IMG/VR virus record: IMGVR_UViG_3300031977_001460
Location: 1 to 40,229 of that record
Origin: a virus
Length of the DNA stretch: 40,229 nucleotides
Direction: 5' to 3' (one strand)
This document shows positions 1 through 40,229 of this stretch, in pieces. Numbering within the stretch: the stretch's first letter is position 1; each line of letters opens with the position of its first letter. Made by a program: the position numbers and the translations under genes. The notes below the pieces were generated by a model. That model was not told where the DNA came from. It was given only the letters and a program-made list of their open reading frames with translations, and ran no database searches.

Positions 1-30
1 GTTCCAGAGCAAAAGCCCTGAACTTTACGC

Positions 31-219
31 CTACCCCCCGCTCATGTGGTCGTCCATCTTCTCCTGATTAACCGACCTAAACACCTGCCGATACTCTTCG
101 CTTGTGTTCAACCATTCGTAATGGATTGCTTTATCATGCCCTGCTATTCGGCAGGCTTCCTTCATGGTTGCACACTTGCGATACAGTCGCAGTAGTTGCT
201 CTTGGTCAGGCGTAAGCAT
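31..219 (-). CDS. Small helix-turn-helix protein (phBC6A51-like)
   Basis: 62 aa. The stretch around residues 12-46 (YRKCATMKEACRIAGHDK, then a W and an acidic helix) has the spacing of the short HTH found in phBC6A51-type phage proteins and transposase-like DNA-binding domains, where it binds DNA as part of packaging or regulation. The ATG overlaps the upstream TAA as TAATG, so it is translationally coupled to the 122-aa gene. It is the last gene of the strand. If the genome is circular, it lies about 76 nt before the small terminase, which is where such proteins are often found. Function is inferred from the fold and position only. Confidence 0.7.
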   Translation of the reverse strand: MLTPDQEQLLRLYRKCATMKEACRIAGHDKAIHYEWLNTSEEYRQVFRSVNQEKMDDHMSGG

Positions 220-587
220 TAGTCTTCCAGTACCACAACCAGCAGGTCACACGCTGCCGTGTCTGCCGTTGCCTTGAGTACCAATCCGGGGAACAGTCTC
301 ATCAGTGCTGACTCACCGGGCTTGAGCTTCCCGAAGTCCACTTGTCCCGTACTGTCAGGTCCATACTTAATGAAGTTGGTGCTGTCCAGATTCTTCATGT
401 AACAATAGCCCTCTGAGGTGAGGTCCGTTGTATCCACAGTCTCTGCTGATGTGCCGATGTTCTGCGTTAGTACCTTGTAGCCTGCTGTAGTCTGGTCAAC
501 CTGTACGCTGGTTGGCCCGACTCTGTTGATGGTCAGCTCACCGTTGGTAACAGTGAAGTTTGCAGCAATCGTTATTTCATTCGCCAT
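219..587 (-). CDS. Hypothetical beta-rich phage protein
   Basis: 122 aa, acidic and rich in Thr, Val and Gly, with alternating hydrophobic residues that suggest beta strands. No signal peptide and no motif I recognise. The composition fits a small structural or decoration protein, but that is a guess. The start is ATG after a weak purine run (AAAGAGA), and the first codons overlap the end of the HNH gene by 11 nt, so expression probably depends on coupling. Confidence 0.7.
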   Translation of the reverse strand: MANEITIAANFTVTNGELTINRVGPTSVQVDQTTAGYKVLTQNIGTSAETVDTTDLTSEGYCYMKNLDSTNFIKYGPDSTGQVDFGKLKPGESALMRLFPGLVLKATADTAACDLLVVVLED

Positions 588-903
588 TCTCTTTCATCTG
601 TCCTTCGCCCCTGCAAAGGATTTGTTTGTCTCTCCATGTCTTCCTTGCGTGGCAACTCCGACACGCCGATTTTAGATTCTTCCACTCAAGTCGCTTTGGA
701 TCGCTCAACCCATCAAACGGTATGACGTGATCAACCTCTTGTGCCTTTGCCGCTTGGCAATACTGGCAAACAGGATGCAACTCGATATACCGATTTCTAA
801 GCTGATGCCATTCGCCGTCATAACCCCTTTTGTGTGCTGCTTCCCTTTGTGGGGGTTGAAACTGTCGTTTGGCTTTCGCTCGCTTTGGTTGGAAACTTCT
901 CAT
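577..903 (-). CDS. HNH endonuclease
   Basis: 108 aa. A basic N-terminus (residues 1-26) precedes an HNH fold: the C46-x2-C49 pair, the D58-H59 pair in the EVDHV motif, N76, and the C81-x2-C84-H85 zinc site. This is the compact HNH form that in many HK97-like phages sits beside the terminase genes and is needed for DNA packaging and cleavage with TerL. Here it would be 5' of TerS if the ends of the window join. The ATG has no good Shine-Dalgarno, and the gene overlaps the preceding 60-aa gene by 86 nt. Confidence 0.85.
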   Translation of the reverse strand: MRSFQPKRAKAKRQFQPPQREAAHKRGYDGEWHQLRNRYIELHPVCQYCQAAKAQEVDHVIPFDGLSDPKRLEWKNLKSACRSCHARKTWRDKQILCRGEGQMKENGE

Positions 904-1000
904 AAAACACGATTGTCTTCAAAAGCCCCCGAAGGTGGCGTTGTTCCTCTTTCAGTTCTTCAAGCCGATTCTGTACCGACTGCTTGCTTGGTAGCTGCAT
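818..1000 (-). CDS. Small charged protein with short coiled coil
   Basis: 60 aa. Residues 6-28 (Q-x-RLEELKEEQRHLRGLL) form a likely coiled coil; the tail is rich in Ser and Thr. The ATG is preceded by a strong ribosome site (GGGGAG, 3 nt before the ATG). It overlaps the sulfotransferase end by 41 nt and the HNH start by 86 nt, which is long for this genome, so it is less certain than its neighbours. No function can be assigned. Confidence 0.5.
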   Translation of the reverse strand: MQLPSKQSVQNRLEELKEEQRHLRGLLKTIVFYEKFPTKASESQTTVSTPTKGSSTQKGL

Positions 1001-1919
1001 CTTCTCCCCTTAATTCATAACCGAGTATTTTCATCACTTCGCCGTGGTCTTCTTCGATCTTTGCGACCTGCTCGTCCGTGAGAACGTCTTTCCAGCCGCC
1101 CACCGTTCCACTTCGGAAAAAAGAGTCTGATTTGTGTTCGCTCTCCTGAAAACCCTCTCTCTCTTCCTGTTTCTTCAGTTTTGCAAACTCGACCTGCTCT
1201 AGTGCAGCCGACACTCTGGGACGACCTCTCAGTACAGTCAAATCGCCTGTTTTTTCGTAGAGTTCGATTATCTCTTGTTCACACTCGCACTCTTCCAGAT
1301 ACGGCATCCCCATTGCCAAAGCGATGTAATAAAAGCACTCCTCGCTGTGTGCTTGCATGTCCTCATATTTGAAAGCAGCGACTCTCGGTGGTGCGTCTGA
1401 GCCTGTCCATGATTTGACGTGCCAACTCCATGACCCTTGCGCTTCCCATGCGTAGCAGTCTTTTCTGCCGGTAATCATCCAGCGACCCATTGCCTGAATT
1501 GCCTCATCAATCGAGCAGTCTTTGTATTTTGCATAGGATACGGCAACGTCTCGTGGATCTCTCACCAGGTATGCACCACCCTTTGTGAGATCGTCGGGGA
1601 CAGTGTTGCAGTCCTCTACACTACAATTAGAATCGTGTATCTTCAGACGCACATCTTGACCCTTAGCGAGTCGCAGATGTTCGACGTAAGCCTTTTTGAG
1701 TAATGCAGGGCGTTCATCAAAGCCGATTTCTTCTGCTGGTTTTCTTGCTGCGATCTCCCACGGTGCAACCGCATGAATACCTTCAACAATTGTGTCTGGT
1801 TTGTTGATATCGCAACTCCCGTGCATAAAAGCACGCAAGAACATCCTGACCCATGTATTTCCCGAACGCGGGTAACTGGCGAGCCAATAAATGCCTGATT
1901 GAATCTTGATGGTCTTCAT
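960..1919 (-). CDS. PAPS-dependent sulfotransferase
   Basis: 319 aa, a full-length single-domain sulfotransferase that should move a sulfate group from PAPS onto a hydroxyl or amine, probably on sugar or tyrosine. The 5'-phosphosulfate loop YPRSGNTW is at residues 16-23; the likely catalytic His is H95 in RLKIHD; the 3'-phosphate site LVRDPRDVAVSY is at 118-129; and the C-terminal PAPS motif (FFRSGTVGGWK) lies near 275-285. All key elements are intact. The start is the ATG overlapping the preceding TGA (ATGA) rather than an upstream codon. It is co-transcribed just after the fibre-like proteins, so a virion or host surface glycan is the natural substrate to suspect; the true acceptor is unknown. 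Confidence 0.9.
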   Translation of the reverse strand: MKTIKIQSGIYWLASYPRSGNTWVRMFLRAFMHGSCDINKPDTIVEGIHAVAPWEIAARKPAEEIGFDERPALLKKAYVEHLRLAKGQDVRLKIHDSNCSVEDCNTVPDDLTKGGAYLVRDPRDVAVSYAKYKDCSIDEAIQAMGRWMITGRKDCYAWEAQGSWSWHVKSWTGSDAPPRVAAFKYEDMQAHSEECFYYIALAMGMPYLEECECEQEIIELYEKTGDLTVLRGRPRVSAALEQVEFAKLKKQEEREGFQESEHKSDSFFRSGTVGGWKDVLTDEQVAKIEEDHGEVMKILGYELRGEDAATKQAVGTESA

Positions 1920-2332
1920 GTCGTAATAATCCCCTTGCACGGTCCTTCGTATCCCCAATGAAAGACATCGCCGTTTGTCAGCGTTCCCTTATATTCAACG
2001 CGGTAAGTGTTGCCGCCTGTGGTGAATATTGTGTTGGCGAGTGAGTGCTTGAAGTTGTATCCAGTCGTGTCTTTGGTCCACAAAGCGTTATCTGTGACAG
2101 GAGTGTCTATGACAGACGTTGCGATTGTCACTGATGGTGTTGCGATTGCCGTGGCCTCTGCCTGGCTCGACCTGTCAAACACCTTGCAAGTAATTGAAGA
2201 GAAGTCGGCCTGCTCTAACCAGCTACCCTCACCCTTCACGCCAGTTGCCGAGCCACTTCCATTGTCCGAAGTCAATCGCCCGAGCATGACATTGGTGCTG
2301 TCTTCCTGAAACTCAACGTAATGCAAAATCAT
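1916..2332 (-). CDS. Hypothetical beta-rich protein
   Basis: 138 aa. Thr-, Ser- and Gly-rich, with a C-terminal half (GGNTYRVEYKGTLTNGDVFHWGYEG) that reads as consecutive beta strands like those of head-tail or fibre accessory proteins. The ATG overlaps the upstream TGA as ATGA and has AGGAGA 8 nt before it, so this start is well supported. It sits between the 82-aa protein and the sulfotransferase in a coupled run. I do not recognise the family. Confidence 0.75.
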   Translation of the reverse strand: MILHYVEFQEDSTNVMLGRLTSDNGSGSATGVKGEGSWLEQADFSSITCKVFDRSSQAEATAIATPSVTIATSVIDTPVTDNALWTKDTTGYNFKHSLANTIFTTGGNTYRVEYKGTLTNGDVFHWGYEGPCKGIITT

Positions 2333-2577
2333 CCAATATCTCCTGCTTGTGAGCCTGGTTGATAAACGCTTGACTTCTGCGGCCCTGCGTGAAATATCGC
2401 ACCCTTCTTCGCTCCGATTGTGTAAACCGAACCAGATGCACCACCCAACAAACACGTATCACCCTGTTGCAGCCCTGCATGGTAATGGGACAACGCCCCC
2501 ACATGCGGAGAACCAATAACAACGGCTCCACCCGCTTCACCGTCCCAGAAAAAATGAATCAGGTGCGTCGTAATCAC
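2329..2577 (-). CDS. Hypothetical glycine-rich protein
   Basis: 82 aa with many Gly, Ala and His residues and a pattern of short turns (for example SPHVGALSHYHAGLQQGD, where Gly recurs every 6-10 residues), suggesting a small repetitive beta structure. It starts with GTG that overlaps the upstream TGA as GTGA. No known domain is recognised. Its place between the coiled-coil peptide and the 138-aa protein suggests a virion accessory role, but the sequence does not prove this. Confidence 0.65.
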   Translation of the reverse strand: MITTHLIHFFWDGEAGGAVVIGSPHVGALSHYHAGLQQGDTCLLGGASGSVYTIGAKKGAIFHAGPQKSSVYQPGSQAGDIG

Positions 2578-2705
2578 TTGTCAGAACCCGTTGGTTTTGG
2601 TTTCTTCAATTCGTCGTTCTCGGCCTTGAGCCGGACAATCTCTGCCGTCTGTTGCTCGATTGTTACATACAGCTTGCCGATGATTTGTAATGCTTGTGTG
2701 TCCAT
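2574..2705 (-). CDS. 43-aa coiled-coil protein
   Basis: A short protein made almost wholly of one amphipathic helix (MDTQALQIIGKLYVTIEQQT onwards, followed by a heptad-like EIVRLKAENDELKK). The ATG has GAGGGGA just upstream, a strong ribosome site. It begins 7 nt after the 940-aa repeat protein stop and overlaps the next gene as GTGA. Such peptides occur as trimerisation or chaperone elements next to fibre genes; here that is only inference. Confidence 0.65.
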   Translation of the reverse strand: MDTQALQIIGKLYVTIEQQTAEIVRLKAENDELKKPKPTGSDK

Positions 2706-2712
2706 AATCCCC

Positions 2713-5535
2713 TCACTCATAGAAAAAGTTGACTTGGCAGGCATTCGCACCAGGGGCACTGTTACCCTCGCTGTTTGTCGAACACGCCGCCGTGATTGCT
2801 GTTGTAAATTCAACGCCGCATGGGGGAACAGGTAACGCAAAACCGCTACCGTTCGTGTCTCCCGCTGTTGGTACGAAGAACTGCATAACTGGTGTTGTTG
2901 TGCCGACTGTCACGCTCCCCTGTGCCGTGTTGAACAATTGCAAATACAATGGGCTCGCTGTGGTATTCATTACATACCCGCCATAGAACGTCCCTGCACC
3001 TGCTTTGACTGCTACTGCTGTTTCATCGAGGTCGTTGTCGTAAAAATAAGAACAACCACCCGATGCTTGTGCAGTGATCTGCGAGACAGTCACATCGCCG
3101 ATGGTGTTCGACCCGGTTGGCAATGCACCCACAACGTCCACTTGTAATTCTGAGCCACTGACCGCGTTGTCTAATAGCTCGACGGCTGTTTGGATTGCGG
3201 AGAGTGCTGTATTAGCTGTTGACTGATTTGCAGCAGTCGCGGCTCCACTCGGCAATGCGGAAGACACAATGTCAACTTGCAACTCAGAACCGCTGACAGT
3301 GTTATCCAGCAACTCAACGGCTGTCTGGATTGCAGACAATGCGGAGTTTGCAGTGCTTTGATTCGCGGCAGTCGCGGCCCCACTCGGTAACGCGGAAGAC
3401 ACAACATCAACTTGCATTTCAGTCCCGCTCACCGCTCCTGCAACTGTGGCAAGATTGGTGTCCATCGCGGCAGTGTCTGCGAGAATGCCAGTTGTCGCGG
3501 TATCAATTGAGTCTAGCACTGCATTGTCTACCGCAGACAATTCGGCTGTCACAACGTCTGAATTTGTGAGTGCTCTGATATCCAGAGACGTAGCATTAAC
3601 TGTCACTGTCGCGGCTGACACGTCGAGAGCCGAACCCTCCTGAATGAACAATGCGCCAGAAGCGTTGACTTGCAACGGCGTATAGTCTCCATCTGTGTCA
3701 CAGAGCGAAGCCAGCGTGTCGTTCCTGACAGCCAAAGACATTGTTCCCGTGTCGCCCGTGGTGTGTGCTGCGTCTTCCGAATATTGTGTCCCACCACCAG
3801 CCGCACCCGTCGTTACTCGCAATTCACCATCAGCGTTAATTGACAACGGAACATAGTCACCATCTACACCAAAGTCAGACTGCGTATCCTGACGCACCGC
3901 CAAAGCCATCACCCCCGCATCTCCGGTCTGGTGTGCCGCATCTTCTGCGAGAACGATATTGTCGATCAACTGCAATGCAGTGAGTGCTGCACCGTCCTCT
4001 TGAACGGCAAAAGTACCTGCATTGGTTACTGCGTGCGAACCAACCGTAAGAGTACCGCTGACCGCTGCGTTAATCGCCGCCAGATCACCCGCCGCAGTAT
4101 CCGGCAAGGTCGCGAGCGTCACATCGTTATTCGCTCCGAGGTCAACTGTGAGCGTTCCTTCAACCGCAGTCTGAATAGCAGAGAGTGCTGTATTGGCTGT
4201 TGACTGATTTGCTGCGGTTGCTGCCCCGGTTGGAAGTGCAGAAGTAATCACATCGACCTGCATTTCTGAACCGCTGATCGCATTGTCGATTGTCTCTACG
4301 GCTGTCTTGATCGCGGAAAGGTTTACATCATCAGTCGAGATACTGACCCGCTGAGTCTCTGCACCCGCGTTGCCCGCACCAACATCCAGTCCGTCTGAGA
4401 TCTCCTGAATAGATGTCTTCAGGTTGCCGCCTGTCGTTGCCCCAATATTGACATAACCACTTCCGTTGTTAGCCACCAGGATCGACCGGCCCAACACGGC
4501 AATGTCTGAGTCGTCAATCGTCGCGTCGATTCTCTCAGACTTCGGACCAAGAGACGTTGTGTGAAACAGAACTTGCATTCGGAAGTGGGTTTGCGCGCCA
4601 GCACCGTTCGTGTAGACAACCCTGAAATATTTTGCCTCGGGAATCATCGTGTGGGTAAACGGTGCAGACGCCGCACTAAACGTGTGTGTTTCCTGCTTGT
4701 CCCAGTTCGTCCCATCAGTTGAGTATTCAAAGGAAATACCATTCGCCGCTGAGTCCACATCCGAGTCAATGAACAGGACGATAGAACCATAATTTGTCAG
4801 GTCGTCGGCTGTTCCTGTGAAGGTTGCGCCGCCTGACAATGGGGTGGATGTCGAATTGTTAGAAGACACTGTTCCCGCTTGTAGCACAGTCAGCGTGCCG
4901 CTAACGGCTGAGTTGATCGCCGCTAAATCTCCCGCCGCAGTGTCAGGCAGAGTGGCGAGAGTCACATCGTTGTTTGCCCCTAAGTCAACAGTCAGCGTAC
5001 CCTCAACGGCTGTCTGTATCGCGGAAAGTGCCGTATTTGCTGTGCTTTGGTTCGCTGCTGTCGCAGCCCCAGACGGCAACGGGAGACTTAAAGCCGACAC
5101 CGGCTGAGTTACGCCAGAACCATCGACCGTGAGAGTTCCCGCTACGCTTGCTGCAATCGCATCTAACACCGCATTGTCTGTCGCTGAGAGATTCGCGGTA
5201 ACGGTCCCACCTACCGTCAATGTTCCCTCGACCGCCGCCTGAATCGCCGATAATGCCGTGTTCCCTGTGGTTTGTAGTGCCGATGTGGCAGCGCCGGACG
5301 GCAACCCCACTGTGAGCGTCCCAGCAACAGACGCCGCAATCGCGTCCAGAACAGCGTTATCAGTGTCGCTGAGTGCAACCGGGAAGGGGTTTGACGACGT
5401 GCTACCAACAATGTTGGCTGTGTTGTCTGGCCCAAACGCAATCTTGGAGTACGGCCAATTCACCGAATTGATGGTGTCCACTGAGAAAATGGCACCGTCG
5501 TTGGTTGAAGCTGATGCTTGTATCTGGTCTGCCAT
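2713..5535 (-). CDS. Repetitive tail-fibre-like protein
   Basis: 940 aa, low in Cys and aromatics, very rich in Ala, Thr, Ser, Val and Asp. Most of it consists of degenerate repeats. One module reads GAATAANQSTANTALSAIQT followed by AVEGTLTV or LLDNxVSGSELQVD; another reads LSATDNAVLDAIAASVAGTLTV; a third reads LATLPDTAAGDLAAIN. Residues of about 215-330 form a non-repeat beta domain, and the last 120 residues (after SGGCSYFYDND) another, which may be the distal tip. Repeats of this kind are seen in long fibres and structural proteins of aquatic phages. The ATG overlaps the LamG gene stop as TAATG. Host binding is the likely role, unproven. Confidence 0.85.
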   Translation of the reverse strand: MADQIQASASTNDGAIFSVDTINSVNWPYSKIAFGPDNTANIVGSTSSNPFPVALSDTDNAVLDAIAASVAGTLTVGLPSGAATSALQTTGNTALSAIQAAVEGTLTVGGTVTANLSATDNAVLDAIAASVAGTLTVDGSGVTQPVSALSLPLPSGAATAANQSTANTALSAIQTAVEGTLTVDLGANNDVTLATLPDTAAGDLAAINSAVSGTLTVLQAGTVSSNNSTSTPLSGGATFTGTADDLTNYGSIVLFIDSDVDSAANGISFEYSTDGTNWDKQETHTFSAASAPFTHTMIPEAKYFRVVYTNGAGAQTHFRMQVLFHTTSLGPKSERIDATIDDSDIAVLGRSILVANNGSGYVNIGATTGGNLKTSIQEISDGLDVGAGNAGAETQRVSISTDDVNLSAIKTAVETIDNAISGSEMQVDVITSALPTGAATAANQSTANTALSAIQTAVEGTLTVDLGANNDVTLATLPDTAAGDLAAINAAVSGTLTVGSHAVTNAGTFAVQEDGAALTALQLIDNIVLAEDAAHQTGDAGVMALAVRQDTQSDFGVDGDYVPLSINADGELRVTTGAAGGGTQYSEDAAHTTGDTGTMSLAVRNDTLASLCDTDGDYTPLQVNASGALFIQEGSALDVSAATVTVNATSLDIRALTNSDVVTAELSAVDNAVLDSIDTATTGILADTAAMDTNLATVAGAVSGTEMQVDVVSSALPSGAATAANQSTANSALSAIQTAVELLDNTVSGSELQVDIVSSALPSGAATAANQSTANTALSAIQTAVELLDNAVSGSELQVDVVGALPTGSNTIGDVTVSQITAQASGGCSYFYDNDLDETAVAVKAGAGTFYGGYVMNTTASPLYLQLFNTAQGSVTVGTTTPVMQFFVPTAGDTNGSGFALPVPPCGVEFTTAITAACSTNSEGNSAPGANACQVNFFYE

Positions 5536-6560
5536 TATCTACCTACTCCAGTGAGCGTAAGTGTCGGTCTGCCCGCCGCTGTGATTGCACTCGTGAACGT
5601 GCTGTTGTGATCCGATGTGGTATCAGAACCACCGTCATTAGTTCCCCGTGTCCGACGCCTGATATATTTCCCAACGTCTGCGCTGACCGTAGTATATGTG
5701 CTGGAAGTCGCACCCGAGATATCCGCTTCGTTCGTACCCGTTCCGTCGTCGCTGCGAGTCCACTGATAGCTGTATGTGATCGTTCCGTTGGTTCCTGATC
5801 CATACGGGGAATCCAGACCCCATGTTGCGCCGCTTGCAGAAAGAGTGGACCCAACACTAGCTGTACCCGAAACGCTGTCTAAACCTGATACCACGACTGG
5901 CTCCGGCCCATTTTCTAGCTCAGTAATTTCAGAAGAGGTCAGGTCATCCGACCAAATCATGACCCCGGCAAAACGACCTTCTGTTGGGTCTTGCCCACCT
6001 TGACGGCGGGCAAGTCGAACTACACCTGAACCTGTCCTAAAGGATCTCGATGTACCCGTTGACCCAGTAGAGGAACCGTCCTCGTAATGGGTGAGAGTAG
6101 CACCACTCCAAGTGGACGCTAAAGTCGCCCAGCCAATCGCTGCTGCACTTCCCACATTGACGAGATTACCAGACGCAGAGAATAACCAGCTTCTGTAAGT
6201 TCCAGACCGGACTTCTAAAAGGCCACCATCAAAATCCAAAAACGATCTAGTTGAATACGTAGCATCCAAATCGTGATGGACATATACTGTGAAATTATTC
6301 GTTGCTTCCATGTCATCGTGGACAGTGCTGGGAAAGTCAACATAATCACCGTAATCAAAATCGAGAGACTTGCTCAACCAGTTGTTCGGGCCAGTAGTAG
6401 AGGAAACACTTGTATTGCCTGCGCTGAGTGTACCGTGGTATGAGTTCCCTGAGTAGTCTAGTACGTCCGTATTGGCTGCGTCATCCAGGCAAGGAGCGTG
6501 GAGTACCAGAGTAGACGGCGCAGAGTTACTGCCTAAACCTAACAGGGAATTAAACGACAT
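5535..6560 (-). CDS. LamG/Ig-like fibre or adhesin protein
   Basis: 341 aa. Residues of about 15-215 resemble a concanavalin-type LamG jellyroll: a DYSGNSYHGTL entry, KSLDFDYGDYVDFP, a central NFTVYVHHD strand, and a FAGVMIWSDDLTSSEI strand with an E-L-E-N-G end, the usual LamG-3 signature. Residues of about 225-325 look like an Ig-like or bacterial adhesion domain (YSYQWTRSDDGTG, then ISGATSSTYTTVSADVGKYI). No signal peptide, so it is presumably a virion protein that binds glycans. ATG overlaps the previous TAA (TAATG) with AAGGTG upstream. It directly precedes the 940-aa repeat protein, fitting a fibre pair. Confidence 0.85.
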   Translation of the reverse strand: MSFNSLLGLGSNSAPSTLVLHAPCLDDAANTDVLDYSGNSYHGTLSAGNTSVSSTTGPNNWLSKSLDFDYGDYVDFPSTVHDDMEATNNFTVYVHHDLDATYSTRSFLDFDGGLLEVRSGTYRSWLFSASGNLVNVGSAAAIGWATLASTWSGATLTHYEDGSSTGSTGTSRSFRTGSGVVRLARRQGGQDPTEGRFAGVMIWSDDLTSSEITELENGPEPVVVSGLDSVSGTASVGSTLSASGATWGLDSPYGSGTNGTITYSYQWTRSDDGTGTNEADISGATSSTYTTVSADVGKYIRRRTRGTNDGGSDTTSDHNSTFTSAITAAGRPTLTLTGVGR

Positions 6561-6865
6561 TAGACACCTTGCACTGCTGCGTCAAGTGAGTTCGCTTCCG
6601 CTTTCGCGGACTGAAATTCTGCAACCAATGCATCCTTCTCAGCCTTCAACGCCAACGCCGCCTCGTCCGTTGGATGGGCAATCGCGTATTCGTCCACCTG
6701 TGACGCCCAACCATCTGCACTTGCGTAGGATGTTTGCATACTGGCAAGCGTGGAGGCGATTCCCGAGAACGCACCCTTAGCAACAGTCAGTTTCTGCTGC
6801 TCGCCTGCCAAATCGCGAACAATGCGAGATTTGATATCCAGAAGCTGTGAGAATGAATGAGCCAT
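6560..6865 (-). CDS. Hypothetical helical protein
   Basis: 101 aa, strongly helical and Ala-rich, with coiled-coil stretches at residues 8-35 and 68-95 (LALKAEKDALVAEFQSAKAE). No transmembrane segment. The ATG has AGGAGAGA about 8 nt upstream. It is coupled to the LamG gene by a 1-nt overlap, which suggests an accessory or assembly role for the fibre, by analogy only. Confidence 0.75.
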   Translation of the reverse strand: MAHSFSQLLDIKSRIVRDLAGEQQKLTVAKGAFSGIASTLASMQTSYASADGWASQVDEYAIAHPTDEAALALKAEKDALVAEFQSAKAEANSLDAAVQGV

Positions 6866-7183
6866 CTATTTTCTCTCCTGCATTAACATTGATTCAATGA
6901 ACGATGCGATAATGGATAACACCAGAGGCTTGATTAAGAACCAAACAGCCAGTGCAATCACATTACCGTACACCTCCTGCTTAACATGCCGCAACGCACC
7001 CGTCTTAAATGTATCTGTGTCGGACGGGCCACCACAGAGCATTATATTTTCTGCGGCCTTCTGCCCCCTCGATGAGCGGGCGTATTCGTCAATCGCGTCG
7101 ATTATTTTCTTCTGTTTTTTTCCGGGATGTTTCGCCGCAACAGCAGAGCAGACAACGCTAGATTCGTAGGTCGGTTTATTCAT
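6866..7183 (-). CDS. Small membrane protein
   Basis: 105 aa. A basic soluble N-terminal part (AKHPGKKQKKIIDAIDEYARS) is followed by a hydrophobic segment at about residues 73-100 (GNVIALAVWFLIKPLVLSII), long enough for one membrane span or a hairpin. It overlaps the stop of the signal-peptide protein by 8 nt and belongs to a set of short membrane proteins in the presumed lysis region. A holin role is possible but there is no diagnostic motif. Confidence 0.7.
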   Translation of the reverse strand: MNKPTYESSVVCSAVAAKHPGKKQKKIIDAIDEYARSSRGQKAAENIMLCGGPSDTDTFKTGALRHVKQEVYGNVIALAVWFLIKPLVLSIIASFIESMLMQERK

Positions 7184-7685
7184 TTACCCAGACCCTTCTG
7201 TTCTCGTATCTGCATCCGTACTTTGTGCAGATCTTGAATCGGCGGACCTCCCAATGTCCACTTGAGGCCATCTGAGGACTGTCGTGCATCATTGAGTGAA
7301 TCCAGACCAACGCTTCCGCTGATTGCCGCTCTAGTGCCTCACGGTCAATTCCGTGTTCTTGTGCGATATGCTCTGCAAGGTTACTGCCTGAGTAGGACCA
7401 CCGACGCCCACCATTGGCCTGGTACTGCATTGCCTTCTCATAGAGAACCATCGCGGGATCTGGTTCTTCTTGCGTCTCGCCCGCCGAAGTCTCGTACTCG
7501 CGAATCTTTTGCTGGAGTTCTTCAACCGTTGATTTCAGGTCTGCAATCTGTTTCTCGTATTCAGGCAAGACAGACTGCGAAGATTCCGACTGGTCATCGA
7601 TGTGCGGTTCGGTCTTCGCGGTCTGCCCGCCCGATAATGCAATAGCACCTACCAGCAGCAAAATAGTTGTGCTTAACGCCTTCAT
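7176..7685 (-). CDS. Exported protein with coiled coil
   Basis: 169 aa. The N-terminus (MKALSTTILLLVGAIALSGG) is a typical signal peptide, with cleavage likely after residue 18-21. A coiled coil follows at about residues 40-68 (YEKQIADLKSTVEELQQKIR). The C-terminal part holds two Cys (ICTKYGC) and ends EVRRFKICTKYGC-RYENRRVWVNE. A good ribosome site (AGGAGC) precedes the ATG. It lies 8 nt after the papain-like protease. It could be a periplasmic spanin-like or protease partner; the family is unknown to me. Confidence 0.75.
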   Translation of the reverse strand: MKALSTTILLLVGAIALSGGQTAKTEPHIDDQSESSQSVLPEYEKQIADLKSTVEELQQKIREYETSAGETQEEPDPAMVLYEKAMQYQANGGRRWSYSGSNLAEHIAQEHGIDREALERQSAEALVWIHSMMHDSPQMASSGHWEVRRFKICTKYGCRYENRRVWVNE

Positions 7686-7693
7686 AATTGCTC

Positions 7694-8485
7694 CTAACCT
7701 GTAACCACACGCGGGGCTAACGCTTCATCTGGATTAGCACGGTTTCGCCCGTACCCCTCACGAAACACGGCCGTACCATTGCGGCCCCATCGCGTTCCCC
7801 ATGAGTTATTGATTCGGATACCGAACCCACCATCCAACGCGACTGGATCAACCGCCATCACAAGATGATGCCACCAATTGAAAGCCACACTCACTGGAAT
7901 TCTGAGGAGCAGGCAGGTCATCAGTTGGTCGAAGTTTCGTGGCTGCAAATCCCACCACTCATCTATCTGATACTTCCCTCGCTCCTTTTGCGCCCTGTCT
8001 GTCTGATACTGCCTGCTAATAGCGTCTTGAGGCCATAATTCTTGCGGCACAATCCCGTGCTTCACAATGTACTCAAGAGACTCTTCACCCCAGCCGCCTA
8101 CGTTTCGATAGTTTTTAATCGGTGCGGCTACGCTGGCGGGAGAAAGCCGCACTTTTGGTTGCCCCTGTGATAATCGCAGAATCTCCACGCAATGCACCGG
8201 CCCGTTTGCCCAGCAATAGTTTGTGCGCCCCTGATTCAGCACCGTAAGCCCTTCACGCTCACACAAATCAGATAGGCGAGACTCTGCCTTCTCCATATCT
8301 TCGATTCTCTCACGCCACTCACTGCGGGGAATCAACGGAATGTCAAACGGTGCGGCGTAGCCTTCACCGTATGGCGACTGGCTCCAATCACGCTTCTTGT
8401 AACCACGCGAGAACTCACGCAATTCCTGAACCGGATCGCGGTCGGTCAAAACGAGGTCTTGTGATGTGTCCGAGATATATGTCAT
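7694..8485 (-). CDS. Papain-like (C1A) cysteine protease
   Basis: 263 aa. Residues 84-100 carry the active-site block with oxyanion Gln85 and catalytic Cys91 (NQGRTNYCWANGPVHCV). Catalytic His is H207 in NWWHHLVMAVD, and the Asn is N227 in RINNSWGTRWGRNG. This is the complete Q-C-H-N set of papain-family enzymes; the first ~75 residues are not a classic inhibitor prodomain and there is no signal peptide. The ATG overlaps the preceding stop as ATGA. It follows three small membrane proteins and precedes an exported protein, which is the usual place of an endolysin, so a role in lysis or envelope proteolysis is inferred. A virion-maturation or entry protease is the main alternative. Confidence 0.88.
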   Translation of the reverse strand: MTYISDTSQDLVLTDRDPVQELREFSRGYKKRDWSQSPYGEGYAAPFDIPLIPRSEWRERIEDMEKAESRLSDLCEREGLTVLNQGRTNYCWANGPVHCVEILRLSQGQPKVRLSPASVAAPIKNYRNVGGWGEESLEYIVKHGIVPQELWPQDAISRQYQTDRAQKERGKYQIDEWWDLQPRNFDQLMTCLLLRIPVSVAFNWWHHLVMAVDPVALDGGFGIRINNSWGTRWGRNGTAVFREGYGRNRANPDEALAPRVVTG

Positions 8486-8907
8486 TTGTATTTAAGTATC
8501 AGCTTTTTGGTTTCTTCCACTGTTTCCGGCAATGGTCCGCTGTGCCCTTTGTCGCCATTCGCAATGTAAATCCACGGTAATCCATCTCTTGGCTTTCTCA
8601 ACGCCTCTCGCCATTTCTCTTCGGCATACTGAGAATCTACGTTTTGGTCCCAGACTCGAATCTCACCGCCCAATTCCTTCACATAATCACGCAAGATCCC
8701 GCTTGTCAGCACATTGAGTTGTGACGACGGGAGTTGATGTCTCTGCTCCGTCTCTTCCACCACCAGCACTGCCAAGTCGGAACTCGGGAACGGCGCTGGA
8801 TCGACATCAGGAACCGGAGACGGCCCCGGAGATGGCGAATCACCTCCTCTCAGTGCAACAAATATCAAAAACAGAAGAATCACTGCCGTTTTTGTGTCGA
8901 TTTTCAC
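8482..8907 (-). CDS. Membrane-anchored Pro-rich protein, thioredoxin-like C-terminus
   Basis: 141 aa from the GTG that overlaps the previous TGA (GTGA) with AAGG upstream. One transmembrane helix at about residues 8-22 ([15 protein letters not shown]), a Pro/Ser linker ([18 protein letters not shown]), then a compact domain ending in [30 protein letters not shown]. The end resembles the beta-beta-alpha close of a thioredoxin fold, but no CxxC is present, so redox activity is unlikely. The topology (short anchor, Pro-rich linker, outer domain) would suit an inner-membrane spanin-like partner; this is inference. Confidence 0.7.
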   Translation of the reverse strand: [141 protein letters not shown]

Positions 8908-9305
8908 AAATTGGCCTTTTTGCAATTGTCCATCGTGGATATCAACTTGCGGTTAGCCATCGTGACAAGATCCTTAGCATCATCGATTGCCCCTGGTTCT
9001 GCGTCGGGATCATTCAGCACGATTTCGAGAAGTTCAACCGCCTTGTGATAGAAGTCCAACGCCTTCTTGCCCAGTTCGGTGTTTGCCCCCTTAGATTTAC
9101 CGACCATGTTTGCGATCTTCTTCCAGATCTCAGGGATGTTCTCCGACTCATTCACGAAAGCCAGCACAACACCCATTATTAGAGGAAGGTACTGTGCAAT
9201 CAGCCCCTCTACATCCAACCCAACCGCTTCCGGCAGTCTACCTGAACTGTCTGCGCCGAACACCCATGCTGCTAGCCCACCGATTAGGAGACTTGATAGT
9301 TTCAT
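8904..9305 (-). CDS. Small membrane protein of the lysis region
   Basis: 133 aa. Two hydrophobic stretches near the N-terminus (residues 4-17, KLSSLLIGGLAAWVFG, and 37-51, AQYLPLIMGVVLAFV) are followed by a charged helical tail. ATG with AAAGGA upstream and ATGA overlap with the preceding gene. The arrangement recalls class II holins or antiholins, but the family is not recognised. Confidence 0.7.
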   Translation of the reverse strand: MKLSSLLIGGLAAWVFGADSSGRLPEAVGLDVEGLIAQYLPLIMGVVLAFVNESENIPEIWKKIANMVGKSKGANTELGKKALDFYHKAVELLEIVLNDPDAEPGAIDDAKDLVTMANRKLISTMDNCKKANL

Positions 9306-9526
9306 TTTGGTTCCTTTCGCAGATTTTTCAGCACCGTTTCCGTTGATTCCAACACACGCTCAGTGCGTGCTAACGCTTCCGTGTTTCTGTTAAACGCCTC
9401 TGTCACCTTCCCCATGACGATATCGCGGGCTTTTCGCTCTTCCTTAATGTGATTAAGAAAAAACCAGACAACGGCTAACACGGCCCCAATGGAGCCAAAT
9501 TCGGTTAATGGGGATGGGAGTTCCAT
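9302..9526 (-). CDS. Holin-like protein (TM plus coiled coil)
   Basis: 74 aa. I chose the internal ATG at 9526 because the promoter at 9579-9608 should start transcription downstream of the upstream ATG at 9580, which lies in the -10 element. One membrane helix at about residues 8-25 (FGSIGAVLAVVWFFLNHI) is followed by a basic coiled-coil tail (EAFNRNTEALARTERVLEST). This is the layout of XhlA-type hemolysin/holin accessory proteins. It leads a run of three coupled membrane proteins and the papain-like protease. Confidence 0.65.
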   Translation of the reverse strand: MELPSPLTEFGSIGAVLAVVWFFLNHIKEERKARDIVMGKVTEAFNRNTEALARTERVLESTETVLKNLRKEPK

Positions 9527-9578
9527 GCTTTCTGAATTGTGAATTTTTTTAGAGGAATGAGGTTTTTTACAAGTCTGC

Positions 9579-9608
9579 ATTCTACCAGATTGCCATGCGA
9601 CCTGTCAC
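9579..9608 (-). promoter_or_regulatory. Predicted sigma70-type promoter of the lysis region
   Basis: On the minus strand a -35 of GTGACA (9603-9608) and a -10 of TAGAAT (9579-9584) are 18 nt apart. Each differs from consensus by one base. It lies directly after the stop of the 239-aa gene and about 45 nt before the holin-like start, so it could drive the lysis and fibre genes separately. Confidence 0.5.
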
Positions 9609-9614
9609 TAGCGT

Positions 9615-10334
9615 TTACTCCCATTCAAACCGGTCATTCGGCATGTATGGCAAGTTCAGTTTTGGCGGGTTATATCCGCTCTGCTGCTGCAACAATTCAG
9701 GGTTCGGCCCCCATCTGCCGTAGTAGCTCGTGCCGTAATACCCCTGATATTCACCCATTTCTGACAGCGACCAGTACACCCAATTATCTCGATTGAACTC
9801 TGTCTGCTGCTCAAGACAGTTCATGGCCACAAACTGGCGGCTGTACTTCACGACCTCGCGGTGATGCTCGTGGACTTCTTCCCTGTGATACCACAGATAT
9901 TTCTTGCGTGATTCGTGGTAGCGGTTCGTCAGTGCGTCCACAGTCTTCAAGCACCAAGTCGGCGTTGCGAACATCTGCGACGGGAACGGCTGCAACTCTT
10001 CCCTGTTGAACCGATAGACCGGATACCGCGTGAAATCCTTATCGATTCTGTGTTTATCACACGCCTTACTGTCATCATATTTGATAACAACTATCTCGCG
10101 CAGCCACATATTCGATCTGAGTTCATTCAGCTTCCGCAGTTGCAGATAACTGTCGCAGTCTGTGCTGTACGCTGTCCAATCGCGGTCCAGTTCTGAGAGT
10201 AGCAGCTTGGACTCTCGGCTGTCATCCACCACCAAATAAAGAACAGGTGGTTTGCGGTCGATAATCTCGGGAGTTTCCCAGTGCGAGGGCGGTGCGGGGA
10301 GTGGCGGCTGCAACAACGCGATAAGCCAGGCCAT
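9615..10334 (-). CDS. Hypothetical protein with hydrophobic N-terminus
   Basis: 239 aa. The first 16 residues (MAWLIALLQPPLPAPP) look like a weak signal or anchor. Residues 29-80 (PPVLYLVVDDSRESKLLLSE, later LREIVVIKYDDS) alternate strands and helices like a Rossmann or thioredoxin fold. The middle is rich in His, Tyr and Arg; the C-terminus is Tyr/Gly/Pro-rich. Good ribosome site GGAGTGAG. It starts 3 nt after the HExxH protein. No motif identifies its role; a structural or envelope protein is possible. Confidence 0.65.
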   Translation of the reverse strand: MAWLIALLQPPLPAPPSHWETPEIIDRKPPVLYLVVDDSRESKLLLSELDRDWTAYSTDCDSYLQLRKLNELRSNMWLREIVVIKYDDSKACDKHRIDKDFTRYPVYRFNREELQPFPSQMFATPTWCLKTVDALTNRYHESRKKYLWYHREEVHEHHREVVKYSRQFVAMNCLEQQTEFNRDNWVYWSLSEMGEYQGYYGTSYYGRWGPNPELLQQQSGYNPPKLNLPYMPNDRFEWE

Positions 10335-10337
10335 AGC

Positions 10338-10634
10338 TCACTCCGTTTCGTAAACCACCTGATAAGCCCTTGCAAACCAGCACCCGAACGATTCCGAGTG
10401 TTCCTTGATTCCGTCGTGCCAGTCAAACAGGTGTGCATACTCATGCGCCAACGTGTGATACATGCAATCCTGACAGCCTTGAGAGATCTCAATAAAGAAC
10501 CTGTCGCCCTGCTTCCAGCAGTGTCCGAGTTTTCCGGGAATATCTTTTTTGGTCCTGATCGACACCGACAATGGTGGCGGCAACTCTTTCTTGAGTCTCC
10601 GCACCGTCGAATGCCAGCCGTCAGGAACGCTCAT
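10338..10634 (-). CDS. Small zinc metallopeptidase-like protein (SprT/HExxH)
   Basis: 98 aa. Contains the zinc-protease motif HEYAH within TLAHEYAHLFDWHDG, followed by another acidic residue-rich helix (KEHSESFGCWFARAY) that could supply the third ligand, as in SprT-like and related minimal metallopeptidases. The N-terminal half is a short beta region with two Cys (QGCQDCMYH). ATG start; the ribosome site is weak, and it overlaps the end of the 49-aa membrane protein by 14 nt. A processing protease is likely; the substrate is unknown. Confidence 0.8.
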   Translation of the reverse strand: MSVPDGWHSTVRRLKKELPPPLSVSIRTKKDIPGKLGHCWKQGDRFFIEISQGCQDCMYHTLAHEYAHLFDWHDGIKEHSESFGCWFARAYQVVYETE

Positions 10635-10770
10635 CGAACCAATCCATTACCCTGAACGGGATACTCAGCAACCAAACGCATATTGTGAACGTAAAATAGA
10701 ACGAAAGAAACGCATACACCATCGCACCAACTATGCAGCTAGTTTCGTGTAAATATTCCTGAATGCTCAT
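10621..10770 (-). CDS. 49-aa single-span membrane protein
   Basis: A short gene whose ATG overlaps the TGA of the metallophosphoesterase (ATGA). A soluble head (MSIQEYLHETSC) is followed by a long hydrophobic helix (GAMVYAFLSFYFTFTICVWL) and a charged tail (FRVMDWFDERS). The protein is clearly membrane-bound. The coupling and absence of gaps make it a real gene; role unknown, perhaps a small holin-like or membrane-targeting peptide. Confidence 0.65.
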   Translation of the reverse strand: MSIQEYLHETSCIVGAMVYAFLSFYFTFTICVWLLSIPFRVMDWFDERS

Positions 10771-12038
10771 CTTGCGTACGCATACGACGTACGCCGCATC
10801 CCTTTATCCTTGTCGTACAAAAACGCCATCGCCGATTGTCGGTTCAACGTGTAACCCTTCTTCGCGTGCCATCTGTCTGTTCCACTGAGACTCGGCAACA
10901 CGCGCTCAACGATTCCGTTTGTTTCGGTCCCTGCCTGTTGCAGTTTCTTCTCAGCGTGAAAATGCCCGGTGTGCCATTCGTAGAAGTCGCAATCATGCCA
11001 CCATTGCGAGGCTTCTCGGGCCATCAGAGTCGTTCGGTCACTTGGTCTCTCGCCGTCTCCATGCGTGAGCCCTAATAGAGTCTTCCCGTATTTCCGGTAC
11101 TTCCTGAACTTCGGGCTGCAATCGACTTCGACATCCTTTGTGTCTGAATAGGTGCATTGCATCGCGAATGCCAGGTGATAGCTCGATAGCGTGTCGTGAT
11201 TGCCCTGAACCAATATGATTTCAACGGGCGCTATCTTGCGGCATCGTTCAACAGCCGCAATCGTCGCCTCGTACCCTTTCGCGTAAACACGGTGATACCT
11301 GTCGTCTACGTCCTGTGCGGTCCCAGATGTTGTCTCATTCCGCAGTGAGTCGACGTTAAAAAAGTCATTTCCTAGAGGAAATATAATCTTCTCGATATTC
11401 GCATCAGCATTATCTGCCAGCAGGTCGTCCACCGCATTGAGATAATACCCGCTTGCTATGTCTGTATCATAATCAGTCCCAGTTTCTTGCTCCCAGCAGA
11501 GTTTCCCAAAGTGGGCGTCAAATAGTGACACCTCCAGCATGTGGTCGCCGGTTGTTCGCTTGGAAACTTTCTTGGGAGGTTTCCAGCGGCTTTTGTTGAT
11601 TACAGATTCGAGATAGTCAAGAGATCGCTTCTCAAAAATACCGACCTTCCGCCGAAACCACACCTTTACCTGCCATAACTCGACAACCTGAACTTCCTGT
11701 TCTTTATCTTTGCTGCCCTGCTCCCATTTATTGACGACAAATCGATCTATTTGCCAAACTTTTTCGTCGACATCAGCGTATTTTATCGCATCTTCTGGGG
11801 TTTTTATCTGCCGATCCACAGTGACCAAAGTTGCCGTCTTGTCGGTTTGAGAAAACTTGACCGACTCGATATTCGTTTCTGATTCGGTGTCTTTGGAGCT
11901 AATCCCCATCCTGACCATTTTGTTGGTCACCGAACCAACTGGACGCCCAAGAGTCTCAGCGATTTCACGAGCACTGTTCTGAGCGTCAACCAGCTTGCGG
12001 AGAGTTTCCGTCTCTTCGTCGGTCCATGCTCGCCTCAT
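10767..12038 (-). CDS. HTH + calcineurin-like metallophosphoesterase
   Basis: 423 aa from the ATG overlapping the previous TGA, with GAGGTG upstream. Residues 3-45 form a SANT/Myb-like HTH (WTDEETETLRKLVDAQNSA, REIAETLGRPVGSVTNKMVR). The C-terminal half is a metallophosphoesterase: SLFDAHFGK, FPLGNDFFNVD, LVQGNHDTLSSYH, GLTHGDG and HTGHFHAEK, giving the D-x-H, G-N-D, G-N-H-D, H and G-H-x-H metal ligands. The combination is common in phages and suggests a DNA-associated nuclease or phosphodiesterase. The substrate cannot be read from sequence. Confidence 0.87.
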   Translation of the reverse strand: MRRAWTDEETETLRKLVDAQNSAREIAETLGRPVGSVTNKMVRMGISSKDTESETNIESVKFSQTDKTATLVTVDRQIKTPEDAIKYADVDEKVWQIDRFVVNKWEQGSKDKEQEVQVVELWQVKVWFRRKVGIFEKRSLDYLESVINKSRWKPPKKVSKRTTGDHMLEVSLFDAHFGKLCWEQETGTDYDTDIASGYYLNAVDDLLADNADANIEKIIFPLGNDFFNVDSLRNETTSGTAQDVDDRYHRVYAKGYEATIAAVERCRKIAPVEIILVQGNHDTLSSYHLAFAMQCTYSDTKDVEVDCSPKFRKYRKYGKTLLGLTHGDGERPSDRTTLMAREASQWWHDCDFYEWHTGHFHAEKKLQQAGTETNGIVERVLPSLSGTDRWHAKKGYTLNRQSAMAFLYDKDKGMRRTSYAYAR

Positions 12039-12220
12039 GCGATCACCTCGAACCATTCCCTTTTCGCGTTACGAACTGCTAACCGATTCCCCTTCCACAA
12101 CATCCAACGTGGTTTCCCGTCCTTGAATCGCCCGCTGACTTCCTGCGCGGCCAACTCCTCACCGGATCGGATTCGCTCCGCCATGAACGACAGTAGATCG
12201 ACGGTCACGCGGACTTTCAT
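12035..12220 (-). CDS. Hypothetical 61-aa protein
   Basis: A basic protein (SFMAERIRSGEELAAQEVSG, then RFKDGKPRWMLWKGNRLAVR). ATG overlaps the kinase-like gene stop as ATGA, and GGAGCGGAG precedes it. Its next neighbour starts within its stop codon. No family recognised; the small size and basic surface would fit a nucleic-acid-binding accessory protein. Confidence 0.65.
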   Translation of the reverse strand: MKVRVTVDLLSFMAERIRSGEELAAQEVSGRFKDGKPRWMLWKGNRLAVRNAKREWFEVIA

Positions 12221-12723
12221 CTCCGCTCCTTCACCTTAATCCGCTCAAACACCTTCTTCACCCTGCGCTGCAAATCCGGCAACGTGCCTGAATTCATAAT
12301 CACAAAATCACAATCCGCAGCCCTTACCGTGCATGAATCACTCGACTCTTCTTTGCAGGACGGACAATACACCCACACGGACAACGCATCAGGCCACTTG
12401 TGCATGCACGCCCTGAGTTCTTCCCTATCTCTAATCCCGTCATAAACATAAGCGTGCGGCATTGAGAATAGCGTCTCTGCCAACGTGGTCTTGCAGGGGT
12501 GGTTAATAGCCTGGATACGATTGTACCACTCTTTGCGGTTGTGGTGCCGGTTCTCCCATGCGTGGTCAGGGTCTCGCCATTCACTTTGCAGTAGCGGTGA
12601 CGACCCATAAACTTCGACACGTGCTACCCAGCTTGACGAGTACGCACGCCAACCGAAGTAACTGCCCAAAATTTGAGAAACCTCGCCTTTTCCGTGGCGA
12701 GAATAACCGGCCAAGAATATCAA
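12217..12723 (-). CDS. P-loop deoxynucleotide kinase-like protein
   Basis: 168 aa. Starts with TTG: an AGGAG lies 8 nt upstream and no in-frame ATG precedes the P-loop, LAGYSRHGKGEVSQIL (residues 4-19). Further motifs VYDGIRDREEL and ADCDFVIMNSGTLPDLQRRV match the acceptor-side and C-terminal segments of phage deoxynucleoside monophosphate kinases, which convert dNMPs to dNDPs to feed DNA synthesis. A Cys-pair (CPSCKEESSDSC) in the lid region might bind zinc. Located among DNA-metabolism genes. Substrate specificity is not predictable. Confidence 0.75.
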   Translation of the reverse strand: MIFLAGYSRHGKGEVSQILGSYFGWRAYSSSWVARVEVYGSSPLLQSEWRDPDHAWENRHHNRKEWYNRIQAINHPCKTTLAETLFSMPHAYVYDGIRDREELRACMHKWPDALSVWVYCPSCKEESSDSCTVRAADCDFVIMNSGTLPDLQRRVKKVFERIKVKERR

Positions 12724-12750
12724 CTCGCATTCTCCTTAATCCGCAATATT

Positions 12751-12900
12751 TTACCGACTAGAGCACAGGTTGTCACTAGGCGTTTTGCGACTCGCTTTCT
12801 TGATTGCGGCTTCAAGTCTTTTGTAGACATTGCCCGTCAGATCGTGATTGTGTAGCAACGCCTCTGCAAGCTCGCACGCTTCCAGCAGGTCGGCTGCGGC
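12751..12900 (-). CDS. Small conserved-looking frame without a clear start
   Basis: An open frame of 49 codons follows directly after, and in the same frame as, the TAA that ends the 103-aa gene. The product (LLEACELAEALLHNHDLTGN, then VYKRLEAAIKKASRK) looks like a real helical phage protein. No ATG or GTG exists; possible starts are CTG at 12888 or 12885, or TTG at 12858. Read-through of the TAA would give a 153-aa fusion. The frame is real-looking but its expression is unclear. Confidence 0.4.
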   Translation of the reverse strand, partial: AAADLLEACELAEALLHNHDLTGNVYKRLEAAIKKASRKTPSDNLCSSR

Positions 12901-13212
12901 TTAATCTTCCCTCAGAAGTTTCCGAATCATTGACGCACTCTCAAAGGCCAGCACCTGAAACTTGCCGCCCTGAATGCTGTCTAGTTTTTTGAGCAATTCG
13001 GCAGCCTCTTCGTTATCAATGTCCCCATGCCTGCTGATCTCGGAATTTCGGATTTCTTGTATGTTGTGGTACTGGTTTTCAATCAGCCTCAATCCAGCAT
13101 CTAACCACTTGCCGGTGTATGTATTGGCAATTGTATTGCTGTTTCGGCGTCGGCACTCTTTCACCCATGCGATCACATTCGTTGTGCAGGTGGCGTGTAT
13201 CTTTCCCTTCAT
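12901..13212 (-). CDS. Hypothetical protein
   Basis: 103 aa, basic N-terminus (MKGKIHATCTTNVIAWVKEC, RRRN) and helical C-terminus (DIDNEEAAELLKKLDSIQGG). ATG with GAGGGGTGAGGG upstream and ATGA overlap with the nuclease gene. It ends in TAA, after which the same frame stays open for 49 codons. No domain recognised. Confidence 0.7.
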   Translation of the reverse strand: MKGKIHATCTTNVIAWVKECRRRNSNTIANTYTGKWLDAGLRLIENQYHNIQEIRNSEISRHGDIDNEEAAELLKKLDSIQGGKFQVLAFESASMIRKLLRED

Positions 13213-13526
13213 CCCTCACCCCTCAAAACAGATTCCAAGTAATCTTCCAGCCGCATCGTGATTAGCCACTCCCCTCGATTTCGCTTGTGGCATACAACCG
13301 GCACATCATCACCGCAATCCTCTGACGCCTGCTTCATCGCCGTATGGATGTTCAACTTCTCGACCCGCTTGCACTCGATATGGATTCCAGGTATCGAATG
13401 AACCACATCAGGCGAGTCAGGAGAACCACTGAATTGCTGGCCTCTCCGTGCTTCGTGTCCGTGTTTCCGAAGGAATGCAGCAAGTTCACGCTCGCCTCTC
13501 GCCCCTTTCGCCCTGCTATTCGGCAT
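13209..13526 (-). CDS. PD-(D/E)XK nuclease, Holliday-junction-resolvase-like
   Basis: 105 aa. The opening GARGERELAAFLRKHGHEAR gives the catalytic Glu of the first helix; SPDVVHSI supplies the Asp, and HIECKRVEKL the E-x-K. The order and spacing match small archaeal-Hjc/VRR-NUC-like resolvases used by phages to resolve recombination and replication junctions before packaging. AAGGAGA lies 8 nt before the ATG. Context among the RecE/ERF recombination genes supports this role. Confidence 0.82.
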   Translation of the reverse strand: MPNSRAKGARGERELAAFLRKHGHEARRGQQFSGSPDSPDVVHSIPGIHIECKRVEKLNIHTAMKQASEDCGDDVPVVCHKRNRGEWLITMRLEDYLESVLRGEG

Positions 13527-13581
13527 CTGGTGTCTCCTTCCGTTTGAATTCCCCGCACCGCTCGCCGTTGGGTCCGCTCAT
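13516..13581 (-). CDS. 21-aa peptide gene
   Basis: A very short frame (MSGPNGERCGEFKRKETPDA, then E). Its ATG overlaps the TGA of the zinc-finger gene (ATGA) and has a perfect GGAGG 4 nt upstream, and its stop lies inside the start of the nuclease gene. The signals suggest it is translated, perhaps only to carry ribosomes to the nuclease start. No function can be proposed. Confidence 0.45.
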   Translation of the reverse strand: MSGPNGERCGEFKRKETPDAE

Positions 13582-13790
13582 GATTCCTCCATTATTGGCG
13601 AGCCGCCGTATGCGGTCATGTTTCTCTGCTTTCGATCTTTCTGTTCACGAATCGACTGGCCGCCAGCGTAATTGTCTCGCGCTGCCTTTCTTCGCAAGCA
13701 CTTTGCATCACAAAACAAGCCATCCCTTGTTGCTTTTGGGTGATTCGCATCAAATAAATTTCCACATTCGATACAACGAAACTCACTCAT
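13578..13790 (-). CDS. Small zinc-ribbon protein
   Basis: 70 aa from the ATG with AAAGGA 6 nt upstream. A four-Cys zinc site spans residues 6-30 (CIECGNLFD and LFCDAKCLRRKA: C-x2-C, later C-x3-C), followed by a basic tail with SIREQKDRKQRN. The frame remains open upstream to 13934 (with GTG at 13853), but that part lacks a ribosome site. Likely binds nucleic acid or protein; no specific role. Confidence 0.65.
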   Translation of the reverse strand: MSEFRCIECGNLFDANHPKATRDGLFCDAKCLRRKAARDNYAGGQSIREQKDRKQRNMTAYGGSPIMEES

Positions 13791-13940
13791 CGCGTTTCCT
13801 TTCTGTAGTTCGTTCTTGTGTGCTGTGCGCAACACACCCTTATCCCCGGTCACTATGTCTTGTGCGGGAATCCTTCCATCTTCAGAACAGCCAAACGGTG
13901 TTATCGGTTCGTCTGTGACCGGGGCCAGGTCTTAAGGGTC

Positions 13941-14139
13941 TCAGTTGCCTGGTATTTGTTTAACCGATAGGTCCGTGCATGGATTGTGAGTCCACTCCCG
14001 CACTGTTCCGTACTGCCGCATAGCCGCTCTCGCATTCCCGAATGTCCGTCCACGGGTGGTATCATGGTCTCTTACCGGCCAATATTTGCTATGCGTGTCA
14101 GGTCGTCGAATAAGTTAGTGGCACAGGTAGGACTTGCAC
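13941..14139 (-). pseudogene. Possible small gene read only with a +1 shift
   Basis: A GTG at 14139 opens a 13-codon frame ending in ACC-UGA-C (UGA at 14098-14100). A +1 shift there enters a 52-codon frame (KYWPVRDHDTTRGRTFGNAR, then AAMRQYGTVREW) ending at 13941. The joined product reads as a plausible small basic protein, but the frame after the shift has no start codon of its own. It may be a pseudogene, a sequence error or programmed shifting. Confidence 0.25.
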
Positions 14140-14226
14140 CTACTGCGATTGAGTGAAGCTAATCACCCACTCGCCTCTGCCGTGCTGCACCTCAACCGGG
14201 AAATCCCAGTTGTCACGGACTGTGCC
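14119..14226 (-). ncRNA. tRNA-like folded RNA
   Basis: GGCACAG (14220-14226) pairs perfectly with CTGTGCC (14120-14126). The 3' strand stacks directly on a hairpin GTAGG-TGCAAGT-CCTAC (14127-14143), giving the tRNA geometry of a 7-bp acceptor, 5-bp T stem and 7-nt T loop (T54, C56 and A58 kept, G instead of T at 55), then an A at 14119 as discriminator. The 76 nt between them are too long for a normal tRNA and offer no valid anticodon loop. CCA is not encoded. It may be a tRNA mimic, a decayed tRNA or chance. Confidence 0.3.
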
Positions 14227-14267
14227 ATGTTGCCGGTCTTTCCCGGCTGTCTGCCATCAGCGTAGGC

Positions 14268-14362
14268 AAAGAAAAAGCCCACGCCTCCGAGGTGTTCACG
14301 CCGTTACCAATGCAACGACCCCCAGAAACGTGGGCATCTTCATTGGTAACCGCTGGCGTGAA
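14268..14362 (-). ncRNA. Long hairpin with pseudoknot and terminator-like end
   Basis: Arms 14341-14362 and 14295-14312 pair over 18 bp (CATTGGTAAC with GTTACCAATG, and TTCACGCC with GGCGTGAA) with one 4-nt bulge. GCCCACG in the loop (14329-14335) is complementary to CGTGGGC at 14277-14283, which is followed by TTTTTCTTT. The two helices can coexist as an H-type pseudoknot, or the second can form a terminator stem. Placed right after the 65-aa gene, it may end or attenuate transcription. Confidence 0.5.
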
Positions 14363-14390
14363 CATTTTCAATTATTCATTCTAAAAATCT

Positions 14391-14588
14391 TTACGCAACC
14401 CCAATCTGTGATTCCAGCCACTCTGACTGTGAATCAGTGAGTCGCACGGTCACGCACTCGTCCGCATTTCTCATACGGGTCGCCTGCTTTATCCGGTCGC
14501 GAACCAGAATCGACTTGAATCCTTCAACTGTGCGGAGACTGTGCCGCAACATTTCCCACTCATAGGCGGTCATTGTCTTGTCCTGCAT
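14391..14588 (-). CDS. Hypothetical 65-aa protein
   Basis: ATG with an excellent ribosome site (AAGGAGA). The helical N-terminal half (MTAYEWEMLRHSLRTVEGFK) is followed by a basic part and ends in VTVRLTDSQSEWLESQIGVA, a shape seen in short phage regulators. Ten nt separate it from the preceding gene. No family recognised. A structured RNA region lies directly after its stop. Confidence 0.65.
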   Translation of the reverse strand: MQDKTMTAYEWEMLRHSLRTVEGFKSILVRDRIKQATRMRNADECVTVRLTDSQSEWLESQIGVA

Positions 14589-14598
14589 GGTTATCTCC

Positions 14599-14850
14599 TT
14601 AGAACGGTGTGTCGTTATCGAGTGCTTCCTGTGAACCTTCAGTCGACGGTCCAGACTGGTTGTACGGTTCCGTCTCGATACTCAACGACATGAACTTAGT
14701 GCCGTTCTTGGATTCCTTAATCCACGCCGCAATGTTGCACTTCTCACCGTCTGTGTTCGTCCAATTCCCTGTGTAATCAGGGTGCTTGTCCGTCTGCTTG
14801 CGGTCGTTCTTGAACAGGCTTCCCTGTCCTGGTTTTTGTTCATAAGCCAT
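14599..14850 (-). CDS. Small ssDNA-binding-like protein
   Basis: 83 aa from ATG at 14850; the TTG upstream is less likely. The sequence begins MAYEQKPGQGSLFKNDRKQT, has YTGNWTNTDGEKCNIAAWIK and FMSLSIE strands, then an acidic Pro/Ser tail ending in DNDTPF. The beta core and the acidic C-terminal tip with a final Phe resemble small phage single-strand-binding or P12-like proteins. The recombination and helicase neighbours fit. I did not confirm this by alignment. Confidence 0.6.
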   Translation of the reverse strand: MAYEQKPGQGSLFKNDRKQTDKHPDYTGNWTNTDGEKCNIAAWIKESKNGTKFMSLSIETEPYNQSGPSTEGSQEALDNDTPF

Positions 14851-14852
14851 AA

Positions 14853-15209
14853 TCAAATATCCCTCGCGTCAAAGTAGTAACAGCGTCCGAAGTAGTTGTA
14901 CTCGGATTCGGCATCGACGAACCATTCGCCTTTCGCCACTTTCCTCTCTATCTGTTCATCTCGCAGGTTGTCAGCGTGTTTTCTGTCGTGACATTTTCTG
15001 CAACTGGAATAATAGTTCTCCGTACTTTCATAAGTGTCTCCTGATTTGGTGACGATATGATCGACCTCGCAGGCCCGCCGACCACATCGCCATTCACATA
15101 ATGGATTGTCTTTGAGATATGCGTCACGAAGGTTAGCGGATTTTGCTCGCGTTCCATTCGGCTTCTTCCTTTTAAATCGTGTTCGGCGTAGTGGCTTACC
15201 GCGTCTCAC
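14853..15209 (-). CDS. HNH endonuclease
   Basis: 118 aa from GTG at 15209, which overlaps the previous TGA (GTGA) with GGGGAG 8 nt upstream. A basic N-terminus (RRGKPLRRTRFKRKKPNGTR) precedes the HNH core: CEWRCGRRACEVDHIVTKSG, an Asn in the ENYYSSC turn, and CRKCHDRKH. The zinc Cys pairs and the D-H are all present. This is a second HNH, unlike the one at 577-903 in sequence; it may nick DNA in recombination or be a free-standing homing-type gene. Confidence 0.8.
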   Translation of the reverse strand: MRRGKPLRRTRFKRKKPNGTRAKSANLRDAYLKDNPLCEWRCGRRACEVDHIVTKSGDTYESTENYYSSCRKCHDRKHADNLRDEQIERKVAKGEWFVDAESEYNYFGRCYYFDARDI

Positions 15210-15655
15210 AACTTCCACTCCCCGTCCAACCTGAACTTGATAGTCCCGTTCACTTTCCGCACGTCCAGAACCGCGTACGGGTTCGGCCAATCGCAGAAAT
15301 CAACCATCGACATATCAACTGGGGCAGACACTTCAATCGATGTCTCACCAGCCGCTTCCATTAGCTTGTACGCCATCACGATTGCTGGCATAACCTGCGA
15401 AAGAAACGAGTAACGATACGCACTCGCCATGTCTTTCGGTGTCACACTGTCAAACACATCGCGGACGTTGGTTGATCGCTGCGGCAACTCTTCATCACCA
15501 GGCACTCGTGTAATCCGCGTGCTGAAGTCCTCGTTCTTGGCTATCGTTTCAATCGCTTCTTCCAGCGTGATGTCACACTCACGCATAAACACACCGATTG
15601 ACGGCATGGCGTCGTGTGGTTGTGAGCGTAGGTATTCTTCGGGGTCTTGTTTCAT
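15206..15655 (-). CDS. Hypothetical protein
   Basis: 149 aa, acidic and helical at the N-terminus (MRECDITLEEAIETIAKNED), with a beta C-terminus (VLDVRKVNGTIKFRLDGEWK). The ATG is clear and overlaps the helicase stop as ATGA. No motif recognised; position between the DEAD helicase and HNH suggests a replication or recombination accessory. Confidence 0.65.
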   Translation of the reverse strand: MKQDPEEYLRSQPHDAMPSIGVFMRECDITLEEAIETIAKNEDFSTRITRVPGDEELPQRSTNVRDVFDSVTPKDMASAYRYSFLSQVMPAIVMAYKLMEAAGETSIEVSAPVDMSMVDFCDWPNPYAVLDVRKVNGTIKFRLDGEWKL

Positions 15656-17184
15656 CGCAGCCTCCCCCTATCTATATCCTTGACTTTGCGACTCCAATCG
15701 ATGCGGTTCAGCGGGGTGAACTTCCACTCGGGACGTGGTTCTACCCAGTTGTTCTCATACATAAAGTTTCCGCGTGCCTGACCCAATGTCTGGCCGCTGT
15801 TTTTTGCTCGCATCACACATTGAATGTACTTTTCCTCCAAAGCACTAGACTTAGGTGCGTACCGTTTTTTCTTGTAGACATGACCCACCTTCATCTTGAG
15901 AGTCCCGCCCTTCTGAATCACCGGCCTCACGCTTCGCTTGGCCTGTTCCCCACACTGCCAGCAAGAGATACCACCGCTGCGAATGGCCTGGCACTTCGGA
16001 CAGCAGATAGGCTCAGGAACACCATCTTCACCCGAGTTATGGTCTCGATGCTGTTCCATGCGAACGTGCGTCATCACAGCAGGGTTGAGTTTCCAATATG
16101 TCTGCCAGTCCCGATCCTCGTTCGGCGAGCCGTGGCGATACCAGTTACCCCCGTGATCCTGCACAATCACATGGTCCAGACTCTCGTGATTTCTCAACAC
16201 ACGCCCAACAGTCTGAATGTAGGACAGCACGGATCCAATCGGGCAGGCGAGAATCAGGTGGTACAACTCGGGAATATCAACCGCTTCTCGATAGACGAAC
16301 CGATTGCACAGCACCTTAATCGTGCCGTCCTTCAACGCCGACTCGACCATTGCCCTGTTCTCAGGTGTGGACTTCATGCGTTCGCCGCGATACCAGATCT
16401 CTTGCCCATCAACGGACGCCGCAGGGATTCCAGCTTTATCGAACTGTTCAGCCAAAAACACAGCCCCTTTAACATCCGGGGCCATGACAAGGCATGGTTT
16501 CTGGTCTGGATTCAGACGCAGATAATGTTCAATAACATTGCCCACGACCTGCTGAGAGATAATGTTTTTCAGTTGCCCGCTGGTAAAGTCCTCGCCAATC
16601 TTAACCTTCTTGACGTGAGACATATCAATCTCGGACGGTGCGTAGACATGGCAGGGAAGGTGGGCGCCGGTACGTCTCAACTCGCTATTCGTACCAGCGA
16701 CCACCAGTTCCATGCCCGGTCGATAGATTCCCAACGGTGTCGCCGTCCAGTGCAGTGTTATCGCCCCCGCCTCACGGTGCGGCTTGAGAACTGCATCGGC
16801 CTGTGGATTAGCTTGTAGGTGGGCTTCATCCAACTGCACGATATGGAACTCTGGTTGCAAATATTCCGGTCGTTCAGACCTCGAAGCCTCTGTCTGAATC
16901 GAGCCAATCTGAATGCGTTGCTTCCAATATGATTCCGTCTCGTACCCAGCCGCACGGACACCAACAGTCTTCCCAAATCTCTGAAGTGCATCTCGAATGT
17001 TCTCCGTATGTGTTCGTCGGACACAGTAGAATCCCACGCCCAAATGAGTGAATTCGCACGCCCTCGCCATCATCAGAGACTTACCACCACCTGTAGGGGA
17101 AGTGACGGCAATATCCTTGACGCCCCGATTGATGAGCGATTCAATCTCAGAGAGTCCGCGTTGTTGGTGCGGCCAAAGGTTCAT
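15652..17184 (-). CDS. DEAD/DEAH-type SF2 helicase with zinc motif
   Basis: 510 aa from the ATG that overlaps the methylase stop by 1 nt. Walker A is TSPTGGGKS (residues 28-36); motif II is QLDEAH; motif III is HWTATPLG; motif VI is YIQTVGRVLRNH. A zinc-ribbon-like group CCPKCQAIRSGGISCWQCG follows the helicase core. It should unwind or remodel DNA during replication or recombination. Together with the SNF2-like helicase and DNA methylase it forms a three-gene coupled cassette. Confidence 0.88.
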   Translation of the reverse strand: MNLWPHQQRGLSEIESLINRGVKDIAVTSPTGGGKSLMMARACEFTHLGVGFYCVRRTHTENIRDALQRFGKTVGVRAAGYETESYWKQRIQIGSIQTEASRSERPEYLQPEFHIVQLDEAHLQANPQADAVLKPHREAGAITLHWTATPLGIYRPGMELVVAGTNSELRRTGAHLPCHVYAPSEIDMSHVKKVKIGEDFTSGQLKNIISQQVVGNVIEHYLRLNPDQKPCLVMAPDVKGAVFLAEQFDKAGIPAASVDGQEIWYRGERMKSTPENRAMVESALKDGTIKVLCNRFVYREAVDIPELYHLILACPIGSVLSYIQTVGRVLRNHESLDHVIVQDHGGNWYRHGSPNEDRDWQTYWKLNPAVMTHVRMEQHRDHNSGEDGVPEPICCPKCQAIRSGGISCWQCGEQAKRSVRPVIQKGGTLKMKVGHVYKKKRYAPKSSALEEKYIQCVMRAKNSGQTLGQARGNFMYENNWVEPRPEWKFTPLNRIDWSRKVKDIDRGRLR

Positions 17185-18140
17185 CAAAATAACCTCCCTG
17201 CCGCCATGTCCTCCTCTGCTTTTCGAAGGTTTGCACATGCCGAATTAAAGTAACTCTCCTTCAGTTCTATACCGACAAACTTACGATCTAGCCGGATCGA
17301 CTGATCGCCTTCGCTTCCTATTCCAGCAAACGGACTGAGTACGATGTCTCCGGGATTGCTCCACAACTGCAAAGCCCGATGGATCACATCCAACTGTAGT
17401 GGGCAGATATGCCGCTCATCCTTGTCGTCTCTCGCGGATCGAAATTGCAGCGTGTTGCTCGGGTTGATGTCCATCCAGACTGGCGATGCGTAACGCTGCC
17501 AGATGTCGATGCTGAGGTTGCCTTCATGCCTAAATGTGGACTGATCACCCGCAAAATGATCGAACTCACCAGCGACCGGCTCGGGATTGTCTCCCGGCTT
17601 TCTAAGCGTAACCAGATAGTCTGGTATGCCCTGTCTCGACATTGCCGAGTCTTTTACGACTTGCTTGTGCAACAATCCGAGAGCTTTGGTTCGCTGCATC
17701 GCTGTGACAGGATCCTTCCAGATGCAAACTTCGGAATGATAGATGAACCCCGACTCCTGAAACCGTCGAATGATGTCCCCTCGGAAATCCTGAATCCCGA
17801 TGTAGCCGTGCCATTGCTTAGTTGTCGGTAAGTTCATGCAGTGAACCGACACATTCCGACCAGGCATCAGCACGCGGTACAACTCATCAATCAGGTATCC
17901 GAAGTGCTCCCAGAATTCTCCGTAGTCCGCCGAATTCCCCATGTCTCTCTCTGAATTAGAGTAGACATACAGACTCGCGAACGGAGGCGAGAAGACACTG
18001 AAACCGACCGAATCGTCGGGAATGCCCTTGATGACCTCCACGCAATCACCGCGATACATCGACCACAAATCAGAGTGATCCTGTGCAATGCATGATGCAT
18101 CGGTTACGACGGTTGTCTTTTCAGTTAGCCCACTAGCCAT
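17184..18140 (-). CDS. Site-specific DNA methyltransferase (beta class)
   Basis: 318 aa. Motif IV SPPF is at residues 51-54 and the SAM-binding motif I, LSPFAGIGSEG, is near residue 270, so the catalytic block precedes the SAM block as in beta-class enzymes. SPPF rather than DPPY points to N4-cytosine methylation, but N6-adenine cannot be excluded. ATG with GGAG 8 nt upstream and a 16-nt overlap with the helicase gene. No matching restriction enzyme is seen, so it likely protects phage DNA from host restriction. Confidence 0.88.
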   Translation of the reverse strand: MASGLTEKTTVVTDASCIAQDHSDLWSMYRGDCVEVIKGIPDDSVGFSVFSPPFASLYVYSNSERDMGNSADYGEFWEHFGYLIDELYRVLMPGRNVSVHCMNLPTTKQWHGYIGIQDFRGDIIRRFQESGFIYHSEVCIWKDPVTAMQRTKALGLLHKQVVKDSAMSRQGIPDYLVTLRKPGDNPEPVAGEFDHFAGDQSTFRHEGNLSIDIWQRYASPVWMDINPSNTLQFRSARDDKDERHICPLQLDVIHRALQLWSNPGDIVLSPFAGIGSEGDQSIRLDRKFVGIELKESYFNSACANLRKAEEDMAAGRLF

Positions 18141-19513
18141 GATGGAATCTCCATTCTTTCAGTTGCGTGATAAGTTTCGATCTGCGATTTCACTCCTCGC
18201 ACGTTTTCAGTGCTGAGTTCTTTCATGTGCTGCACAAGTTCATCAAACATTCTGGAAGCGTCTTCCTCTTTACGTTTCACGTTGGCGATCACAGCCCCCT
18301 CTAGGTCAGACAATATTGCGTGTACATTGACGGTCTGTGTCTGGCCAAATCTCCAGAAACGACGAATCATCTGATACCACATCTCGTAGCTGTCAGTCGG
18401 CAGAATCGCCGTGTTCGGGCAGTGTTGCCAGTTCAAACCAAACCCGCCAATTTTCGGCTTCGTGACAAGAACGCGAATCTCGCCATTCGTAAAAGCGTTG
18501 AGCCGCTCTTCCTTTTCGTCGATCTTATGCCGACCTGCGACCTCGACAGCGTCCGGGATCAACTTCTCCAGTCGTTCCCCTTCTTCATTGTAGTTGCACC
18601 AGATAACCCACGGCTCATCTGAGTTATTAGCAAGCTCCGCTGCTTTGGCAATTCTTTCGTCGATAGTAGTTTTTCTTGCGTCTCTACGCTCTGCGAGCGA
18701 TGATGCTTCGACGGCAAACAGTCTTCCCTCCTGCGGATTGCTCGTCGTGATTACATGCTCGTGGTATTTTAGTGGAGGCAGATCATACCCTGAATCGTCG
18801 TAGCCAAGATCGGCAGGTGAGCGAAGCATCACACACCAAGAGGCCAGCCACTTCCAGAATTCCGATTCTGCGTGCCCCTTCAATCTCCACTTCGCTGTAT
18901 CCCCTCCATCGTGAACGAAGAATGTTGCCAGCATCTCTTCGCGACTGAGGACCTGGCAGAACTGCGACTGATTTCCCAACTCCATAAAGTCATTCGGAGC
19001 CGGTGTTGCTGTCCAAGACATCGGATATTTAACACGATTCCATTCTGTCAAAAAAGCAGTCCTAATTTTACCAGCAACCGACTTTAGAATTGACCCTTCA
19101 TCAAGCATCACGCATACAAACTCAGACGGATCAAACTTGCTCATCCTCTCGTAGTTCGTGATGTTGATTCCTGGCTTCACGTCCTTCTGTGACTTGCAGA
19201 CAGTGACATCGACATCGATCTGAAACTTCTCAGCTTCTCGCTCAAATTGCTGTGCCACTGCCAATGGAGCAAAGATCAATGCTTTCTTGTTCGTGAACAT
19301 CACGATTTGACGGCATATTTCCAACTGCTGAAATGACTTACCCAATCCGCAATCCTCAAAACCTCCGAACCTCCCACGCTTGCACGCATACTCAACAATG
19401 TCTGCCTGAAACGGCATAAGCATTTTATTAAGTGATTCCCGCTTTACGGTGAATCCCGAGTCTGGCATCCTCTGAAACTTACCGTCTATGAACTTCTGAT
19501 AATCTGCAATCAT
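18125..19513 (-). CDS. SNF2-like helicase / translocase
   Basis: 462 aa from the ATG overlapping the prior TGA. Walker A is CGLGKS (55-60), preceded by LMPFQADIVEYAC; motif II is LDEGS in place of DEAH; motif III is SWTATPAPND; the C-terminal lobe has RVLVTKPKIGGFGLNWQHC and motif VI QMIRRFWRFGQTQTVNVH. These are SNF2-family marks. Phages often carry this gene next to a DNA methylase, as here. The two may act together on DNA, or the helicase may serve replication. Confidence 0.87.
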   Translation of the reverse strand: MIADYQKFIDGKFQRMPDSGFTVKRESLNKMLMPFQADIVEYACKRGRFGGFEDCGLGKSFQQLEICRQIVMFTNKKALIFAPLAVAQQFEREAEKFQIDVDVTVCKSQKDVKPGINITNYERMSKFDPSEFVCVMLDEGSILKSVAGKIRTAFLTEWNRVKYPMSWTATPAPNDFMELGNQSQFCQVLSREEMLATFFVHDGGDTAKWRLKGHAESEFWKWLASWCVMLRSPADLGYDDSGYDLPPLKYHEHVITTSNPQEGRLFAVEASSLAERRDARKTTIDERIAKAAELANNSDEPWVIWCNYNEEGERLEKLIPDAVEVAGRHKIDEKEERLNAFTNGEIRVLVTKPKIGGFGLNWQHCPNTAILPTDSYEMWYQMIRRFWRFGQTQTVNVHAILSDLEGAVIANVKRKEEDASRMFDELVQHMKELSTENVRGVKSQIETYHATERMEIPSWLVG

Positions 19514-20181
19514 TCCAACCCCCTCACCAGTTCGGCGTACTTCTCGGAAATACACCCAGCAGCATCCAGCAACTCACCATGCTCTGGCTTGTCAGACCAC
19601 TTGTAATGAGCCGCACATTCGTCGTACTTGCGAATCGCCTGTCCAAACAGCTTGTCAAACACCGCGAGGTCAGGACCAACCGGGACAGTCCTCGTCGGCT
19701 TATCCACTTTCGGCGGCTTGTACTCCCCACCATTCGCCGCCTTACGCTTCTGAACCGTCTCCTTAACGTCTTTCGTGGTAGGGACTTCCCGCCCTTCCGA
19801 CTCGGCTTTCTCCTGCGATTCGGCCCATGCGTCGGCCTGTTCTTCGTCGGGAAGAGACGAAAGCTGGTGAGACTGGGCAACGGTCGGTTCGGTTTGTAGA
19901 TTCGAATCTACACTTTTTAGATTCGTCAGAACCCGAATCTTTTCGAGTTGCTGATAAGCCCACGTTGCGGACTTTCCATACTCAGAATTGACAAACTCTG
20001 CGAAAGTCTCGTAGTCCTGTCTGTAGAGCCTTTGGGACTTAATCACCCCCAGAGACTCGCCAATCTCTTCGGTCGCATCACTCACGGTTTGCAGGTTGAT
20101 CCTGACTGAGTCGCAGTGAAACTTGTAATCTTTGAACTCCGCTGGTGTGAGCGGTTCAATGTTTTTGATTTCGGTACTCAT
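19510..20181 (-). CDS. DNA-binding-like replication accessory protein
   Basis: 223 aa. The segment LYRQDYETFAEFVNSEYGKS, then ATWAYQQLEKIRVLTNL, matches a helical module common in phage proteins that look like ParB or replication regulators. A long charged linker rich in Glu, Lys and Pro (REVPTTKDVKETVQKRK) follows, then a C-terminal helical part. ATGA overlap with the ERF gene. I cannot name the family, but the location suggests a role with the ERF and RecE-like proteins. Confidence 0.65.
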   Translation of the reverse strand: MSTEIKNIEPLTPAEFKDYKFHCDSVRINLQTVSDATEEIGESLGVIKSQRLYRQDYETFAEFVNSEYGKSATWAYQQLEKIRVLTNLKSVDSNLQTEPTVAQSHQLSSLPDEEQADAWAESQEKAESEGREVPTTKDVKETVQKRKAANGGEYKPPKVDKPTRTVPVGPDLAVFDKLFGQAIRKYDECAAHYKWSDKPEHGELLDAAGCISEKYAELVRGLE

Positions 20182-20624
20182 TTGACCCTCCGATTCTGAT
20201 TACCCTGCACGCCTCCCGCTGCGTTGCCGTCGTCGTCCACGTCGCAAGCAATGTTCAAAAGCCCTTGCACCGAATACCGGCGTAGGTAGGTCACTGCCGA
20301 ACCAATGGCGTGCATGATATTCTTTGAAGACGCATCAACCTTCCCTGATAGGTTGGTCTCGATTCGCCCGCCCGAGGTGTGAAGAAGGATACACTCGACC
20401 TCGACCATGCCTTCCCCCTTGATTGTCTTCGGAGGTGTCAACAGACACAGCCCGTTCTTGGATAAGATTGGTGTGACTGCTTTCAATATGCTTGCAAGGT
20501 CAGCGTACTTGGAATTGAAGAAAGGATTCGTCGCACCCTTATCTACCGTCCCGAACTCGCCCTGTGCCTTTGCAAGGGCTGTCGCCATTTCCGTGATTTG
20601 TTCGTCGTTTCCGCAAATTCTCAT
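20178..20624 (-). CDS. erf: ERF-family single-strand annealing protein
   Basis: 148 aa. The ERF signatures are clear: NPFFNSKYADLASILKAVTP, LSKNGLCLL, then GSAVTYLRRYSVQGLLNIAC with DVDDDGN close to the C-terminus. ERF proteins anneal complementary single strands in phage recombination and can circularise genomes. GGAGG precedes the ATG. It sits two nt after a RecE-like exonuclease, giving the classic exonuclease/annealase pair. It is on the short side for the family. Confidence 0.9.
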   Translation of the reverse strand: MRICGNDEQITEMATALAKAQGEFGTVDKGATNPFFNSKYADLASILKAVTPILSKNGLCLLTPPKTIKGEGMVEVECILLHTSGGRIETNLSGKVDASSKNIMHAIGSAVTYLRRYSVQGLLNIACDVDDDGNAAGGVQGNQNRRVK

Positions 20625-20626
20625 TG

Positions 20627-21448
20627 CTATGCCTCCGTGATTTTCATGGATTGCGGGAAGCCATACCGTTCACCAAGAGCGATATTCTGTAACGCCCGCT
20701 CAATCTCGATATCTGCATTTGCAAGGTCTGTCTCGTCGCATGGATAGATGTCCCACCTCCAGGGATAAGCCTTTTCGACGGCAATCCAATTGGCCTCCAC
20801 AACCTCATAGCCAATCTCTTCGAGAACTCTCGAATACCATTGCAGAGAAAACTTATAGTTCAGGTCGTCCGCCTGCCTGAGAAATGCCCACTCTTCTGCG
20901 TTGCGTGTGGTCTTCACGTCGAACAGGTGAGCCTTATTTCCATGCAGAAGCAGCAAATCAAACTTGGCTTTCACTGGGAATTCAAAGTCTTCCACACCGT
21001 CACCAGTGGCGAACGTGGTTGTGCAAACACGTTCGGCCAACCAGTTGCCGCCGGAATACATTGCGAACACATACCGAAGTGCTTCCCGCAAGCTAAGAGA
21101 GCAACCAACCAAGTCACGCTGACAAATCGAACCAGACGACTTTAATCGACGGGACACATAGAGTACGTCTTCACCCTGCTTCCGCTTGCCGTCATGCCCC
21201 TTCCAGCCCTTCTTACGAATCAGGCAGCGGTCGTGAACCAACGTCCCAAATAACATCGCATCAGAGTCGGAATCTTCTTCCGCCAACACTTTCTGCGGCC
21301 CGACAGGATAATACTTACGCCCGAACTGTGCAGGACTCTTATAGGCTTCCTTCGCCCGCGTGCTGCTGATATGGTCCGCCAGTTCCTCTCCGTAGTGGTA
21401 ATCATCATTGTCCAGTAGGACGAACTGTTCGCTTACTTCGACATTCAT
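20627..21448 (-). CDS. RecE-like PD-(D/E)XK exonuclease
   Basis: 273 aa. The motif SDAMLFGTLVHDRCL gives the His/Arg helix, KAKFDLLLLHGNKAHLFDVK supplies the Asp and the D-x-K pair (FDVKTT), and FSLQWYSRVLEEIGYEV matches the Gln-Tyr helix of RecE/PDDEXK_12 exonucleases. It should trim one strand from double-strand ends for the ERF protein. The start is the ATG overlapping the preceding stop; the GTG 3 nt upstream is an alternative. Confidence 0.85.
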   Translation of the reverse strand: MNVEVSEQFVLLDNDDYHYGEELADHISSTRAKEAYKSPAQFGRKYYPVGPQKVLAEEDSDSDAMLFGTLVHDRCLIRKKGWKGHDGKRKQGEDVLYVSRRLKSSGSICQRDLVGCSLSLREALRYVFAMYSGGNWLAERVCTTTFATGDGVEDFEFPVKAKFDLLLLHGNKAHLFDVKTTRNAEEWAFLRQADDLNYKFSLQWYSRVLEEIGYEVVEANWIAVEKAYPWRWDIYPCDETDLANADIEIERALQNIALGERYGFPQSMKITEA

Positions 21449-21660
21449 CACGCATCCCCTTTCGTATAAAGGGGCAAGCCGTTTTCATAGCGTGCCGACA
21501 TTCTTAGTATCTTCCTTTCGGTTCCTGGTCTTGCTGTTGTCGGTCGTGCTGCCATCTCAGGCGACACCATCGCCCCGACTTCTGAATACAACTTGAGTTC
21601 CATTGTCTCAATCTTCCGATACTTCGCTGAAAGTTCCCTTGCTCTTTGTCTTGTCGCCAT
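21448..21660 (-). CDS. Hypothetical basic protein
   Basis: 70 aa, starting MATRQRARELSAKYRKIETM, with many Arg, Met and Ala; GGAG lies 7 nt before the ATG. The end of the zinc-finger gene overlaps it by 53 nt. No recognised domain. A DNA-associated partner for the next gene (RecE-like) is possible given the coupling. Confidence 0.6.
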   Translation of the reverse strand: MATRQRARELSAKYRKIETMELKLYSEVGAMVSPEMAARPTTARPGTERKILRMSARYENGLPLYTKGDA

Positions 21661-21790
21661 TCCATATCTCCTGAATTGTTGGTAAATCCGTGCGCGGTGG
21701 CCATTGACGCTTCGGCTTGTAATCAGCACCCAGACAAACGCAGTCTGTGACCTCTCGCCCGCAATAACATTTTCTCGGTTCTTCCAGCAT
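21608..21790 (-). CDS. Small protein with two CxC/CxxxC pairs
   Basis: 60 aa from the ATG at 21790, which has GAGG 6 nt upstream; an ATG at 21802 lacks a ribosome site. The N-terminus CYCGREVTDCVC could hold one zinc ion. The rest is Pro- and charge-rich with LPTIQEIWNGDKTKSKG. Function unknown. Confidence 0.55.
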   Translation of the reverse strand: MLEEPRKCYCGREVTDCVCLGADYKPKRQWPPRTDLPTIQEIWNGDKTKSKGTFSEVSED

Positions 21791-21830
21791 GTCCCGCCTC
21801 ATTGGTCAAGAGGTGTAAGTTTACAACCCG

Positions 21831-22283
21831 CTACTTGATCACCGTTGCGTCTGCTACTTGTGCTATGTCGTAGCTGGTAATCAGCATGGTTCTGCCGTCT
21901 GGCATTTTGACAACCAACGGGAAATCGTCAGGATGAAATGTGTCTTGCAGTTGCTTAAACGACTTGTCTCGTTCTCTCTCAATAGCGTCGAACGCCTCAG
22001 AGTCTTTAATGTATCGAACAGCCACAGACAACATTTCGTTCTTGTAATGGTCTCGTTCATGTGCGTCGGACTCGTCAACCAACTCGTACTCGCTTGGATT
22101 CAGAAATTTTTTGTATTCCCAGGACGGCTTTTCTCCGAGGCGATGAACCCAGACCCTCATTTTGCTACTAGGGCTTACCCTTCTAGCTGAATGCACGACT
22201 ACAACCTCGCCCTTTCTGTAGTCGTAATAATCAGTCAGCAGCCGCACACGGTCGCCAATCTCAACTTCTCTCGTCGCATCCAT
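21831..22283 (-). CDS. Hypothetical protein with SH3-like N-terminus
   Basis: 150 aa. Residues 6-45 (VEIGDRVRLLTDYYDYRKGE, VVVVHSARRV) read as a KOW/SH3-like barrel; the middle is charged and helical (HERDHYKNEMLSVAVRYIKD), and the end (LVVKMPDGRTMLITSYDIAQ) is beta. ATG with AGGAAAG upstream, right after the csrA-terminator RNA. Role unknown. Confidence 0.65.
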   Translation of the reverse strand: MDATREVEIGDRVRLLTDYYDYRKGEVVVVHSARRVSPSSKMRVWVHRLGEKPSWEYKKFLNPSEYELVDESDAHERDHYKNEMLSVAVRYIKDSEAFDAIERERDKSFKQLQDTFHPDDFPLVVKMPDGRTMLITSYDIAQVADATVIK

Positions 22284-22303
22284 ATGTCTTTCCTTGTCTC
22301 AAA

Positions 22304-22380
22304 AACCCCGCCCGCTGCTGGTCGATAATCCAGCGGTGTCGGCCACACGCCGACCAAGTGACATAATCACGAACGGGGTT
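22304..22380 (-). ncRNA. Branched RNA and terminator after csrA
   Basis: AACCCCG (22374-22380) pairs with CGGGGTT (22304-22310) and encloses three hairpins: GTGA-TTATG-TCAC, GTCGGC-GTGTG-GCCGAC, and GCTGG-ATTATCGA-CCAGC. TTT and GAG follow the closing stem. The 5' arm lies within the last csrA codons. A simpler terminator (CCGCTG...CAGCGG then GCGGGGTTTTT) uses part of the same sequence. It is either a terminator or a regulatory 3' RNA. Confidence 0.5.
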
Positions 22381-22534
22381 GTATTGCTTGATAAACCTCT
22401 TCACGCAGAATCTCAGTAATGTCTGGCGCGTCGATTCCGAGCCGCACCTTGTTTCCGCGAACTTCGATTACCGTTAAAACTATGTCATCGCCAATCATGA
22501 TTCGCTCGTTTTCGCCTCTGGATAAAACCAACAT
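22367..22534 (-). CDS. csrA: CsrA carbon storage regulator homologue
   Basis: 55 aa, too short for a routine ORF scan. It begins MLVLSRGENERIMIGDD and continues IVLTVIEVRGNKVRLGIDAP, then DITEILREEVYQAIQPRS. These are the two RNA-binding edges of CsrA (LTLSR-like strand 1 and the GIDAP...REEVY strand 5/helix region, with the critical Arg in LREE kept). AAGGAA precedes the ATG. CsrA dimers bind GGA-containing hairpins at ribosome sites and block or stabilise mRNAs. A phage copy could rewire host metabolism or motility, or time phage genes. Confidence 0.92.
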   Translation of the reverse strand: MLVLSRGENERIMIGDDIVLTVIEVRGNKVRLGIDAPDITEILREEVYQAIQPRS

Positions 22535-22619
22535 CTCGATTCCTTTCTAAATGTGCCCTCAGTCACTTCCTGCAACCGGGCCTCCATGTTGCCGCTGCCG
22601 CTTTCCGTCGTGGTCACGG

Positions 22620-22844
22620 TCAGCAGGGCTCTCTCCGTAAATGCTTCGCTTGCGTACGGACGATATACTTACCGCCCGTTGGTGTTTGGTACTCAAGAAC
22701 CTCGCAGTCCCAGCAGTCCGTCATTTTCAATCCGTTCTCGTAGGGGTGGTAACAGGCCACCACCAGAGTCCCACACGGAATGACCATTCCAGACAACGAT
22801 GGAAGGTCAATGCACGTTCGATAAAAGCGACCAGCTTCAATCAT
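22620..22844 (-). CDS. Hypothetical Cys-containing protein
   Basis: 74 aa. The internal ATG at 22844 has GGAGGG nearby and overlaps the preceding TGA (ATGA). Sequence MIEAGRFYRTCIDLPSLSGM, GTLVVACYHPYENGLKMTDC, then WDCEVLEYQTPTGGKYIVRT suggests a small beta-barrel with four Cys, like SH3-type accessory domains. No function assigned. Confidence 0.6.
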   Translation of the reverse strand: MIEAGRFYRTCIDLPSLSGMVIPCGTLVVACYHPYENGLKMTDCWDCEVLEYQTPTGGKYIVRTQAKHLRREPC

Positions 22845-22924
22845 CGCCCATCCCTCCACATCAGGTATCCGGTGACACCGGGTCCGCAGATCAGGTAACA
22901 TACTGTGATAATAATCGCGTTCAT
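22841..22924 (-). CDS. 27-aa single-span membrane peptide
   Basis: A tiny frame starting with ATG behind a strong ribosome site (GGGAGAGG). The product is one hydrophobic helix (MNAIIITVCYLICGPGVTGY) with a short charged tail (LMWRDGR). Its TGA overlaps the next ATG. Located just after a terminator, it may need read-through or an unseen promoter. Confidence 0.5.
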   Translation of the reverse strand: MNAIIITVCYLICGPGVTGYLMWRDGR

Positions 22925-22944
22925 GACCTCTCCCTGTTGACACC

Positions 22945-22971
22945 AAAAACCGCCAACCAAAAGGCTGACGG
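22945..22971 (-). terminator. Rho-independent terminator
   Basis: CCGTCAGCC (22963-22971) pairs with GGTTGGCGG (22950-22958), with two G-T wobbles, a TTTT loop and a TTTTT run after the stem. It closes the separately promoted HTH gene. Confidence 0.85.
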
Positions 22972-23000
22972 TTAGAGGTTAATTAACGAATCGTAAATAT

Positions 23001-23216
23001 TCAACAGGAGAATTCAGAATTTTTGCAGTTTCTTCCAGATTCGCTGATTATCGCCGCAATCTTGTCGGCGTCGGGCTTAGAAAAAAGCCGTATCCGGTTC
23101 CCGTAGCAAGTTCCGATTTCATACTCTAGGGCAATCTGTCGGATTCTGCCCGTTGTTTTTTTGTGAATTTTCGCTATGTCCGCGACCGTATAAGTTTTTT
23201 GGTGTGCTGGTTTCAT
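23001..23216 (-). CDS. Leaderless HTH regulator (MerR/HTH_17-like)
   Basis: 71 aa. The motif YTVADIAKIHKKTTGRIRQI at residues 9-28 is a winged-HTH of the excisionase/MerR type: V-A-D-I-A, the turn and R-I-R-Q for DNA contact. The C-terminal half (RLFSKPDADKIAAIISES) includes the FSKPD edge typical of this fold. No Shine-Dalgarno sequence exists before the ATG, and a strong promoter places the transcript start at about the A of the ATG. It has its own promoter and terminator, which marks it as a regulator transcribed apart from the operon. Confidence 0.75.
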   Translation of the reverse strand: MKPAHQKTYTVADIAKIHKKTTGRIRQIALEYEIGTCYGNRIRLFSKPDADKIAAIISESGRNCKNSEFSC

Positions 23217-23222
23217 CGCAGT

Positions 23223-23251
23223 ATAATATCCGCTGCGTTATTTGTTGGCAA
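23223..23251 (-). promoter_or_regulatory. Strong promoter giving a leaderless transcript
   Basis: Minus-strand -35 TTGCCA (23246-23251), 17-nt spacer, -10 TATTAT (23223-23228). Only six nt separate the -10 from the ATG at 23216, so the mRNA should start at or within a base of the start codon. Confidence 0.65.
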
Positions 23252-23303
23252 GTCAAAAGACCGCTTTCCGTAGGCTGCCACCTGATGTCATCACGAAGGC
23301 CGG

Positions 23304-23408
23304 TTAAATCGGTTGCCGCATCACTTCCAACGTGCGGCGGTTGAATTCCGGTTCTTCTCTCTCGATGACGGTGGCCAGCAATTCTGCATGAAAGTTTGGT
23401 TCGGCCAC
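23304..23408 (-). CDS. Possible 34-aa helical peptide
   Basis: A short frame that can start at GTG 23408 (VAEPNFHAELLATVIEREEP, then EFNRRTLEVMRQPI). It fills part of the gap between the methyltransferase and the HTH promoter. The frame is open up to the methyltransferase end, giving LLDLLAKLLVAEP upstream, but no ATG. The amphipathic pattern looks coding, yet there is no ribosome site, so it is weak. Confidence 0.25.
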   Translation of the reverse strand: MAEPNFHAELLATVIEREEPEFNRRTLEVMRQPI

Positions 23409-23446
23409 AAGCAGCTTTGCTAGCAGATCCAGCAGTGATTTATTTA

Positions 23447-23980
23447 TTAAGAGTGTGTTTTGAGATCATTCACTACGACCGTGAAGTAAAACCTGTTCTC
23501 GTGTCGTGTTCTGGGAAGCCATGTTAGAATGTCGTCATCCGACCACATAGCAAATAGCGGGTTGGCTCGTGCCATTGGAAACCAGTAATCGTCTGCACCT
23601 GGCTCTATGTGTTCTAGGTGCAGTTTCTTGTTCATGCCGTCCCAGTGAACATCGGGAAATATGTGGTCGGCGTGACGCATTGCATTGATAGAGACAATCT
23701 GCTTGTGAGTTGCCACCATCGCCATCTCACTTTGCGAGTCAGGACAACGTATTTCCACCTTCGCACCGACTTTGCCAATCCTTGCGCACTCTCTCAGAAA
23801 GTCTCGGTAGTGGTAGACATGCTCAATGCAGTGGCTTGAATAGATCTCGTCTGCTGAGTCATCATCTATCGGCCACGGGTAATCTTCAAGGTTGCATTGG
23901 ATGTCGGCACAGTCCAGCATATCGACGTTGATAAACCCTTCACCCTTCGGCTTCACACCACCACCGATTTCAATCTTCAT
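23447..23980 (-). CDS. SAM-dependent methyltransferase-like protein
   Basis: 177 aa. A class I methyltransferase core: the glycine loop EIGGGVKPKGEGFINVD (residues 4-20), DDSADEIYSSHCIEHVYHYR near 39-58 as motif II/III, and KVGAKVEIRCPD. The catalytic or substrate half (HADHIFPDVHWDGMNKKLHL) contains His and Asp pairs. It is shorter than most family members but not obviously cut. ATGA overlap with the 2OG oxygenase. Probably acts on small molecules or sugars rather than DNA; target unknown. Confidence 0.75.
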   Translation of the reverse strand: MKIEIGGGVKPKGEGFINVDMLDCADIQCNLEDYPWPIDDDSADEIYSSHCIEHVYHYRDFLRECARIGKVGAKVEIRCPDSQSEMAMVATHKQIVSINAMRHADHIFPDVHWDGMNKKLHLEHIEPGADDYWFPMARANPLFAMWSDDDILTWLPRTRHENRFYFTVVVNDLKTHS

Positions 23981-24519
23981 TTATCAAAATCCGCACAGAT
24001 TCGGCTCGATTCTATTGGTTCCTCTGACCACCAGAAGAGGCTTAATGTCTTACGGCTTCCACCCGCAACGGGATTTACCCAGTGCCATGCCGTGTCGCTT
24101 GTTTCAAACATCACCAACTTATTCTTTTCAGGAACCACGATATCATCATCAAAGCACAATTCTCCACCGCTAAAGTCATCGTTAAGGAACAATATTGCAT
24201 TCGCTTTTCTGGCCCACCCTGTTTGTGGGTGTACCGCACCGTCGAGGTGTCGAGATAAGTAGCCCCCATCCGGTATCTCGTGCATCCCAGCGCCGTGCAA
24301 TTCCATATCAGGAAAAAATTCCCCCATGTCGAGACAGGACATTCTCCCCAACAACATCATTGACGATGTAGGCAGGCTCTTAGAGTCTTTCGTTGCTCTT
24401 TTCCGAGAATTCACGTTGTCGTAATAATGCCAGTTTCTCCAATCTGGCTTAGGCCAATCGGCAACAACGGCGTTCACAAGGCCCAATGGCGCATAATTTT
24501 CTATCTGTTTTATTTTCAC
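23977..24519 (-). CDS. 2OG-Fe(II) oxygenase (prolyl-4-hydroxylase-like)
   Basis: 180 aa from GTG at 24519 (GTGA overlap, GGGGG upstream). The iron site is H91-x-D93 (YLSRHLDGAVHP) and H146 (TSDTAWHWVNPV); R156 (GGSRKTLSLFWW) should hold 2-oxoglutarate. Strands around ANAILFLNDDFSGGELCFDD fit the double-stranded beta helix of P4H-like enzymes. It should hydroxylate a protein or sugar. Its neighbours are a cysteine-rich tail protein, a glycosyltransferase-like protein and a methyltransferase, so joint modification of a virion protein is a natural inference. Confidence 0.87.
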   Translation of the reverse strand: MKIKQIENYAPLGLVNAVVADWPKPDWRNWHYYDNVNSRKRATKDSKSLPTSSMMLLGRMSCLDMGEFFPDMELHGAGMHEIPDGGYLSRHLDGAVHPQTGWARKANAILFLNDDFSGGELCFDDDIVVPEKNKLVMFETSDTAWHWVNPVAGGSRKTLSLFWWSEEPIESSRICADFDK

Positions 24520-25640
24520 TCCATGATCCCCCTGGTTCTTGCCTCCCCAACCCACCTATCCATCTCTGTTTTGTGATAGAGCGTACCCACTCCGTCACCA
24601 AACACGCAACCTGCCTCCTCGCTACCAAAAATCTTCCCCGGCCACGACTCTGCTCCCCACCACCGAGGCTCAATATCCCTCCAGTCTTCATTTGAAAACA
24701 CAATATCATTTCTGAACCAATAAAAAGTTCCTGAGTAGTGCCACGACGACTTGCCCAACCTGCTATATTTTTTTAGGCTCCCCACCACAGGATACTTTGA
24801 TAACCACGGATGAACAGCACCCCAATCCAGCAAAGCAGCATACATAAGATCTCTCCATATATGGGGTGTCACGCCATCGTTTTGCTGATGCGTGCAACCT
24901 TTGGCGTGGCAAAAAAAGGTTACACCCGGCTCTTTTTTAACCGACTCCATAAGCGGGACGAAAGCGTTTACCTCCCTCAGTCTTGGGTTGTTTTTGATCC
25001 TAATGAATTCAAACCCGTCACCAAACCTGTCTTGCACCTCTTCTGCTGAGTCTAATTCGTGTTTGTCTTTACCACTCGGCTCGAATATTGCAATAGTTCT
25101 CTTGCCGTCAAATAGTTGTTGATGCGATGCTATAATATCCACATTATCCTTCCACCCCCTCAGCCCAGCCACGGGATAGATAACCATGATCAGGTTCTTT
25201 TGATATTCAGAAAGTGTGTGGTCAGGGCAAGACCCGCACGATTTTATTTTCTTAAACGACCTTTTGAGGGAGCATTGCCCATGTACTTCGCACTCATATA
25301 TGTCTTGCGGTTTTTTGCATCCACACAAATCTCCCTTTTCGCTTCTTAGGTGATCGCCGAGGCTCTTACACCTACCTCTCATGGGGTGCGGGGCTGGATT
25401 TTGCGGTCCCACCCCATGAAGTCTGACATTCTTCGCCTTGCGATTTTTCTTTTTCGCTTTCTTGGGTGGCTTCCAGTTTCGACCATTTTCCAGTGCGTCC
25501 CACCTTTGAAGATATAGATCCCTCCTTTCGGGTTCGATTGCTATGCCCTTGCAGATTTCGAGTAGCCTGCCCACCTTCTTGACAGAAGGATGCCGTGTAC
25601 ACTTACCCAACAGGACGCAATTATTGCAATCGTGATTCAT
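24516..25640 (-). CDS. Glycosyltransferase-like protein with Cys-rich N-terminus
   Basis: 374 aa from the ATG overlapping the Cys-rich gene stop (ATGA). Residues 4-15 (CNNCVLLGKC) and about 105-145 (CGCKK, CEVHGQC, CGSC) supply metal-type Cys groups. The C-terminal part (about 155-360) has VTFFCHAKGCTH, HIWRDLMYAALLDW, a SGTFYWFRN motif and a WWGAESWPGKIF motif; these recall the H-x-K-G, W-R-x-x-M, SGNFWW and E-x-W series of a glycosyltransferase group found in viruses and bacteria. Activity is inferred from this pattern, not from an aligned fold. Confidence 0.62.
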   Translation of the reverse strand: MNHDCNNCVLLGKCTRHPSVKKVGRLLEICKGIAIEPERRDLYLQRWDALENGRNWKPPKKAKKKNRKAKNVRLHGVGPQNPAPHPMRGRCKSLGDHLRSEKGDLCGCKKPQDIYECEVHGQCSLKRSFKKIKSCGSCPDHTLSEYQKNLIMVIYPVAGLRGWKDNVDIIASHQQLFDGKRTIAIFEPSGKDKHELDSAEEVQDRFGDGFEFIRIKNNPRLREVNAFVPLMESVKKEPGVTFFCHAKGCTHQQNDGVTPHIWRDLMYAALLDWGAVHPWLSKYPVVGSLKKYSRLGKSSWHYSGTFYWFRNDIVFSNEDWRDIEPRWWGAESWPGKIFGSEEAGCVFGDGVGTLYHKTEMDRWVGEARTRGIME

Positions 25641-26512
25641 TCGCTTATCGTGAAATAGAGTTGTGAGGTGGTCGATTGGCAGCACCCATCCTCTGAAGTT
25701 TCACGCCATTGTATCAAGAATGGATCGCACGAATAGTCGTCTATGTCAGCGGAAAACTCACTCTGCCCTAGTCGAGTCATTCCAGAAAAGCAGTTATCTC
25801 CAGCCCCGGATGAAGCAACAGTAAATATCCATGTGTCTGTTCCTGGTGGCACGGTTGTACTGCAAGACAACTCCATATCAACGTCATCGGTACAAAATGA
25901 CATTGAGCCAACCCACTTCTCAATTTCTGGATCCCACGTTATAGTGCCCGTCTGTCCGTCTGCGCAAGAACAGTTTTGCACAGTGGTTACTGTCACTGTC
26001 AACACGTCTGGCAATGGCTCCGTCCGCTGATTCTGACAACATTCATCAAGCGGGTCCACGCAAACATACGCAGGTGCTTCGCAATCAGTCACTGTTGTCT
26101 CGTACTCATCAAGCGTCATCTTGTTAGTACACGAGCAGTTCCATTCACTATTGTTTGTATAAACTATCACCTCACCAGAACCAAATGTGATTGTGAGGGT
26201 GTTGCTCTCTGGGTCTGTACCACCCAACTCCAATCTAACTGTGTAGGTAGTGTCAGGAACGCCACAGTTAAGTTCACCCGAATAGTGCGTCCACAGGCAA
26301 TTGTCCTCGCTGGTATCTTCGCTCATAAGAAACGTGGTGTTTACCAAGCCCTCACAGCATGAAAAAGTTGCGTTCAAAGGCCAACTAACCGTGTACCATT
26401 GTGGTGTTCCCGATGTGCCTGAACCGTTGCAAAAATCGCATTCAGTACGGAACGACCCCGCATTGATACAGTTAGTGTAGTCGCATTCCGCACAACAACA
26501 CCACCAACTCAT
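25637..26512 (-). CDS. Very cysteine-rich tail-region protein
   Basis: 291 aa with about 25 Cys (over 8%), in clusters such as WWCCCAECDYTNC, ECDFCNGSG, ECCQ, NCSC (twice) and GCCQ, and many Asn/Thr/Ser residues. It has beta-rich stretches with TWIFTVASSG and LTVTVTTVQNCSC. No signal peptide. The ATG overlaps the upstream TGA as ATGA. Position after two tail proteins suggests a tail tip or fibre component stabilised by disulfides or metal. I know no family. Confidence 0.72.
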   Translation of the reverse strand: MSWWCCCAECDYTNCINAGSFRTECDFCNGSGTSGTPQWYTVSWPLNATFSCCEGLVNTTFLMSEDTSEDNCLWTHYSGELNCGVPDTTYTVRLELGGTDPESNTLTITFGSGEVIVYTNNSEWNCSCTNKMTLDEYETTVTDCEAPAYVCVDPLDECCQNQRTEPLPDVLTVTVTTVQNCSCADGQTGTITWDPEIEKWVGSMSFCTDDVDMELSCSTTVPPGTDTWIFTVASSGAGDNCFSGMTRLGQSEFSADIDDYSCDPFLIQWRETSEDGCCQSTTSQLYFTISE

Positions 26513-27363
26513 GCCGAACACTCCAGTGGTAATGCGCCGTAATAATCGGCCCCGTCAGCATCAATCAACTCGACGATCAGCGCATCGTTCCCACTATCAA
26601 TCTGCTGGTCCGTGATATTGGTGACAGAGATGTTTGCGCCCGTATCCTGAGTTGTGCGATAGAGTGAAACAGTCCCAGTTGAACCGGCTGTGATATTAGA
26701 ATCTGCTTTCCCGAACATGATCACCGCAGGGCGTTCTTGATTGTGCCTGATAATACCGTAACCGACGCCAGGGAAATGATTCGCCCAGCCTATGGTTCCC
26801 ACTGGCAACGTTTCGCCACGGTAATTCGGAAAGAACTCGAACAGATTGATTTCCTGGACCTCGCCATTGAACGGCGTGTGCTGCACAGAGACGTTCTGAC
26901 TGCCTGCCAGCTTGCCGGAATCGGCTGTCATTAAATCCACAAGCTGCCCTCGCTTGTTGCCGGTGAACCTTATCAGCCAAGTTCCGCCTCCGATCAACAC
27001 TTCTGCATTGTTTGCTCCCCAGATAGCATCCATCTCAGACTGCATCGCCGATTTGCTGGCGTCGTGCGCGATGTCTGACGTGTCTGTGCCATTTGAGAGT
27101 GTGAACGTCCCGTCGTCTGCTGTTTGCCCGACCGAAACAATCTGTGCGGCATCGCTGCTATTTGAGACGTTTAGCCGATAGCCTTTGGCGAACATACGGG
27201 AACCATCCAGTGCCTCAGTCAGCACGAACGGAACAACGCCCAGAGGTTTATTGACTCGCCCACCTAATCCCTTCAGAGGTGCAGACGGTAACTGAGAACG
27301 AAACCAGCGATACATCTCGCGATGCTCATCGACGAACTCTTTGGAGACGAGATACTGACTCAT
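26509..27363 (-). CDS. Distal tail or baseplate-like protein
   Basis: 284 aa. After a helical start (FVDEHREMYRWFRSQLPSAP) come beta-rich segments (NVSNSSDAAQIVSVGQT, WLIRFTGNKRGQLVDLMT, TAGSTGTVSLYRTTQDTG). ATGA overlap with the 307-aa gene. It lies in the tail-tip position but I cannot assign it to a known tail family. Confidence 0.68.
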   Translation of the reverse strand: MSQYLVSKEFVDEHREMYRWFRSQLPSAPLKGLGGRVNKPLGVVPFVLTEALDGSRMFAKGYRLNVSNSSDAAQIVSVGQTADDGTFTLSNGTDTSDIAHDASKSAMQSEMDAIWGANNAEVLIGGGTWLIRFTGNKRGQLVDLMTADSGKLAGSQNVSVQHTPFNGEVQEINLFEFFPNYRGETLPVGTIGWANHFPGVGYGIIRHNQERPAVIMFGKADSNITAGSTGTVSLYRTTQDTGANISVTNITDQQIDSGNDALIVELIDADGADYYGALPLECSA

Positions 27364-28283
27364 GTGAACGGTAATACGCTGAATGCTTTAGTATCTTTGG
27401 TGCTGTATGTTTTTGTGACAATCTCACTCGGCAAGAGATTGGTTTTCAGAGGCTTCACATTTCCGTCCGGGTCCACCGTCTCATCTCTGATGGCTTTCCC
27501 ATTGGAATCCAGAAACACAGGCTCGTCAACCGGCTCTCCCGCAGAAGTCAGAATCGGCCTGAGTTCCGTGATGGTGGTCGGTGAAGCGGTGACGTAAATG
27601 GTCGTCTCAACAATCTCACGCAATCCGACGTTCAGAAGTTTTTGATCCCAACCATCCTGACGAAACAGCATCTGAAACGAGATTTCGTAAAACACCACGC
27701 CGTTCTCTGTCTGCTGGTCGCTGATGTTAATAGCGTCCATCTTGAGCGTCCCAGCGGCCAAAACCGCCCCACCAATCGTCACGGCATCAGAATTGACAGC
27801 ATTCTGGTAGGTTGTCACCCAAGTAGGCACAAACGCCACATTCTTGGAAACGCTGATTTGCCACAGCGCCCGGTCTTCTTCTACGCCAATCAGCAAGTCG
27901 CCAGCGTCATTCACAATCGGGTTGTCGTCCTTGTCGAACAGGATTGGAACACGCTCATTCTGAGTACCCCATGTAATGCGGGCAGGTCGAAGCGTGGGGT
28001 CTTCCGTCTCCTGCTCTGTCTCTCGCTCCGTCGTGTAGTTGACGGTCAGCAGCGAGACGACTTTTCCGGTATCAATCGATCTATCAAGATTCCTTGATTC
28101 CACATAGGCCAACCCGTCATTCGGATGTATTGACCACATTTGAGGAACTTGGCTGTCTGAGAGAATGGATCGGCTTGTGTCTGATGCGGCATGTTCAACA
28201 AGGAACGTGCGAACGTACTTATAGACGAACTGGCGGTCGTCTGATGTCGTCTCAGATTGAAGGGTGACGTTCGTAACGGCCAT
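27360..28283 (-). CDS. Tail-associated hypothetical protein
   Basis: 307 aa, directly after the tape measure with a TAATG junction. Beta-rich throughout, with VFYEISFQMLFRQDGWDQKL, LNVGLREIVETTIYVTAS and a segment (FLDSNGKAIRDETVDPDGN) that reads as a short capping domain. It fills the place of the distal-tail or Dit-like protein, but no classical Dit signature is visible. Confidence 0.68.
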   Translation of the reverse strand: MAVTNVTLQSETTSDDRQFVYKYVRTFLVEHAASDTSRSILSDSQVPQMWSIHPNDGLAYVESRNLDRSIDTGKVVSLLTVNYTTERETEQETEDPTLRPARITWGTQNERVPILFDKDDNPIVNDAGDLLIGVEEDRALWQISVSKNVAFVPTWVTTYQNAVNSDAVTIGGAVLAAGTLKMDAINISDQQTENGVVFYEISFQMLFRQDGWDQKLLNVGLREIVETTIYVTASPTTITELRPILTSAGEPVDEPVFLDSNGKAIRDETVDPDGNVKPLKTNLLPSEIVTKTYSTKDTKAFSVLPFT

Positions 28284-29752
28284 TAGCTTGTCGCCCCCGC
28301 AACTGCAAAGGTATTGCCGCCCACTTTCTTTTCAATGCTCTTGAGCGTCTTGGCCATCATGCCGGTGTTCTTCGCAGTGGCCTCTTCTGGCTTCGCCTTG
28401 CCGCCCGACATTGCGGAAACAATCTTCTCAACGCCTTCGCGGGTGAATGCTCCGATAGCCTCGTTCGCCTGTGTTTTCCGTGCTTCATTCCCTTTCGATT
28501 CCTCTTCAGCTACTGAACCTGCACCGCCAAGCGTACTGGGATCCACGCTGCCAATATCGAGTGAATCGCCTACCGCGTCACCCAATCCAAGCTCTTTGGC
28601 GAGTGAGTCCTTGTATTTGTTCAACGCGGTCTTGTCGAGCGTAGGAGCCTTGAAATCTCGTAGCTCAAGAGACTCTTTAATGGAACTTTGGAACCCATCT
28701 GTGAGCGAAGTAAATTGCGGAAAGGCCACATCAGTGAATCCGCTGGAAACCGAATCCCACGCCGCCTTGAAAACGGCAATAATGTTTTTGCCGAGATTAT
28801 TCATCACCGTCAGTGCGAAGTTTCCGATATCTTTAAATATTTCACGCCAGTTCCGACCCACGAACCCGAGAACATCCGACATCACACCGCCGAACCACTC
28901 CAGTCGTGCCACCGTGATGATGAATGCGTTGCTGGCCGCTTCCGCAACAACATTCCACACCAACCCCAAATTCTGCGCCGAGAAGACCACAACTTTGATG
29001 CCCATGTTGATCATCTTCAGGGACTTGGTAGCCATCGGCAGGAACACGCTTCCAATGTTTGCAGCGGTATCGAGGAACGTCGCCTTCAACGCTTTCATCT
29101 GATTCGCAAACGAACCAGCCGATCGAATCGCGTCTCCCTGTGCGGCTGTCGTGCCTTCCATGATGATGTTGAGACGTGCCATGACCTTCTGCTGGTCGGT
29201 CAGGGTTTTAGGATCCCACCCCATCTGTAACGCTCGCTGCTTCACGGCGGCTTCCGACACAATCACGCCGTATTTCTTCATCACTTCGCCCGAGCCTGTC
29301 AACGCCGCTTGCAGGTCTCTCAGCGTGTCGTCGTCGCTCATATTGTTGAACGACGCCAAGTCGATAGCCAGCGCGGTAATCTGCTTAGACATCGTCTCAG
29401 CGGCCCCAGGTTCAAACCCGAGAGGAACAAACAAATCCTGAGAACCCGCCATGAAGCGGGCTATTTGCTCTTGAGAACGCCCAACCGTAGACGCGAAGTT
29501 GTCCCCCCACTCCTTCACACGGCCTGCATTTTCTCCGAAGACGACATTGAATTTATTCATTGTCTCTTCAAGGTCGGACGCAATCTTGATCGCGGGGACC
29601 AACGCCGCACCAACGGCCACACCAACACCAGTAACGGCTTTGGTTGCGAACCCTACGAAGCTGCCTAACTTCTTCTTCGCCTGCGAGATTCCACGCGAAA
29701 AACGCTTGGAATCCATGCCGAGACGTACAACTAAATCGCCTCCGAGTGCCAT
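28283..29752 (-). CDS. Tape measure protein
   Basis: 489 aa. Hallmarks: N-terminal helical domain with FSRGISQAKKKLGSFVGFAT, a hydrophobic run VTGVGVAVGAALVPAIKIAS, then EETMNKFNVVFGENAGRV (PhageMin-tail type), further hydrophobic spans (AASNAFIITVARLEWFGGVM) and a charged Ala/Glu tail. It measures tail length during assembly; at about 0.15 nm per residue it predicts a tail of only ~70 nm, short for a siphovirus. Starts 26 nt after the GT stop, and that gap is filled by a hairpin. Confidence 0.9.
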   Translation of the reverse strand: MALGGDLVVRLGMDSKRFSRGISQAKKKLGSFVGFATKAVTGVGVAVGAALVPAIKIASDLEETMNKFNVVFGENAGRVKEWGDNFASTVGRSQEQIARFMAGSQDLFVPLGFEPGAAETMSKQITALAIDLASFNNMSDDDTLRDLQAALTGSGEVMKKYGVIVSEAAVKQRALQMGWDPKTLTDQQKVMARLNIIMEGTTAAQGDAIRSAGSFANQMKALKATFLDTAANIGSVFLPMATKSLKMINMGIKVVVFSAQNLGLVWNVVAEAASNAFIITVARLEWFGGVMSDVLGFVGRNWREIFKDIGNFALTVMNNLGKNIIAVFKAAWDSVSSGFTDVAFPQFTSLTDGFQSSIKESLELRDFKAPTLDKTALNKYKDSLAKELGLGDAVGDSLDIGSVDPSTLGGAGSVAEEESKGNEARKTQANEAIGAFTREGVEKIVSAMSGGKAKPEEATAKNTGMMAKTLKSIEKKVGGNTFAVAGATS

Positions 29753-29761
29753 TGGTCGTTC

Positions 29762-29778
29762 CCACGCCCCCGCATGGT
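29762..29778 (-). promoter_or_regulatory. Hairpin before tape measure gene
   Basis: CCATGC and GCGTGG pair around GGGG (one G-T wobble). The 17-nt core ACCATGCGGGGGCGTGG begins right after the GT stop, ends 9 nt before the tape measure ATG, and is identical to the core ahead of the major capsid gene. Confidence 0.55.
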
Positions 29779-30338
29779 TCAGTCTTCAATGAGTGGCATG
29801 TGGTCGGTCAGCTTGCCTCCAGCAATTGCCCTAGCCACCGTCGCCGCATGATAATCACCTCTGATGACTCCAAAAGGCTGTATCTGATACAACGCAATCC
29901 ACTCCAAATACTGTCGTCTCGTAACCCTGTTCTGAAAGTTCTCATAATCAGGCTCACCAAACGCTAGGCTGATCATCATGAGGGTTCGTTTGTCTTGGTC
30001 GTCTCTGAGGCGTTCTACTTTTTTTCCATGTCCTCGTCGTCTGTCAGGCCAGACAGCCGAGCAGCTTCGTTGAAAATTCTCGATAAAACACCAGCAGGCC
30101 ACTCCTCCATGATCTCTGTCAGATGCGTCTCGTCGTACATCTGATTCCCGCTCTCATCGACGATTGACATTATTGCCAGCATTGCACGGTTCTCAATTAC
30201 TTTTTTGCGAATGACTCGCCCTTTAACGTCGTGATATCGCTCGTGCCAGGATTGCGCCTCACGCTCTGAGAGTTCCTTCAGACGGACATCCTGACCGTCT
30301 ACCTCAATCGTTATCGTCTTTCTCTGGAATTTCAGCAT
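29779..30338 (-). CDS. Tail assembly chaperone GT (frameshift product)
   Basis: A 186-aa fusion: the full G protein continues in the -1 frame after a slip at A-AAA-AAG, adding 79 residues starting VERLRDDQDKRTLMM. The T part (RRQYLEWIALYQIQPFGVIR, GDYHAATVARAIAGG) matches the phage tail assembly T-type domain. In siphoviruses a minority of ribosomes makes GT; the G:GT ratio is needed to recruit the tape measure and tube subunits. The T frame has no start codon suited to independent translation. Confidence 0.85.
30015..30338 (-). CDS. Tail assembly chaperone G
   Basis: 107 aa. Begins MLKFQRKTITIEVDGQDVRL, followed by KELSEREAQSWHERYHDVKG, the usual G-type beginning with a beta segment then helices. 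It ends LTDDEDMEKK directly after the slippery site. ATG with GGGGAG 4 nt upstream. The gene overlaps the previous gene by 35 nt. It should bind the tape measure during assembly and leave before maturation. Confidence 0.85.
   Translation of the reverse strand: MLKFQRKTITIEVDGQDVRLKELSEREAQSWHERYHDVKGRVIRKKVIENRAMLAIMSIVDESGNQMYDETHLTEIMEEWPAGVLSRIFNEAARLSGLTDDEDMEKK
30018..30024 (-). other. A-AAA-AAG -1 frameshift site
   Basis: In the G frame the last codons read GAA AAA AAG TAG, so the slippery heptamer A-AAA-AAG lies directly before the TAG. A -1 slip moves onto GTA GAA CGC and the T frame. This is the same heptamer used by dnaX. No clear downstream stem-loop was found. Confidence 0.85.
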
Positions 30339-30735
30339 CGTCTCCCCCTAACGGAAATGAGTCTGGGTCAAGTTCGTTCAATTCGACTTCGTACGCTTCG
30401 CGCATCGCTTTGTGGTATTCCCTAGCAGCACGACCCGCTGGATTGCTGAACTTCAATTTATTTGCCAACTGCTTGATTTGAGCCGGTCGATTCTTCAGCC
30501 ACTCCCGCACCTTCTCGCGACACTCCTCATCCTCTGGTACTGCAATCGGCTCTGAGTTCATAAACCCGCGAATACAGTTCATCCACGAATCCGGATGGTC
30601 TTGTATGTGGCCCGGATTCCGTGTAATGACTTTCGGTACGTCGTATTCTTTCCCAGCCTCTTCCGCCTCCTTCCGGTCTTCGTCTGAGAATTCCGGGTTC
30701 ATGGCTTTGGCTGGTTTAATCAGTCTCGCCTTCAT
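30304..30735 (-). CDS. Hypothetical protein between tail tube and G
   Basis: 143 aa, charged and helical, with RKEAEEAGKEYDVPK and a core WMNCIRGFMNSEPIAVPEDE, then CREKVREWLKNRPAQIKQLA. Acidic C-terminus ending AEIPEKDDND. Good ATG context (AAGGAA). The position between tail tube and chaperone G fits a third assembly factor or tail accessory, but I do not recognise it. Confidence 0.68.
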   Translation of the reverse strand: MKARLIKPAKAMNPEFSDEDRKEAEEAGKEYDVPKVITRNPGHIQDHPDSWMNCIRGFMNSEPIAVPEDEECREKVREWLKNRPAQIKQLANKLKFSNPAGRAAREYHKAMREAYEVELNELDPDSFPLGGDDAEIPEKDDND

Positions 30736-30745
30736 GTCTTATTCC

Positions 30746-31168
30746 TTAGCTCTGGTACGTTGGCAGTCCGTCAAGTTTGATTCCAAAGTCAGCAGTAAGT
30801 GCGTCGTTCAGATTTGCAGACGGGTCGAAGTTCGTCACAATTCCCACGAATGCCCAGTCTGAAGACGTGGCAGTCGATTCCCAGATAGCGTTGAAGGCAG
30901 TGTCGTTTGTTGGCGTGGTGATAGCGTCCGTCAACGCTTGCTGTGAAGCATTGGTAGGATCAAAGAAACAAGTCCCTGATACCGAACCCCCCTCACTGAA
31001 TCCGTTGACAATGTAGGTGCGTCCTGCCCCAGCCTGCGCGAGATCACTGGACTCAATCGTTCCCACCTCAGAACCCGAGAATGAGAAGTCCGTTACCTGT
31101 GCCACATCGGTCAGGGTGGTTCCAATTGTGATTTGTATCTTCGAGCCTTTTGACTTTTTGACAGTCAT
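30746..31168 (-). CDS. Major tail tube protein
   Basis: 140 aa. The sequence (MTVKKSKGSKIQITIGTTLT) and FSFSGSEVGTIESSDLAQAG, then FSEGGSVSGTCFFDPTNASQ, match the beta-sandwich of lambda V-like or TTP_1 tube subunits, with the usual IESSDL-type loop. AAGGAG precedes the ATG. Located between the tail terminator and the chaperones, as expected. It should be one of the most abundant virion proteins. Confidence 0.85.
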   Translation of the reverse strand: MTVKKSKGSKIQITIGTTLTDVAQVTDFSFSGSEVGTIESSDLAQAGAGRTYIVNGFSEGGSVSGTCFFDPTNASQQALTDAITTPTNDTAFNAIWESTATSSDWAFVGIVTNFDPSANLNDALTADFGIKLDGLPTYQS

Positions 31169-31178
31169 TCTTTACTCC

Positions 31179-31622
31179 TTAGCCAGGGTTTTCGTTATTG
31201 ATTCGATAAGTGCCAGTCATAATGTAAAGCGGTGACGCTTTTCCGTCATCCGGTTCATCAAGGTTGGATGATGTCCCCTGCCACTCTGTCTCTCTGATTG
31301 TCAGACCCCCAACAGTTCCCGCAAAATCCGCGAGACCCGCCGCCGTTCCCGTCTGTGTTGTTACGCCGTATCTCGTCGCCCATTCCAAGTCACGAGCCGT
31401 TGTCTTACTCTCCGCGATGCACTGGACCTCAATAATCGTGTAAACGTCCGCTGTGAGCCCTTCCAAACCCTCAACGGGTTCTTCGGAAGACATCGTCACA
31501 ACGATTGCCGGGTATGTGTCAGACGGAATCAGATGGTCCACTCGAATCCTGTCTGTGATGTCTGTGACCGCTGTGATTGATTCGAGCTTGTCGACGACAG
31601 CCACTTCAATTCCGACTGTCAT
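31179..31622 (-). CDS. Tail terminator (DUF3168-like)
   Basis: 147 aa. The pattern VAVVDKLESITAVTDITDRI, then SDTYPAIVVTMSSEEPVEG and TIIEVQCIAESKTTARDLEW fits the DUF3168/gpU tail terminator family, which caps the tube and joins it to the head. ATGA overlap with gp10-like gene, with GGAG nearby. Domain order within the head-tail cluster is standard. Confidence 0.78.
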   Translation of the reverse strand: MTVGIEVAVVDKLESITAVTDITDRIRVDHLIPSDTYPAIVVTMSSEEPVEGLEGLTADVYTIIEVQCIAESKTTARDLEWATRYGVTTQTGTAAGLADFAGTVGGLTIRETEWQGTSSNLDEPDDGKASPLYIMTGTYRINNENPG

Positions 31623-32140
31623 CCCTTGCTCCTGTTCTTTCGCCGCTCCTTCTCAACTTCTTTGACAAATTGCTGCTTGAATCTCTTTCGCATTTCTTCG
31701 AGAGCATTTGGTTCAGCCCGCGATGCAGCAGAACGCACGAATGGTCTCGGCGTCACCTTTCCCCGATATGCACCGCTCTTGGTTCGTCTTTCATTTGTTC
31801 CAAGAGGTATCCAGTGGGCGTGGGGAGCGACGTTGCTTGAAGTCACAGAGGCAAACCCGTCTGCATCTCGCTCTAATACACGATTCCCAACACGCAGTCC
31901 TGTTTTCCCGGAATAGTGGTCACGCTTCGCCTTGTAAGGTCTCGTTCCGACTGATTTTTTAACCCGCTTCATATCGTGTCCCGGCGTCTTGGCTTTCGGG
32001 ACTGATTTGCGAATTTCGCGAGCTATGATTGTGAGAGACCGATTGACAGCACTTCGCATGATTCTCTTGCGTACGCTTTCTCGCATTCCCCCTAAAGTCG
32101 CCTCAAGAGCCCTTGCACCGTCTACAATTGTTTGTGTCAT
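31619..32140 (-). CDS. HK97 gp10-like tail completion protein
   Basis: 173 aa from the ATG with GGAGG 7 nt upstream and ATGA overlap. Very basic; includes SLTIIAREIRKSVPKAKTPG, then HAHWIPLGTNERRTKSGAYR (the H-x-x-x-x-E/L-G-T motif seen in gp10-like proteins) and PRPFVRSAASRAEPN. These are marks of the HK97 gp10 family involved in head-tail joining. Confidence 0.82.
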   Translation of the reverse strand: MTQTIVDGARALEATLGGMRESVRKRIMRSAVNRSLTIIAREIRKSVPKAKTPGHDMKRVKKSVGTRPYKAKRDHYSGKTGLRVGNRVLERDADGFASVTSSNVAPHAHWIPLGTNERRTKSGAYRGKVTPRPFVRSAASRAEPNALEEMRKRFKQQFVKEVEKERRKNRSKG

Positions 32141-32496
32141 GTCGTCGCCTCCACCCACTCGGTGCAGGTCAACGTCAATTCGCGATCAGTAGCGTCCTCG
32201 TCCAGTGCCGGGCCTGTCAGATACTGCGTCTTGTTCTCAAACTGAACGCGATAATCCAATCCATTGACATCATTGACATCAGGATTCCAGCGAACCTTGA
32301 ACACTCTCTCAATCCGTGCGTCGAGACGTGCCGTGCGAAAGAACTCAGACGAACCGCGTGAAACCTCACGACAGAATCCACTCCAATGCTCAGACCAGTT
32401 ATCGTCTCGCGTGCGGTCCTCTTGGTTGTAGGCCGCGTCTGTGCCGCCTGTGTATTTCTCAATCACAATCGGTCGGTTGTATTGGTAGTTACGCAT
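32137..32496 (-). CDS. Head closure protein (gp16-like)
   Basis: 119 aa from the ATG at 32496, which overlaps the gp8 stop by 8 nt; the frame further upstream is inside gp8. Sequence MRNYQYNRPIVIEKYTGGTD, then WSEHWSGFCREVSRGSSEFF with KTQYLTGPALDEDATDRELT, fits the SPP1 gp16/Phage_H_T_join family, which seals the portal after packaging. Confidence 0.78.
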   Translation of the reverse strand: MRNYQYNRPIVIEKYTGGTDAAYNQEDRTRDDNWSEHWSGFCREVSRGSSEFFRTARLDARIERVFKVRWNPDVNDVNGLDYRVQFENKTQYLTGPALDEDATDRELTLTCTEWVEATT

Positions 32497-33043
32497 ACTG
32501 CCAACCCCCGCATCCCGAGAGGAAAGCGTTCGTCTTTTCAGACGGTCCCGGCAATCCGTTGTAAAGGTCTTCTGCGTAACTGAAGATAGTGTCTCTGAAT
32601 CGCTTCGGCATGTCGCCAATGGTCGAGTATCCGGCAACGAACGTGATTGTCACATCTGCCAGGCCGTCGTCTGTCCCTGGATAGAACTCAGAGTCTGCGG
32701 GCATCAGTCTCGGGAAGTGCCACGCATCGCCAAGATCCACGACGTATTTAGAAGACGCCCACGTTTGTGAGTCGCCATTTTCGTCAATATACCCCACGGA
32801 CGTTACCGAGCTGGCAGGGGCGCGTTTCAACTCGATAACGCCGCAGGGGAAACTGTCAAGCGTAAGCGTGACTGTGCGAGAGGCCGTTAGAATTCCGGTT
32901 TGACGTTCAAACCATTCACGAGCCGATTGCAAATGGGACGTAATCAATTCGTCATGCTGCGGAAAATCAATCCGTGCATACGCCTTGAAGTCCTGCAACC
33001 AGTTCGGCTCTGTGAACGAGTTGTCAACGTACCGCTCCCGCAT
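32489..33043 (-). CDS. Head-tail connector (phiE125 gp8-like)
   Basis: 184 aa. The N-terminal helices (LQDFKAYARIDFPQHDELIT, SHLQSAREWFERQTG) and the following beta part (LDSFPCGVIELKRAPASSVT) are the recognised form of the gp6/gp8 connector family, ending with the helix KRFRDTIFSYAEDLYN. ATG with AAGGGTG. It builds the ring below the portal. Confidence 0.85.
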   Translation of the reverse strand: MRERYVDNSFTEPNWLQDFKAYARIDFPQHDELITSHLQSAREWFERQTGILTASRTVTLTLDSFPCGVIELKRAPASSVTSVGYIDENGDSQTWASSKYVVDLGDAWHFPRLMPADSEFYPGTDDGLADVTITFVAGYSTIGDMPKRFRDTIFSYAEDLYNGLPGPSEKTNAFLSGCGGWQYA

Positions 33044-33052
33044 TTTTCACCC

Positions 33053-33487
33053 TTACGCGATAGAATCAGAGGTCTCGTCAAGATTCGCTCGTTTGCTGCC
33101 GTAGCGGATGTAAGTCACAACGCACTCATCAGTGGCTGTTGCCAGTGCGAGTTGTGCCGAGACGTAACGCCCATCAGCATCCAACGAACCAACCTCTGCC
33201 GCTGTTGCCTCAAGATGAACGGTGTCACCAACTGCATCGGCGGTCGTCGGCGTAGAGGCTTTAATTTCCACGTCAACACCAGAACCGTCAGAAGCGGAGT
33301 TGGAAAGAATCTTGAAAGAACTGATTCCACCAGTCCCGACCGAGACCATTGCGGAAACGTGGATTCCTTCGTAGTCGCGAAGGTCAACCCAGCCAACGTC
33401 GGTCGCAGTGGTTGCACCGGGATCAAAGTCGTACATCGTGACAGCGTTCTTGCTGCCGAACTTTTGTGAATCTAAAGCAGAGGCCAT
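33053..33487 (-). CDS. Hypothetical head protein after capsid gene
   Basis: 144 aa, Ala/Thr/Ser/Val-rich beta protein (MASALDSQKFGSKNAVTMYD, GGISSFKILSNSASDGSGVD). The AGGAGAT site precedes the ATG. Position between the capsid and connector genes is where decoration or head-fibre proteins often sit; no direct motif supports this. Confidence 0.65.
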   Translation of the reverse strand: MASALDSQKFGSKNAVTMYDFDPGATTATDVGWVDLRDYEGIHVSAMVSVGTGGISSFKILSNSASDGSGVDVEIKASTPTTADAVGDTVHLEATAAEVGSLDADGRYVSAQLALATATDECVVTYIRYGSKRANLDETSDSIA

Positions 33488-33521
33488 TTGTTATCTCCTA
33501 TGGCGTTGTGTTTGAAAAGCT

Positions 33522-33554
33522 GCCGGGCGAGGCGAAAGGAAGACCTCACCCGGC
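33522..33554 (-). terminator. Terminator after major capsid gene
   Basis: GCCGGGTGAGG (33544-33554) and CCTCGCCCGGC (33522-33532) form an 11-bp stem with one wobble and an 11-nt loop, then AGCTTTTC. The T run is short, so termination may be partial and give the capsid gene a higher mRNA level than its neighbours. Confidence 0.75.
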
Positions 33555-33569
33555 AATCCTAAGATTGGC

Positions 33570-34895
33570 TTAGGTGTCAGTGCTGATCACGACGAACGGA
33601 CTCAGCGTCTCGCTCGATTGCTCTGGTGTCAGAGGTGAACGCCACCATGAGCGACCATCACATCGTTCCCAGAACTTGAAGGTCTGCTCGTGGTTCAAGA
33701 ATCGAACGTGCATTGAACTGGCGTTTTGCAAGCCCTGATACGTTCCTTCGAGATACTGAGACCAATCAGCCAGAATCAGGTCGCCAGTGTTGGCGAGCGT
33801 GCTGGCGTATTCTGAGAACACAATCGGACGGCCAAGCAGCGTGTCAGGCTTGTCGGTTCCGTTGCCGGGGACAAAAAGCGGAACAGTGTCCGCAGGTGTC
33901 GATGCCGGGAGAGGAATGTGAACGCTCATCAGAGTCGTGAGAGTGTCATGGTTAGCAATCCAAATGGAAATGCCGTAGTTACACGCACGCTGACGCATAG
34001 CAAGAACATCTTGGTCAGTGATCGTGTCAGTGGTTTCGCGAGTCACGCTGATGGTCGCAGGGCAATTCAAGATGCCCTCAAACTCACCAACGCCAGTACC
34101 ACGAATCCGCTCTTTGATCTTCGCAGCGACGAACTGGTCACGGAAACCAGCCTGAATGATTGCAGCAAGTGAGATCGCTGAATCGCTCATGATTTCCTCA
34201 GTCGCGTAGGTCAAACCCATGAGGGTGTTGGCCTGCAACGTGACCGTCTCGAACTGCATCCGGCTCGATGTCGGAGATTGCGTTTCGTGACGACGAGCAA
34301 CAGTCAGACCACCCGAGACAGAACTGGTGTGATTCTTGTCGGTACGGGCAGGGATCTTGACGGTCGGGTTGGCCATCGGAACGTTTGTGACACGACTTCC
34401 AATCGGATCCATCTCAGGACCGACAGAATAAAGCTGCGCCAGGAACCCTTCGGGAACCAGATAGCCACCATAGGCGTCGTTGCTGCCCATATGCTCGTCA
34501 CTTCCCGCAGTTGCGAGGAAGTTCAGCTTTTGGGCACTGTCGCCTTCGAGACGCTTGCCTTGACCGGCGGCAATCACGTCCGCGAAGAAATCGCGTTCAT
34601 GTTTGTAGCCCAGTTTCGCGTCGTCTTGCCAAGCAGGTTTTAAGCTGATTGGCTCTTGCGCTTTCGGCTTGTTGGCCGGTTTCGGTCGTGGCGATGCAGC
34701 GGCGTCTTCTTTCAGTGACTCATTGAGTGCGATCTTCTTGTCGATTTTCGCAATCTCTTTTTGAATCTCGTCGGCCCGTGCCTGTGCTTCGTCGTCAAAG
34801 TCCTCTTCCAACGCCAGCAGTTCGTTCAGTTCGACGTTCAGTCCGTCCTTGTCTTCTGCCAACGCTGCCAAACGCTTATCAATTTCAGTAAGCAT
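33570..34895 (-). CDS. Major capsid protein, HK97 fold
   Basis: 441 aa. Residues 1-~105 are a charged coiled-coil delta domain (LAALAEDKDGLNVELNELLA, EIAKIDKKIALNESLKED) expected to be removed by the protease. Mature part: VPEGFLAQLYSVGPEMDPIG, TVTLQANTLMGLTYATEEIM with the usual E-loop to P-domain order, and LLGRPIVFSEYASTLANTGD as the typical closing motif followed by LADWSQY. All match phage_capsid of the HK97 family. The ATG has only a weak ribosome site and a hairpin leader; own promoter and terminator. Confidence 0.92.
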   Translation of the reverse strand: MLTEIDKRLAALAEDKDGLNVELNELLALEEDFDDEAQARADEIQKEIAKIDKKIALNESLKEDAAASPRPKPANKPKAQEPISLKPAWQDDAKLGYKHERDFFADVIAAGQGKRLEGDSAQKLNFLATAGSDEHMGSNDAYGGYLVPEGFLAQLYSVGPEMDPIGSRVTNVPMANPTVKIPARTDKNHTSSVSGGLTVARRHETQSPTSSRMQFETVTLQANTLMGLTYATEEIMSDSAISLAAIIQAGFRDQFVAAKIKERIRGTGVGEFEGILNCPATISVTRETTDTITDQDVLAMRQRACNYGISIWIANHDTLTTLMSVHIPLPASTPADTVPLFVPGNGTDKPDTLLGRPIVFSEYASTLANTGDLILADWSQYLEGTYQGLQNASSMHVRFLNHEQTFKFWERCDGRSWWRSPLTPEQSSETLSPFVVISTDT

Positions 34896-34898
34896 TGC

Positions 34899-34930
34899 GC
34901 TTCAATCCACGCCCCCGCATGGTGTGAAAC
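34899..34930 (-). promoter_or_regulatory. 32-nt hairpin resembling a type I-C CRISPR repeat
   Basis: On the minus strand an imperfect hairpin: GTTTCA pairs with TGAAGC, CCATGC with GCGTGG, GGGG forms the loop, and a 2x2 internal loop separates the stems. The 3' half GCGGGGGCGTGGATTGAA is the characteristic end of type I-C repeats. Compared from memory with the published Desulfovibrio vulgaris I-C repeat, it differs at 6 of 32 positions with no gap. Only one copy is present, and it ends 3 nt before the capsid ATG. Confidence 0.55.
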
Positions 34931-35069
34931 AAAAAAAGTCCGCAAGAATTACGCGAGAATGCAATAAAGTAATCTCGTGTGATTCCTGTGGCCTTATGAA
35001 GTACCGAGTGAATGCGATGAATCTTGTCTGATTGTTACTGTCCGCGTGGCGTGACAGCTTGTTCGGACA

Positions 35070-35097
35070 TTGTTACACACTTGCGTATAGGCGTCAA
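35070..35097 (-). promoter_or_regulatory. Predicted promoter of the major capsid gene
   Basis: TTGACG (35092-35097), 16-nt spacer, then TAACAA(T) (35070-35075) on the minus strand. It lies right after the HTH gene stop and about 170 nt before the capsid ATG, giving a long leader that also contains a T7 run at 34932-34938. Confidence 0.5.
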
Positions 35098-35105
35098 TAC
35101 CTATT

Positions 35106-35303
35106 TTATTCGATTGGTGGCCTCCCCGGTCCTGGCCTGCGACCGTTCTTGACCCACTTTTCAGCGGCGTGCAGTTCCACCAAAACCGTTCCCCCCTCCA
35201 GCTTTCTAGTTGGTATGTCGCCACGCTCCACAGCACTTTGAAGCGTCGTGCGTGGAATGCCGAGAAGTTTAGCGGCCTTTCCTATAGTTTCTTCGCGATT
35301 CAT
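35106..35303 (-). CDS. Excisionase-like HTH protein
   Basis: 65 aa from the ATG at 35303 (GGGGA 7 nt upstream) rather than the upstream TTG. TIGKAAKLLGIPRTTLQSAV and ERGDIPTRKLEGGTVLVEL form a MerR/HTH_17 winged-helix with the E-R-G-D-I-P turn. The basic end GRRPGPGRPP may aid DNA binding. It sits between head genes and the capsid promoter, so it may regulate that promoter or the inverted repeats at 35591-35679. Confidence 0.72.
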   Translation of the reverse strand: MNREETIGKAAKLLGIPRTTLQSAVERGDIPTRKLEGGTVLVELHAAEKWVKNGRRPGPGRPPIE

Positions 35304-35305
35304 AA

Positions 35306-35512
35306 TCAATCCCCATTGGGCAAAATTGAGCCGGTCCCAGAGTCAACCGCTTCCTTCAACTCCCTCTGGGTTCGGAAGTGATCGCCGGTCGGAATCCTCC
35401 CGGAATCATCCATCACGAACCACCATCGCTGTCGTTGCTCCATGTGATCGAACACGTCGCACAATCTCAGATGAGCGTATCTAATGCCCCTGTAGCATCC
35501 TATCGTAGCCAT
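35306..35512 (-). CDS. Hypothetical 68-aa protein
   Basis: Starts at the ATG with GGAG 8 nt upstream; the longer frame to 35617 crosses a terminator. MATIGCYRGIRYAHLRLCDV, then EQRQRWWFVMDDSGRIPTGD. Trp/Arg-rich centre. No family known. It is the first gene after the regulatory gap. Confidence 0.6.
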   Translation of the reverse strand: MATIGCYRGIRYAHLRLCDVFDHMEQRQRWWFVMDDSGRIPTGDHFRTQRELKEAVDSGTGSILPNGD

Positions 35513-35541
35513 CGTCTCAACTCCAAAATGGTAAAGGAAAA

Positions 35542-35557
35542 CCCCGCCGAAGCGGGA
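35542..35557 (-). terminator. Small rho-independent terminator
   Basis: Stem CCCGC-TTCG-GCGGG (35543-35556) with a UUCG tetraloop and a wobble pair at its base, followed by GTTTTCC. It lies between the protease gene and the 68-aa gene; a short stem, so it may be partial. Confidence 0.55.
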
Positions 35558-35590
35558 GGTGGGTTGGTTGCATCTCACATAAGTATAATA

Positions 35591-35679
35591 CGTCATTCTG
35601 ACGAAAAAGGTAGACACAAAACGGATTATTTCGTAATTTTTACGAAAATTTTTGGGTATCGCTGAGAAACGCTGCGATA
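35591..35679 (-). promoter_or_regulatory. Three inverted repeats in the gap after the protease gene
   Basis: CGTCA-n3-TGACG (35591-35603), TTTCGTAA-n3-TTACGAAA (35629-35647) and TATCGC-n11-GCGATA (35657-35679) are perfect. A -10-like TATTAT (35585-35590) follows the first, but no good -35 is present. This looks like an operator region for an activator or repressor. Confidence 0.4.
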
Positions 35680-35686
35680 TAAGGGT

Positions 35687-36514
35687 TTAGAGTGAGCGAT
35701 ATTTCGCCGCTCTCGCTCGATTACGGTTTTTCTGCCTCTGCGCCAGTTCGTTCATAACATCGTCAAGAGTGCCAATCTCGTCAATCATGCCACGTTCTTT
35801 CGCCTCGTCAGCGTAGAACATCCTGCCTCCCCCGAATTCGGAATTCACATGGGACTTGCTCACACCACGATTCTTGGCAAGTGCGGCCACAAACTGGTCG
35901 TGAATCTTGTCAACGCGAGACTGAAGATACTCACGTGTCTCATCAGACAGTTCACCCATCCCCTCGGCCTTGTACGGGCTGTCAGTGCTAGTAATGTACT
36001 CAACTTTGTAACCCGCATCCTCCAGTGCCTTAGAATCGTCCAAATGAGTCGCGATGACTCCCACACTTCCGATCATCGCAGATGGTGAAGCAACGATCTT
36101 GGTTGCCGCTGAGACCGTCCAGAACATCGCAGAACCAGCCCACCCATTCACAGAGGCGATCACCGGCTTTTTCATCGTTGCGTTCGCAATCTCGGCTGTA
36201 AGTTCTGGCGTCCCCTCCACAGTACCGCCTCCAGAATCAACATCCAGAACAATCGCACCGACCGTCTTGTCCATGCCCAACTTCTTGACCTCTTGTGCCA
36301 TCGCGGTCTGATCAATTACGAGCGGTGGGAAGTTGGCAAAGCGGTTGACCATCGTTCCTCGGAACGGCAGGACGGCAACTCGGCCCTGGATTTCCGAAAT
36401 ATTACCTTGCTTCGCCTCGATTGTGATCGACGCACGCGATTCAACGAACGCCTCGAAGCGGTCTTTTTGCATTGCCCAGTCTGCGGACGAGATAATCTGG
36501 TTCAGCTTTTCCAT
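35687..36514 (-). CDS. S49-family prohead protease (SppA-like)
   Basis: 275 aa. Features: AVLPFRGTMVNRFANFP, the D-S-G-G-G turn (VLDVDSGGGTVEGTPEL) that forms the oxyanion region, the nucleophile Ser in NGWAGSAMFW, and the base Lys in SPYKAEGMGE. These are the Ser-Lys dyad of SppA/lambda-C proteases that cut the capsid delta domain. The tail is basic. ATG with AGGA upstream and a 13-nt overlap with the portal gene. Confidence 0.9.
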   Translation of the reverse strand: MEKLNQIISSADWAMQKDRFEAFVESRASITIEAKQGNISEIQGRVAVLPFRGTMVNRFANFPPLVIDQTAMAQEVKKLGMDKTVGAIVLDVDSGGGTVEGTPELTAEIANATMKKPVIASVNGWAGSAMFWTVSAATKIVASPSAMIGSVGVIATHLDDSKALEDAGYKVEYITSTDSPYKAEGMGELSDETREYLQSRVDKIHDQFVAALAKNRGVSKSHVNSEFGGGRMFYADEAKERGMIDEIGTLDDVMNELAQRQKNRNRARAAKYRSL

Positions 36515-38076
36515 TGTTTCAAATCCTTTTCAAGGTGACGCGATACAGCGGAGACTTTCCACGCATCGACGGAATGTGAGAGAATTGCACCCGAACGTGC
36601 CAAAATGTAATTATCGACCATACCAGAACGACTGCTGTCGTCCACAGAATTGAGTTCCCAAGCCGGTTTCAACGCCTTCTCAACCCTGCTTCGGTGCGAC
36701 TTCATCCACCCTTCATGCCACTTTCGGTACTTCTCAGGGTCTTCTGAGGCGTGCTTCATCCTGCTTTCATGTGCATTTGACTCGCAGGAAACCAGATTGT
36801 CAGCCGCTGCATCCAGCATTAACTTGGTTGCTCGTGCGTTGTTGTCCTCCTGCGGTTCTGGTTCTGGTTCCGTGTTTTGCCCCGAGGTGCCGCTTGTGGA
36901 CGTTGCTGGGTTTTCCAGTTGGTCGCCACCCTCGATTGGATTCATGTCTTCCAGCGCTCGTATTTCGTTGGTCGTCATAATCATGGCAGACTTCATTGTT
37001 GAGTAAAAAGCAGCTCGTGCCGCTGAGTCGCCACGCAGTAACCCCTCCACTGCGAACTTGACATACACGTTGCCATCGTTAGGAAGCACCAGAGACGAGT
37101 TAATTGCCGTCTCGATACGCTTTAGCCACGGTCTCAGGGTGTAACGCACAAATCCGATAGACTGCTGCTCAATGCCAGTCCCCCACGAGGTTGATCGCTC
37201 AACGTCACCAATCATGTGCGGTGGAATGCGGAACCAGCGTGCAATGTCGGCAACCTGAAAGCTGCGGGTCTCCAGAAACTGTGCATCCTCATTCGACAAC
37301 CCGACCTGCTGCCACTTCATCACTGTATCGAAGACGCCAACTCGATATTGGTTGTCCCCTGAGTGCATTTTTTCAAAGTCCTGTCGCAACCGCTTCTTGC
37401 TCTCAGGGTCCAGCTTGTTTTCAACCGAGATAATACCGCCGGGGATTGACGAGTTGCCGAAGAACTTGCCGCCATGCTCCTCTGCTGCCTTAGCAACGCC
37501 GATGGTCTCACGTGCGAGCGTCACAGTTCCCCAGCCACGCACGCCGTCGGACGCAAGACCCTTAATATGCAGGATCTCGGATTGGTCAAACTCTTGGTCT
37601 GTGCCGTCCTCGTTTCGTACCGTGTACAGTATCGTCCTGTTATCCAGAAGTTCCGGCTGAATTCGGTCGGGATGAATTGGATCAAGCTCAGAACGCAGAG
37701 GACCAATGCGGTGATACGAATTACCACGCAATGCCAAAAACCCTACGAGATTTTCCACCCACTCAAATTGATTCTGGTATCCTACCGGATTCTGCAAGAG
37801 GTTGTACAATTTTCCTTCGCGTTTTTCTTCCTTACCGTTTTCGGTTTCCGCATAAACCTTGAGTGGTAAACTAGCAATCGTCTCGGAAAGCAGTGTGACG
37901 CACGCATAGACGGCGCTCACCTCCATTGCATTATCAGGAGTCACATAATTACCAGACTTGGTATGCCGTGCTTGGTCCATCAGGTGATACCAGAACGGAT
38001 GAGCCGCCCCAGGTGTCGCTGTTGCACCAGTCTTGAATGCCTGAATCGCCGCACCAATTCGTTCCATTAAAGCCAC
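36502..38076 (-). CDS. Portal protein, HK97 family
   Basis: 524 aa from GTG at 38076, which has GGAGG 6 nt upstream; an ATG at 38067 (TAATG) is an alternative. Typical segments: NAMEVSAVYACVTLLSETIA, SLPLKVYAETENGKEEKREG, LRGNSYHRIGPL, SLVLPNDGNVYVKFAVEGLL and RSFQVADIARWFRIPPHMIG. The C-terminus (after ~400) is a variable, charged domain unlike the core. It forms the dodecameric DNA port at the capsid vertex. Confidence 0.92.
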   Translation of the reverse strand: MALMERIGAAIQAFKTGATATPGAAHPFWYHLMDQARHTKSGNYVTPDNAMEVSAVYACVTLLSETIASLPLKVYAETENGKEEKREGKLYNLLQNPVGYQNQFEWVENLVGFLALRGNSYHRIGPLRSELDPIHPDRIQPELLDNRTILYTVRNEDGTDQEFDQSEILHIKGLASDGVRGWGTVTLARETIGVAKAAEEHGGKFFGNSSIPGGIISVENKLDPESKKRLRQDFEKMHSGDNQYRVGVFDTVMKWQQVGLSNEDAQFLETRSFQVADIARWFRIPPHMIGDVERSTSWGTGIEQQSIGFVRYTLRPWLKRIETAINSSLVLPNDGNVYVKFAVEGLLRGDSAARAAFYSTMKSAMIMTTNEIRALEDMNPIEGGDQLENPATSTSGTSGQNTEPEPEPQEDNNARATKLMLDAAADNLVSCESNAHESRMKHASEDPEKYRKWHEGWMKSHRSRVEKALKPAWELNSVDDSSRSGMVDNYILARSGAILSHSVDAWKVSAVSRHLEKDLKQWKS

Positions 38077-39731
38077 ATCGCACCTCCGTATGATTCAACG
38101 CCTGTCTCTCCGTGTATGGCCTCACCGAGAGCCATGATGGTCGCAACTGCCCCGTCAATCTTGTCTGCTGAATTCTTCTTGTCCGGCCTGATATTCGCGT
38201 TCGCGTCCTGATACGCTGCGAGATTGCTGATGTTCCAACGCAATACCGGGTTCCCGTCGTGACGCAATCGGTTCTGATAAATCAGCGTCTCAAAACTCTT
38301 GCACGGTGCGGAATAGTTCATAATCGTTTGGTTAAACTTGCACAGCTTGTCTTCTGGGAATCCGTGATTGTTTCGCAGGTGGTACAGGAACTCGCCGCTG
38401 ATGTGCGGGTCGAACACCAGTGCCGAAGGCTGGTGCCGCTCGAATAGTGCATTGACCTGTGCCGCGATGGCCTCGTGGTCGGCAGACTGCCCGTAAGTCC
38501 CTGCGATTTGCCCCCTGTGCATCCACTCAACAACCTGCCGTCTGTCGTATGCCGCACGCTCGTCCATCGCCTCCGAGGGAGCCCAAAACCACGACTTCAC
38601 AAAGTATTCCTCACCTTTTCGCCAGACAATCGCCATCGCATTCAGGTCGCGTGTCTCGGCAAGGTCTACCGCTGCCCAGCAAGGGAGTCCTTCCATGTCC
38701 TCTTCACTGAAAGAATCCTCACAAGCATCCCACTTGTCCATACCGATCCAGCGTTCGGCCTGTCCCACCCATTGATCAAGATGCTTTCGCCGGAAGTTGT
38801 TCTCCGCACTCCCCGAGACTTTTGCGGAACGGCAGAAATCGGCAAGGGAGTCTTCGTAGATCGAGATGCCGAGGTTGGGATTAGCCTTGTGCCATGTGAG
38901 CGGATCTTCCCAGTCATCGCCCTCGTCGATTGTCGCGACGTAACCGTGATATGCGTCGTGTTCAACGTGTCCTTCAATTGCGTTGCGTAGGATCTCCCGT
39001 TGTTCCCAGCAGATGCTCGCACGGTCAACGCCTGCTGTGGTGATCGCCACCATAAGAGGCGAGAACCTTGCACCCATACCCGACATCATCACGTCATAAA
39101 GCCCGCGTTCCTTGTGTGCGTGGAGTTCGTCCACAACGCAGATGTGAGGGTTTAGACCGTCCAGAGTGTTGTAATCGCTCGATACCGCTTTCAGGCTGGC
39201 GTTCATTTTCTCGAACGTGATCGCGTTCTTGAGAACCCTGACACGCTTCTTGATCGCTGGACTGAGAACCCTGCCGCAGTCGTCAAACAGAATCTTGGCT
39301 TGTTCCCGCTTGGTTGCCGCAGCGTAAACCTCTGCACCCTGCTCGCCGTCCATCAGCAGACCCTTCAACGCGAAGCCTGCCGTCATTGTCGTCTTCCCGT
39401 TCTTACGCGGGACTTCGATGTACGATTGCCGATACCGTCTTGAACCATCCTCCCGATACCAGCCAAACAAAGGCTTAACGATGCAATCACGCTGCCACGG
39501 TTGGAGACTGAGAGGCTGTCCAGCGAACTTGCCCTTGTAATGTTGAAGATAGTCGAAGAACTCGACCGCATGCATTGCCTTATCTTCGTGCCACACAAGA
39601 CCGGCAGACTTGGCCCGCTTATGGTCGTTAATGAGTCGCTCGATGCACAGCGTCTCCATCTGACTCAAAGGACGGTCGCCCTTCAGCAGCTTCATAAGGT
39701 CTTGCTCGTGCTGTGCTTGTGCGGGTGTCAA
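38067..39731 (-). CDS. terL: Large terminase (TerL)
   Basis: 554 aa with TTG start overlapping the small-subunit stop (TTGA). Walker A VPRKNGKT at 107-114; Walker B ICVVDE with D201 and E202; coupling motif near 240; nuclease acids in CWAAVDLAETRDLN, SALVFDPHISG and KIDGAVATIMALGEAI. The HK97-type phage terminase family fits. It is the ATPase and nuclease motor that packs and cuts DNA. An ATG within DLMKLLKG is a possible shorter start. Confidence 0.93.
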   Translation of the reverse strand: MTPAQAQHEQDLMKLLKGDRPLSQMETLCIERLINDHKRAKSAGLVWHEDKAMHAVEFFDYLQHYKGKFAGQPLSLQPWQRDCIVKPLFGWYREDGSRRYRQSYIEVPRKNGKTTMTAGFALKGLLMDGEQGAEVYAAATKREQAKILFDDCGRVLSPAIKKRVRVLKNAITFEKMNASLKAVSSDYNTLDGLNPHICVVDELHAHKERGLYDVMMSGMGARFSPLMVAITTAGVDRASICWEQREILRNAIEGHVEHDAYHGYVATIDEGDDWEDPLTWHKANPNLGISIYEDSLADFCRSAKVSGSAENNFRRKHLDQWVGQAERWIGMDKWDACEDSFSEEDMEGLPCWAAVDLAETRDLNAMAIVWRKGEEYFVKSWFWAPSEAMDERAAYDRRQVVEWMHRGQIAGTYGQSADHEAIAAQVNALFERHQPSALVFDPHISGEFLYHLRNNHGFPEDKLCKFNQTIMNYSAPCKSFETLIYQNRLRHDGNPVLRWNISNLAAYQDANANIRPDKKNSADKIDGAVATIMALGEAIHGETGVESYGGAMWL

Positions 39732-40183
39732 TTCATGCTCCGCTTAAGTAGTGCGTCAAATGCGTCTTCCTCAGTGTCCTCTGAAAGCGTCAACCCGCTT
39801 CTATCACTTGGTGTCATGCCGAACGACTTCATCAGTTCCCGCACACGCTTCCACATATTTGACGCCGCACCAAAACGCGGCCCCAGATACTCCACTCCTT
39901 TATCGCTGACAGCTATCGCACCTTCACCCTGCGAGCCACGGTGGTGGTATTCCCACTCACAGAGGAACTTGGAGAGAAACGCAATCGCCAGACCGTCCAT
40001 TTCGGTGCAAACGCCGTGCTTCTCGAACAGGTCAAGAAATCGCTCGTAATACGATTGCTCTTGCTCGTTCAGTTCAAGCATGGATTCAGGACGTGCCTGT
40101 GGCAGCTCTTTAGAACCGTGCCGGTCAGCACGATATGTGCCCTCTAACTCCAGTTTATTTTTAGGCTTTCTCGGTCTTCCCAT
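39728..40183 (-). CDS. terS: Small terminase, P27 family (TerS)
   Basis: 151 aa. The N-terminal GRPRKPKNKLELEGTYRADR is the P27 signature, followed by HGSKELPQARPESMLELNEQ and the C-terminal oligomerisation region (RVRELMKSFGMTPSDRSGL). GGAGG precedes the ATG by 9 nt. It binds the packaging site and recruits TerL. The 46 nt before it reach the window end; if circular, its upstream region continues with the HTH gene at 31-219. Confidence 0.9.
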   Translation of the reverse strand: MGRPRKPKNKLELEGTYRADRHGSKELPQARPESMLELNEQEQSYYERFLDLFEKHGVCTEMDGLAIAFLSKFLCEWEYHHRGSQGEGAIAVSDKGVEYLGPRFGAASNMWKRVRELMKSFGMTPSDRSGLTLSEDTEEDAFDALLKRSMN

Positions 40184-40229
40184 TTTGGAAGTCCTCCGGG
40201 TTGTTTTTTTGCCAAAAAGTTTTCGCGAG

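Follow-up and report, generated by a model that had tools for sequence, protein, structure and literature searches.

The window, by which we mean the whole stretch of 40,229 nucleotides of viral DNA analysed here (positions 1 to 40,229 of IMG/VR record IMGVR_UViG_3300031977_001460), carries a major capsid gene and a tape-measure gene on its minus strand. Each of them is preceded by an exact copy of the same 17-nt core, and the capsid copy lies within an element that resembles a CRISPR repeat, with 3 nt separating its end from the capsid ATG (34895). The features are as follows.

33570-34895, minus strand: major capsid gene, HK97 fold (PF05065, E 3e-34).
28283-29752, minus strand: tape-measure gene, ATG at 29752 (phrog_31409, E 1e-8).
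34899-34930, minus strand: CRISPR-repeat-like, RBS-proximal hairpin, GUUUCACACCAUGCGGGGGCGUGGAUUGAAGC when read from 34930 to 34899.
34907-34923, minus strand: capsid copy of the 17-nt core ACCATGCGGGGGCGTGG (exact direct repeat D5).
29762-29778, minus strand: second exact copy of the core (D5), in the tape-measure leader, without the CRISPR-like handle.
35069-35097, minus strand: sigma-70-like promoter TTGACG-17-AACAAT, a consensus match only, at the same spot in relatives, with weak statistics.
35037-35058, minus strand: bulged-A hairpin GCTGTC-A-CGC-cac-GCG-GACAGT, belonging to the capsid-leader motif and placed at the 5' end of the leader RNA.
34990-35005, minus strand: conserved block GGTACTTCATAAGGCC, exact in three relative contigs, its 3' end being the foot of the terminator.
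34931-34995, minus strand: intrinsic terminator, a long hairpin (34995-34935) with a T tract (34937-34931, seven T).

Read 5' to 3', the capsid leader consists of the promoter, the bulged-A hairpin, the conserved block, the intrinsic terminator, the RBS-proximal hairpin and the AUG, and we infer that transcription starts at the leader's promoter. The terminator fold has a predicted energy of -20.7 kcal/mol (z -4.6), and a terminator-like hairpin is also found in the capsid leaders of the relatives. Between the protease gene and the capsid promoter (35300-34994, minus strand) lies a small ORF that looks helix-turn-helix-like by eye; the window ORFs as listed for this interval had no match in Pfam or PHROGs. 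In contig L028 the DNA upstream of the leader is different and, by eye, HNH endonuclease-like, pointing to a variable insertion site. Elsewhere in the window, the ORFs at 30015-30338 (tail assembly chaperone, phrog_344) and 29779-30102 overlap on the minus strand (30338-29779), an arrangement suggestive of the programmed frameshift that usually precedes the tape measure. Matches to helicase and DNA methyltransferase families (phrog_16) fall on separate neighbouring ORFs at 15652-19555 (minus strand), as in a split helicase-methyltransferase, and a 940-aa ORF with diverged direct repeats of ~80-158 nt (3178-5306) probably encodes a repetitive tail-fibre-like protein.

The earlier note had aligned the element with a type I-C repeat over 32 nt with six mismatches, and the same value was obtained on recomparison with GTCGCTCCCCACGCGGGGGCGTGGATTGAAAC (26/32 identical). 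Against six I-C repeats fetched for comparison, a different set from the SRUFinder repeats, the best identity was 27/32 and the exact run of 22 nt scored 44.1 bits. The 18-mer GCGGGGGCGTGGATTGAA is found in 41 IMG/VR DNA stretches, nearly all of them recognisable full I-C repeats, whereas a control 18-mer (GCGGGGGCGTGGATTGAA with the handle reversed) has no occurrence in IMG/VR DNA; the I-C likeness is therefore real. Type I-C solitary repeats are common in phages, and the published SRU criteria (SRUFinder) are at least 90% identity over most of the repeat and a bit score of at least 41.1 (PMC10651486). Over its full length the element is 81-84% identical, below the first of these values, its 100% match spanning 22 of 32 nt, and its local match lies above the second. 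It is intergenic and solitary, the handle having one copy in the whole record. Solitary I-C repeats in IMG/VR were often seen shortly before virion genes (L068, L043, L059, L036 and others), these being capsid-like (phrog_771), scaffold (phrog_194), tail (phrog_394) and, by eye, portal-like genes, and candidates for the type I-C RNA anti-CRISPR (Racr) may occur preferentially in late-gene leaders.

The RNA of the element is predicted to fold as GUUUCA(CA)CCAUGC(GGGG)GCGUGG(AU)UGAAGC, with 12 bp interrupted by a single 2x2 internal loop and capped by a GGGG loop (-15 kcal/mol, z -4.3), in agreement with the 12-bp imperfect hairpin that had been described before the start of this HK97-type capsid gene. 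In true I-C repeats CGCYCCC pairs with GGGGGCG and the handle is single-stranded. The element can form only 4/7 pairs of this canonical stem, in a register that differs from that of a real repeat, and its handle is buried in the stem, with an unpaired probability of 0.19 as against a median of 0.92 and a minimum of 0.45 in 30 viral I-C repeats. An I-C fold with a single-stranded handle is thus not predicted for the element, and the proposal of the earlier note that it mimics a repeat as an RNA anti-CRISPR is not borne out.

The proposal also fails on conservation, for which the earlier note had named a refuting outcome, a lack of conservation in related phages that otherwise keep the capsid leader. 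The close leader is carried by only three related contigs of two lineages (L080/L081 and L082), whose capsids are 81-82% identical to that of the window; they have in common with the window the promoter-like site, GGTACTTCATAAGGCC, the terminator and the GCGGGGGCG hairpin, and they read GCGGGAAGA... at the position of GCGTGGATTGAA, without the handle. Beyond the duplicated hairpin, the CRISPR likeness comes down to ATTGAA alone. The UGAA within it pairs with UUCA, and by eye L082 can form the same pairing, though its predicted best fold differs. In a few sequences (L026, L023 and L028) a GGGG-loop hairpin of 5-6 bp stands at the same place before the capsid gene, as TCCTGC(GGGG)GCGGGA or CCTGC(GGGG)GCGGG, an A and its partner U being gained or lost together, and on these few sequences the structure of the RBS hairpin is conserved in the relatives. 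No DNA relative of the window was detected among 50,697 phage records, and a prophage search for the host returned capsid relatives of 39-52% identity in Gemmata, Chloroflexi and other assemblies, with no single host indicated.

GGGG-loop hairpins of at least 5 bp number only three in the 40-kb window, each of them on the coding strand with an ATG 6-11 nt downstream, the distance being 9 nt for the tape-measure gene. The third, before 28283, is situated in coding sequence and is unpaired in L026, and is probably a coding coincidence. In L026 (87.6% identical DNA over 7.9 kb), an ordinary GGGAGGA replaces the hairpin in the tape-measure leader. The idea that a 16-mer core is a widespread phage element was discarded, its other matches in IMG/VR being I-C repeats or looking like coding or chance occurrences. 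With the hairpin part also seen apart from the handle, the CRISPR likeness loses weight, and it looks accidental.

Shine-Dalgarno (SD) sites are present in 17 of the 31 genes checked and absent from the capsid, the tape-measure and the third gene. Before the capsid gene only two sequences are SD-like: the GGGGG run in the loop, with the potential to pair with CCUCC of 16S rRNA, and GUGGA in the 3' arm. Both are part of the hairpin and stand 11-21 nt upstream of the AUG, and this stable hairpin (-15 kcal/mol, 3 nt before the AUG) overlaps the ribosome site. Consequently, ribosome loading should depend on the folding of the hairpin or on a binder. An ATG within the hairpin also opens an 11-codon ORF (MRGRGLKRNAY; 34920-34885, minus strand), which runs across the capsid start in a frame other than that of the capsid gene.

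The bulged-A hairpin at the other end of the leader follows a plan (P1, bulged A, CGC, loop of 3-4 nt, GCG, P1') that is present in 24 of 60 capsid leaders, comprising the window and relatives from viral and genome contigs, as against 0.87 in shuffled leaders (maximum 3) and none in their reverse complements. Its density is 1.26 per kb in leaders and 0.056 elsewhere in the same loci (22x), and the core has a strand bias of 49:4. Among copies selected by the core only, with nothing required of P1 except its first pair, base pairing of P1 was more frequent than in every one of 2000 partner swaps. A set of 28 copies, picked by eye from 46 core-selected ones, gave a covariation signal higher than each of 500 shuffles and each slid control, the partner-swap test being the less biased of the two. 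A covariance model of the motif (R1), built without the window, has its best match in the 40 kb at the window copy (35060-35035, E 0.001); in whole viral records the capsid leader holds its strong matches, and weak ones outside it are few. A strong match (25 bits) in L124 at 2788-2814 is located downstream of the capsid gene, at a possible second regulated gene. A sequence scan of all IMG/VR for two tandem cores returned 5 contigs, all of them capsid-leader contigs already known from the protein search, and an R1 scan of 201 genomes of one phylum gave the capsid contig and four single matches resembling chance. At gathering score, no Rfam family (CRISPR-repeat or leader families) matched in the window or in 20 relatives. 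The bulged-A hairpin is conserved, covarying and nearly confined to capsid leaders. The RBS-proximal hairpin was also considered as a second bulged-A copy, TCACACCATGCGG resembling TCACGCCACGCGG, and this was rejected, there being no R1 match on that strand; since R1 does not match 34930-34899, the two hairpins are different elements.

In six leaders (L089, L096, L103, L105, L108, L123) the terminator takes its 5' arm from the 3' half of the bulged-A hairpin, with an overlap helix of 11-16 bp for which 0/200 shuffles were as good. In five (L092, L103, L108, L123, L130) the 5' half of the gene-nearest copy pairs with the SD region (p <=0.016), as for example CTCCACG with CGTGGAG. The window, L080 and L082 have no overlap between the bulged-A hairpin and the terminator.

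Considering these results together, the element is probably a translation-control hairpin that ends a structured 5' leader of the capsid gene, rather than a mimic of a CRISPR repeat. What can be read directly from the sequence is the hairpin, its position, its duplication, the conservation of the leader, and the motif with its covariation. The hairpin would cover the ribosome site of a capsid gene without a normal SD and so may set capsid output; in the RNA, the terminator and then the RBS hairpin would follow the bulged-A hairpin at the 5' end, and in relatives the bulged-A hairpin may compete with the terminator or with the stem that masks the RBS. The other suggestion of the earlier note, a translational operator that happens to look like a repeat, fits well, with the ribosome site covered, the core recurring before the tape-measure gene and the GGGG-loop hairpin kept in relatives. 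Counting against such a gate are the tape-measure leader of L026, which is without a GGGG hairpin, and the third site, which is not conserved as a hairpin.

Amongst the other explanations, it is unlikely that the hairpin descends from a true I-C solitary repeat that the leader acquired once and that degenerated before being put to new use at the RBS. Repeats such as GTCGCTCCCCATGCGGGGGCGTGGATTGAAAC (L063) do contain the 22-nt run as their 3' two thirds; however, the 5' arm GTTTCA resembles that of L082, which is without the handle, and since the UGAA-UUCA pairing is also possible there, only a few handle letters are left free, while the order of events cannot be rooted with three leaders. Still less probable is a palindrome that works as DNA, either a dispersed operator or a mobile palindrome bound by a phage regulator. 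An exact copy at a second gene, missing from the orthologous site of L026, would suit it, but every GGGG-loop hairpin precedes an AUG by a few nt on the coding strand, and the stem holds a U-G pair (CCAUGC with GCGUGG) of RNA type that is kept by relatives. We give even less credence to an incidental hairpin without function: relatives are few and structure close to a start codon can be neutral, yet the z of -4.3, the retention in relatives with A and U gained or lost as a pair, and the duplication before a second virion gene speak against it. Least credible of all is a Racr transcribed in the capsid leader to titrate Cas5c/Cas7, for although the 22-nt, 44.1-bit match, the solitary intergenic position, the frequency of I-C solitary repeats in phages (PMC10651486) and the location of some directly before virion genes are in its favour, the full repeat is matched at 81-84% with 4/7 of the stem and a buried handle, relatives with the same leader and the duplicated core copy are without the handle, and a terminator lies between promoter and element.

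Returning to translation control, formation of the bulged-A hairpin in the relatives would relieve both the terminator and the masking of the SD, so that the binding of a factor, of phage or host, to this hairpin should activate the capsid gene on two levels. The logic in the window may differ, because its bulged-A hairpin does not overlap the terminator and its RBS hairpin does not match R1; there, the RBS hairpin itself may be the translational gate. We tentatively propose, with considerable doubt, an undescribed RNA switch shared by the capsid leaders of a broad range of uncultured tailed phages, in which 1-3 bulged-A hairpins would be the target of a phage factor, perhaps a virion protein, whose binding would prevent the terminator and expose the ribosome site, and capsid would be made only with the factor, the window being a member with the GGGG-loop RBS hairpin as the masking part.

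Phage translational operators and RBS hairpins include the coat operators of MS2 and PP7 and the RBS hairpins of T4, and the MS2/PP7 plan consists of a stem, a 5' bulged A, a short stem and a small loop. The element is like these operators in that a virion gene has its ribosome site covered by a hairpin, and the upstream bulged-A hairpin has the same plan as in MS2/PP7; unlike them, it belongs to a dsDNA tailed phage with another sequence, the RBS hairpin has no bulge and the binder is only hypothetical. As in LicT/SacY-type antiterminator (RAT) leaders, a hairpin resembling a protein site overlaps the 5' arm of the terminator in the relatives; the hairpin is another one, however, the gene concerned is that of the capsid, and a further copy overlaps the SD-masking stem. 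GafZ of the Caulobacter gene transfer agent brings about processive antitermination of virion genes via promoter and RNA polymerase (PMC11150451); the likeness is that terminators within or ahead of virion genes would be bypassed when the time comes, whereas here the candidate signal is a local RNA hairpin. Type I-C Racr/SRU elements (PMC10651486) are similarly repeat-like, solitary, intergenic and in phages, with 22 nt exact here, but the element differs from them in its fold, its paired handle, its lack of conservation in relatives and its 81-84% identity over full length. The capsid-leader motif is a variant of known cis-regulatory RNA leaders.

A tempting but probably false anti-CRISPR call is thereby removed, and a match to the handle alone is seen to be insufficient, so that the fold and the relatives should be checked as well. 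In the literature searched, no description of RNA-level control of capsid synthesis in dsDNA phages was found. The bulged-A hairpin is a compact, testable RNA motif, absent from Rfam, and it points to control of the capsid at the RNA level in dsDNA phages.
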